Assembly (NCBI GenBank): GCA_020055645.1
Contig: CM034548.1
Coordinates: 19,964,001-20,028,000 of the forward strand
DNA from: Tomocerus qinae
Lineage: Eukaryota > Arthropoda > Collembola > Entomobryomorpha > Tomoceridae
Direction: 5' to 3'
DNA: 64,000 nucleotides
The notes below the pieces were generated by a model that did not search any database, was not told where the DNA came from, and saw nothing but the letters and a program-made list of their open reading frames with translations. The position numbers were made by a program, and so were the translations under genes. The stretch's first letter is position 1; each line of letters opens with the position of its first letter. Shown piece by piece: positions 1 to 64,000 of the stretch.

Positions 1-427
1 TTTCATTTTTCAATTTTCAAAGTGGTATGACTGTTACTCTGTTCTTGTTTGTGGTCATACAAAATATTTTTATCTCAAAATAAGCATTTAAAATTAAGAT
101 TTTTTCAAAAACAAATTAGTTAGTTATATAATTATTTTTATTCTATAATTTTGAAAAGCTAACGACGTCAATAATCCCCAACTTTCTCCTTCGCCATATA
201 ATTATACTTATCTGCTGTACTTGTGCCATAAAACTAGAAAGCATTAACAGTGGCCTCTTGAGTTAGGTACAATCGCCTAGCCGCCTACATGTTGGCGTGG
301 CTTAGGTGATTTGTTAAACTCTATTTAAAAAAATTAGAATATTGATCACAAACGGTAAGAAAGCGGTAAAATTGTAATTATATTAATTAAAAGATAAAAA
401 TTATTTATTTTATTTATTTATTTTTAG
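1..427 (+). other. Intron of the PPTC7 gene (partial)
   Basis: AT-rich sequence ending in a T-rich tract and an AG at 426-427 that serves as acceptor for the first visible PPTC7 exon. It has no coding stretch resembling the preceding PTC7 exon, so that exon is upstream of the window. Confidence 0.75.
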
Positions 428-2466
428 GCGTAGCCGATGGTGTCGGTGGTTGGAGAAACTACGGTCTTGATCCTGGCGAATTTTCATTTTCATTAATGAA
501 AGCATGTGAACGTCTTGTAGAAGCCGGCTGGTTTTCTCCATCCAAACCAGGACGTTTACTTGCTACTGGATTCAATCGCATTCAAAAAAAGAACCATGTA
601 CAAGGTAAGTTCCATGCAGGTTTCTTAACATCTAAGATTTCAATACGAATATTTTGGATTTCCTTTCTCATATTTGCTGAATATGTAAAGAATTCATTAC
701 TAGCCAAAATCAGTCCGTCTCTTTAGCAGCTGTATATCAAAATCAAAAGACACTTCAAATTTTTTCTATCGTACATATAGCTAATAAATGCCTCCCATTT
801 TTCGTAAATGTGTAGTTAGATAGACCTTCAAACATTTCATTTTCACATCTACTATTGCTAAGGGAATAAAATAAATAAAACTCTTTAATAGGTAAAATAA
901 ATTAACAAATGTTTTTATTTTGTTTTGTAGGTAGTAGTACAGCCTGTGTTTTGGTATTGAGTCGACAAGATGCTATTTTATACTGTGCCAATATTGGAGA
1001 CTCTGGGTTTATGGTTGTGAGACAAGGTAAAGTCTTATATCGCTCTGAAGAGCAAACCCATTGCTTTAATACTCCGTTCCAGTTGTCATGCCCTCCACCG
1101 GGTGAAAAAGTTCTCTGTGATAGGTGATTTAGAATTTTATGCTTGACATAATAAAATATTTCTTACTAATTGTAATAGCATTATCTCTTTCTAACTGTAC
1201 TCTAATTTTGATAAATATTTATTGAAATAGCCCTGACGCAGCAGATATTTCACAGTTGCCCGTGGAAGATGGAGACGTGATATTGCTGGCGACTGATGGA
1301 GTGTTTGATAATCTTCCAGACCACGTCCTAGTCTCTGAACTCGCTAAAGTATGTCAACTTGTCAACGCACATTCAAATCAATTCAATCTCTGTATTATAA
1401 TCGTAGACTTGATAAATTTACGTGTCTATATTTCTATCTATATAAGTACGGTTGGTAGGGTGTTCCCAAAAGGAAAATGCGCATGTTCATATTTTACATA
1501 AAAATAAACTACACTCTGTGTTAGTATTATTAGCATAACTTGGAAATCAACCATAATGTTGAACGCGTATAGTAAATCTTTCGAAATTCAATAGCCAATA
1601 CGCATGACTGTTGCCTACCTTTCGAAATTGAGTCATGTATGCTGTGGGCTACTAGTACTTTAAATAGATGATATAATGAAACTTTTCACAAACCACTCTT
1701 CTTATACCGTGGTAGTTAATTTCTGTCAGTATACCAATGTGCTATATAAATGACTTGGTGTAATTTAATTATGATTAAAAAAATATCATCGAACCGAAAG
1801 AACAGTTATAAATTGTCTTTGAGTTCTTTGGGGAAAATTATTAAACTATAAAACGAACGCCTCATGCTAGTCTTAAAATGTATTTCAGAAAATTAAACAT
1901 CTTGTTGAAACATTAATGAAATATCTTGATAATGATTTGGAGATAATTTAGACCTTCAAAATTATTTTTTTGTTTTTAGGTGGAAGGAGAAAAGGATCCT
2001 ATTAGACTTCAAAGTGCTGCTAACGCAATTGCACTTATGGCACGGACACTCGCCTTTGACTCGAAGTATATGTCGCCCTTTGCAAAAAGTGCTCAATTAA
2101 ATGGAATAAACGCCATTGGTACGTTTTATCTGTAACTTGATCATAAAGAGAGCAATACATACGATATTTAGGTTAAAAATATATCGCGGATATCTAAAAA
2201 CGATATTACCTTTGGATTTTTGTCGTACTTCGTAAAATGTTAATTGCTTACCTACGGTTGAAACATGTAGATTTTACTTTAGCCTGATAACTTTAGCCTG
2301 ACTTTGGACCTGATACCTTATTGAAAATATGTATTGCTGTTTTTGTCTTTGTATTTTTTAAAACATTTATTGCTAACAATTAACGATTTCTTTTAATGTT
2401 TTAGGAGGAAAACCAGATGACATAACCGTTCTTCTTGCCACTGTAGCAATGGGAAAAAGCATTTAA
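428..2466 (+). CDS. PPTC7: PPTC7-type PP2C protein phosphatase (last five coding exons, 5' incomplete)
   Basis: Metal-dependent PP2C-family Ser/Thr phosphatase of the PTC7 branch, known in other animals as a mitochondrial phosphatase acting on coenzyme Q biosynthesis and mitophagy receptors. The visible coding exons are 428-604, 931-1123, 1231-1348, 1980-2118 and 2405-2466, all with AG acceptors and GT donors; the junctions keep one frame (phases 1, 1, 2, 0, 1). They encode about 228 residues plus a TAA stop. Motifs in order: GVADGVGGW (metal-binding Asp), [31 protein letters not shown], then the tail [12 protein letters not shown] with the last metal-binding Asp. Human PPTC7 is about 304 residues, so roughly the first 75, including any mitochondrial targeting sequence, lie upstream of the window. 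The first exon begins with the last two bases of a Gly codon. No frameshift or missing catalytic residue was seen, so it looks functional. Identification is confident at family level. Confidence 0.93.
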
Positions 2467-3280
2467 CTACAGATTATTTTAAGAAGTGGCGAAACTTCTT
2501 TGAAACTCACTTAGTGATTCTCACAATCAACGTTTCGGCGTTAGTCGTCGTGCAACCCCATCATAGTTTATTTTCGTAGATGTTCATTTACTTAATTGTG
2601 CTCATTCAATTGTAGTCGCTGAATGTTTTGTGAAGGCTTACTATCGATTAGACTGAATTGTGAAGCCTTTATTACAAGCATTGATATCAATTAAAATCAT
2701 ATTGGAGGCAATTTACGACTGAATGATTAGATTGTACGTCCTTATGTTTTTGTAAAATGCCGAGTAATAATGGTGTCGTTTTATTTTATCGTAAAATGAG
2801 CATCGGGTAGTGAATAGAGTAGAACTGTAGGAATTTACCTCGATAACGCATGAAGAAATTATTTTATGACCTTATCTTAAGATTAATTGAAAGAAGCCAT
2901 ATTAGTAACGTAATTTCTACGCGATAACGACATAAGCCCACTGTGTCCCCTTACAACAGTAATTGCATTATTTTTTCAAGACATCTATTACTGTACGCTT
3001 TCAATTTTTTTCTGCTAGAACAAAAGGAAATAATTCAAATGAATTTTCTTCCTGCTAATTTATGATTGTACAATCAGTAATAGTTTTTTGTCAATGAACA
3101 ATTCGTTACTTTTCTAAACTATTACGATATGACATGCAATTCCGTTTATTTAAATCTTTATTTAACTATTAAATTTAAATTTTATTTATATTTAAAGCTT
3201 ACAAGATATACTAGTTTTTCCAAATGAATCTAAAAATTATTCTATAGATGTATGATTTGCAATTTGCATATAAAAATAAA
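2467..3280 (+). other. Probable 3' UTR of PPTC7 with polyadenylation signal
   Basis: AT-rich sequence after the PPTC7 stop codon without repeats. The first well-placed AATAAA hexamer is at 3275-3280. Further AATAAA copies follow near 3339 and 3414, the nearer one ahead of a T/G-rich stretch (about 3370-3395), so alternative 3' ends are possible. The actual cleavage site cannot be read from the sequence. Confidence 0.5.
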
Positions 3281-3479
3281 ATTCCTCAGGCATGTCGTCA
3301 GTTGTATAAGAGCATTAAGAACACGCAACGGTAATCTGAATAAATATTGTTTACAGCATTTTTATGTACAACGTTTCTCTCTTGTTTTGTATCCTACTCT
3401 GAATTTGTGCCGTAAATAAATATGTCATTTTAAATGTATGTTAATTATGATTTAATCGGAATTGGAGTCGACTAATGAC

Positions 3480-4080
3480 AGAAATAGACCAAATTGGCAT
3501 GTTTGTTAATCCTATGAAATGCCAATATCTAGAGATTTCGACTTTTCGACCACTCTATTTTTCCGAGGAGCATCAGCCGAAATATTTGTGACTACATATG
3601 GTAATGGTAAATTACAATATAGATTCTTGTCAACGGGTATCAGTAAACGAAAGCTCCAATGGATATAGAGCTCCAATGATAGGAAGAACTTAGGGTTGGG
3701 ATTGGGGAGTTCAAACAAATATACTATAGTAACCAAATATACTATATACTATACACTCAATTTTGAAAAGTAGACATCCAGCATAATCATGCATATTGGA
3801 TACAGTACTGCTGCTGAATTTCAAAATGATTAGGTATCCACATTTGGTTTAATATTGAATGAGGCCAATGTTATCCCATAGTCCATATTGTCAGTTGGAT
3901 CTACGTTGAATTAGTCAACGCAGATTCAGCTAAACATTCTATTGTTTGATGAAACTTCCCTTTTTGTAACAACTCCAATAAATCTGTCAACGGAAATATA
4001 ATAGCGAAGAAGTTTATCCAAGGTAAAACCACATGACCCTTGACCTCTGACCAACATTGGCCAGTTTAGAAGTGTCACAG
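3480..4080. other. Intergenic sequence, no gene recognised
   Basis: Between the PPTC7 3' end and the first clear mobile element I see no coding exon, RNA gene or terminal repeat. Short ORFs here are AT-rich and lack recognisable motifs or flanking splice signals. Confidence 0.5.
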
Positions 4081-4194
4081 AACCTGCCAGTTGTCGAAGA
4101 GCTATTGCAAAATTTTGTACGATGAAAAGAAAGAAAGTTATGATAATTTTTAGTTTTTACCCACTTCCCCTGACACGTTTTGCTATCTAACGAG

Positions 4195-4975
4195 GATTGT
4201 AGGTCGATTTGGCAAAAGACATTTTGGCAAAACAGTTTTTTTTTCTTTGGGGATAACTTGGCAAAAGGGCTGTGGATAGAATGGCAAATCGATAAGAATA
4301 GTTTGGCAAAACGTGTTAATAATGTGCGGGTTGAATTTTTATTCATCATTGTCGCACTTTTTTATTACGTCTTACTTAGGCAATCAGGTTCATTATTTAT
4401 TACACAGCCAATTCTTAATTTATTACGTTAGTTAAAGTTAAAAAGATGCATTATGCACGCAGTCAAGTACATTATTTATGTAATTAAGGGTCGTAACAAA
4501 TGTTATTTCAAATTCATTGCTGCAATTTTTATGAATTTTTGGAAGCAAAAACGTTCAATTAATCAGGCTGTGCACAAATCTCTTTGAGTGCAATACCATT
4601 ACTTCTTTTTTTCCTTGTACTTTTTAAGATATAGGAGTATCCGTTGCGGGCTAACTTATTGGTTATTTTTTTAAGTGTTTGGGACACGAATTTTAATGTG
4701 GACTCAGCCATTCCTAAGAAGAAACTGTCAGCTCCGCTCAAAAGGATGTAAGAGCATGCATGCATGCAAAAAGAGAATGGAAGGTCAGCGTCCCTTAAAG
4801 TACCGTCAATATCCACTCAATACTACTGGTATAGTTTTTGCCAGATTGTGCGTTTGCACATTTTGCCAAACTCTCCGACATGGCAAAAAGGCGATTTGCC
4901 AAATTATCCCGAGGGGTCAAAATCGTGGCAAAAAAGCTTTTGCCAAAATGTCTTTTGCCAAATCGACCTACCACC
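4195..4975. mobile_element. Non-autonomous TIR element with TTTGGCAAAA subterminal repeats (hAT-like)
   Basis: Perfect 34-bp inverted repeats lie at 4199-4232 and 4938-4971, beginning GTAGGTCGATTTGGCAAAAG. The words TTGGCAAAA on the left and TTTTGCCAA on the right recur many times inside both ends, as in hAT-type subterminal repeats. The 8-bp flanks CTAACGAG (4187-4194) and CTAACAAG (4976-4983) differ by one base and fit a target-site duplication. An inverted copy of the host repeat at 9646-9796 carries an uninterrupted version of the junction, which supports insertion. No transposase is visible in 781 bp, so it would depend on a partner in trans. Confidence 0.8.
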
Positions 4976-5115
4976 CTAACAAGATATTACACGACTTAGA
5001 ATGACTAGAATATCTAAGCATCGACTTACGACTTTTGGTTCTCTAACCAGGGAGCAACTGTTACCTATTTCAAGGACGTATTAATAGGTTTTACTACGGG
5101 CTGCAGCCCCCCACC
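4976..5115 (+). repeat. Interspersed repeat R1, + orientation (interrupted by the 4195-4975 element)
   Basis: The sequence from the ATATTACACGACTTAGAATG words through GGTTCTCTAACCAGGG to ACTACGGGCTGCAGCCCCCC is shared, in reverse orientation, with 9646-9796. The first bases of the unit lie left of the inserted element (about 4180-4194). The two copies face each other across 4.6 kb. Confidence 0.7.
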
Positions 5116-6294
5116 CCGAAATCCAAGAAGAAGGGAATTTTTTTCTCAAAATAGCAAAAAAATTTTGCCATATTTGACTCATTTCCGTCAAAAAATGCCA
5201 AAAATTTTCTCGGTCCGATCGAATATATATTAAAATATATCTGGTGGAAATCTTAGCCCCCCGCCGAAACTCAGTTCTGTAAACGTGCTTAACTTATTTT
5301 GTGGTGACTTGAATCTTTTTGTTACTGCACGACTTTGTACGATGAATATAGTCGAAGTTACAATCCATTTTCAGTAGTCTTCAGTTGTTGAACCCCTTCC
5401 CCTGTTGGGGGTGGGGGCGACTTTGCCAATTTTCAAAAACGGTCTTCCTGTTTATACTTCAAAATTGTAGCCTGAAAAATTGAACAGTGTAGCTCAAACC
5501 GTTCCAAAGTTATAGTGTACAGGGTTTTCTAGATAAACAGACAGACAGAAAGAGCAACCCTATAAAAAGGAACTCCTTTCAATAAACCATTATAAAACGG
5601 ATGGAGTTTTTTTCAAACAAACCAAACAACAGTCAACAGTGGAGTTTATTTGTATGAATAGCATTATGTAATTGGACTAAAAGGCTTCATCTTAAGGGTG
5701 GGGCGGCCCACCCTACAAACCAAAACAAATTTATCATAATCTAACATAATCTAAGGTCTGCCCCTAGGAAAAGTCTCCATCCGTATATAGACTTACCGTA
5801 ATGGACCTTTGACTTGATCGCTATCTACCACTGATTAAGTTTTCGAATGAGCTATGTTACACCACTTTCTACGATGAATAGAAGTCAAGTTACAGAAATT
5901 TGTACTTTTCATCCCTATTTTCCTCAGTCATCCCCAGGGTGTATGTAATTATAACTATTACTATAATAGTACTGAACCTTTCCCATTTCTAAATAAGCTA
6001 ATGAACGACTTTCTACAATGAACAAAACTAAAACAGTTGCACTTCCCATAATGTTTAACCCACTTCCCCTGTCAGGAGATGTATGCAACATGTACAGTAG
6101 TTCTTGAACCTCTTTTGCTATCAAATAAGTTGCTGTATGACTTTTCATTACGATGAATGAAGTTGCAGTTATATCGGTTTTTAATTTTTAAACCGTTCCT
6201 CCAATCAGGGGCTGTGACCTATGTTACCCATAAACGAATCTAGTGTTCCCTTGAAAATTTGAATTTTCAAAGTTCACACATGTTAGGAGTATGG

Positions 6295-6340
6295 AAACTT
6301 TCCGCACGCGTACTATTCATAGTACGCGTGCGGAAAGTTT
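6295..6340. repeat. Perfect palindrome, 22-bp arms with TC spacer
   Basis: The arms 6295-6316 and 6319-6340 are exact reverse complements around the dinucleotide TC. The arm contains CCGCACGCGTAC, GC-rich against an AT-rich background. It could fold as a cruciform or RNA hairpin; no function is implied. Confidence 0.9.
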
Positions 6341-6727
6341 ATAATGTACTTGAGAAGCATAGATTAACAATGGAGGGCATTGGGGGATCACGTCTAAATA
6401 TCCAGGCTGAATTTAGGCAGCGGTACTTTGTTGCCACTGTCCCCGCTGTCGCCACCGTTGCCGCTAGGGGGTAAGGGGCGTCAGCGGCAACAGCATAAAA
6501 GCGGAAACAGTGGCAACAGTGGCGACACACAAAAACCACAGGTGGCAACAGCGGCGACACGCAAAATCCACTAGCGGCAACAGCGGCGACACAGCTAAAA
6601 CCACTAGCGGCAACAGCGGCGACACAGCTAAAACCACTAGCGGCAACAGAGACACATTAATCTGATTTCCTCTGTTGCCGCTAAACCTAATATAAGCCAG
6701 GTCACTGCTGCTCTATATTAATGTGTG

Positions 6728-7880
6728 GGCTGAATTTAGGCACCGGGATTTCGTTGCATCAATTGCCCCCGTTGCCCCATGCTTAGTCACTTTACCTATT
6801 ACTTTAATATGTTGCCTCCCGTCACTATTTTTGCTTCTTTTTTGGGCTGAATTTAGACAGCGGTACCTCGTTACCGCTGTTACCGACGTTACCGTTGTTA
6901 CCGCCAATCGCCAGCGGTAACACATCAGTAGCGGTAACAGCGGGAACAGCGGTAACATCGGTAACAGCGGTAACATCGGTAACAGCGGTAACAGCGGTAA
7001 CATCGGTAACAGCGGTAACAAGGTACAAGCACCACCGGTAACATCGGTAACACAACTACGGTAACATAGTTATTTCGGAATTAGATCCATCTCGCTGCGT
7101 TGCTCTTAGAGCATTATTATCAAAATAGCAGTGCAGTGCCTTACATTAGCCTTGGCGGTAACATCGGTTGGGTTTGCTGCAAACGGGACGCAGTAAGAAA
7201 TTCTAAGTTTTTTTCCCAATGCAAAATCGTACCCAAATTTTTCTAAGTATTTTCAAAACTAGTCACTATTTGCCTCTTTTTTGACCTAACCTAGTAAAAT
7301 TGAAACAACCAAACATTTATTATATTCATTTTTATTAGGTTAGGTTAGAAAAAAGGCAAAAATAGTGACGGGTGGCTTAAAAACTGATTATACACTGAAG
7401 AGTAAATTCGTCATTCTTACATTGGGAAAAGAACTTAAAAAAGGGTACGATTTTGCATTGGGAAAAAAACTTAGAATTGCCTACTGCGTCCCGTTTGCAG
7501 CAACCCAACCGGTAACATCGGTAACGAAAATGCATTCAGTCGTTACCGGTGTTACCGGTGGTGCTTGTACTTTGTTACCGCTGTTACCGCTACTGATGTG
7601 TTACCGCTGGCGATTGGCGGTAACAACGGTAACGTCGGTAACAGCGGTAACGAGGTACCGCTGTCTAAATTCAGCCTCATTTTTGACCTAACCTAATAAA
7701 AAATAAACTGTGACATAAACATGTAACAAAAATGTAACATGTTTACTTTTAATTAGGTTAGGTCAAATAAGATGCAAAAATAGTGACGGGAGGCAAACGG
7801 AAAAGACGATAGGTTAATTGCCTTAACTTGGGGCAACGGGGGCAATTGAAGCAACGAGATCCGGCAGCCTAAATTCAGCC
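6728..7880. mobile_element. Middle palindromic TIR element B, inserted in element A
   Basis: It has the same GGCTGAATTTAGGC terminus on both sides, with inner arms sharing CAATTGCCCCCGTTGCCCCA, and flanks AATGTGTG (6720-6727) and AATGTGTC (7881-7888), a 7-of-8 match to an 8-bp target duplication. The arms show about five mismatches in 52 bp. Its loop region contains GTCACTATTTTTGC and a GACCTAACCTAA / TTAGGTTAGGTC pair, words also found in element C. No coding sequence. Confidence 0.85.
6845..7676. mobile_element. Inner palindromic TIR element C, inserted in element B
   Basis: The ends are GGCTGAATTTAGACAGCGGT; the first roughly 99 bp of the two arms look identical, so this is the least diverged copy. 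The arms consist of CGGTAACAG / CGGTAACAT minisatellite words, followed inward by further paired blocks: a GGTTGGGTTTGCTGC block, a CGTACCC block with its mirror, and a TTAGGTTAGG loop near 7280-7350. The flanks TCTTTTTTG (6836-6844) and TCATTTTTG (7677-7685) match in 8 of 9 positions. A segment of about 100 bases near 7065-7155 is present only in the left half. No open coding frame of interest. Confidence 0.85.
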
Positions 7881-8321
7881 AATGTGTCTCTGTTGCTGCT
7901 GGTCAGTGCTGCCGATAGTGGTTTTAGCTGTGTCGCCGCTGTTGCCGCTAGTGGATTTTGCGTGTCGCCGCTTTTGCCGCTAGTGGATTTTGCGTGTCGC
8001 CGCTAGTGGTTGTACCGTGTCGCCACTGTTGCCACTGTCTCCGCTATTATGTTGTTGCCGCTAACCCCCCAAACCTCCCAGCGGCAACAGTGGCGACAGC
8101 GGGGACAGTGGCAACAAAGTACCACTGCCTAAATTCAGCCAATATCCAAGATAGTTGTGCTGTGGGACTTAGACATTTGCGGCCCGTTTGCTCCAATCTC
8201 ACCGTCTAACTTTATCCCCCTCTGAATACTTTCCATTGAAGAATGGGCTCAGCTTCTCTATTTAAGATTTAAAACATTTTTAACCTCCTATTAGCTTAAA
8301 ACCATTTGCGAATTGTAAAAA

Positions 8322-8472
8322 TATGTTGATACTTCCAGCAACCTCGCGGAGAAAATTTTGAAAAAAGTGACCACGTGATACATGTATTAAGAGCCAAGTG
8401 GATGGAGTCCTCCATCCACTTGGCTCTTAATACATGTATCACGTGGTCACTGCGGTTGCTGGAAGTATCAAC
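8322..8472. repeat. Long near-perfect palindrome, 41-bp inner arms with TC spacer
   Basis: The inner arms 8367-8407 and 8410-8450 are exact reverse complements separated by TC. An outer pair, 8325-8343 and 8454-8472 (19 bp, containing CTTCCAGCAACC and its mirror), continues the symmetry, with 23 unpaired bases on the left and 3 on the right. Confidence 0.9.
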
Positions 8473-8499
8473 GTAAATAAGATCTCTTCTTATTTACGT
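8471..8499. repeat. 12-bp-arm palindrome with TCTCT loop
   Basis: The arms ACGTAAATAAGA (8471-8482) and its exact reverse complement (8488-8499) flank a 5-base loop. It abuts the right end of the 151-bp palindrome. Confidence 0.8.
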
Positions 8500-8726
8500 G
8501 ATTAATCAACTAAGTTTCAATGTGAATGACCAAATTTTAAATTTTCCCGCCATAGGAGACTACACCTGTGTATAATTTTGATGCGCAGGGGCATGAAGAT
8601 CTTCTGGTTCGAACGTGTTGGGATTTGCCTCATATATTGGCTGGCTGCGTGTAAGGATTGCTACAAATCAACACATAGAATTACAAACATAGAAACGGAA
8701 TTGTGTCTTGCCTTTAATATATAGGA
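8500..8726. other. Short intergenic spacer, nothing recognised
   Basis: No exon, RNA gene or terminal repeat seen between the palindromes and the first TAGTCA-rich copy. A GGTTCGAAC word near 8608 looks like a tRNA T-arm but has no matching A box or acceptor stem. Confidence 0.5.
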
Positions 8727-9153
8727 TTACCTTATACCTCTCAGAATTTCCAAGGACGCTTTATAAAAAATTCTATAATAGCCATTATAGTCACCCAAGT
8801 AGTCAGTATTTTGCTGATCCCTCCAAGATTGTTATTAGTATAGTCATTCTCGAATCATAACTTTTCAAAATAGTCACCCAAATAGTCATCCTTGAATTGG
8901 ATCATCTTTAAAAGTCACCGGAATAGTCATCACTTTATTGGAGCACCCACTATAGTCAACCAAATAGTCATCCTTTAATAGGATCATCTTTTATAGTCAC
9001 CTCTATAGTCATCGTTTTAATGGTTCACCCACTATAGTCACCCTCCGAGATTGTTTAAGTCATCAATAGCCATGACTATAAAAAATTTAGACCCAAAATA
9101 GTCAATTCTCGACAGTCATCGGTGACTATGATGACTACAAATGCGCATCACTG
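8727..9153 (+). repeat. TAGTCA-rich element, copy 1
   Basis: It starts with TTACCTTATACCTCTCAGAA and ends with AAATGC...CACTG, and is a direct repeat of 10331-10762. The interior is dominated by the words ATAGTCACC and ATAGTCATC arranged in diverged units of about 82-85 bp. Its 3' end has the 17-bp sequence ACAAATGCGCATCACTG (9137-9153), whose reverse complement is at 9208-9224. No coding sequence. Confidence 0.75.
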
Positions 9154-9207
9154 CTCTGAACAAGCGCAACGGAAGAATGTGTAGCTTAAAGTAGTGTGAG
9201 TGAGTGT

Positions 9208-9456
9208 CAGTGATGCGCATTTGTTGAAAAATGGTCATTTTTATAGTCATATCCCCATCACCTCCGTACCAAATAGTCATGACAGTAGTCACCACACCCC
9301 CCAGTCGTAGTAAGTAGTCATCCTAATAGTCACCAAGTTGTCTTACTAAATAATAAAAAGTGATGTTATAGTCACCACTCTAAACAGTTCTATAGTAACC
9401 CAATAGTCATTTCTTCTGAGGTTTGTACAAAAATAGTCACCTAATAGTCACGAGCT
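9208..9456 (+). repeat. Further TAGTCA-rich sequence starting with CAGTGATGCGCATTTGT
   Basis: It begins with the reverse complement of the end of copy 1, as though an oppositely oriented relative starts 54 bases later. It continues with ATAGTCAYC words separated by variable spacers. Its right border is unclear. Confidence 0.5.
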
Positions 9457-9620
9457 ATAGTTTACAGATACCAATAGTCACCCAATAGTCATCAGCCTTA
9501 GTTTGCAGATACCAATAGTCACCCAATAGTCATCAGCCTAAGTTTGCAGATACCAATAGTAACCCAATAGTCATCAGCCTTAGTTTGCAGATACCAATAG
9601 TCACCCAATAGTCATCATCC
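9457..9620 (+). repeat. Four tandem copies of a 41-bp minisatellite
   Basis: Units at 9457-9497, 9498-9538, 9539-9579 and 9580-9620. Each contains GCAGATACCAATAGTCACCC followed by AATAGTCATCAGCC, and they differ by only a few bases, so the expansion is recent relative to the surrounding TAGTCA words. Confidence 0.9.
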
Positions 9621-9645
9621 TTGGCAGCACAGTGAAAGTTAGTTC

Positions 9646-9796
9646 GGGGGGGGGGGCTTCAGCCCGTAGTAAAGCGCATCCCTTTAATACGTAGGTAAGT
9701 TGAAGTAGGTAACAGTTGCCCCCTGGTTAGAGAACCAAAAGTCGATGCTTAAATATTCTATATTCATTCTAAGGCGTGTAATATCGTTAGATAGCA
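9646..9796 (-). repeat. Interspersed repeat R1, - orientation, uninterrupted
   Basis: Reverse-orientation copy of 4976-5115 plus its left flank. It starts with a run of 11 G (9646-9656), then CTTCAGCCCGTAGTAAAG, and ends with CGTTAGATAGCA. It keeps an intact junction where the + copy is split by the 4195-4975 element, so it acts as an empty-site reference. Confidence 0.75.
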
Positions 9797-10330
9797 AAGT
9801 TAGTTAACCTATACGAGAATAGTCACTCAATAGTCATTATTAGCTTGATTTTTAATATGTATCGGCGCTGCTTTATGGGAATGCCCAATCTGTCTGTCTG
9901 TCCGTCTGATTGTAACAACGAAAATTCAAAACGGCTGGAGATAATCAGTTCAGACTTCCTATTCCTGTGGATAATCTATGGTTGAAAAATAATCTAGAAG
10001 TTTAAGCCTAATCCTATTTTTAGTGTAGGCACCTGCTACTATTTTGGATCGCTCGAAGACTACAATAATTATTAATCTCCATTTTAAAATGTAGTCGAAC
10101 AAGTAGTCAATACAGTTATGAATAGTCCGCTGAAGTCTTACAAATAGTGATATATTGTAATTGGTTATAATGGAATGGTGGACTTTATAAAGCGTACTTG
10201 AAACAGGGCTTATCCATGTATTAAATTTAGAGATATAATTTTGCAGAAATTAACAATTCATGCCTTAAATCGTTTGCGACCTGATAATTTTGATATCAAC
10301 GAAAGGGCCGTATTGCAATTTTATTATTTA
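9797..10330. other. Intergenic sequence with a GTCTGTCTGTCC repeat word
   Basis: The stretch near 9890-9910 (CTGTCTGTCTGTCC) is the reverse-strand form of the GACAGACAG word near 5540 and is followed by GGCTGGAGATAATC. It may be the end of a retroposed or rolling-circle repeat, but I cannot define borders. No gene seen. Confidence 0.4.
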
Positions 10331-10762
10331 TTACCTTATACCTCTCAGAATTTTCAAGGATGCTTTATAAAAAAATCTATTATAGCCATTAAGTCACCCA
10401 AGTAGTCAGTACTTTGCTGATCCCTCCAAGATAGTCATTCGTATAGTATTCTCGAAACATAACTTTTCAGAATAGTCATCCTAGAATAGGATAATCTTTT
10501 ATAGTCATCGGTATAGTCATAGCTTTTTTGGAATCCCCATTATAGTCACCCAAATAGTCATCCTTGAATTTGATAATCTTTTATAGTCACCGATATAGTC
10601 ATCGCTTTATTGGAGCACCCAATATAGTCATCTGTATAGTCATCGTTGACCCTCAGAAATTATTTAAGTCATCAATAGTCATGAATATAAAAAATTTAGA
10701 CACAAAATAGTCAATTCTCAATAGTCATCGGTGACTGTGATGACTATAAATGCAACTCACTG
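10331..10762 (+). repeat. TAGTCA-rich element, copy 2
   Basis: Direct copy of 8727-9153, with the same start TTACCTTATACCTCTCAGAA, the same ATAGTCAYC arrays and the same 3' CACTG end; by eye about 85 percent identical. The copies are 1.6 kb apart. Confidence 0.75.
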
Positions 10763-11183
10763 GTGAGTGTGTGAGATGAGGCGATGTTGATGTAAGATAC
10801 TACATACAAATATTATGTATACGTAGTAGTCCCATTCTCAGTGTGCGTGTGGTGTGTCATTTTGAAGGTTCGCATAAAGTTTAATTAAATATGAGCCGTA
10901 TACCCAAATGTTACTTGTTCTCATATTTTTATTCATATAATGTATATTGAAAAATATTTTCATATATTGCAGTCAAAATTACGTTTTATTGTAGAATCAT
11001 CACTACTACTACTAATAAAAACATTTATTCATACGTCGCATGTATCCATGTCTTTATGTTCTAGAGATGGACTTTGCGGCTTTTTGTTGCAATGCGCAAA
11101 CGCGTTTGCAATACATAATATTTCACTTGTCATAATTTCAACATGAAAATAGCACTCGGTCAATTTTAATCCGTGTTGAAATC
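10763..11183. other. Intergenic spacer, no gene recognised
   Basis: AT-rich; contains a 68-codon open frame at 10940-11146 with no recognisable motif. It ends with GTTGAAATC (11175-11183), the left copy of the target duplication of the next element. Confidence 0.4.
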
Positions 11184-11624
11184 ACTCATGCTAGTTTCTG
11201 GCTCGATTTTACGGCGAGCCGAGCCGAGCCAGTGGCTCGGCTCGGTCGAAATTTTTTTGCATGCCTGACTCGGCTCGGCTCGCCTTATTGGATGATGTGG
11301 CTCGGCTCGCCCTTGCCTAGGCCGGCTCGCTCAAAATTATTTCCCGCCATTTTTATTTTAAACCTACAGGCTTCTTAACTATTAGTGGCTCTAATTTTCA
11401 GCGAGCCGAGCCGAGCCGAGTCATGGACCCGGCTCGGCTCGGTCGAAATTTTTTTGCATGCCTGGCTCGGCTTGGCTCGGCTCGCCGAAATGTTTTTTAA
11501 TGGCTGGCTCGGCTGGGCTCGGCTCGCCAAAAATTTTTTTTAGGGTCTGGCTCGGCTTGGCTCGCTCAATGTTATTGGAGGCCAGTGGCTCGGCTCGGCT
11601 CGCTGACCTAAACTAGCATGTGTG
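11184..11624. mobile_element. 441-bp TIR element filled with GGCTCG minisatellite
   Basis: The termini ATGCTAGTTT (left) and AAACTAGCAT (right) are inverted, and the 9-bp sequence GTTGAAATC flanks both sides exactly (11175-11183 and 11625-11633). The interior consists of CGAGCCGAGCC runs on the left and GGCTCGGCTCG runs elsewhere, with repeated phrases such as TCGAAATTTTTTTGCATGCC. The opposite-sense runs can fold into long GC-rich hairpins in an AT-rich region. There is no coding potential, so it is non-autonomous; the superfamily is uncertain. Confidence 0.8.
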
Positions 11625-11633
11625 GTTGAAATC

Positions 11634-12275
11634 GGTTCCTTTCAATTTCCATCACCCACTCTCGGTTGTGTTAAGTGCTGTGCTTACTGTGCTATAACTG
11701 ATTTGTTTTTGGATGTTGATGTTTCTTTCTACTTTTCTATAATTACTAATGAACCCAGCTAAGGGGGGAACCTAGCACTCTAGAGAAATTTAGCAGGCCA
11801 CCCATCACAGTAATAAAAACAATTTCGAAAAGATCCCTTAGGTTATTATATTATCTTTGTAAATACAAAGTATATTTAAATTAATATACTTTTATTTTCT
11901 ACAGTGGTTGCAAAAATTATTTGCAGCCCCAACTTCTTGATAAAAAGGAATTTCCTAAACCAAAATAATAACTGTAGATCGCAGCACCACCCACATTACG
12001 TTCATTACGAAATGTTCCCTTTCGCTAATCATTTCCATTATATCCCCACTCACCATTCAACCTTCTCATGTAAATTTCTATTATTATTTTGATGTTATAA
12101 TAATAATATTAAACGACTCATTTCGTTAGTTTAGAGGAATTGGGCTTGCGCATTTTGCTTTTTTTTCTGTTAAGGAACCTGCCAACATTACGCGTGCAGT
12201 TGATGGGAGGAGGAGGTACTCAAAAGTGTTGCAGTCAGCACTTGCGTTACACATGGGGAGGGGATTTTGCGTTAC
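11634..12275. other. Intergenic spacer, no gene recognised
   Basis: Contains short AT-rich open frames without recognisable motifs and no terminal repeats that I could pair. Confidence 0.4.
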
Positions 12276-12283
12276 GTAATAAT

Positions 12284-13218
12284 CAGAGGTCGGACATTTA
12301 TAAAAAAAATATTTGTTTTGGCTGCTCGTAGCAAAATTTCCTTTTGTATTTTTTCGTTTCATAGTGGCGGGAAAACAATATCAAAAAAATATCGTAAATA
12401 TATTCAAATATTTTGAGTTTTAAAAAATGTAATATTTACGTAAATATTTTCCAAATAAAAAAATATTTACATAAATATTTTTCAAAAAAAAATATTTACA
12501 TAAATATTTCAGGCTTAAGATACATATATATCAATATTTTAACTATTTTCCCCTTTTTTCATGATAAAATTAACAAATTTTTATCGCATGAAAGCCTCAT
12601 TGTTGGGAGTTAATATTACGAAGTCAAAGAGTCATCACTCAATTTCATTCTGTAATCAAGAATTGGTACGAAGTGAAGGATTTTTTTAAGTTATGGTGGT
12701 AATATATGCACATGGTTAATTGAAACACCAAAGTCAAGTAGTTTAGTCAGCAAAATTGTGCATTTTTGCGTAATTAATAACATACTTGACACTCAAAAAA
12801 TTGAAGACGCAAAAATAATCACTCCAACAGCACATGAACAGTCAAATACACAAAAAATGCATCCACACATCATGCCTGGATGCATTTAAAAAAAATTTAA
12901 ACCGACAATATTTTTTGATTTTATAAGAATTTTTTGGAAATCCAATTTTTGCTGACTTATTAGCAGCTGATATTCCGTGGAAAAAATTATCGAACCCCAT
13001 ATTACGAGACTTGTTAGCTCAAATAGCTAGTTTTATCAATGCTCTTACGATTGGTAATGCAAATTATTTAATTGAATTGAATTTTTACTTTTTATTGAAG
13101 TAAAAATTCATTGATTTAAAACAATATTTTACCGATTTTTAGTAAATATTTTGGGCTTTTTTAGTAAATATATATGTACATATTTCAGAAAAATAAATAA
13201 ATAAATGTCCGGCCCCTG
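12284..13218 (+). mobile_element. hAT-like element with decayed transposase/CGGBP1-like remnant
   Basis: The termini CAGAGGTCGGACATTTAT and the inverse of CAGGGGCCGGACATTTAT form an 18-bp TIR with two mismatches. An exact 8-bp target duplication GTAATAAT lies at 12276-12283 and 13219-13226; both features fit the hAT superfamily. The interior has subterminal AATATTTAC / GTAAATATT words, a 13-bp-arm hairpin at 13078-13110, and an interrupted + strand frame around 12925-13115 reading IFADLLAADIPWKKLSNP, followed by ILRDLL. That resembles the ADIP..KL.NP.lr..L segment of hAT/CGGBP1-like proteins. Stops and frame breaks show that the coding region is dead. Confidence 0.85.
12925..13115 (+). pseudogene. 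Remnant of a hAT/CGGBP1-like transposase
   Basis: In-frame run EFFGNPIFADLLAADIPWKK then LSNPILRDLLAQIASFINAL, ending at TAA about 13100; a TAA immediately upstream of the Glu codon closes the frame. The similarity to hAT-derived CGGBP1-type proteins rests on the ADIP-x-x-KL-x-NP motif recalled from family knowledge. It lies inside the 12284-13218 element with matching TIRs and target duplication. No complete protein can be read. Confidence 0.55.
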
Positions 13219-13226
13219 GTAATAAT

Positions 13227-14600
13227 ATATGCAGCTACCGTGTTAGATAGAGCAATAAATTTACCTGCCTATGTTTAATTTATGTACAGGTGGCAATGAT
13301 TTAGGCGCAATGGTTGTGTTGTAAGGGCATTTTAAAATTTCAAAGTTATTGTTGTGAAGTTACAACGATGCGCGATGTACGAATGATTATTTTTATCTTG
13401 GTTCAAAATCGTCATGTTGGAAAATGTAGTTTACTTATGCTAAGGAAAAGAGTGATAAGAATGGGGTAATTTATTCAATCATTTTAACTGCCTCTGCTTT
13501 GAAAATTTATTTTTAATAATAGTTTAGAAAAATTAGTTTTTATATAATGACAATTTGGGATGAATTCGATTTGATGAGACCAAGTGACCAAGCACATTGT
13601 AATGTAATCTTATGGCTCTTAGGCTCTGTGAGTCGTGAGACTTATATTGCAGTCTCCAATCCATTGGTATTTATGGGAATTGTGACTCACAGTCTCAGTT
13701 TCGCCGACTAAAGATTGGTCAGTGGGACAGATGACTCAGTGAGACTATCGCATATAGGCACTCAAAAAGAAGTCTCTCACTCAACACTCTCAAGTAGAGT
13801 AGTAGAGTAGACTGAGTAGAGTGGACTGTACACTGTGTGTAGACTTTCCGCCAATCAGAAAGCACCGAGTGTTTGGAATTGCCATATCAGCAGGAAATTA
13901 TAAACATGCTGTAGATTATAGTAGACTTCGTCGACAAGTCTGCTAAAATGGTTTTTGGCCGAATTTGACAAAATATTGTCGAATGTAGGAGGTTGGTCAA
14001 CTCTCATTCATGTTGACATTAAAGCTTCGCATTTCTTCGTAGTAATCCTGATTGGATTGAAGTAAACATTGAATTCACTTCAATGTATTATTGGTACATA
14101 TACTAATGTACTAATTTCATACTCTTGGGTAAGATTTTCCGGTGAAATATCAAATACAAAATATCAAGTATTTCTTAATTTCATGTATATATTACCAATT
14201 TTATAGATTATAATTAAGAACGAGTGACAACTACAACAATAGTGAGCCACTTTTTATGGCATTGACAACTATCAGTCATCTGTAATATTATTATTGGAAT
14301 TGTAGGCTTTTGCTATTTAATTTTTTGATTTTTTGTATTTAGTCAGTACAGGTCACAGGTATATGGTAGGCAATTTGCAAATGTAATTTTGAATTTTCGA
14401 TTTAAATTCAGATTAGTGGACAATAAGTTGCTGTCAGCTGTTGCATTATAACATACTACATATGGGAATGTATGACTTTTCGTCGATTAATTTTGTATTG
14501 GCACCTAACTAGTCATCATTGGTCGTGAAATCTGCGATTGATTAGTTGTTTATTAAAGTCGTTCAGTTGCTTTAATCTTATTGAGTTGTAAAGACAAGAA
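13227..14600. other. Intergenic spacer, no gene recognised
   Basis: Contains a stretch of repeated GAGTAGAGTAG words near 13790-13825 and CTCTGTGAGTC-type words near 13620-13770. No exon, RNA gene or paired terminal repeats seen. Confidence 0.4.
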
Positions 14601-14722
14601 AACCATTAGTTGTATTGCTGTTTCAGCTTCAGCTGGCTGTCACTCACAAATGACAAATGTAAAATACAAAGTATTGCCTTGTTTTTGCAACTCCGACGCT
14701 GGTGTCTTATGTCACATTGTTC

Positions 14723-14822
14723 AATAGACCTTTCCCACAATTCAAGGATAACACAGACAGGTATTGGAGTCATTTCAATACCCAATTTGGTGACCAGCCA
14801 CCAATTGTGGGAAACCTCTATT
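14723..14822. mobile_element. 100-bp miniature inverted-repeat element
   Basis: The ends AATAGACCTTTCCCACAATT and the inverse of AATAGAGGTTTCCCACAATT form a 20-bp TIR with two mismatches. Flanks ACATTGTTC and ACCCTGTTC match in 7 of 9 bases, a possible target duplication. There is no room for a gene; open frames crossing it are accidental. Confidence 0.55.
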
Positions 14823-15026
14823 ACCCTGTTCTTTTATTATATTATGACTTTGATAAATGTTTAGTTGCTTGTTATGTGATATGATTAAATAACCACAATT
14901 TTTTTAAATTTGTTTAAAACATTTATAAATAATGAATACCATATATTGTAGTCTTCATTTTTGTAATGCATATTTTTATCATCAAAATTGCCGTTATGAC
15001 TCAACCGTTAGCATCAGCTGGCTGTC

Positions 15027-15352
15027 GGTCAGAGTGTAGGAAGTGGGTCATGGCGGCTACAAAAGACTCTGAAATTTATTTTGACGACATTTATGGCGGC
15101 TACACTTTTTCACACTTAAAAAATATTTTTGGCGACTACACTTTTTAACACTTAGAAAATATTTTTGGCGGCTACACTTTTTCACACTTAAATATTTTTG
15201 GTGACTACACTTTTTCACACTTATAAAATTTTAAAAACAAAATATTTGAAGTTTCAAAAAAATTATGCGGCCATAAATAATTTATAAGTGTGCCGAAAAA
15301 ATGATTTATAAATCCCAAAAAAATGTTGCCGCCACTTTCCTACTCTGACCTC
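15027..15352. mobile_element. Small TIR element with a 36-bp internal minisatellite
   Basis: Inverted ends GGTCAGAGTGTAGGAAGTGG (left) and CCACTTTCCTACTCTGACC (right) pair with small gaps. Both flanks carry TCAGCTG-related words, but I cannot define a clean target duplication. The interior holds four tandem copies of about 36 bp at 15094-15232, beginning TGGCGGCTACACTTTTTCAC. A 60-codon open frame across it is the repeat read as protein. Confidence 0.6.
15094..15232 (+). repeat. Four tandem units of about 36 bp (GGCGGCTACACTTTTTCAC)
   Basis: Units start at about 15094, 15130, 15166 and 15199 with TGGCGGCTAC, TGGCGACTAC, TGGCGGCTAC and TGGTGACTAC, each followed by ACTTTTT[C/A]ACACTTA and an AT-rich tail of variable length. 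Confidence 0.75.
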
Positions 15353-15460
15353 AGCTGTCGATACCGATTACCTGACAACTTAAATTTTAGCTTGAGATTA
15401 TGGGCCACAGCTGATAACTTTGAACGTGGCTGGCTGCTGGTGGCTGACGTTAGCTAATAT

Positions 15461-15488
15461 TCAAGTCACCACACGTGTGGTGACTTGA
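15461..15488. repeat. Perfect 28-bp palindrome centred on CACGTG
   Basis: TCAAGTCACCACAC and its reverse complement with no spacer. The centre CCACACGTGTGG contains an E-box-like CACGTG. It lies about 670 bp upstream of the Derlin start codon. A second perfect palindrome, TATGTCACTAGTGACATA, is at 15497-15514. Whether either is regulatory cannot be told from sequence. Confidence 0.8.
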
Positions 15489-15514
15489 CTATTGACTATG
15501 TCACTAGTGACATA

Positions 15515-16155
15515 TTCTCATTACCTATATTATTTGTTATTTGTATAATTTAAGCATTAAAGCAACCATTTTACAATTGTATAGGAAAAGCGAGCTTGTT
15601 GTGTTGTGGAATGTGCATCAAAATCAAAGTAATAACATAAAAAATTGGTTGTTTCAGCAAGGCGGATTCAAACGTCGAACAAGAGCAAGAACAAAACTGA
15701 ATTTACAATCGTATCTTTGATGTGACAATTTCTGTAGTTGGCACACTTGCCTGGATTGTGAAATAATTTCTAATTACTGAAAATACTGGTTTGGTTTGAC
15801 GTGCTGCACATTTTGGCGGCTTTTACTCTACTCGTACAGTACACCAAAGGTTAAAATTGACAGTATTTATTAACTGTAGCTGCTCAGAATTTATTTTTAC
15901 TTACCATTTATTGATTCATTTAATGTTATTTACCTCTAATAATTTTGTTTTCATTTACAAAAAAATATTTTGACAATTGTTTACCAAATCTGCAGAGAAA
16001 ACAATTCTGTAAATATAATGAAATGTTGCTATCCCCAATTTCGAATTATACCATCTGTAAAATAATACTTAATATCCAACATTTGGAGAACGCCAAAATT
16101 TTTAATATATAACATAATGATTGTTTGATAGTTATCTAGTTAATCAAATTTCAAA
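15515..16155 (+). promoter_or_regulatory. Upstream region of the Derlin gene (promoter/5' UTR not resolved)
   Basis: No mobile element was recognised in the last 640 bp before the start codon. The start codon context TTCAAAATGGC is a good animal initiation context. I could not place a transcription start or TATA box with confidence. Confidence 0.35.
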
Positions 16156-17670
16156 ATGGCACACCAGTCATATTGGAATGCGTATTTGGAAATCCCAGCC
16201 GTGACCCGGGCCTATACAACCGCTTGTGTTATCACAACTCTCGCAGTTGTAAGTGATTATTTCAATATAATTTTGTAATAAATGCTAAATAAATAGTATC
16301 ATGATGTTTAATTGGGAAATTATTATTTAAAATTTTGTAGCATATGGAGCTAGTATCTCCTTATGATCTGTATTTTAATCCGCATCTGGTAATACATCAT
16401 CATCAGGTAGTTGCTTTAATCCATTTCTATTTCATTCGTTACAACGCGGAACAAACTATTAAAGTGTAAAATTTAGGCTATCATGTGAAATGTATTAATT
16501 TTTTCTGAATTTAGTGGTGGCGGCTGTTCACAAATTTCCTATTCTTCGGAACCCTTAGCTTCAACTTCGTGTTTAACATTATATTTACCTACCGGTATTG
16601 TCGCACGTTGGAAGAATCCTCTTTTCGCGGTCGGACCTCCGATTTTGTTTTGATGTTCTTCTTCGGTGCCGCCACTACTTTGGTATGTTGCACTTTGTTT
16701 CTGTTCATTTCCATATGATTATAGAGTATGATTTATGACAAAGTATGACAAAGTATCAAATGAATTTAATTTTATAGATTATAGCATATTTTGCTAATCT
16801 CATATTCCTGGGTCACGCCTTTACTTTGATGTTAGTCTATGTCTGGTCACGACGCAATCCAATGGTTCGCATGAATTTCTTCGGGATTTTGAATTTTCAA
16901 GTGAGTGTAAAAATTTCATTTTAATCTTTTACGATATTTTAAAGGTTGCCAATGACAATAGTAATTTTTTAGGCTCCACTTCTCCCGCTCGTGATTTTGG
17001 GTTTCTCGCTTTTGTTGGGTAATTCTGTGCAAATCGATGTGATTGGAATCAGCGTAGGGCATATGTATTATTTCCTCGAAGACGTGTTCCCAAATCAACC
17101 TGGAGGTTTCCGTGTACTTAAGACTCCTAGATTCCTGTAAGAAATATTTTTATGCCTTTTTCCGTAAATGTGTTAGAGCACCTGAGCCTGTAGTTCTTTA
17201 CTTCATACAAACTGCTTGCTCTATCGTGAAATTTTCCTTTGTCATTTGCTATTTCACTACTCCCAGTTTATTGGGATATTCATCTTTAAAATAGAACACT
17301 TGTAATGAAATATTTTTTAAAAAGTTGTAAAACAACTATTTACATAGTCGCAGTTAAATTAATTTGTCGAGCCAAATGATAGAAATGGAAGACATTTTAG
17401 TAGGTGATGAAAATGCTTTGTTTTGGTGCTAAATCATATGTGCGGTTTAATAATAAACCTATTATAAATACATATTTGTAATTGTAATACGTGATGTAAT
17501 TTTAATGAATGTGCAGCAAACTGTTGTTTGATCCGGTTGAAGAAGATCCGAGTTACAATCCTCTTCCCGAAGATCGACCAGGAGGATTTCAATGGGGTGC
17601 TGGTGATGCTCCGCCTCCAGGGGAGCGACAGGAGGGGGCTGAGCAGCAACCTCCTGAAGAGGAGGGGTAG
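16156..17670 (+). CDS. DERL2: Derlin-2-type ER-associated degradation protein (complete, six exons)
   Basis: Derlins are rhomboid pseudoproteases of the ER membrane that help extract misfolded proteins for cytosolic degradation with p97/VCP. Coding exons: 16156-16248, 16341-16406, 16515-16682, 16778-16900, 16973-17136 and 17517-17670, all GT-AG and frame-consistent, giving 255 residues (human Derlin-2 has 239). The start [20 protein letters not shown] matches the family N-terminus. Also visible: the WR motif at residues 55-56 in [25 protein letters not shown], the loop [47 protein letters not shown] and [19 protein letters not shown]. Several hydrophobic segments fit the multi-span topology. 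The C-terminus ([22 protein letters not shown]) is longer and more acidic than usual, and the p97-binding SHP-box region keeps F..G but not the usual ending. The closest paralogue type is Derlin-2/3 rather than Derlin-1. Confidence 0.95.
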
Positions 17671-18155
17671 CGAGAAAGCCTTAGCGACTGAAATCCTATA
17701 TTCAAGAACCTAAAAATTAATATTTATCCATCGCAATCCTTATTCCAAGGTACTACGTTTATACAGCAGTAGGTTTATACTGTTTATGTTACATTCGTGT
17801 ACGTAAGTAATATTTACCTATAATTACGCACATGTCCTGTTCTTGCAAGCGTTAATTACCATTACCAATGATATGTAGCTCTATCGAAAATCATTCGAGT
17901 AATAATGCAATTGAAGCAAACAACATTCCGTTTCATTAAATGAGTTACAATTCCAAATTCCAGTTCCGTTTTTTTCTACATAAATACTACTACATATAAA
18001 CACAACAAAACAAATGCGTCGGCGAGAAGCAGGTTTGGTGTTGGCGAACTAGAGAGGGGTGACGAGAAAATCCACGGATTTACTAAAATGAGCAAGTTCG
18101 ACATAAATAACTCTGTTATGTATGAATGTATCTGCATTCATTGAAAAGTAATAAA
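17671..18155 (+). other. Probable 3' UTR of Derlin with AATAAA at 18150-18155
   Basis: Non-repetitive AT-rich sequence following the stop codon. The hexamer AATAAA at 18150-18155 is the first well-placed polyadenylation signal, which would give a 3' UTR of about 500 bases. Confidence 0.5.
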
Positions 18156-18159
18156 GCTA

Positions 18160-20740
18160 TAAATCGGGGTTGAAGTTGAATTGTTGACTAGCTCAATAAG
18201 TTGAATGACATGCTATGTTTGGGAGTAAATCTGAGAGTCTAATTAAACATCGCATCTTTGGTCAATGACAGATGTCTTTGGATGATGTTTTTGGATTCCT
18301 TGGATTGATGTCCTACTCAACCTCATCTTGCACTGTGTATGTGGTATAAATTAGGTAGTACAAGATCACATTTTTATCGCTACAGATTTCAAGTCATTAC
18401 CAATCCATCAAAGTTTCCGATATGGTTTTCTTGTCATAGAAAAGTCATCGACACATTACAGACAATGGACTTACAAAGCCGATGATACTAATGTGTCGTC
18501 CTTAAACCAAACATGAGCATCTAACACAGAGATACTGCGATTACCCGTCGTTTCTAACAATAATTTCTTTGTAGATGACACCCACTGCTTTGGCTCTAGT
18601 GCTTAACGACGCTCTTCCGATTATAGCCAGACCAAGCGAGTGTGAGTCTCTGCACTCTCGTTAGCTAGCCTCATCCTTTGCATACCTATTCACTGGTAGA
18701 CATACATACTCAGTGCAGCAATGTAGTGGCAGAATTAACTTACTTTATTTGGTTGTCATGTTTCATGAGTTTTTCTATATGCTACAACTACAACAACTTC
18801 CATTGCAGCACTATATCAAATCCTGAACTCCTTCCTGTCGCAAGAGTTCATCATCCATGATCACGAAATGACTTAATTTATAATTTTTTACTAATGCAAT
18901 AACTCTTCAGGATTTATTAGACTCCTCGTGCACTTTAATTGCTTTTAGGCTACGTTGAGATTGAGATACAAGCATATACATTTATTTATACATCACTCTA
19001 CTCTCCTTCTTCAATGTCTACTCTACAATGCATTCATGCAGACTCTGATACAATTACTTTTTGACAAATGAATGCTTTATATGTGTTTCTGTGCAAGTCT
19101 GTATCAGATAAGAGGTTTCTAAACTGAGTATCAATTGATACCTGTGGACTACAAAATAAAAAAATGGTTCAAACTAATTGGCATCCAAACCTCAGATTTA
19201 ACATTTAAAGTGCGTCACATCTTCGTTGATAATATAGCTAATTACAGATACTACCTGCATCACGTTAACGGAATCACCACTCTATCTTTTGAATTAAATT
19301 GTAAGGAAATTCATTACCACGGATTTTAGCGATTCATTTTTGTCATGCATTAATAATAGTTAAATGACTGATGGGTCCCATTTGTACCTCATACACCTTG
19401 AAACTATACCTTGCATGATTGATTACTTCTATGGCCATAGTTTGTACTAGTTATTAATGCTTTCAGAGTTATTGATTTGACAGATGAAGTAAATCGAGTG
19501 AATGAAGGAATGACGTATTATGTAATAAACTTTGCCCAAATACTTAGTCATAAAGGTCTGGGTTATGGGTTAGATTCGAGATAGTATGTATGAGATTCCT
19601 GTTAATACTAATGCTTACTATTAGGTACAAAGCAAATGAGTTAGAGGATAATATACTCATCACCTGCACACCTATGCATTGATAACATTATGTATTACAT
19701 CATAATATGTAGGCATTTGCATGCTTTACGAAGAAAGACTGAATGATATATGGGCATTATATTCCTGAGCAATTTCTATTGAAATAGTTGGCAGGTACAA
19801 ATGTTCATAGAGAAAGATAGCAACAAAGCTGGCAATATTTCACCGAATGCAGATTACTTAGAATCTCACCTCACCCATCAACTATTTTAGATTAACCTCT
19901 ATATACTAAGTGTATCGTAGGCAAGGTAATTCTGTTTATGTTTCCACCGAAAATGGTTAATAAATATCATAAACAAAATTGTTAAATAAAGTACAAAGAA
20001 TATTGTGCAAATAATGAACATGTACCTGATTTTAAGAAAAAGCAGAGTGGGTAGGCGTCATAGAAAAGTAAAAGCATACACCCGTCGTATAGCCATAAAG
20101 CCATACTAATATCCCTGACCATACTTTCATGGATACAATGATGCACTTTTATTTATGGTTCTTGCGAAATCTATTTTGCCCATACTAAACTCACAGTGAC
20201 GATTTAATCATTTTCAAATGGAATTCGACGAAAAAGTGCTTAAATTATTTTTATTACGAGGCTTTCACTTATTCTTAGTGGCGTGAATGTAGAGAGTAAC
20301 TTTGGAACCGGGTCTCCTGGGACCCTCTAACTTAGATCTAATGAAGTCAATATTATTGCTCCAAGTCGAACCAGTGTACATCAAAAACCAATCAGAAACA
20401 TTTAAGTAGGGACTCTATTATTAAGCAATGACAAAATTAATGTGATTTTAAACTCAAAGGTTTAATTGTAAAAGATGATAACTCTATAACCTAGAAGAGA
20501 ATGTTCTGCACGATTACTGCTCCATTAATTTTTGCTCTTAAACCAATAATGAATTTTAACACTCTGGCCAAATGGTGTTCAGGATAAGAGTAAATAATTA
20601 ATATAATACTTCGTAACTTCACTAGCTTTGTTTAGTACAGGTCTTGGACCCTGTTACCGGCTAGTCTATAATATAGTCGTAGATAAGTATTATAAAAATT
20701 TTACAAAATAATTTCTAATACTACTTTCGTAAAATACATT
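18160..20740. other. Gene-poor sequence, no gene or transposon recognised
   Basis: AT-rich and apparently unique. Open frames up to 64 codons lack motifs and splice context. Nothing else supportable seen. Confidence 0.5.
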
Positions 20741-20747
20741 TACATTA

Positions 20748-21262
20748 ACTTTTGCTTTTTTACTTTGCACTTTTGTAGGCCATTTTGCAAAACTTGTCGT
20801 TGGACCAAAATTGGAATAATAGTAAAAAGTGAAAAGTTACAAGTAAAAAGCGCTTACTTTGCAACCTATGTTGCACGGACAACAAAACGCAAAAGTGGAA
20901 AAGAAAAAGTTTAAAAACTTTGCAGGTTTTTTTGCAAGGTGTCCAGAGGCTTGTCAAGTATAATAATACTAGATGAGCAATAGGGTACAAATAGGAATTT
21001 TCTTAAAATGTTCGAGTTTTTATGGAGTTACCGCAGCTACGGCATTAAAAAGTTGAATTTGAAAATGTGGAAGAGCATGAAAGTCGAAGTCAAGAGCAAT
21101 GTTGCTAGACAGGGCACAGTTTACATGTTCAACTTTTTTTACTTTTCTCTTTTTGGTTACGAAGTGATTAGTGAGGCCAAAATTTTGGTGCAACGATTTT
21201 ACTTTGCAACTTTTGCAAAAGTGACAAGTGAAAAGGGTAGCTATGGTGCAATTGGCCCCATG
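20748..21262. repeat. Possible TIR element with ACTTTTGC/GCAAAAGT words
   Basis: Both ends carry clusters of ACTTTGCACTTTTG-like words in opposite orientations (left near 20755-20780, right near 21200-21235, including the palindrome ACTTTTGCAAAAGT), resembling the subterminal-word structure of the 4195-4975 element. I could not pair exact termini or a target duplication. The 115-codon open frame at 21008-21355 largely reads through this repeat and has no recognisable domain. Confidence 0.4.
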
Positions 21263-21362
21263 TTAGTATTGAAATATCCCTTTACGGGTATTATAGATCG
21301 GGTAACTATGTTGACCTGGTGGTTAAGATGTGGGATGATTAGACTGAAATATTGAGAGTATT

Positions 21363-22060
21363 TTAAGAGGCTTGATTAAAGTAGAGTTTTATTATAGAAT
21401 TTTAGTAGTGTCAAATTGTCAACAGCTCTCGGTCGGAGACCGGAGCTCCAGGTTTAAGTACTACATTGTGAGTGAGTGAGCGTGTCCGTTTCTGACTAAC
21501 ATACTGTCCCTTGACTATCTCATCCCTCGGTATTTATAAGTCCATCGGTACATGTGTTTCTCATAAACCTCACATACTAAAACAAGGGCAAAGGATGTTT
21601 GTGTTACAATATTAAGAACTAGAATGATATGAGGTATGAGAAGGATAAATGGATGTTAAATGTTCAATAGGAAAGAATTGGGTTGACAAATAAATGCTTA
21701 GGTTGTAGTTTACAAGCCTTACAAAGTATTTAGATTACATACTGAACTAAAAATTACAATTCCTTACATTATCATACATTAAAAGTCCAACTAATTTAGC
21801 ACTTAGCGTTTACTTTTCAGTGTTAGTTACACTTTACGAAATCAGTCTAGCTACAGCGCATTGGCCCGAATTTCATGGACCGTTGATTAGACTCAGTACT
21901 GATAGTCTAGTCCTTGCTTATTAATTACAAAATATTACCCTTACTCATTAATTACAAAATTTTACGGACAAATATACAAACCTTAATACAAGAATGGTGA
22001 AAGAATTCCATGCGCATACCCCACTTTATGTTTAAAAGATTATGTTTATGTAGAGTAAAG
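21363..22060. other. Intergenic sequence, no gene recognised
   Basis: Contains a CGGTCGGAGACCGGAG word near 21430 that can form a short hairpin, and a GAGTGAGTGAG stretch near 21470. No exon or RNA gene supported. If the - strand gene at 22.1-22.7 kb has more exons they may lie here, but none was recognised. Confidence 0.4.
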
Positions 22061-22083
22061 ATTTAATGGAGAAATCTTGCAGC

Positions 22084-22680
22084 TTTAATTATAAAGACGG
22101 GCGTGGCGTCCGAGGGTGGACTTGTTCTGCTGTATAATTGGGTAGGGAAACAGTTGTACGCTGCTGGCCTTCTCTCTGAGCGCCTCGAGCCACAGATTGT
22201 CTACTGCAAAAATAAAAAAATAAATATACATTTGCAAATATTTCAAAATCATAGACTGGATTACAAATTAGTTTATGAATTTATATTACAATAGCTGACA
22301 AACTAACACCATAGCACACGGATTGTGCCCTGGAGATACACACACTCACATTAGCAAAAATCTGCTACGTATTTACATTAAATTATGAATTAAAAAGCTA
22401 ACCCCAACTGAACTGAAGCATGCGGAACATTACTACTCACTGGAGTCCCCTGCTGACTCGCTTGAACCTGTACGCTACATGCAACAAAAATACAGCCTAT
22501 TATATTATTTTATACATCAGCAATTAAAGTCACACAATTGCTGTTAATTGAACAAGTGAAATAAATATTTAAATGTTAGTAACAAGTGATATATATTTAT
22601 AATTACAAAAACCATACTCACTTTGCTAGCTGGCGGTTGGCTGGCGAGCCAGGGTTCTTTGGTTGCTGCTTATCGGCCAT
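22084..22680 (-). CDS. Candidate small three-exon gene of unknown function
   Basis: On the - strand an ATG at 22680 opens MADKQQPKNPGSPANRQLA and runs into a strong donor (GTGAGT) after 22622. A second exon follows a T-rich acceptor (start 22474 after TAG, or 22467 after CAG) and ends at 22441 before GTGAGT. A third exon follows a long T tract and TTTTTGCAG/TAG near 22204. All three patches are GC-richer than the surroundings. With the 22467 acceptor, phases agree and the frame continues ...QSVARGAQREGQQRTTVS... to a stop about 22090. With the 22474 acceptor a different C-terminus follows. The predicted product is about 60-75 residues, basic and polar, without a membrane segment. I do not recognise the protein; the splice signals are the main support. 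Confidence 0.4.
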
Positions 22681-22994
22681 TATTTCCAAGTCTTATTTGT
22701 GTATCTGGGCGAAGGAAATTACAATTAGAATTGTCCCCGTTGAAAGTATAGCTTGGATTAGCATGATTATAGTTATAGCTTCCTTCATTGTTTTGATTCA
22801 CAATTTACTGAATTGTCGCGGAGGATAATGGTAATTTTTTATGAATTAAGATGCTAATGACTAAATTGTAATCACTAAATAGCAAAATTTAAAGTAACTG
22901 CTACTAATCATTAGATAGAGAAAACAACTTACTAATTTGATTTTCACTAAATTGATAAGGAAGAGGTAAAAAGGAGAAATAGATTGATACAACA

Positions 22995-23036
22995 GATAAA
23001 CAGAATATCGATTTGGATTTGGATATTCTGTTTATC
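22995..23036. repeat. Hairpin with 15-bp perfect arms
   Basis: GATAAACAGAATATC at 22995-23009 and its exact reverse complement at 23022-23036 enclose a 12-base loop (GATTTGGATTTG). It could form a stem in RNA or DNA; it has no T tract or other context that suggests a function. Confidence 0.8.
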
Positions 23037-23039
23037 AGT

Positions 23040-26000
23040 ACCTGTTTAATATTTTCAGTACCTGTGTTGTAGAGTTGAAGATGAATTGGGCTCAATGCCT
23101 CGGTTTCCTGACTCTTCTAGTCAAAGGACTGAAACGACGCGATTGAAGAATGCTAATACTTAAGGTTTACCGCATTAAAATAGATTATTCAAGAAGTGGA
23201 AGTGTGGAAGGATGACTGTCCTAAAACTCATATCAGATTTTAGATTAATAATAGTTTGTCCTGTCAGTTGAGAAAGACGCGTTTTTAGAATTAATGAATC
23301 TCGATCTGTTGAAGTCGAGTAATGTCATGACAAACTTCTCATTTAATTTCCCAGATTTCTATATAAGTAGGACTAAAATAACGTTCCAAATGATCCCAAC
23401 AATTAAAATTGCCGTCTGCAGTCAACAGTTGACAGTCCAAACTTTTCTTAATACGAAGTACAGGCACACGTTCACGGATTTGGTCAATAATTGAGGGAGG
23501 ACGCTTCAAATAATTTGTCAAAAACGTGTAATTTTCACGACAAGAGGGAGAATTTCCGCTGATTTCATTTTTGCTTCTGTAGGTATATGGATATTAATAT
23601 ATAATGTCGTATGATATTTTCAATGTCTTTGCTAATGCCATCCTTCGAACAACTCCGAATAAACTTGGTATTTGTATGTCGAAAAATTAATATAATGCAA
23701 TGTAGAGATCTGCGTGGTTCTTTGATTGCAAATTGAGATTCTGCTTTCCATGGGAATTTTTCTGGTATTTTGTATCCTGTACTTGTGTGTATAACTCTTT
23801 TCCAAATACGTATTTAATACCGGTCAACGATAAGGATATAGAAAATATGGGTAGTCATCGTTAATACTATAATTCAAAAATAATCATCGTTTATTTGATG
23901 CAATAGTGAATAGAGCAAGAAACAAGCTTATTATGGTGAAAAGTAGGTGTGAAAGGTGTCGAGAAGCATTGGCATGCATATGTCGCTCAAATTTAGATTT
24001 ATTGGTAGAATTTTTATCTTACTGTTTTTTTTAAATGGATAAACCCTAACTTGAAAGCAAAAAAGAATTTTCTTGTATAATTTTCCATATTTTATTGCAG
24101 ACAGGTCGGAGATTTTGACGCGCGGGCTGTTACTTATAACGTTGCGATTTTTGTGACAATGTTCAAGTTCTTCCATAACAAGGACTGTAGCATGACAAAG
24201 TATTTCTTATTGTCAGTACTTTTTTAAATTATTGTAAACTTCCCCTACATTTGGATACATGTAAATGAAGAATGCTCAAAATGCTCGCATCAACGCACCT
24301 CTAAATATTTAATGAATGTACCGTTACGTCATAACTTTTTGTGTCACCCCGACTCATTGCAATGTAAGTACCTTTGACGAACTAAGAAAATTACAAAAAA
24401 TGCCTCTACAGAGTACTACTACATCACATCTCCATATAAACATGTAACCAAATCATCGAATTGACTGGGTGTGCTCATTCTCTATTTGCAGATAAGTTCT
24501 TAGTACTACATGATCATTGTATAATACTCGGAATGCAATTTGAAGCCTACGAAATGACTATATATTCACGTTTCTGGTTCCCAAATAATACCATTAAGGC
24601 TTAGCTCTAAAAATCTTACTTAACACTTAATTTTTATTCTACTGCTATAAGGCGGCAGCTATTTCCACTTTCTACGGGCCTTAGATACCATGGAATGGAA
24701 CATCAACGTTGTATAACTGTATACAATTAAGACAATATAAATTATATGCGGTAATAGCAATGATATAGTCCAAAGACGAATTATGTGAATTTTAAGGATT
24801 TCAATATTTAGGTTTTAGTTATTTTTGAAGCCACATTTGATATGGAAACTGGTAGTAAATAAAAATGTCTGCAAATGAATACAATTCATTTATTTTCAAC
24901 TTAAGCTATACTTTTAGATTCTCAAACTGATACTTAAAACATTCTTTGTTGCAGCGAGTAAAAGAAAACGAGGGAGCTGAAATAGCGATAGGTATAGATT
25001 ATAGATAAATCTTTATTCCACGATTGCATCTCAAAGAAAAGTGTTTCCGCCACTGTATTTATCCACAAAGCAATAATAATTTTGTAAGGGACACGATTTT
25101 CGTGAACATTTGGGCATCGCAATTCAAAATCCATGCAATGAAATGACTTCATATGTGAATGGCAAGTGCATTAAACCGTTTTGGCCTTTAATTTTGCATT
25201 CCTATTGCTAAATTGTCATAGAATATGCAGTATTTGTTACTGTAAACATGATTAGCATTAGTTAATTTGCGAGCCGCAAGTTCTGAAATGGTAAACATGA
25301 AAGAAAATCATTTTTGGCATTTTATTATTGAACTTACATAGGTAGGTAGGCATCGGAAAGTATAAAAGATAAGTACATACGCTGGTGGCCAGACGTTTTA
25401 GAAACTTTAGTGAACTTGAGACCCAGACAGACAAGCGTGGGCAATTGGGCATCCATTTACAAACAGCAAACAGTCAAAGAACAAATTTATACTATTTTGT
25501 GTCTAATAAGTCGGCGAAGAGGATGGTATTTTGCGAGTGCCATTTGTTTGATGTTAAATTATCTAAGTACTTAAACTAATAGAGTCTATAGCATGAGATT
25601 TGAATATGAACATCCAGATAAAGACAGACCAGTTCAATATTATTACGTTTTTGGGTTTGTTTAAGGTAAAAGATGGTATTAGCCTAAGCTGGATGAGAAA
25701 TAGTGTAAAATGCAAATTATTTGTGTAGCGCTATAGAAAGAGCAGACAGAGCTGCCTATAATGTCTGTAAATGATGTTTCGTCATTTACGTTTTTCTTGT
25801 ATTGCTAGTGTCTCTTGCTTTCTTCTACTTAAGATGCTGGTAATCATGGGTGTGACGTGATTTGGGTGGAATCGTAGACTCTTTTACACTGTATTTTATA
25901 CTCTAATGGTGTAGGTAGTGTCTAGTGTATAGGATTTCATTTGATACACCCGTAAGAATGGATATTTACAGTCTGAGTCTGAGAGTATTCCTTGTTTATA

Positions 26001-29000
26001 CATTTAGCAAAAGTTTTTTGCACTTGAGCATTCTGTTTATGATGAAGAGAAACATTAAGATTTAAAGTTTATATGGCACTACAGTATTGGGTACCGTAGA
26101 CATTTTTCTGTAATGTATCCTTTTGCATAATATTGTATTACTTAAACTATAAGATATAACTGTGTGGTGCAAAGTAAAGTATGTAGGTACAATTTCTACA
26201 TTTGCAGAAGAGATGAGAGTCCAGTTCGCTAGCTCGACACTAATTTTACAATAAATAGACGTGCTTACTCAGACATATGGAGAGAGTCATCTCAACTCAC
26301 GGATAACCCTAACCCTAATGAAATTACACGTTAAATTGCAAAAGCACACTTTTATGTAGTATTCAAACAAGCGGCTCTGTCTCTTAATCAGTCTCACTCT
26401 GAATGACACTCCAAAGATAGCTATAATGGTATATACGTGTAGTCTATAGTATAATGGATGCACACTCATTAGAGCACTCATTGAATCTTGTATGGATAGT
26501 CTGAGGGGATTCTATTGTAGAGATCCGCCTGTGTGGAATAAGTTTTATATTCACGTAGGAAAATCCATACCTATATACAATTAGATATTACATTACAAGA
26601 GATTACATATAATATTTGATTGTGAGTGGACTAAAAGTGAGAATGAAGATGTAAAGTAAACTCTTTGTTGCCGTCTTCTCATTGTACATCTTGAGAATGT
26701 TTGGTTAATGTGATAGAGATGGCAAGTTCCATTCTCACTCCTTGTCTGGTTGCCAGTATTTGCACAGATTAAGCTGTAGTCTATGTGTATACAGCGTAAA
26801 TGCTAATAGATGTTTAAAATTAAAGTATCGTACACCTTGACACGTTGGTATTGGTATGTCATTATGTGCATTCTGCATTGTTTGTGTTGTTTCATTGGAC
26901 TCTGTTCGGATGGATGGATGAAGACCTTTATTCCTAATCGAATGAATGGGCTTCTTCTTGAATGTTGGGTAACGAATATACGGTAGACTTGATTTTATTT
27001 GACATAACATCATCTGAGCTGACGATGAGCAAATAACAAATGCAAAAAGATGTTTGTTGAATACGAGCTATAGGTCTGAGTCATGATTTGATCTAACCAG
27101 CCTTGGAAAGACTGATTGTTACCCGACCGAAATCTTCACATCACGATTTCATGTTAGCATGCATTCATAATGCTCAAATATTTCAACTACCTCTATGCAC
27201 ATTATAAACATGTTCAATAATACCTGCTAAGATGCTTATGTTTACTGTTCTAATGAGTTACGATGATATAAATACATGAAAATAATATATTCCTACTGAT
27301 ATAGGACATTCCATGTATAATCGTTTAATGCAAATAAATATTTCATTTATACAGCTATGCATCTGTGTGATTTAGGTAGCAGTACATCCAGGGGTAGATA
27401 AATAACAACATTTTTATGTTTGTAGACATATCTGTATGCCATGAGGCGTTATTACTAGAGAAGTAAGTGTAATTATGTGTCTTGCCAATTTATCTAGAGA
27501 ACATAGATATCCGTTTACTGTATTTATCTATGAATGATGAATATTTTCAAGCTTTTATCTGCAATTCAGCCATACAGGTACTGATATTATTGCAAAGAAT
27601 CTTAATAGTGGTCTTGGTCTTCCTTGATTTGTTTTTTACTGCCGAGCTGGGATGGCGACTAATTGAACAAGGCCTTCCTCTCAGACACTTACGACTACGA
27701 TTAGTAGTTAGTGGAAAGAATGGAACTGACAAAAGTGAAGACATGTATGCTGTCGAATTGCCATTACATCACTCAATCACATCCATCCATCATTCATGAT
27801 ATCGTCACACAGATGCGGAGACACTGCTCATCCTTACAGCTACACTTCGACTTATCTATTATTATCTCTCGATATTCCTGATGCTTACCTATGTCCATTA
27901 AGAATTCCATTGTACCAACATATTATCGTGCTTAGTATTCATGTAATATTTTATGACTATATTGTACCTGTGTCAATTCATCAAGGAATATATGTTAAAA
28001 TGCAGCAAATAAATTATTTTAGACTTGCCATGAGATTCATCATCATTATTGTGTATTATTACAGCATCGAATCACCTTCCATTCACTCAATCAGATGCAC
28101 CTATGTCATCCTTCGCAGAAAATATTTTCAGAGGAACGCAAATAAAGATATTAGTGATGTATTAGTATTTTCATTGTTAGCTTCCTGATGACCAATTGCT
28201 TCTGAATTTGGAAATGCTTTGATAACTTGATAATGAAGAAATGGAAAAGGCAAGGCTAATAGTAATGCAAATAGGCACAATATTTTGCATAATATAATAC
28301 ACACTAAAGTTCTAATCACTAGTAATCTGTCTGCTGATTCCAAGTTTCGAGTTTCAAGCATAATAGAAATCTGTTAAGATAGGTTGACCTCAACAAAGGA
28401 AACCCCTTCATTTGCGCAATCATAAAATGCAACTTGACAAGAAACTTAAATCGCTTTTCGTACTAAACTCGAGCAAATAAGGCTGGTTTCCCTAAAATGG
28501 TGAAAGCCAAACCTGTCATCATTTCACGAACACTTACTCAGATCGACATCCTACGCTGCAGTTGTAGTTCTGAGTTGTAACTCTGATTGCTCTTTAAATT
28601 GTTTCTGCATACATAGATCAGTCATTCAATTCCCTCATTGTCAGCGACCTGGCCAACAAACACGAACAAAACAAAACCAGATCCGGTTACTTAATACTTA
28701 TTTACCAATGACAGGGGTCACTCAAGTGACACCTTACATTAAATAAGTAGCCGTAGGTCAGCGACCACATCTCAGTTACCGTAAAACCTACACTCTGACT
28801 CTAAACCATTCTTTTATTGCACTAGGTACATAATATCTCTATATAGCCCCATAAATTCCATATTATTATATTAGTGCTTATAAAATAGTCATTTATATCT
28901 GCTAACAGTAGTAGTTACATAAACTTAAGTACATACTGCACAAGATGCAGTAAAAGTTATTATCACTACCTATTCAGGCATTCCTTATCGTACACACACC

Positions 29001-30600
29001 ATATGGCTCAAGAATTACATAAGGGAAACGCACTTGGCATTTATCATCAGCCCATGGTAGATTAGATAATATTAATAATATTTGTGCTTATTTATTAGCT
29101 AAGCACACACCTGCAGATTAGTGGGTGAATGAATTATCATAATCGGACTATCACATCGATGACAGAATAGAGGTACATTTAGTAGCATTATAAAACCATG
29201 TGTCCATGTCTATAAAATTCAAGTCATTAATTACACTGTATAACATTTGTAGTAGACATGTAATGAGATATCAAAGTGATGAATTTTATTAATTGACAAT
29301 GTGATTATATCATTAAGAATCCGATCCGGTTCGACATATTAGGCTTTTTCTTACATGACCGTGTAAAAGTTTTGCAAGTGCAATTTTATTGTCTGGCGTC
29401 GTGATGTAATGTATGCATAGTATTTGTTAAAGCATTAAAAGAGACAAAAGTCAACCAAATAGAATAAACAAGGAGTAAGTGTAGAAACTCATCAGAGATT
29501 TGTCTTGAGACTGGGGCTTTGCCTTCAGCGTGCATAATAATGCGAGTATTAAAGACCTCGACCTCCTACGGAGACATGGCTCACTTCATTCGATTGACTC
29601 TATGGCCTGGCTTTTATCTAACCTGAGAGACCTTTCACTTTCGCCAGACTCACCTCACTCAACAATAACATCTCTCTGCCTGCTACTTCATCATATTGCT
29701 CTGTACAACAAAGTCTAATGCCCAAGATAACCAAAGGTAAGCAACACTTAATACAGCAAACAATCCACTTGTCTCATTGTCTCACTACTCCCTCAGTCAT
29801 CACGATCTCATGATGCATATACACACATCACATACTCTACGTCATCTTCACTTCTCCATTACCATAAAATAAGTAATATTATCCTTTAGATTCCTACTAT
29901 CACTTCCACTAATATGTAAATATACATATACACTTACTATGCAACACACAATAATATTATAATCGTCATGTAATAATATCTGGCTGTATTGTTGTTACCG
30001 GTCCAATGCATCCTCTCTAATCCTAATCTCCATCCAATTCAAATTACTAACTTAATATGCAATCAGTCATTCTAAAGTCACTTGTAGGTACTATATGTGA
30101 CGTTATACCCAATCTCCATCAGTGTCCATCTAGACACTTCGTGTACTATTATTATTGAAAAATTCATTGTTCTTAGGCATATGTACATACTTCAAAGAAG
30201 AATATTGTAATAGACAATTATAATTATGTAGTTTTAAGTCTCATCTCTACTTAAGGTAAGTACTTACCTACCTTTAGCAAGACTTGTTGTGTAATCCTCT
30301 AAGGAGTCCGACCATGCAACTGTTTCGTTTTATATTGTTAATCGATAATTAGTGTTCTTACCTCAAATGACATTGTAGCATGACTCCTTTGGGACAGCGC
30401 TAATCTTTTTATTATTTCATTGACAATCCCAGTCGGTAGATCCACTTTACATATCAACAATGTCGAATCGAAAGTCTGTGACTCAAAATTCTAATATTTT
30501 CATAACATAAGGACACTCCTACACTGGTAAAACCAAAGCACCCTTATTTGTACATCTATCTTTCTATTGAACAAACGTTTCGTGGAATTGAGACAACCAC
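23040..30600. other. Gene-poor, transposon-poor tract
   Basis: No exon, RNA gene or paired terminal repeats recognised over 7.5 kb. Local strand composition is uneven: 29581-29940 has about 103 C and 32 G on the + strand by hand count, while 26.4-26.9 kb leans to G. Open frames up to 130 codons (27796-28188) have no recognisable domain; the frame at 29530-29718 is the most coding-like in composition but lacks a convincing donor. Confidence 0.5.
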
Positions 30601-30612
30601 ACGGACGGAGCT

Positions 30613-30662
30613 CCTTACGTAGTAAACCTTACCTCCGCGGAGGTAACGTTTACTGCGTAAGG
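30613..30662. repeat. 50-bp palindrome, 25-bp arms, two mismatches
   Basis: Arms 30613-30637 (CCTTACGTAGTAAACC...CCTCCG) and 30638-30662 are reverse complements except at two positions, with no spacer (centre CCGCGG). It lies 45 bp left of the TIR element at 30707-31108. Confidence 0.85.
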
Positions 30663-30706
30663 TACTTTGTTTCATTACGTTTCACCGTTACACTGTGTAC
30701 TTATTT

Positions 30707-31108
30707 TTAATATTAGGCAGTTAGTTTTATCCCTTAGTGTAACTTTGGGCCTTGCGCAGGGTAAGTCTTTACGCGGCTTCCTTTTCGAAGCTTACTTACA
30801 CTACGGTTACGTAGAATAGTTAGTGATTTCCCGTAAGTATTTGGTTGCTAGGTGCCACAATTTCGAAAATTAACTTTGTAGAATAAACATGAATAATGCC
30901 AGTCGCCTGGGTAACTGCATCCTGGGAGGGCACAAGGGCACTGCGTATGCCCGTAAGTCTGAAACGTAGTGTAGTCATTTTTACGTTTCGTAACTCAATT
31001 TTTTTGGCTTAGCCTAGGATTTTTACGGAAAGGGGAGGGGTTTGACGTAAGACTTACACTACGGGAGGCTCATTCTTACACTACGGGAAAAAACTAACTG
31101 CCTATTAA
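30707..31108. mobile_element. Small TIR element bounded by TTAA
   Basis: Inverted ends AGGCAGTTAGTTTTATCCC (left, from 30715) and the mirror of AGGCAGTTAGTTTTTTCCCG (right, ending 31103) extend through TAGTGTAA, about 26 of 28 matching. TTAA occurs just outside at 30707-30710 and 31105-31108, as for piggyBac-type targets, although the distance to the TIR differs by three bases. The interior has further mirrored GTAGTGTAAG / CTTACACTAC words. No transposase, about 0.4 kb. The superfamily call is tentative. Confidence 0.6.
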
Positions 31109-31109
31109 T

Positions 31110-34100
31110 GCGAATTTTACAACCTAACGTAGTGTAATTCATTTCGCCTGACTTGCAAATAAATTTTGCCAGAATTCTACACACATACAGGGTAACTACG
31201 AAGTTCCAATACACGTTTGTCGGCTAATAACTCCAAAACTAGAGCAGATAGAAAAATGGGAGTACTACCATTGGAAAGAGGCTGAACTAACTTAAAGATT
31301 GGTATATGACAAGTAATTATTTGAAACTAAATAATAGTCAAAAAATAATGATGAACTAAAATTTAATTTATACATGGGAAACCATAGGGAAAACATACCC
31401 GACATTTATTATGGCGAGTTAATATGGCTTTAGAGTGTTTTTTACACTAATTATTGTGATCACTCCTAACAAAAATAAATCTAAATTACTCCCACTTTAT
31501 TTAGGCCTCCGTCGTGGTACAGAAATGACAAAAATTGGCATAAGAACAAGGTACATAAAATGGGAAAACTTTTTCCGATATTCTACAACCATTTGGAATC
31601 CATAAATAGCTAAACTTTGGCGACTCTGCATAAATCATATTTTAGTCTAGTATAATATACCTAAATTTAGATTCAGATTTGTCAAGAGACTTCTCTGTAA
31701 TAAGTTCACACACAGCCACACATATTGAATCAAAAGTGTTATCGTCACCCAGGCACGGTAACACTTTTAACTTTATTATTATTATTTGTTTAGCAGTACA
31801 GTAGTATTTAGTAGTACAGTATTATTACTGCTCGACATGTAAGTATACACACCCTATTATACGCTAAGTAAAATTCCCTAAAATTCTTTTGACCTTCCTT
31901 TTAAGAATTATTTCCAGCATCGAGTCACTTCTCATTTTCCACTACTGGTTCTGATAATCAGATCCCCCTCCCATTTTTAATGTTGGTAAGCGTTTATTTA
32001 ATAACTGCAATAGAAATTTGACAAATACCTTTTGTTTCCTGGTTTTCAGGTTTAAAACATTATAAATTTCAAACAACAAAATTATAAATGGGAAGATTGA
32101 GAGTTTGCTTTGTTATTTATTTTTTAATATAATATTCCGCTTAAAACCTCAAGACTTTACGAAAGAGGGAAATTTTAATGTAACCCACAAAAACCTAGAA
32201 ATTCTAAATTTTCTTTTAATTTATTTTCGTGGGTTTGACATTTTATTAATTGTACATACTTCGAAAGTGAAAATAAAAGGAGTAAAAGACAATTTCACGA
32301 TGTTTCACGCTCTTTTAAACTTCTATTCTCATATTTGGAAGAGATATTTCATTAAAAATCTTTTAGTCATTAAAACTATCAACGCCTATTAGCAATATTT
32401 TAGTAATGCTACTTGCTTTATGAAACGGTAACAGAAAATAAGAAAAATCGACGTATTCAGTAATTTTAGTTTCACCAGTACCGAAATTTACGACATTCTA
32501 AAAATGTGTTCAGTGTATATCTGAATAAATTATATTAATAGTGGAGCAGGATCGTTAGCAAAACGATTTGAGACGTTATTTATGGTATGAAAAGAGAACT
32601 GGGTGGAGAGGCATAGTTGAAGAATGAGATTTGGGATACCAGTGAAGGACACTAAAAACGAAACAAGAACTACTTAATCTAGACTGAGAAGAAATGCGGG
32701 GGTGCATTGCAATTGCAGTTCAATGGTTCATGAAGCATAGGTCTACAAACACGAAAGTAAACAGTAGCAACAACGAAAGATCAATGTTCAGAAGACACAT
32801 ACCAAAACAAGTAGTTATGTCTAAATGTTGTGTAGTGTAGTGAAGAAGACTACAACATCGCCGAAATGAGTTGTTTCAGGTTTTCCATGCAAATTGATTG
32901 ACGAGCAGATGAGCATATCGGGCTGAGGATGCGGCGACTAAGAAAGGGCGTTCTTTAATTTATGGTTAGAATACTTTATATTCGCTACACTAAAGGTAAA
33001 CAAAATCAAAACATGGAAATAAAATTTTTTCCTTGCTTCGGCTGTCCTTAAGTTGATTTTAGCCAAAGTCGTGTCACGTCACGGACCAAGTACAAAGTGG
33101 GAACACTTCTAAAGTCTAAAAAAATAATAAGCTGCAAGGCTGTTACTGTCTATAAGGTAAAAGAACTTGACAGCAGATCTCATATTACCCGGGAGCATAA
33201 TATTATCTAACACTAAACGGTGCATTGTGTACAGTATGATTTTACATGCTTCAAATGTACAGAATCTGTGATGTGCATTAAACACTCAAAAAAACTTTTC
33301 ACTGACTATATTGCTCTAGCTTGTCTCCTATATACGGAAATTAAAAATAATATAACTATAAAATTAATACCAGTCATTATCATTTCGCTGCTTTACAAAA
33401 ATTGGCAGAAATGATATAAATTTGGAGTCACTTTTAAAATATAGATAGTCTGAATCTTATTGGTCGTACAAATTAAATTGCGACCGAAATTGTCTTTCTA
33501 AATTAGTAAATCCAATTACCATAAATACAATTGGAGATGAACATAATATTATTCTTCATACAGCATTTTTAGTTTGTAATTAAATTCCATAGGAGAAAAT
33601 TTAATTTCAAGAAATAATTAATAAGAAAGTTTATGATTGTTTTGCGTAACGGATATTCCGAATGTCACTTTCCCCACTTTTCCGGGACTGATACTAATAT
33701 TTACACTATAGTCAGTCAGCCCACCTGGCACATTAATTGTAGACAGGGTCAAAACTAGGATGCGGGATATTCCATATAGGTAGGAGTCAGGAGTACTTCA
33801 TGTCATGCTGTCATGGGGGTTTTTTGCACGTTATTTTCATGCTCCTGGTTTTGGCTTGAGTGTCGCCCAATCTGCGAGTGTGTCTGGGAATAAAACTCCT
33901 TATTAGTAGTACAAATATGTAATCATTGCCTTTTAAAATTTTGATTTTTAAGACGTATATAGTATACTGGTAGGCCCCAGCTTGTGTTACTCAATTTAGA
34001 AATGTAAATTGCATACTTATTAGATTATGCGTTGAAAATTTTGGAGACGAATTCCGAGAGTACTACAAATTACGAATAAATATTTTTATAAATAGAACGA

Positions 34101-36450
34101 TTTTAATATCCATTAACATTGTAAGGGTTGAGAAATGTAACATTTAGGTATCGCAGAATACATTCTGATTTTTTTGAATGTCGCTACTTTGTAATACAAA
34201 CAGATAAAAATGTTAAAATCTCGTTTTATCGATTACTTCATAAAATGAAATACTTCTTTGTCTTTTCGTGGAAATTATCATGAAAATTATCTTTTTCCAT
34301 AATAGTATTCGAAAATTATTCAATTAGACCTTAACCCAAAGGATTGCATGTTTGTTTCAGTGGGCTTAGTGAAACAAAATAAAAGTTTTTTATGGTTGGC
34401 ATTGCAAATTAAACTAAATTCTGTAGGATTGTAATAACATAGATGTTCCTGAACTACTGTACTACCCTGGAACAGACGGATCTAAAATACAGATAGGTAG
34501 GTACAAGTACAGGATGCCCACACTTTACGAGACGTGGCGATTCGCAAAAAATACTTCATCCATGGAATTCATCGAGAATGAAATTTTAAAACATGCATAC
34601 TGCGTTGAGTGATGCAACAAGACTTGTTTTCTTCAAAAGTCAGCATGAGATTGAAAACTTTTATGGTCTAATTAATGTATACGTTCTCGGTTTAAAATGT
34701 TAGAAAGTGAATTTTACTAAGCTTTAAATTTGGTCCTTGGAAGTACTAAATGGTTGCCTTAAAACTCCTTGTAATTAATTCAGAAATAAAGTTGGCACTT
34801 TGGCACCAGATCAATGAACCAATGGTCGTTTATCTCAGAAGGTACGCTACTTTTTCCTTTTGCATACCTACAAATAATAAAGGTCGGTAGCCCAAATTAG
34901 AAAATTAGAAGAAATTATTGCTACCTTAATGTCTACATCCACACTTAATCACGAAAATTAGAATAGGGAGATGCAAAAGCATAAAAGAGTGAGTCAGTAA
35001 GTCAATAATTTAGTTTTTCAGACAGTGCGTCCATATCACAATCGCCAGATCTTGGAGTGCAGAGATATAATTAAATGCAGTGCCGTGTAGGTAAAATAAT
35101 ATGGTTTGCACGCTGTAATTATATTTTGTAATTATAACTGAAGGAAGATTTAAGATTGGAACTTGTGGCTGTAGGCGTTTATTAGATTTACTCTTTTTCT
35201 TATGCAACATTTATTATCTCGACTTGCAATGATAAGTATACAAAAATAAATCCAGATTTATTTATAGCCAGGATAATTAAACTGTGCTAATAAAATAAAG
35301 TAAAACAAAGGTATAAACTTTCAGTATAAATAAGTAGGGATGTTTGGAAGGCAAACAGGTTAGATTTTAGATGGATATTAAACAGGGTAATAAGATACAC
35401 GCAATGTGGGCATCTATAAGATATTTACATGTTAAGAATGAGGTATGAAATAAAGAAGCGGACATCAACATCGCATCTCATTTGCATTGAATTGCAATGA
35501 TTCAAGGGTCAGCAATGAAAACAACGGGCTATCGGTAACTTGGAAATGCATTTGATCTGGCTACGGATTCAAATGCACTTTTGAGTTGAACCCTCCAACG
35601 TCACGTCTGAAGAAGGCACACTTGTATTTTAATTGGCGTCGCTGCTCCTTCTTATACCCAACTATGATTAGCTGAGTGCAAGTGTTGTGGACAAAATGCA
35701 ATTAAAGATGCATATACCTAGAGTAATAATATTAACTTTAACCGTAGGAGACTAAACTAAATGCTATATACTAATATGACATTGGTATATCTCTGTCTCA
35801 CCATAATTTAATTTAACGTTCTTGCCGTAAAACTAAGTGAATGTCTTAGAATCTTAACCACAACAATGTTATACTATTACACTTAAGATATTATTGTTGC
35901 ACTCGTCGGGAGCTAGCAGCAGTCAAGCAGATGTAGTACTTATCAACCTTAAGCCCTGCACATCTATATGATGAGGTATAATATACTTAGACTTTTTAGT
36001 TAGATAAGTATTATTGCATTAATAGACATGGAGAGAGAGATGTATTTGGGTAGCAGTAGATATAGATAGAAGTATATATATAGTTAGTATGTATATACAT
36101 AGTTAGTATGTATATACTAGTAGTATGAAAGAGAGATGGACGGTCAGATATAATGTTGTTACAGATAGAGAGCCTCAAAAGTTAGGTAGTCAGTTTAGGT
36201 GAAGTGAAGCAAAGGATCTTATAATAGTAGTGGAGTAAGTGCATAATAATATTATAAGGTATATAAGAAGCCAGTGATTTGAAGTGAAGCAGAGTTAAAG
36301 GGAATGAAGACTTGGAAGAGCATAGCATAACGACTGGTTGAACAGCAGACTTGGAGCGAAGGGGTAAAAAGAAGGAAGGGTGGGAAAGGTATGCGTGGGG
36401 AGTTGTTTCACCTGCGGAGCATTAGCATTGCGATATTTACTTACCTGTCC
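31110..36450. other. Gene-poor tract
   Basis: AT-rich, apparently unique sequence without recognisable genes. The segment from about 31190 (GGGTAACTACGAAGTTCC...) to 32400 has a different texture from its surroundings and may be an old transposon fragment, but I could not pair ends. 36001-36420 is strongly G-rich on the + strand (about 122 G and 33 C by hand count), with GAGAGAGAGA and GTATATA words. Confidence 0.45.
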
Positions 36451-36554
36451 TCCTGGTCTGTGCGAATGGATGGCCAATCAGGGGACTGATTCACGTGCAA
36501 GAAAATTTTCTTGACTCCCCAACAAGCAGCTATTCTGAGTTCTACGTGAGACCG

Positions 36555-36738
36555 TCAGTTCAGTTGCAACCTGTTGATTGTGTGAAGAGCACTTCATTGT
36601 TTTCAGTTCTCTACCTTTTCACACATTCTTAGTCCAAAATTTTGTGTTGTTCTACTAACTTACAACCTAGATCTGTGTGCAGTGTGACATTTTAAAAGTC
36701 TTTTTGTGATTTCGTTCTTCTGGACTCTGCTGTGGTAC
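36555..36738 (+). promoter_or_regulatory. Candidate core promoter and 5' UTR
   Basis: TCAGTT at 36555-36560 matches the arthropod initiator (TCAGTY), in the phrase ACCGTCAGTTCAGTTGC. It is followed by about 180 bases free of ATG up to a start codon at 36739. It lies close to a sharp switch in strand skew from G-rich to C-rich near 36.45 kb. No TATA box or clear downstream promoter element was seen. Inference only. Confidence 0.3.
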
Positions 36739-36765
36739 ATGGCCGGAACATCGCCATGGGAACAG
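36739..36765 (+). CDS. Candidate first coding exon (9 codons, phase 0 donor)
   Basis: ATG GCC ... reads MAGTSPWEQ and then meets a donor AACAG/GTATAC. The donor phase (0) matches the acceptor phase of the exon at 57426, so the two could be spliced over a 20.7-kb intron. It does not encode a signal peptide, which a secreted dumpy-type protein would need, so either another exon intervenes or this belongs to a different transcript. Support is only splice grammar, start context and the nearby initiator. Confidence 0.25.
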
Positions 36766-39700
36766 GTATACTTCATACCTTCTTTATAGTGCCATTTCAT
36801 TGCTAATTCCGAAGGGCCCATCCACAACTAGAAACCGTTTACTTCTTCGCCCTCCCTATCTCGCTCGCCGCTCAACGGCAAATACCGTCGTGGAATCATT
36901 CTTACCGTGGTGGAATCATTCTTCGACATCCTCCTATATAGAACTAAAAGTTTCTACTGTTTCGGACACTTCTCTTTTCACACAGTTATAACTAAAATTA
37001 GTGTCCATTTTGGCAATCCAAAGAGTTTGTCTTAAGGACTTTTTCATTCAATTTTTTCGCCCTCCTGCAACTTACGACTTACCTTCATCCCTATAGGCGC
37101 ATAATAATCTAACTGAAACTGAATGAAATGAAACTTGGTATCCCATTCGAAAAAACTTCCTTAGACTGTCATGTTTTGTATTTATAATCCCTATAAGTGC
37201 AGAGCAATTGTGTTTCCTTTTGTTCTTTATCAGTCAACTCGACGTAAACCCAGAGTTCCTTCCTAGTATTTCCTTTTGCCTTAACCAAACCATCTGTTAC
37301 ATTTGTGCTCTTCAACTCTCGATAAAATGCGTGTTTCTATCTCTCGCTTTTGTTATTCCATTGTGCATTTCTACACAGGAACAAAACATAAGCAATAAGT
37401 GTAAAGCCCCAACTCAATCCTATTATTTTTCCCTACTCAATTTACACCCGTACTCAATTTTTGTGTCTATTTTTCACCTTTTTTTCTTTACTAGTAGCTA
37501 ATAACTACTTCAGTGTTTAAGTATTTAAATCTTAATTTATGTATCCCATGTCATTGAATTTACAGTCAGAAATAGCTGCCGTCGAGCTGTCTGTAGAGCT
37601 CTACATGAGTGTATTAATAAATTATTCCCCTCTAGTTCACCCACGCGTAAAGGAATTCCAAATTCCTTGAGAAGAGAAAGAGAAAAAAATATTAGGTTTA
37701 GTTATACCGTAGGTTTAGAGTAAAATTTCCTTGTTATTTGGATTTCATTGCACTTACATGACAAGATGTGCCAGACAGTTTTATTGCTGGTAAACAAACA
37801 CTGACAGCAAACTCAGAGATAATTTTCATGTAAATGTCGTTTTCCAAAGTGAATCCAACAATAAGTATTTAGACTCCATTTACACTGCGAAAGTAGTCAT
37901 GCATCGTTTTTACCTGATTGTGAGTTTTTCTTGAAACACGTGCAGGATTTGACGAATTTTCTTTTGTCAAAAACCCTTGTTGCTTGTGTCATGGTAATAA
38001 ATAGTGCAGTTTGTTGTGTTAAGCTTATAATGCTATAGAACGGCATTGAAAAGTTTTAATTATAATTACGAGGAGGATGGATGGAAATGGAACCCCCAAA
38101 AAGTTGGAGTCAAGGCCTAACCTTAAGTAGTCTCACCTTAGAATAAAATGACGGAACAACTTTCCACAGGTTTCTTCAGGTGGTAGTAGAAGGGATAGGG
38201 ATAGGGGAAAGCTAATACTCATGTTTTAATAGCTATTCATATAATTTAACAAAGCCAAAGTGTTCGTAAAATATAGTCCCTGTACTAGTAGTATTAAAAG
38301 TGTATTGTAGAGTATCCTTTGCATTGTTGTAGGATAATCTCATGTCAAACCTAATTGCACGAGCAACAAAGGCAAGTCCTGCATGGGCCTACATTCGAGA
38401 GGGAGAGTAAATATTAAAAAATGTCTGTTCAGGTGAATTTCCAGTGGTGCATCAGCAGTTTATAGATAGGGACTAAGTATTTATAACATATTGGAAGTGA
38501 ACAACAGTAAAGTACCCTTAAATAAGTACCATCATAATGTATTTCATGTCGTTACATGATTTCAGGGATCATCTTTTACTCTGTCGTACCCTTTTCTTGA
38601 GCCGTTCTGTTAAATTTTTTGTATCCTTTCACAACCAAGGTCAAAATACTGAAACAGCATTTCCGTATGCTCACTCAGAGCCGCAACTCTACGCATGCAT
38701 GCATAGTTAGATATAAAATGTGTAGCTATATCTGTAGTCGTCGAACATTATTGTATATGTATTATAATAAGTCTTGTAAATACATAATAATATTATATAT
38801 TCTTTTGTATTTATAAGCATGCGATGATGGGATCTATTAGTCCATCCATCTCCCATCTTCTCTCTCTTGGTTCGTTTCTAAAAAGAATATCATAGTCATT
38901 CCTTTTCTCTGCAAAACAAATGCCATCACCACGATCCATCCTTCTCAACAATAAATAACATCCTTGCCAAGCAATGCAAAGCCACAGGCCACAGTCCAAC
39001 AAATTTTTATTTTTATTTATTTTTATCCTGTCACCAATTATGACGAGTACCTTACCTACCTCCTCGTTTACTCCGTCTTAAACACACATTGAATAACTTA
39101 CAATCAAAGAGACAGACAGACTGTAGTAGACATACTTATTGTTAACCATTTAACTAACTAACCAACAAGAAATATACTAAAGCAGGTATATTATGGAGGA
39201 AAAGAACCATGTAAAGTCATTTACAGTTTATCCCTCAATTTTTCTCATCTTCTGTCTAACTAACCCCAGTTATATTTTCGCAGTGGTATACTCTAGAAAA
39301 AGTATCTAAACAACCATGGGATTGTGTGTGCGATTTTTCTATACCATATTTGCAGTAAAATGCATAAAATTCATAACCAACATCATATAGTATTATTAGG
39401 GAGCCAATAATACACTTTTTACAGTATGAAAAATAGAATTATATACATACTTAACTAGGATCACATAATGCGTGATTTTATATACTCGTGAGAAGCTCTG
39501 ACGATAATACTTACTAGGTATACACAAATGATCACTAATAAAGAAATGATTACCTATTGAGAAACGTCCTACAAAGAATGAACGATACTGTTTTATTACA
39601 GCGTAGGATGATTATTTAGCGTGGAATGGTGGTAATAAAATTTTCTTGTTAAAACCAGAGCACCTTTACGTATTATAACTTTAGTTAACGTACTTACCTA

Positions 39701-42700
39701 GTCTCTCACCAAGCTTTTTACCGTAATACAGTCTCGTCATTCCAATCGACACAATGTTGTCGTTGTATATGTTTACGAGAACTCTTAACTTAAACAGAGT
39801 TCAATCTAAATTGCAGTATTTTCTGCTGTCCTGTTGAGGTTTTTCTGTATTTGCACTAACCTCACTCTACCACTCTTTCAATTAGTTCAAAGTTTATCAT
39901 TCTTTGCTTTATAACAATATTGCCTACTATTTATTTAGCCTTAGTTATCTTTCCTGTTAGATCACCTCCTTCTTTTCCTTCTTTTTTTACAACTTGATAT
40001 TTATTGCAAAACACATAATAATAATTTTATCTATTGGTTTTTATTTTTTTTCTTACGAAGAAAATCAAAACGACAGAAATGGAAAGGCCCAGTTAAGTTA
40101 GTTAAATAAATATGCAAAACAAACAAAATCAAATCAAATAACAGGACAACAATGTAAAATGCATTACATTTTCTTTGTAATTTACAATGGGCTAGGAAAT
40201 AATAATACGCCTACGTGCCTTTCATCCACACTATTATAGACTTATAGAATGTAGTCGTCCAAACTTGTAAAAATGTACTACATGCATAATATTACAGTCT
40301 CAGAATTCTTGTTTCATAACCAAAGGTAGCACACAGTTACACATTATTGTACTTATATCCATTGTGCTATGAACGTTAGTCTGTGCAATATAACAAGTGC
40401 ATAAGCAATCCAACGCAATGCATCATTTTTGTATCATCACCATTTAAAATTGGTTTGATTTACAGTAAAGTTGAAGAAATGTTTGTTTCAACTCCACATG
40501 CTGCATTACGATATTACTATTTTCTATTACAAAGGTGTGTAAATCCTTTTACAAGTATGGACTGCCAATTGAGACAGCTTTATTCATGCTATTTAAATCC
40601 ACAAAAAATCTTTTTAGTACTCCTCTAAACCTTACATCAGTTTCAGCAATATAATTTATTGCATCTCATTATTAATACCTTTATATTTTAAATTAAAAAA
40701 AGTTCCTGATCTCTGCACTATAATATTTTAACCCTAAATTAAACCTAATACCATTTTGTAAAAAAAATGTAATCAAAATCCTGATATTATATAAGTGAAT
40801 CGGAAGTGAAATGAAATCTTGCGAAGGTAAAAACCGTTTTAGATGCGCACTTGAAGTTGGGCAAGGTGTGGCAGGTACCACTATATTTAATAGGGATGGC
40901 CTCCTTTCATATTTTCATATCGATCTGTCCTATCTCGTCTACTATTACATGGCATTAATATTCCTTCTACTGTGTATTAATAAGTGCAAGTATTTAAGTG
41001 AGTTGGTTTTGGTGTTCTGTACTATGGGGTACCCAATTTAAATATATACGGATTCTATATATGCATTAAGATACCACATGCCAACCCACAAAAAAGTAAT
41101 GCACTTATTACTAGTTGTTACCATTATTTATTAACTACGCTATACTAACTAGTTATGACTCCTTAACCATTGCTAACTATCACTACTCTATTACTGAATG
41201 AGCTTGCAGTAGTTTTGCTGATAGGTAAGGTAGACTAGTTCAAGTAGGAGATACTGTTATACTGTTGTGATGGTTATGATGGTTCATGCCTTCTTACTCT
41301 TACTATTTTATTACTGGCTATAGGCAAGATGATTACTTGTAGAAAGAAATGGAAGGCGATCTCGAATATCTCCAATCCAACAACAACTGGTTTCATTTTT
41401 CATTAAACTCAGTTTATTTCTCAAATTTATAATACACAACAGGGTTTTCTCTTTAAGTGACTACAAAAATATTTATTTTCTAATTTACAAAACATTTAAT
41501 TTTTGACCACAATTAAAAATACACTAGGATACAGACCATATCAAAGGAAGATGAGTTAGTAAGAAGGAAGTCTATCTATTAGTTTGTATGAATGCATGTC
41601 TACAATTTTTAAATATCTCGCATAGTTTCGTCTTGAGTTTTAATAAAATGGATTTTAATTGCTTCTTTCCAACATTCCGACACCCCCAATTAAGCTACTC
41701 ATTTATTTTATAGATAATATTATGTAGATCTATATGCTAGAAGTAAATAATAATTCTTTGTATAAATATATACACAAAGTAATTGGAAGAATTAGAATAT
41801 TTGAGATGGAGAGAAAGAGAGAGAACATGAAATGTGCAATGGAATACCAGTTTCCTTTTCATATGAAACAATTTACCATAAATAGAAGAATAAGTAGGTA
41901 GGGATAGGTATGTATTTCTCTGTAAACAGAGTTGAATGCATCACCGTCACCCAATTCCAACATAAAACATTACGGTGTTGTTGTTCATGGCCTGGCCAGC
42001 GTATTACACAATCTTGAGGAGAACATCTAATTTTGATCGTGGGCGAAGAGTAGAAAAATGAGAGATCCGCCTTATGATGTCACAATAGATTTTTTCTTCA
42101 TTCTCTCCAAGTGCTTCTCCATTGTATTGTAATTCCACGATATAAGTCTGAATTGAGTATGGCTCGTATGGCATATCTACCTGTTCAATGTAGTATCAGG
42201 CACTTGAGATTTGTACGACTCTACTAATCTATATACTGTAAATTCTATCTTGTGTACTACATAGTATAATAGTGCAATGAAATGCCTTGTTTTACAGATA
42301 TTATGTTTTGATATTTTATTACATGACTAATAAATGTGTTTTTGTACTTTACCTTTACAGCTCTACTGAAGTCACTCCTACCCTTATGGACAGTATGGAT
42401 TGCAATATTTATTATCGCACCAAATGTAAGTTACATCTTATAATTCTTAATAGTGGAATACCCAACTCTCAGTTTCAGCCAACTATTTATTCATATTAAT
42501 GCCAACGTTTTTTACTTTATGAGTATGCACCCCCTTAGATATTTCTACTTACCTACATATTAAATATTACCGTATGGTTAGCTAAAGGAAAGAAGGGCAG
42601 CGTCCACTTGTCTCCTTAATCTCATCATTAACTATATGAATGGATGTTGTTGCATTATATTTAACTTCCTGTGTTGTTAGGGATGAGGCGAAGCCTTAAC

Positions 42701-45700
42701 TTCTAGCCCTTCATCTTACAGTGACAGTAACATGTCGGAGGAAACCATCCATTTATTTATATTTTGCGTTGTTACGCCAAGTCAAAGTAGCACGCATACA
42801 TACATATATACATGATATTATAGTAGATGCTATATTATCCACAATAATAATATGCAGGTGGAGGTCGTTATACAATTCACCTAGGTATTAGTACACAGGT
42901 ACATTCATATCATAACTACTCACTATATTAGGGTTCTTTTATCCTTTCACTTTCAATTTTGACAGCAAAAAACTCACAGGCAGGATGGAAATAGATGCCG
43001 AGATTATCGTTTCTTTACTACTACCCACATACTAAATACCCCTCGTAATGTCAGAAGTCAATTCAAGATGTTTTTTACTCCACGTATACGTGTGATATCC
43101 AATATACCTGAATTTCTGGCGTTGCCTTTGTCATTATTAGGATAACAGGATGACAATTCCACCAATTAATGTCCTATTGATTGAAAAATCTCCTGTGAAA
43201 GGCTTCCTAATGATTTTAAATTTACAACAAGTCATCTTACTCGTTGTAACCCAAGTTTTGACATAACGACACTAAAGTTCCTCCTTCCTTCTACTTATCT
43301 ATTCTGGCAATGGTTTTATGTCAGTTACTACATGTGCATGTACAACCACAGGAGTTTACACTTTACAAGTCTATAATATGCAAATTAGTATGCAAGAAGA
43401 GAGCGTTGAGTTAATGAGATCTCCAATACCCTATGCAATTTCTTCTAAGAAACTAAACACATCATCAGAAGAGATTTTTCCATTGAGAATTAACCATATT
43501 ATATCGTTTTCTATTTCAATATTATCATTACGAAATGGCAACTTGATCTTTTTGTGCTTCGAATTAATTTTGCTAGCAAAAATTTATAGCAAATTTATTG
43601 CAGTGGATTTAATTTTTATTCTGTGCCTACAATAATATATTATGCCTAGCGGATATTATATAATGTGAGTTTAACAAATAAATAAAAAGGTATTATGCTG
43701 ACTGGAGTTACTTAGGTATTTATTAGTACATGCCCTAGCAGAATTATGTTCCAAGGCAAGATATAGAAACCAATGGATTAGAGAGGGCTGTTTGGACTAG
43801 CATTGCCAAAATGTGTATACGATGTCAGATTGTGCGAAACCATACTGTCGGTATATAGATACAGGTATGTCTTATAGTATAGTGGAATAAGCTATGCTCG
43901 ATATTGGCGTACTAACAGTTAGCTAATATTGAGTGACATGAAAAGGTAACACTTTCACTGAAAGCGATACGACAAATAGCGCACGCCTATATGATTGTCT
44001 CATGGTGCCTTTATTACATTAGTTAGGTTATTGTGTATTGTATTTGTATGTAGCGTATAAGAGTTGTTGAGGTGAAACACATATGTACTAATATACTTAA
44101 TCTAATATAACCTACACATAATACAGACTACAGAGTTATCTGACTGTTGCTGCTGCGATAATACTTCTTATTTTGGAAAGGATTTGCAAACTGTAAGTTC
44201 ATACTTGGCTAGGACACATTTTGCAACAAGTAACTGAACGAGAGGAACGACGAATCCTAATAGAATTACTGATATGCCTAACCTAACCCTATAGCTATAG
44301 CTAATACTATCTAAAATACATTCGAGCCAGTTTTCTGGTGAATATCTGCATTATAATCTTTAAACCACCCCAAACTCACAGCACTATCATGCACATCGTT
44401 TTTATTTGTGTGTACTGGCTGATTGTGACGTTTATAATATATTGTTGTATGCAATTGCAGTAGTAACGCACTGACTAAATAGATCTAGACTATCTGCAGT
44501 GCTTTTGAATGTTGAACCATATTAATCATGAAAATAGTGATATAGATATCTGTATAGTGCATGCAGGTTCGCAGACTCACCTATTATTATCTTTCTTTTG
44601 TTTATGATTTGAAATACAGGTCGATACAATTTGTAATCTTGGATGTGGGATCTGCAACCATGCTTTTGCTTACCTATCTGTTTTCATACAGAAAAAAGCA
44701 GTATAAACATGAGCACAAAATTGAAATTACCTGTAGCTCGATAGGAAGCTCATTGTTTTGGAGTAAAGATATTATTTGCAATATGAAGGCACTCATTGTC
44801 AGAGCAGAGCAGACAGGCGTGCACCATTTCACATCCAACTTTTTCTTTGCATTCTTTAACTTGTCTTTATCTGCAGATGGAAAATATTTTCGCTCTCAAC
44901 TTCAGTTGAGATAGGCAGTCTCACAATTTGCAATTAGTTGCATTCCACTCCTGTTGTGAATTAGCATCACACTAACTAAATATAAGAGCCCCATATCATC
45001 TCACTCCTACCAAAATTCATTTGAATCATGCTATATATTTTTTTGCAACCGGCTTACATGAACTCACTTGTTCTGGATAAGAAAAAAGTAAGGAGGGCAA
45101 TTTATAAAAACAGTAGAAATAATTGAAATCGGAACTTTATTTAAATACCTGACAATAAAATACACTTTTTAAACCTTCTCAGGAGCAGTTAGTGTCTTAG
45201 TAACTCCTGTGCGATGCATTTATCTTCCTTTGTAAAAATATTAATCGCAAATTCATATTATCAAACACCATCGGAGTAATTTTTTGTACATCAATAGGTA
45301 TATTTATGTAGGTACTTAATGGCTATTTAATTTTTGCAAGTACAAGGCGTTGCGTAATACTTTCTCCCACCAAAATGGGAGCAAATCTAAATTACATGGT
45401 CATATAATCCAAGTTACAAGCTCACATTAATTTAATCTTAATCTTGTTACATTATTTTTTGTGATTCACAAAGGGAGTTTTTGGAAAAATGTATTTTCCC
45501 AGATCTAGGCATGGGTTATCAAATAGTATTATTAGCAGCCTGTCAATATGTGATTTCTACTACTACTCCAAATTAATTTTGAAAGGTGTTTAAAGGACAC
45601 GGGGTATTATGCAACGTTGTGTAGGAACATTGTATTGATACAAATATAGTAATAGTAACGGTAATAACTTGTAACATTGTAAAGATGTGGTTAAAATTAG

Positions 45701-48700
45701 TACATTGGCAATGTGAGCTAGTAAATAAATAGATAATTGCCCACATTATGATATGAGTAGTAGTGGCTAAATAGGTGAGCTTAGTGGCAGTAATAAGTTA
45801 AATAAATTAAACGTTTTTTAAGTTTGTGGGTGATGTATGGATGAATGGATACAGTGTCATCTAAAAGTGGTAAACTCCATCCTATGTTATTATTGCACAA
45901 GTTGTATATTATACGTGTAGTGGTAAAAGGAATGGTTCCGTAAGGAGTGCCTTCTTTATACTTGTACTTTCCAAACTTCTTCCTACGCGTCCAATGGCTT
46001 CGTCTTGCGAAGTAGGCGTTACGTCAGTGACTCCAATTGTTGTTACCTCTCTCATCATGTTGCCAGTGACCCTTTCATTTTCATTGTTTCAACGTCCTCT
46101 TCGTCGTCACTGCCATTTACTACATGCAAAAAATACGTTTACAGTATATCATCATAAGCAGTTAGGAGCAAGCAAGCAGTAGTGCTAACTAACACTGCAA
46201 ACTAATTACTAGTGCATATCTCCCTGCACAACTATACCTGTCTACCGAAACACAAATAAAGATTATGATGTGTGTCGCAACTCACAACAACTGCCATTCA
46301 AAGTAATCTTCGTAGTTCTGATGACACAATTTGAAATCAGAGCTGCCTAACTGCCTACTATACGACCACTTATAACAGCACTCTTCTGTTTTTGCTTGTT
46401 AGCCTGTCGGAGGCCTTGTCTGCCTTCTGTCCTCTCGTTTTCCTCGCTAGGATCTGCTTCATTTGTTTTTAACTGATATAGGCATGAATCATTATTTAAT
46501 GCATGCATAGGCAATCGTGCCCATATTTTAAGTAGATAAAGCTAAAATATTTCCTCATTTCATTATGATTTGTAAGTTTAAGGATTCTCATTTAATTGAA
46601 TTAACAATAGAATTTCAAAGTCGAACATTAATGAGGCTATTCAGTCCCGTTGTGAATTTTTGTCACAATTTAATAGCTAAGAAGACCTTTGGCTTTGAAT
46701 TGGTAGTAAAAATGAGCAATCAAGCGTCCCTAGCAGCCAACATGATATTGTAATAAATAATATGCCTATGTACACCTATCTATATAAAGTGTGCTTACCT
46801 TGAGCGGAAATTGAACCCAAAAATATTTGTGCTCGGGAAATATTAGATTTGCCATTGATCAAATTAAAGAGACTATTAGTATTCTGCGTGGATTTATAGT
46901 CGAGCGAATATTTTATGTCCTGAGTACCCATTACAAGTTTGATATCCTTTGTTATTATTAAGTTGTTATATAGTAAGAAGTTGGATTCCTATTATAAGGG
47001 TCTCTGGTTTGCTATATAGGGATTTTAAATACCATTGGCATATAGTATGAATGAAGGAGTTGTTGGATGATTAGATGGTATTTTTATTCGGAGAGATAAG
47101 ACGTGTAGTGCATTAGAGTGCACTGGAAGTCTGGTGGAATCATTGATGTGGTGTATTAGTGGTGACCTTCTCATTTCTTGACTCGGAGCAGGAAAGAGCT
47201 TAATCAGTTAAAGGAATTGAGAACAGGCCCACGTAGATGATTGTATAAGCAAAATTAAACAAAATGGTATTCATGATAAAACGTGACTGCCTAAAAGCAT
47301 AAAAGATTCAGAAAACGAGCTGAAGTGATGTGAGGAAGACCTACGGTGAGGAACTGAGGAATTTACAAAGTATCGTTCTTCTTCTTCTTGGCTGTCGTTC
47401 CAACTGGAGATCATCTCTTGCTGAGCTCTATCAGACTTTCTATGAGGCTATCTTAAAGACATGACATTCTAGTGCATTGCATTACTCTGTGCAATTTACC
47501 TGACTCTAATTCATGATCCTCCTGCCTGTCCTCCTGGCTCCTCCGTTTCCATTTCCATGCACTCAGAGATGCCTGGGATTATATTATTATTATGCACCCT
47601 GTTAATGTGCATAATATCAACTGAGTCTATCTTAACTGTGTACATACATAATCACATCACGTCATGACTATTAAAGTCAAGTCACTCAGATTTTAGTGTG
47701 GATGTGGACTATGGACATCGGATTACTGGATCTGCACAAGAAATCACAAACGTTGCATTAGTGCACTGCACTGGCACGGAAAACTTAAACTTGCATGACT
47801 GACAATCTATGGCGCATGTACTGCTTTAATAAATTCAGATTTTTAAGTGGATAGCAAGTTATGTGGTGTGGGCATTTACATTCCCAACTCCAGCCATATT
47901 AAAAATCGCATAGTAGGATGGATGTGTAGCACAATGTTTTACTATTCTGTAGTGATTACTTGTGGTCTCTTTATGACCATTACCATGTATCATATTAAAT
48001 ACACACAGATTGCATATCGTTAGACGACATTATGTACATTCACACTGTGACGACTGCAGTTATCCTTTTAGTCACCAACATTACCACTTAGCTAACTTAG
48101 CCACAGCGAATATTTTAATGTCTCCAAGCAGTTCTTTGTACTGATAAGAGTTCCTATACCTATACTCTACACTTGCATCTTTAAACGTGTCTTTCCACAC
48201 ATCCCATCCTATCAATATCACTATCGCTCACTCTTTATGTGGTATTTATGCAAAGCGTTTTGTTTGCATGCTTCCATTTTCGTAGTCCAACTCTGCCTAT
48301 TTGGTATTTCTATTGATACATTTAGACGACGTGTTTTGTTATATATATACTTTCCTCTCGGAGGAATTTATGTAAAGCCTTATGTCAACATTCTAAATCT
48401 TAAAAGCATTGCCCACAATCCAATCATTACGCCGTGTCGCCTTTTTGTAGGATTGATATAGTTAGGTAGGAAGCTTTCAGACTAATTTTGTCTCTATGTG
48501 ATTCGTAATGGAAAACATTTTATTTAGATTGAAGGATTTGCTAAATGGATAACATGGTACAGAGCAGAATGTATATATTCAGTGCTGTATTAATATAAAT
48601 GTGTTGGCTGCTCTTGTTTTGTTGTGGTTTTCCATTGCAGTTTTCAATTCTGCTGTTTTGCTCAAAGCGAAAGTTTCGATAATATAATTGAATAATCTGT

Positions 48701-51700
48701 TTCTTTCCAACTTTAATAAGTTAAGCCTTCTTCATTGTCTTTTAATGCTGAATGCAATGGCAGGAGTGTGAATATAAAAGTACACCTTGCAGTCAAATTA
48801 GATTCAATCAACAGGTTGTTCTTAAACGAGCCAAATGTAATGCACACTACTCAATAAATGTTAAATGGACAGCTCTGTAGTATTTACAGTACATACTATT
48901 AAAGAAACGTTTCGTATGTTCGTTAAACTTTCTTACTAGAACAAAGTAAAACTCTTCTGGTGCCATATATAACAATAATATTACTTTACGGAAGGATTTT
49001 ACCTATCGTTATCATCTCTCTCGTCTCCACTACACTCACTACTATATTGTAACTAATCGTAAGTCAGTGGGATTGATGTAAAGTCTTACTACTGTAGTGC
49101 GTATAGTAACAGTAGAAGTATTACTTTGTGTACAATATGCCTGAGTACGTTTACGTGAAGTCCTAAGTAAGTAGTGCATAGCAAAGGAGAATATTTATTA
49201 AAAAAGACGGAGTTCTCTTGCCAGAAGCATTAAGAAAACCAAAGGAAAGGATGCAGCAGATATTCTAGTCGTCGTGATAAGATAAGAATGTCAGCAAAAA
49301 TCACACAAATAAAGTAACGCGATGAACAATGAGTTATAACAACCATAGTTTTATGCTTTTGTGCAACGAGAATAAAATAAAATAATTCAATGCAATTACA
49401 ATGCAATGCAACACTAAATTAAATCGATCAATGCTGAACAATCCAATGCAATGACTCTTGTCCTATTATGTATTACTTTATAAGGACACCAATGTATATA
49501 TAAAGGGCAATTCATTCACTATTTTCAGAGGGGCAATGAAAGGGAACTGAAAAAGGGTTATAACGTTTTATTGTGCTGTCCCATTTGGAAAACTGCGACA
49601 AATTGCTATTTCACTTATAAGGAACCGTGAAAACCCCTCAATTTAACAGGCTCTAGTTTCCATTAATAACTATTTACAAACAGATATAATTAGAAAGGGA
49701 ATTGCTGGAATTAACTTCAGATGAGACTTGTAAAACAAACCAAGTTTAAAACGCAATTTAGTTTTATTATTATATTTTTTCAATATTTCAATATTTAAGA
49801 CTCAACTCGTAACCTTTTCAATCAATTATAATAGACTTGTAACATCCTTTTAAGGGCATTGTTTCCACAGGATTACATTTATACGACTGATAATGACCTG
49901 AAGATTATCCATCGTATTTAAAATGGTAGAACTCCTTATGGGATGTGGATATAAACCTTTCTATTGCATTTATTGTGAATTTTTAAGTTGAGATAACTTG
50001 CTACATAGTTTTGTCTTGATCATTTAAATCCCCTAGAGCCAAAGCATAAATATTTTAGTGATGTCTCATGTATGATACATATTGTGGCCTTATGCTTAGC
50101 CTACGATATTAGAAATAAAACTGTCCAACTTCATTTACATGCATAAGATGCACTCACATAACAAAGTTTTACATAGCGTAACGACTAGCTATAGAAATAC
50201 AATGCCAATAATAAGACTTTTACAATGGTTTTAGAACATTTTGCCAGGACTATAGCATGGGAGTATATAATAGCACAATAAGCCGATGTCGTGGACTGTC
50301 GTCCAATGTAACAATGATTTGGAGTGTATGACCACATTTGGTTCGTTGCCGTAGTTTTCTGATGCTTTTGAATATCCTAGTCTCGTCCTGTCTGCTCATC
50401 ATCAAGAAAATGGTTATTAGTTTTTATTAGGTAGTTGTCATTTGGTCTGTGCCACTCTCTGATATTTGCCGCATTGGAAGTTTGGATGATTTGGTTCGTT
50501 AGGGTAGGACTGGAGTTAGAATCTCTCTCTCTCTCTCTATACTGACGCTAAGTGGTACTTAATTTTCATTAAAATGTTTATATTACAGTCAGGTCATTTA
50601 CTGCTTTTTCTTCCTTCTCATGTCCGCTACTTGGGATTTATTAAAGTACAGGAGTTACTTCCAAGTATGTAATAATACTGCATGGAGACAGCAGAACTCT
50701 ATACTTACGAGAATGTACGTTGGCATTCTAAAGACAATTTAAATTACTCAGTGAGCTCAAATGAAGTTGACATGAAAAGTAAATAGGAGTAGAAAGGAAA
50801 AGGGAAAATTTTGATAACCCATTCGCAAGATAATATGTTTTGTGGTGATGATGGAATGGAAAACATGGTTTGCATTTACTCGCCTGCCTAGGTCATGAAT
50901 GAGTAAAAGTTCCAATCACAGCGTGAGTAATGTTGTCGTTGAATGTAGAATGAGAAACGAGAATCAAGTGCGGACGAGCATCACATGTACATAAAGCACA
51001 TACATAAATGCATAACCTGCATTATCATTACCTAAATACTTTTTAGAATGCCATGCTAGGCTTAAACATATGTAATGTACGCACTAAATGCAAAATGAGA
51101 TGCAATACATACACACACTTGTCTTCAGTAGCATAATAACATTTGAATAAAGCACTTTAGGAATTTCAGCAACATAACAGCATTACCATCTCCACCATAT
51201 ACTCTACATTATACTTAACAATTGAGAACTCTATAAACTCGATCCAAATAGTAGTGGTTGGTTACTAAAGTTGAAATCCAACCCATTGCGTTTCATATTT
51301 GTGTGAGTATAAGAGCATGTAACTAACCAGATAAATTAGAGAGTTTTTTCCTATTGACTCAAGTCATTAATATGAAATTACATAAAATCAATAAATATAA
51401 TGACAATGGCTGACCATCTGAATTAATGGAATTGTAGCAATTTAATTTACCACATTAGATTTTATTAGTATTTTCCAATGCTTATTTCATTATTCTATTA
51501 ACACCGATTTAAAGGGACAATTGGCTAATATTTTCGTGGATAATGAGCAATCAATAGAATGCAAAGCCTATATTTATGAATTTATTAGGATAATAGGGAT
51601 GCATATTAAATGTTTTAATGTTGGATTGCATTACTGGTGAGAGGGAACAGAAATGCACGGCAGGGATTGTAGACACAAAAGCAGAGTTAGACAAGGACTG

Positions 51701-54700
51701 ATAGTTAGAGCTAATTAATGGAAAATAGGCAATAGTGAAATGAAGCTTAAGATGAGATTTATATCGGAGAGTTTGACCTGCATTTCTTTCTATACAGGCA
51801 GCAACGTTCTTATTCTTATTAACAGTTTGGCTTGCCCTACTTACACTTGTTCTCTTGAGCTACGAAATTCTAGTGAGTCACTTTTGTGTCGTGCATCGTG
51901 CTTGTTTTAGTCAGAGCAATAATACTCTATCGACCAGTCTCTCTAGCCATGGCTTAAAGTCACTTAAGTTGTGCTATTACCTTTAAGTTGTGTATTCACA
52001 TTGGATTTTATCGTTACTGCAGTCGCCAACTTGCATACCATTAGTCAAAGTGCAACAATCAGGACTAAGTAGTGTCTAGAGAATAATACTAGTATATTTA
52101 TTGGGACATGTTATACCTGTATCTCCTATAAGTCAAAATATATATGATCTAGGCACGGATATGTTTTTATACCAATATAGATAAAATTCTTGAAATGTTT
52201 TATTGGTACCAATATTTTATTGACCACTACGAGACTATCATTTATGTTTATGAGATTTGGTTTTAAAGTATTTATCACAGAATAATAAGTACACCAGAAA
52301 ATGACTTTTACTTTGTACAAAGTGCGATATTTCAACGAGAACAATAAAAAATGATGCATCTGATGTGAAAATCTAAAAATCTCGTCCCATGCGGGTCTAG
52401 AGCGTATAGATAGGAGCGACACATTGCTTATACACCTGCAACATATGGATTATAATTCACAATAGCCAAAGAATGACCGGTGCTGCAGGACTTTGACTTG
52501 AGTATCAGAGAAGAAGAGTTTAGGTTGAGAATTAAGACTGAGACTTTGGAGGAGGCAATGTTTTGAGAATAATATATTGCTTCCATTGTTGTTGCATCTA
52601 CATACTACAACCTTAGAGCATGAAATGATGAAATATCCGAGGGAAGAATACAATATTTACAATGGATTTTAAGTGAAGAAGATACATAAGAGAGCCCCTA
52701 TAGGAATTCACGATTAGAAAAAGTCTTGGGCGGAAACGACGACCTACAAAGAAATTCGCACGTTTCTCTTTCTGCGAGGAGTAGCAATGCACTGCACTTT
52801 AGTTTGGTCACAATCACAATTATGTGATTTTCCAGTTGATCTGTCAGTCATTTTTGCAATTTTCAGTATTTGTGAACACGGATAGGTATGTGCATTTTGT
52901 GTGGAAATCGACGAAATTAAATCACACCATGTAATGGCTGGAGGCGACTATGCAATAGGTCAAGAAATGCAATTTATTATTGACTTGAAGGAACAATTAA
53001 AGTAGATTAGAAAGAAAATAATATTATTGTGTGGCTGCAATTAATTGTTTCCTTGCAATACATAATATTTTCTGCAGGAGGTAGTTCCTTGTGAGTACTA
53101 ACATGGATCTATAATATAGTACAGTCTCCTACTACCTACTACATAGCTCGAGGCATGTACATCATAATCATAACAATGCAATCGGTCCAACGACTTCAGT
53201 GCATGACAATATTATAAATTCTCACAAATAATTACATTAGTACCTTGATGAATGAACAAAGTGGTAAATGGCAAACTCCTTAAATTGAATTTGTGCATAA
53301 CATTCCTATTATAGTAGATGATGATGAAAAATGATGAGGGATGTTTGTGTAACATACAATAAAGACTACTATACTGGTCCGATAGTGCATCTTTCTCTAT
53401 ATGTACATGCAGCAGAAAATAAGAGAACGTTGTCCACTTGGTATTTGTGGTGAAGTGAAGAGCGTTGCTATTTGAATAGATTTTGCGAGGGCTATTAACA
53501 AGAGATCGCAACCTCAAAGCTAAGGTAGTACGTAGGAAGAAACAGAAAGGATAATTTTGGCAGATCCTTAGTTACTCACTTACGTAAGGGTCATGAAATG
53601 CGGTGGACAGTGAAGATACGTATCTGAGAAATAGTGAAGGACACCACGATGAAGAGAACTCATTCAATTCAAAAGTCTGCCTTCTGCCTGTAGGTACTTG
53701 CGAGAGGAAACGCTCCTGCGATGTTATATATTATATCATGTAGAATGTATTATTGTCTGTTACTGCTGGTTAATTGCATTGCATGCGAATGCGACTGTTT
53801 CAGCGAGTTGACTTGCCATTTTGCTCACATAGGATTTTTACAATTACTTATTTGCTAGAGAAGTGAGGAGACCACACCACATAGATAGGCTCTGGCCTTG
53901 CTCACTTGGAAATTTCGAGGCTGATGGCCTAAATGGTTCTCTTTCTGCTCTGATCTACTACTACATACAACAACCACAAGAAATTGCGTGGGCCGCTCAC
54001 AAAAATGCAATTCTATCTTTGTCTTTCCGTATGTGCGGGTTAGGCCAGTTTAGTAGCGAGGAGACACCTCCAATTCTTTGCCAATTTGAGTTTGTCGACA
54101 GCATCAGCTCAGTCAACCTTTCCTTCTATATTTAGGCAGTGCTATTTGATATGTCTCAATACTACTGGGTAGCCATTTACGTCTGAGTACCTGCATCCAC
54201 CGTTTATACACAAATATCCGTAGATCTCATAGCCTCACCTTTCAATCTTGAATGGACCTCGTCTTGCTGGCCCAGATATTGACATTCAATGGGATCAACC
54301 TGGAACGCGTGGGCGTTTAGCTGACTAACTTATGGGCACCCCTCCTCTTTCTATATTTATGATATTATTAACATGTACTTGCCATTAACACAATGCACGT
54401 AGAGTAAACAGTCTCAGATTTCTGTATTTGCGTTAGAATGGTTAGTGCATGTTCTCCAGCCATATAATTATTTCCTACAAGTTGCTTTTATAGCTCTATG
54501 TTTCCATTATGGGTATACCAATGCAAACAACATCACAATCGATAGAATACAAGTACAAAGTGTTGCAGATCAATCACAAATTAGATAATTTTTTAACACT
54601 GCTATGTAATTGCAGTAAACATACGATAGAGACAGGGTCAGCTATGTACAAATGTGAGGTTTCCCTGTAATAAACTGAAAATGAGTTTGATTAGCAGACA

Positions 54701-57425
54701 AGTAACTCCTTTCTGTACATAGTCAACTGCTAGCTTTGCACGGATCTCACAAAAAACAACACCTACTCCAATATTACTCATCGTTAGTAATTGTTTCTTC
54801 AATAGTATCTTGTGAAAAAATTTCCTCGATACATACGTAATTGTTATGCGGTTTGATGAGTTGTTTTCAAACTGCCTACTTACTGCTATGGAGTAAAGTA
54901 CAGATATCCACACTCACACTACAGTGTGTGTCTGATGATGTATTACACAATTGTTAGAACACCTATCATTTTGCATAGAGTCAAATTGTAGAGGAAGGGC
55001 ATATTACTTTCGGAAAAAAATTGATAAGATACATGTGCTGAGTCCCGCATTGTTTCCCGATCCCGATTCAATAGTTTATCGCCCTCGCCTCACTTACAGT
55101 GATAAAAACTGTATTCATTCTTCTCCTCAGAGATGTGAGTTACACGAGACTAGTATTCAACTTTGAATACTTTATTCTTTTGCTACACCTTAAGGATAAT
55201 AATTGTATTAGCTGCCTACTTAGTTATAATTTTCAGAAATAATTTCTAGTATTCTATATATTTCTGCATAGCCCACGCAGGTACGACGGAGAAGAGCAAA
55301 TTAATTGAAGATTGGTAACTAACAATCAGCTGGTGTGCATGAGACAGATTTGCCGACTTGTTAAGACCCTGTACTATTGCAATTGTCTAGAATAATACCC
55401 AGATGAGGTGAAATGGGTGGATATTATTATAGCATGCATTACTGCCAATTGCTAGCATCTTTTATTTAGTTACCCATGTTTGTTGTTTTTTATTCCAAGC
55501 CTCATTTCTGCTCTAATGTTTCTGTCTTTCTTTGTAATTTATTTAAGTGCAATTTCATCTAGATTCCTGTACATCCTTATCTTCTATAGACATACATGTC
55601 TATGCATAGGTAGGCACTGAACTAATTTGCATTCAAGTCGCATATAAATTGCCACTGCAATGCAATGTGATTGCCAAATTAACGTAGCTCAGAATAGTTT
55701 TATATGGCTTCTTTTCTTATCATTCATTTACTATTTACGAACGAGTGGAATAGTCTTACTAAATAAGCTGTATATAGTTTGTTATCACGAAGTAAGCAGA
55801 AACGCAAAGGTAGAAGTATAGCGCAGTGGTTTCTGCAGTTTTTTATAATTCTCATCTCATCACCAGAACAGCCATGAAGCTTAGTTTTTGTATCTCCGTC
55901 GGATTATGCTATACATAGTTGTATAAAATGGAATGAAAGGAAGCTGACTTAAGTTGATTGATAATGATAAGTCATGAGGGAAGGTGTACCTTACTGCGTA
56001 TAGACTAAATTTCTGTGAACAAAAGACCCGAGCGAGCAGACCACAGGACGTTTACTTAGGTATTTAAAACACAGTGACTTTGACTTGGCTAAAACTGTGA
56101 GAATGACGGAGAGCGTAACGAAATCGAAACAAAAATACTAATTCAAGTCTTGCAGACAGACACATACGTATTAACAATGAGTCTTGTATTTAACTAACGT
56201 TCTTCTATCAATGGGTCTAACCATGCTTAAGAGCTACCTGTTTACATCTGACAATGCAACTGAATGAGTTAGAGTGTCATTATGTGTGGTTATGCATTTA
56301 TATATACAGAGTATGTATGTAGAATGTTACAGGAGATAAGACAGACAGATTGAAAACGAAAAGAGACACAGATGCAACAGGTTGTTTATTTTTTGTGGAC
56401 TAACTGCGACTGTTTTGGTATGGTAGTAGTTGTAGTAAATAGTTAATATGTATCATAATGGAGTGTTGAGTTTTATTATTATGAGTATGTACTTGCAATG
56501 CATATAAGATATTTATGTCGTTAGTTTGTTTGATGTGATAAGTCAGAGTGAGGCAGGGTGGAGAATTTAGCATTGTAGTAAAAGGGTGTGGATACTTTTA
56601 AGACGACAGTTTTTTGCTGTTACGTATTTGTTTGCAATGCATTAAAGGCACAGGCTGTCTGTCTGACTGAGCTGAACATAGAGATATGGGGCACATCGAC
56701 TTTTTTAAGGTTACATGTAGCAGGTAGGTGTATAGATAGATCAAAAGTAGAGAATAAGGCTGCGGGATGAAGGACGACTGCACGAATAACAGTTTAAGAT
56801 TCACCCACACATTGATTCCTAAATAATGACAAAAGGTCAATCATACTTATCCAAGTCAGTAGTATATAGTAGTAAATATGACATTCTTCAGATCTGTACT
56901 ACAACTCCTGCTCAATCATAGATCTGCGTCACATTCAATTACTCGTAGTAATGACAATAGTGCATTTTTAAATTAACGTGCAAGAATAAATCCGTAGAGA
57001 CAATTCTTTCTTTTTTGCGTGTGTAGGATGCTATTACATTTGCATTACATCACTCCGTTTTATTTCCTGCCCATCATTAGCAATCCTCTCATTCATGTAT
57101 TATTACATTCATATACACTCTATTATTTATGCCTAATCTCCAACTAGTCATTGTAACGTTGCGTAAAGCGTCAACCGTGAATCATAATCACAATACAATA
57201 GTGGAGCTAATGTGAATGTCAAATCTCGACGTTTCTGATAGACGATGCCCCTGTGTAGAATTATGTGGGTTTCCTCCTTAGTCTAGAGATTAAAATAGTA
57301 AGTACAAATAAGAGCAGTCATAACTCATACTCTAATCTCTGAAACATTAAGGACCTTTCTCATGGCAAATGCTACAGTTTTGATTATTATTTGATGACTA
57401 ATGACCCTTTTCTTCCCCTTCTTAG
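36766..57425. other. Gene-poor tract, possible long intron
   Basis: More than 20 kb without a recognisable exon, RNA gene or terminal-repeat element. It contains short AT-rich words (AATAATATTAT, TACTACTAC), recurring GCAATGCAATG words (for example 49385-49450) and blocks of alternating G or C strand skew. Open frames up to 117 codons (44561-44914) lack motifs. If the exon at 57426 is joined to an upstream promoter near 36.5 kb, this is its first intron. A signal-peptide exon is expected somewhere here but was not found. Confidence 0.45.
50522..50538 (+). repeat. (TC)n microsatellite, about 8 units
   Basis: Uninterrupted TC dinucleotides over 17 bases in otherwise non-repetitive sequence. 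Confidence 0.85.
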
Positions 57426-57621
57426 ATTTATGCTCAAAAGAAGACTGCTGCAGGACTGAAGCGAGAGATATTTTTTCTCAATCTCGAAGATGGGTACTTC
57501 GGGTGTCAAGTCAATGAATCTATAGACGTCCTTCAGCTCTTCGAGCTGTCAAAACTTTGCGATGGAGCGCCCCAATGTTTCATGGCATCTGATGAGCTTC
57601 ACAAAGAATTAAAATGCACAG
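57426..57621 (+). CDS. dpy: LDLa-like exon, probably N-terminal region of a dumpy-type giant apical ECM protein
   Basis: A 65-codon exon with a clean pyrimidine-rich acceptor (CCCCTTCTTAG) and donor (CACAG/GTAAAA), starting in phase 0 and ending in phase 1. It reads IYAQKKTAAGLKREIFFLNL, then EDGYFGCQVNESIDVLQLFE, LSKLCDGAPQCFMASDELHK, ELKCT. Residues 27-64 hold Cys27, Cys45, Cys51 and Cys64 with CDG (45-47) and SDE (55-57), the signature of a divergent LDL-receptor class A module. From memory, insect Dumpy N-termini carry an almost identical DGYFGCQVNE...LFELSKLCDG segment just before the long EGF array. Dumpy is a very large membrane-anchored EGF/ZP protein that links epidermis to cuticle, and its gene has very long introns. 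The upstream signal-peptide exon and downstream EGF exons were not found in the window. A coding exon is near certain; the gene name is less so. Confidence 0.65.
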
Positions 57622-60600
57622 GTAAAAATTTGTTATTTACTAATTAATATTTCACTATAAAGCCACAGTTTTACTACATACATACATAAATACATGTCAC
57701 GCGTATGCATTTGTGTTTTCAAGTACACCTGTAATCAGCAATGCAGTTTTGACACGTCTACCCAAAAAGTTGAACTTGGTCTTGGTTACTTGTGTGCGTA
57801 TCTTAAACCTGCGTTTGTTTGTAAAATGTTTATGCACGCACTTATGGCTAAGGTCTTGAACATTTCCATACATTTACACGTGCTAGCCAATGGAATACAA
57901 ATAATAATTACTAGAAACAAAGTAAAACGTTGTAGTAACATGTAATTTAGCTGTACGGATACAATCATTCTGATGGCTTGGCATTGAGTTTGATTTCAGT
58001 GCATTATCTCTGCCCCTACAATATTTACTGTTTAATAATCAATGTTTGTCTACACTATACACTTGATTGTAATTGTATTTGATATTAAACTGAAAAGAAG
58101 AGTAGTCTAACGAAATTTGCATAAGTGTTGCAAGTCCTCTGCAATTAATTTTTATATAGAGGCTGGACCTGTTTCCTATGATTATTTAACTATTGTGCTT
58201 GCAGCAAATACACTTTGTACATTTTATAGTGTAACTATTATGTTTTATTTGTGTAGACATATAGACACTCCTTACCGTTTTTTTCTATCGTTGTTTTGAT
58301 ATCAATTTAAGGGAGGGCTAAATGCACTGGAATTTTTCGTTAATAAACCACTTAGGTACCATTAGCATTGAAAACCTTTTCACAATGACGACAGATTGGT
58401 GGCAGGGCTAGTGGGAATATCATGAAGTTTCCCGTTTTGGTTCAAGGAAGAATCCAAATCGGCATCTGGGAATTACATACGCGTAGAACTACAATAGAAA
58501 TAACGAGAATATCACATTACATAGTCTTTACATGTGTCGAAGGGAAAAAATCACTATCGGTTTAGGTTTTGTTGGGTGAGAAACATTTAAATTGGCAAAC
58601 ATTTCCTTACAGAAATGCATGAGCTTCATAAATTGACGATTAACATTCACAAAATCAGTGTCAGACTAGAAAACATTTGTTTTATAGTGAACCACCTAAA
58701 CAAGTACGACATATTTGGTGCTGAATGTCTGGTCATAATAATGATGCCCTTTATAAAAGAGTGTGTAAGAAATCCCATAGGAATCGTTAGCATTTTTAGC
58801 AAAGAGCAGTAACCTACTAATGAATGTTATTCACAGAGATCTTATTTCTATAACGAGACTCAACAATATAAAGTGTATAAGCGAGACAAATGTATAATTT
58901 ACTTATTATAATTTAAACAATTGGACAGGTACCTACCATGTCTCATCTAGTAGTAGTGCAATAATAAAGTTAGCGTGAATATTTTGTAATAATACAAAGA
59001 TAGCTAAGTCGTGCAAATAAATATTCAGTTTTCATACGAATAAGTAATAGAAACAGAGATTGATTGTCTTCAATTATCTGATATTGCTCTGTATAAATAT
59101 AATAATAATATGGAAGCTCATGTAAAGGTAGTGAATAATAGGAAGCATTTATCACCTGCTATAACTACTGTATAACTAAATAAGTCTATAATCTTATGGC
59201 TCACGTAATCATTCACGTTTTTCTGTAATGTGCTTATGAACAGAAAACGTTACATTAATTTTTACTGTTTTACACAACAGGGATTTCTAAAACATGTTGC
59301 ATTCTAATTCCGAGCTCATTTGTCTAACAATAAATAAGACGATCTTTGCTAACAAACTTTGCAAACTTGAAGGGCAACTGTCTTGAACATCTTCTTAGGA
59401 GGCCTTCTTCCAACCGTACCCAACTCACGTCCAGATCATGACGAAATCTGTAGTAATGAATATTTACATCTACTCTTGCAATATGCAATTAACTCTTCAC
59501 AGGACGCTTATGTTACAACTACAACAACTCATTATAGCAGTCACAGGCGTATCGTAGATAGATCACGGATATTTTCTTTTTTCAAAATCCTATCCTAGAA
59601 CAAACAAACTTTATCAAATATCTAGTTTTTTAAAAAGACAATTTAAAATGCAAAATGTTTTTTTACCATTTAAACTTTTGAACTTTTAAATGTTAATTGA
59701 ACCTGTGTGATTAGAGTAACTAGTAATTATTGACCATATAAAGAGTAAAGTATTTAGGACAAATGCAACGCCTTTTGTACTGTGCTAGTTAATAGGTAGT
59801 AGTAGCATGTATTACCTCATGCAGTCTACTTGAGATTTCTTTTCCCAAGACCCATAGTTACATTAATTTAGAAAGTAATCCAAAATTAGACTACATTTTT
59901 AAACTGTCCAAATAAATATCCTTCTTCTGACAACTTGGTGGGTATAATTGTGAAAAAATTAGCAAGCTTGGAAATAAGACAAATAAGTAGGTATATATTT
60001 TTTGTGATTATGTAAAGTAATTTAATAGCGTGGCTCGCTTTGATCATTGAAAGCCCATTATGGTTGACGAATGCAATGAACTGCATGGAAGGCTAAACAA
60101 TTATAAGCAATTTATCAAAGCATAAAAAATAAGTAGGTATATCAAGTAATAGCGTGAATAGATGAAAGAATGTTCTCCAGTGTGGATTACTGCACGAAAT
60201 TTGACGGAGATGATAATGAAGTAGCATTTCGGTTAGTAATATTGAGTAAATTGCTATCCGGTATTATGATGTGATATGAGTGCAGCTGTGGAGCATAGTA
60301 TTAATGATATTACTTTGTTTTAGTACATCATACACAGGATATGTAACAAGTGTATGGAACATAGTATTAGAGTGAAGTGAGAAGATCTGTTCATTGTTTT
60401 TCCAGGTAAACTGAAGGCAAGGCAGGGCAGGTAAAGTGTTAGTGCAACTCATAGTAATTGCCATTGTGAGTCAGACAGGAGAATCAAACGAAAAGCAAAA
60501 AAGTTATTTACGTAGACTGTAGCATTAGATATGTAGGTAATAAATATATATAGTGCAGGTTTCTATGCTTGGGATTTGCACTAGTTTTTCATTGTATTGT

Positions 60601-63600
60601 TCTATGTAAGTGTTACGTAGCAAGTGACTTCAACGAGCTACTCATCTGCAGTTTAAGCAGAGGTAAAGAATGCAGAAGTAAAGTACCTGTGCAGATATAA
60701 TGAAGTGAGTGTATTGTATTACTCTAACAAGCAGCTCTAGTACTATAGCAGTAGAGAAGAGAGCAAAGTAGATTCTAGAGGATATTTTGCAAGCACGATG
60801 ATTGAGGATGCAGATGTAAGAAAAACATAATTTGCAAGGACCTTACTAAGAATTCGTGCATGGATAACTCCAACGTGGATGGATAACAAACTTGCCAGGA
60901 TTCTTTTTAACTTACGTATGTAGATTTAGATATGAGCCGAGTCATCTACTATATGAACTATATTGTATTGTGCCGTCGGGAAACCCTACACTTTTTTGTC
61001 ACTCAGATTTTATTAGTAATAACGTACAATGATTATTATCTTACAATGTACTTAAGCCTGTGTTTCTCTAAATATCTTGAGGTTTTCATTACTAAGATCT
61101 TCAGGAATTTCAAACAAAATTACTTATTATACGTCCCCGAAAAAAGAATAAAAAAATGCACCAAAATAGCCATGAGTGAATAATAATAATATAGCTACCT
61201 ATTGGCCCAGTCCTCACTCTTTTACCTCACAAAATTAAGTGGGTATGTGTAAATGCTCGTCCTAAGATGGACAGGAAGGTTACGTTTAGGTAACTACATA
61301 TTATTAAATTTATTTTACACTGCATCCGTAAATTATCTTAGGATGAAGTTTACCTTTAGAAAGTTCGTAGGCCTTAGTCCATTGTGCTGATGCTCAACTA
61401 CAAAATTATAGCACTACTCAAGTGTCCGTAATATTATTATTTTTGATGTAGGTATTCGGTATCAGATAACACATCATCCTATCATGTTTCTTTTAACTTA
61501 TTTCCACAATGTAGGTAATCGACACACACCAACATGATTACTGCTGTCTTAAATTAACGGATGGGACTAGACTACCATCATCGTGTACAGAAAGCTATAT
61601 AATTGTAACATAATACTACATACATATATACTGTAGGATTAAATGCATTGCAATTGAAACGAAAATGGAATATTATTATGTAATGCTGATGTTGGTGAGC
61701 AAAGTTAAAACATAAATGGTATACCTGGAATAGAGATAAGGAAACTAATTGGGGAAGAGGCTAGAAAATTACATTTTTAGGTTTTACCTGTTTATTACCT
61801 TCCTCACTCTTTATTCATATGATATTTGATATATCATGTATTATAATTCTCCTACCCATGCCACTTATATACAGCTCAACAAAAGGTATCTTAGATTACC
61901 GTATTTTGCACAATAGTATCCCTGGGAATGTTTCCTAACAATATTTTCAAGGTAGCCAAATTTAAGCCATTCTAGTAGTGCCCTTCATTTTGAGACTATA
62001 TTTAATATTTGGCTTTCAAACCAAGTTAAATAAATTATACAAGGAAATATTCTGTTTTCATTAATGATTGCCAATTTCCCTATTTTATTAGGATTTTACT
62101 TCAGTGCTCCATTTTATAGACAAAATCGCAAAATATGGTACAGGTGTGTAGTTGCATGTAAGGAGATTAAATTGTGGTGCAATCATAGTTTATTTTTGTA
62201 TTGTATAACATTCTATACGAGATAAACCAACCTTAAATATGAAAGTGTATTATACATTTGTATGTAAAATGCAGAGTATTGTAATAAATGTATTTTTGTA
62301 TAAAGAGTTTTCTGTAGCAAAGAGTAGTAGACTGAGATACAGTATCTTCAGCAAGTGAGACAGCTGAGGAGGGTATGTAATTTACCTCGTGAGGATCAGG
62401 CAGGGTGGAAGGAAAGGCTTGGTTTTGTTGTCTTCAACCGCGAACCACACCACAATCTACTGTAATGTATTTATGATGTTCCTAGCATTAAGTGTAATGT
62501 GTACATACAAACGAGTGCTAATGTTTGTTCCATCTAAACATCCTCATAGTATAGGGTAAAAGAGATCCTTTCTTGTAGAAACCTTGCATTGCATGATGAT
62601 ATGATGCAAAATGCCCTGTTGCTTCTCTCCTGACTCTTTAGCTTTAGCAACAAATGTAATGATGGTACATGGCTATAAGGATGAGATAAGCTGACGATGA
62701 GACGAGAGGGAAAGTAATGTGTATTTCTATTGCTATTGGATGGCATACATTATTGAACAGTCGAGACAAGATACCGTAGGAGTTTAGTACCGTCTACTAT
62801 CAAGACAAAGTTAATCTATGTAAATGATATCTATAGCTAAGGATTTGTAAGTATAATTCATTCCGTCTCCGTCTGGTTTCTACTGGTCTTTGTCTTATAA
62901 CTTTTAAAAGTGTATCTCTTGTAGTAGTATTAGGGTTAGTTGCATATAGCAGGAGAATGTATTGGAAATTGTATTTTACTAGTAGGTTCACAAGGATTCA
63001 TTTCCACATAAAGCACAAGACTAGTTTGCTCAGGTAGGCAAGACTTCACAGTAGGTATTAAATTCTAATTGTCTTGTGAGTGTTTACGCGAGTGATGTTA
63101 CATATTACGTTATGTATTGTAGCTGTAGGTAGGAATTATAATAATATTGAGCCAAGTAAGTAGTTTGGTAGGTATAGACAACAACACACATTAAGATTAA
63201 AGCATAGGGTAGGTACACAACGTGAAACCTGTATTTCATTGTATTGCAAGTGTTAATATGTATATTCTCCATCCGACTCCATGTAAAAATCCTAGTTTCA
63301 TAGGCATTATGTGGTGTGTGAACATTTCTTTGTCGATTGATAGAGAATGCCAAGCTAAAGACTAGTCTCGACTCTCATTACCTGTGCACAGCACACTTAG
63401 TATACAATATCTTAGGAATTAAGGGAAGAGCCTCGATATGCATTTACTATGTACCTGCATATTTACTATCTGTTTATCAGGAACTATTATATTGTATGCG
63501 TTTATTGTATAGCTTTATATGTCTATGCACATCCTAGGTACATATATTTTAGTATTAGTAAACACAAATGTATATAATATGTCCTTATGTATACATACAT

Positions 63601-64000
63601 TACACATAACTGCGTAAGTGGCAAAGCAAACCACCAACTAATGTAATACATTCAAATACGAATAAGTACTTTTCACTTTCATGTTACGTTCTTCCACTAC
63701 AAATGCGCGTACGAGATATGCAAATAAATGTTTTACTAAACTAATATCCACACAATTGAACATTTTGTTGGCAACACACATAAAATGTTTACTGCAAGGT
63801 AGGTTTTTAAGTGAGGATACTGTAATAATATAATAGTTCAGCAGAAATGTACCTCTCAAGTACATCCCGACGGTGCGACGGTAAATTAGCATTTGCTTTT
63901 GTAGCAAAGCAAAACCGACGTCAATAAATATATTTTCGGCTCTTTTCATCTCACCTATCTTATTGAAGGGAGAGCAAAAACATTACCTATTGCTTTTACA
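57622..64000 (+). other. Intron sequence downstream of the LDLa-like exon (partial)
   Basis: No cysteine-rich EGF exon, RNA gene or terminal-repeat element recognised in 6.4 kb, so the next exon of the putative dumpy gene lies beyond the window. Composition alternates between G-leaning (60.1-60.8 kb) and C-leaning (59.3-59.6 kb) stretches. Confidence 0.5.

Follow-up and report, generated by a model that had tools for sequence, protein, structure and literature searches.

A nested composite of non-autonomous DNA transposons in Tomocerus qinae, with mostly inherited nesting

When several palindromic DNA elements with the same terminus lie concentrically, each between its own short direct repeats, the question arises whether the nest was assembled on the spot, one insertion after another, or whether it arrived already nested. 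Such a nest is found in the window considered here, that is, the whole stretch of 64,000 nucleotides that was analysed (C3:19964001-20028000, within the 334-Mb genome of Tomocerus qinae, 115 contigs), and an earlier, sequence-only reading had taken it for three successive local insertions of one family. Comparison with relatives in the same genome identifies the locus as a composite of non-autonomous DNA transposons in which a second nested pair entered the first, the nesting being mostly inherited. With the elements lettered A, B, C and E from the outside inwards, the history favoured below has, as a whole, a probability of roughly 85%: B would have been captured once by A, A+B and C+E would each have spread as units, C+E would have entered B and, less certainly than the rest, a Merlin transposase would have acted in trans.

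The 12-mer GGCTGAATTTAG occurs exactly six times in the window, and these occurrences are the six ends of A, B and C, which lie where they had been placed from the sequence; in shuffled windows, with one mismatch allowed, the word is found 0.43 times on average and three times at most, none of 100 windows reaching six. Element A, the outermost (6405-8140; all features are given on the + strand), is flanked by exact copies of AATATCCA (6397-6404 and 8141-8148). Element B (6728-7880, 312 bp without C), which is fixed at the same place inside other A copies and with A forms the composite unit, lies between AATGTGTG (6720-6727) and AATGTGTC (7881-7888), which agree at seven of eight positions, and element C (6845-7676), a separate mobile unit inside B, lies between TCTTTTTTG (6836-6844) and TCATTTTTG (7677-7685), which agree at eight of nine; the flanking duplications are therefore as first described. 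Inverted arms are present in all three elements, measuring 146 nt in A (about 87-90% identical), 72 nt in B (about 82-85%) and 104 nt in C (99%), with tandem arrays at 6512-6649, 6930-7020 and 7910-8004. The description of each element as a hairpin of minisatellite words holds as far as the arms are concerned, but such words, by reading the sequence, are scarcer in the arms of B than in those of A and C. The loop module said to be common to B and C is borne out by self-comparison of the window, in which no open reading frame of at least 200 aa and no Rfam match at gathering score was found.

The count of three layers, although correct for A, B and C, overlooked a fourth concentric one, element E (7166-7510), which is carried by C and whose termini, GGTTGGGTT(T)GCTGC, differ from the GGCTGAATTTAG ends of the other three while also starting with GG. 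The exact direct repeats GGTAACATC on its two sides (7157-7165 and 7511-7519) are by themselves weak evidence of insertion, because the host array has a 9-bp period; stronger evidence is provided by a solo E elsewhere (L079), which has GAAAAAGG on both sides and no family terminus near it. At least 40 genomic copies of E were scored, the window copy included. B and E each carry one copy of a palindromic core, F. In B, the left part of this core (6821-6844, an inverted match to 7764-7787) is cut by C at a T-run, and the rest follows at 7677-7787, its first nine bases being the C duplication; the second copy, inside E (7262-7369), is 73.6% identical to that of B.

Other repeats lie close to the nest. 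A short, perfect-looking palindrome, ACTTTCCGCACGCGTACTATTCATAGTACGCGTGCGGAAAGT, is found just upstream of A (6297-6338), and a near-perfect one of 86 bp (97.7%; 8366-8451), by appearance a separate hairpin repeat, about 220 bp beyond it. Repeats of 41 bp with AATAGTCACC words then form three arrays (8870-9043, 9432-9617 and 10471-10682), the first and third of them inside direct repeats of about 430 bp (82%), and an inverted repeat of about 150 bp (4976-5120 and 9643-9790; 79%), which encloses the nest and two of the arrays, may represent the termini of some larger, ancient element. A frame at 391-726, which we take to resemble part of a PPTC7-type phosphatase, has no Pfam match.

The outer and inner pairs at other sites

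The family is abundant: its 19-mer terminus, GGCTGAATTTAGRCAGCGG, has 868 exact matches genome-wide (428 forward and 440 reverse), against 0 for the reversed control. For element A, 58 loci of this genome were compared (the window, L031-L067 and L080-L099), 37 of the further loci having been picked by the left arm and 20 by B, in each case from the best 40 scored candidates. Both A ends and a target duplication were obtained in 48 of the 58 (8 bp in 44, 9 bp in four; 46 exact) and not in the other ten (L031, L049, L080, L081, L084, L086, L088, L095, L097 and L098). Assembly or segmental duplication accounts for some of the copies: over 5 kb, L062 matches L063 at 99.7%, and the two represent one region; given this pair, and a larger unit common to L064 and L099, the independent A sites are two fewer.

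A B-derived module is present in all 58 loci, the window and 57 others, in a sample of best-scoring copies from which an A copy that never held B may have escaped. Conversely, each of the 20 loci fetched by B has at least one A-type end. The modules follow the order A-left, loop, B, A-right, save for extra pieces and a few deviations: the loop module is missing from five copies, the right arm was not called in L086 and L098, the left B module was not called in eleven copies (L038-L041, L045 and L047-L052), and a module was called as its mirror in L034, L042 and L087. Both B ends with a duplication, at most one mismatch being allowed, were recovered in 38 of the 58 loci (31 exact), and the duplication is mostly AATGTGTC or its complement GACACATT. 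These two forms, GACACATT[B]GACACATT and AATGTGTC[B]AATGTGTC, were considered as two orientations of a flip-flopping inner loop, an idea rejected once the modules had been oriented, as the fetched strand explains the difference.

Most A copies are compact (620-905 bp in 41 of 48), and further insertions of at least 60 bp occur among these 48 in L032, L039, L041 and L083, with several in L091. Nine copies of 620-653 bp (L038, L040, L045 and L047-L052) have the right-arm module of B and no inner termini; in L038, the one of them that was read, core F is whole. In five others (L055, L056, L065, L066 and L067) the A loop and the left B duplication are lost, the loss running exactly to the left end of B; here B lies between inverted flanks of the CAGAGACACATT / AATGTGTCTCTG type (L055, L056 and L066) or is without its right end (L065 and L067), and the outer duplications of the five copies are all exact and all different. 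The simplest account of these observations is that B was captured once by A, after which A+B and its deletion derivatives spread. As a sign that the layers are internal structure, the sequence-only reading had named other copies in which the whole 1.7-kb unit moves as a single element; for B in A this is what was found, B lying at the same place between outer duplications at dozens of sites, whereas the same does not hold for C. Of the proposed three local insertions, what survives is that the layers are transposon insertions with target duplications of their own; B-in-A, in contrast, recurs elsewhere as a unit.

The inner pair has its own distribution. Two C copies lie outside A, between exact outer 8-bp duplications (CACTATTC in L077 and GACTCTTT in L078), and both carry E, the E junction showing the window's 9-bp repeat on the opposite strand in L078 and having lost the left 9-bp repeat in L077. 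A query spanning the A loop, B and C (positions 1-271) was matched end to end only by the window among 40 scored copies, the window included; 30 of the 39 others stop at query position 185, which is window position 6844, the base before C, and nine stop at 178-184. Since every match ends at the insertion point of C or at most seven bases from it, these 39 copies lack C there. The 36-mer across the B-C junction, with up to three mismatches allowed, is found in the window and, with two mismatches, at C2:13456 and C12:230635, which are probably one further place, because the start of C2 is apparently duplicated in C12. As this place does not appear among the 40 copies scored, the likelier reading is a second insertion, into core F of another host.

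Further composites exist. For instance, L035 and L054 share a third one, A+B+D (95.6% identical over 1257 aligned positions), at sites with different outer duplications, D being a relative of 363-390 bp with the terminus GGCTGGATTTAG. In L043, an A+B unit lies within a B-like element, and in L040 an A copy adjoins a relative, all three flanks being TAAATTAT. Another example is provided by L064 (832-2687) and L099, where A+B is enclosed by a host unit of about 1.86 kb; this unit, whose two copies agree at 99%, also contains a stray family terminus. Nesting of A+B in its own kind was considered for these two and rejected, as the host unit looks like a different palindromic element; A+B may thus also have ridden in another element.

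The near-identical arms of C had been taken to mark it as the youngest layer, a conclusion that the other copies contradict: C arms are 99.0% identical in the window, 97.3% in L077 and 100% in L078, that is, 97-100% in three of three copies, whereas the median is 89.5% over 48 A copies and 83.8% over 31 B copies. Because each subfamily keeps its own level across copies, arm identity is a subfamily trait and not a measure of copy age, and caution is called for in using it, or the order of nesting, as a clock.

In the history favoured here, one B element would have entered one A element, giving the duplication AATGTGTC, and A+B would then have spread as a single element, because the outermost GG ends are substrates that the transposase can use. 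Separately, E would have entered C and the pair would have spread in the same way, until a C+E unit entered core F of B at its T-run, either here or in an ancestral copy. Movement would have been by cut-and-paste, with a Merlin (IS1595-like) transposase supplied in trans and the inner ends carried along as passengers.

The transposase behind the family

Target duplications of 8 bp are also made by hAT and P elements, and hAT ends start with C/T-A-G. The ends of the present family start with GG, as those of Merlin do and those of hAT do not. By its published description, Merlin has terminal GG, target duplications of 8 or 9 bp and inverted repeats of 24-462 bp (PMC8101967), a range that includes the arms of A (146-244 nt) and C (104 nt). 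The outer duplications, 8 bp in 44 of 48 copies and 9 bp in four, likewise agree with Merlin and not with the mostly 9-bp pattern of Mutator/MULE elements. With regard to their general form, the elements are MITEs, being short, numerous and without a long open reading frame, with inverted repeats and a target duplication, and are also of the Foldback type in a descriptive sense, their long inverted repeats being built of tandem repeats.

The Merlin transposase domain (DDE_Tnp_IS1595) has 19 matches in the genome. The best of them, which has an open frame, lies between inward-facing family termini 12.77 kb apart (C1:35673642-35686412). The two ends of this stretch show 90.7% identity over 97 bp, and its flanks, AAAATGAC and AGAACTAC, agree at five of eight positions and do not form a clean duplication; this candidate partner is a single case, of which 2 kb of the interior were read (L100). 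In the first 54.22 Mb of C1, for which the list of exact termini is complete and adjacent inward pairs cover 0.063% of the sequence, one of three Merlin matches falls inside such a pair, compared with 0 of 16 for MULE and 0 of 42 for hAT. A partial, genome-wide list of 174 termini gives 50 inward pairs and the corresponding figures 1 of 19, 0 of 59 and 0 of 117. The expectation of an autonomous relative with a hAT-type transposase thus finds no support in these pairs, nor in the GG ends. Among other Merlin copies read in part, L101 (C4:13621600-13623700) and L103 (C1:41600500-41602500) have frames flanked by inverted 13-bp and 37-bp tandem arrays unlike the family's arms, and L102 has no family terminus within two mismatches. 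L101 and L103 are foldback-like Merlins distinct from the A/B/C family; their arms consist of their own tandem repeats, and such arms are therefore not foreign to the Merlins of this genome.

On account of the GG ends, the duplications of 8 and sometimes 9 bp and the one transposase between matching ends, the family probably consists of non-autonomous Merlin elements with foldback-like arms. The rival that survives best keeps the composite history and changes only the enzyme, to one of the Mutator/Foldback, hAT or P type. It draws on Tm1, a Mutator/Foldback family with tandem-repeat arms and duplications of 8-10 bp, mostly 9 bp, according to its description (PMC3169594), on the four 9-bp duplications among 48 and on the 8-bp duplications of hAT and P; it has to contend with 8 bp in the other 44, with the GG ends and with the absence of hAT and MULE domains from the terminus pairs (0/117 and 0/59 in the 50 pairs of the partial list, 0/42 and 0/16 on the complete C1 stretch). 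We regard it as rather unlikely, if still worth keeping in mind.

Target choice and recurrent nesting

From insertions said to fall near the centre of the host hairpin each time, it had been suggested that the family targets hairpin loops or its own copies. Centrality holds only loosely: expressed as a fraction of host length, the insertion point is 0.56 for B in A, 0.38 for C in B and 0.67 for E in C, and for two further nested insertions it is 0.65 and 0.25; moreover, survival alone may favour near-central positions, because a host struck close to its ends would no longer be mobile. Inverted repeats spanning the target were counted at 47 distinct sites (45 A-type and two C-type) and at control positions, and are a little, not convincingly, above the controls: 25 of 47 against 47.6% for arms of 6, 12 against 20.4% for 7, 5 against 8.2% for 8, 2 against 3.6% for 9 and 1 against 1.5% for 10. 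Targeting of hairpin loops is accordingly not supported, a spanning repeat of at least 8 bp being present at 5 of the 47 sites. Symmetric pairing around 43 eight-bp sites, on the other hand, exceeds the control at all five widths tested, for instance 1.65 of 4 against 1.06 (SE 0.14), 2.88 of 8 against 2.16 (SE 0.20) and, at the widest quoted, 10.7 of 34 against 9.2 (SE 0.43), an excess that is real but weak. A+T content is 74% in the target duplication and 66% in the flanks, so A+T-rich targets may account for part of it, and dimeric transposases are a possible partial source of target-site symmetry.

As for the family's own copies, L043 is the single case among 48 A copies in which the element was seen within a relative. 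For comparison, about 1.6% of the flanking sequence beyond 500 bp, and 0% of the remaining window, consists of relatives; a general targeting of own copies is not seen, and a hot spot inside the core is possible. A scan of the fetched loci for arms of core F yielded 126 intact arms and 11 other rows, in three of which family termini interrupt the T-run: in the window those of C, and in L035 and L054 those of D. The latter two are sister copies and hence one D event, and D cuts the core on the arm opposite to C. The remaining eight rows are unrelated partial matches, a small deletion (L040) and a repeated arm (L064 and L099). With C2:13456, which may be another such cut, one T-run of core F (TCTTTTTTG) has been struck by two fetched events and perhaps by a third.

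These results bear on the second rival, according to which three or four independent local self-insertions built the nest, the family targeting hairpin loops or its own copies. What speaks for it is that every layer has its own duplication, that the T-run of core F was the entry point of both C and D, though on opposite arms, that the B-C junction 36-mer recurs with two mismatches at C2:13456 and that symmetric pairing is raised at every tested width around the 43 sites; yet both A+B and C+E are found elsewhere as whole units, the spanning inverted repeats at the 47 sites are not convincingly above controls, 1 of 48 A copies in a relative compares with about 1.6% relatives in distant flanks, the insertion fractions (0.25-0.67) are not central, and A+T-rich targets may explain part of the symmetry, which together make this account improbable. 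Still more improbable, and largely refuted by the solo C+E and E copies with their exact outer duplications, is that a single long palindrome gave rise to the inner elements by template switching or fold-back recombination: the minisatellite arms do vary in length and rearrangement does occur, as in the five copies without the A loop (three with inverted flanks around B) and the nine short copies without inner termini, but B lies between duplications in 38 of the 58 loci, exact ones in 31, and C is absent from 39 scored copies.

An extension of the composite history can be offered tentatively, and we would sooner doubt it than rely on it: the family may grow by recursive self-capture, relatives repeatedly entering the T-run of core F and the outer ends taking over. 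If so, nesting would be a standing mechanism by which longer mobile elements are newly formed, as opposed to a chance feature of old sequence, and, if core F is a true hot spot of self-insertion, the target choice of a Merlin-type enzyme becomes testable.

Comparison with known systems

Foldback-like arms, nested MITEs and Merlin elements are all known kinds. The exact text of the terminus was found in no paper by literature search, and the available parts of the literature on Merlin, foldback, nesting, self-insertion and MITEs contained no description of the family; a scan of viral contigs with the terminus 16-mer returned 22 stretches with one match each, which look like chance because they are single, unpaired and drawn from a very large collection. 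With the Merlin superfamily (IS1595/IS1016-related) the family shares the 5'-GG, the 8-9 bp duplications and inverted repeats within 24-462 bp, as given in PMC8101967, and Merlin transposase domains exist in this genome. It differs in that the nest is without a transposase, its autonomous partner being only a candidate, and in that the arms are largely tandem minisatellites.

In the Foldback element FB of Drosophila, short tandem repeats make up the long inverted repeats, and similar tandem-repeat arms are reported for Tetris and Galileo. Tm1 of root-knot nematodes likewise combines long inverted repeats of short tandem repeats with variable arm length, according to PMC3169594. In contrast with these, of which Tm1 is reported as Mutator-related and Galileo as P-related, the family studied here has mostly 8-bp duplications and its evidence points towards Merlin. 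From this comparison, and within the parts of the literature that it covers, what appears to be new is the occurrence of foldback-like, probably Merlin, non-autonomous composites that spread as units.

Finally, nested and multimeric MITEs of rice and maize, with elements inside elements, were reportedly described by Jiang and Wessler in 2001. From these, as citing descriptions present them, the present case is set apart because the nested product itself recurs as a composite: copies of A+B, of C+E and of A+B+D lie at several sites, bounded each time by separate outer duplications, and with so many copies the case lends itself to asking how larger elements arise from small non-autonomous ones. 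A transposon nest is commonly interpreted as a datable stack of defunct insertions, whereas here the nest is a mobile unit.
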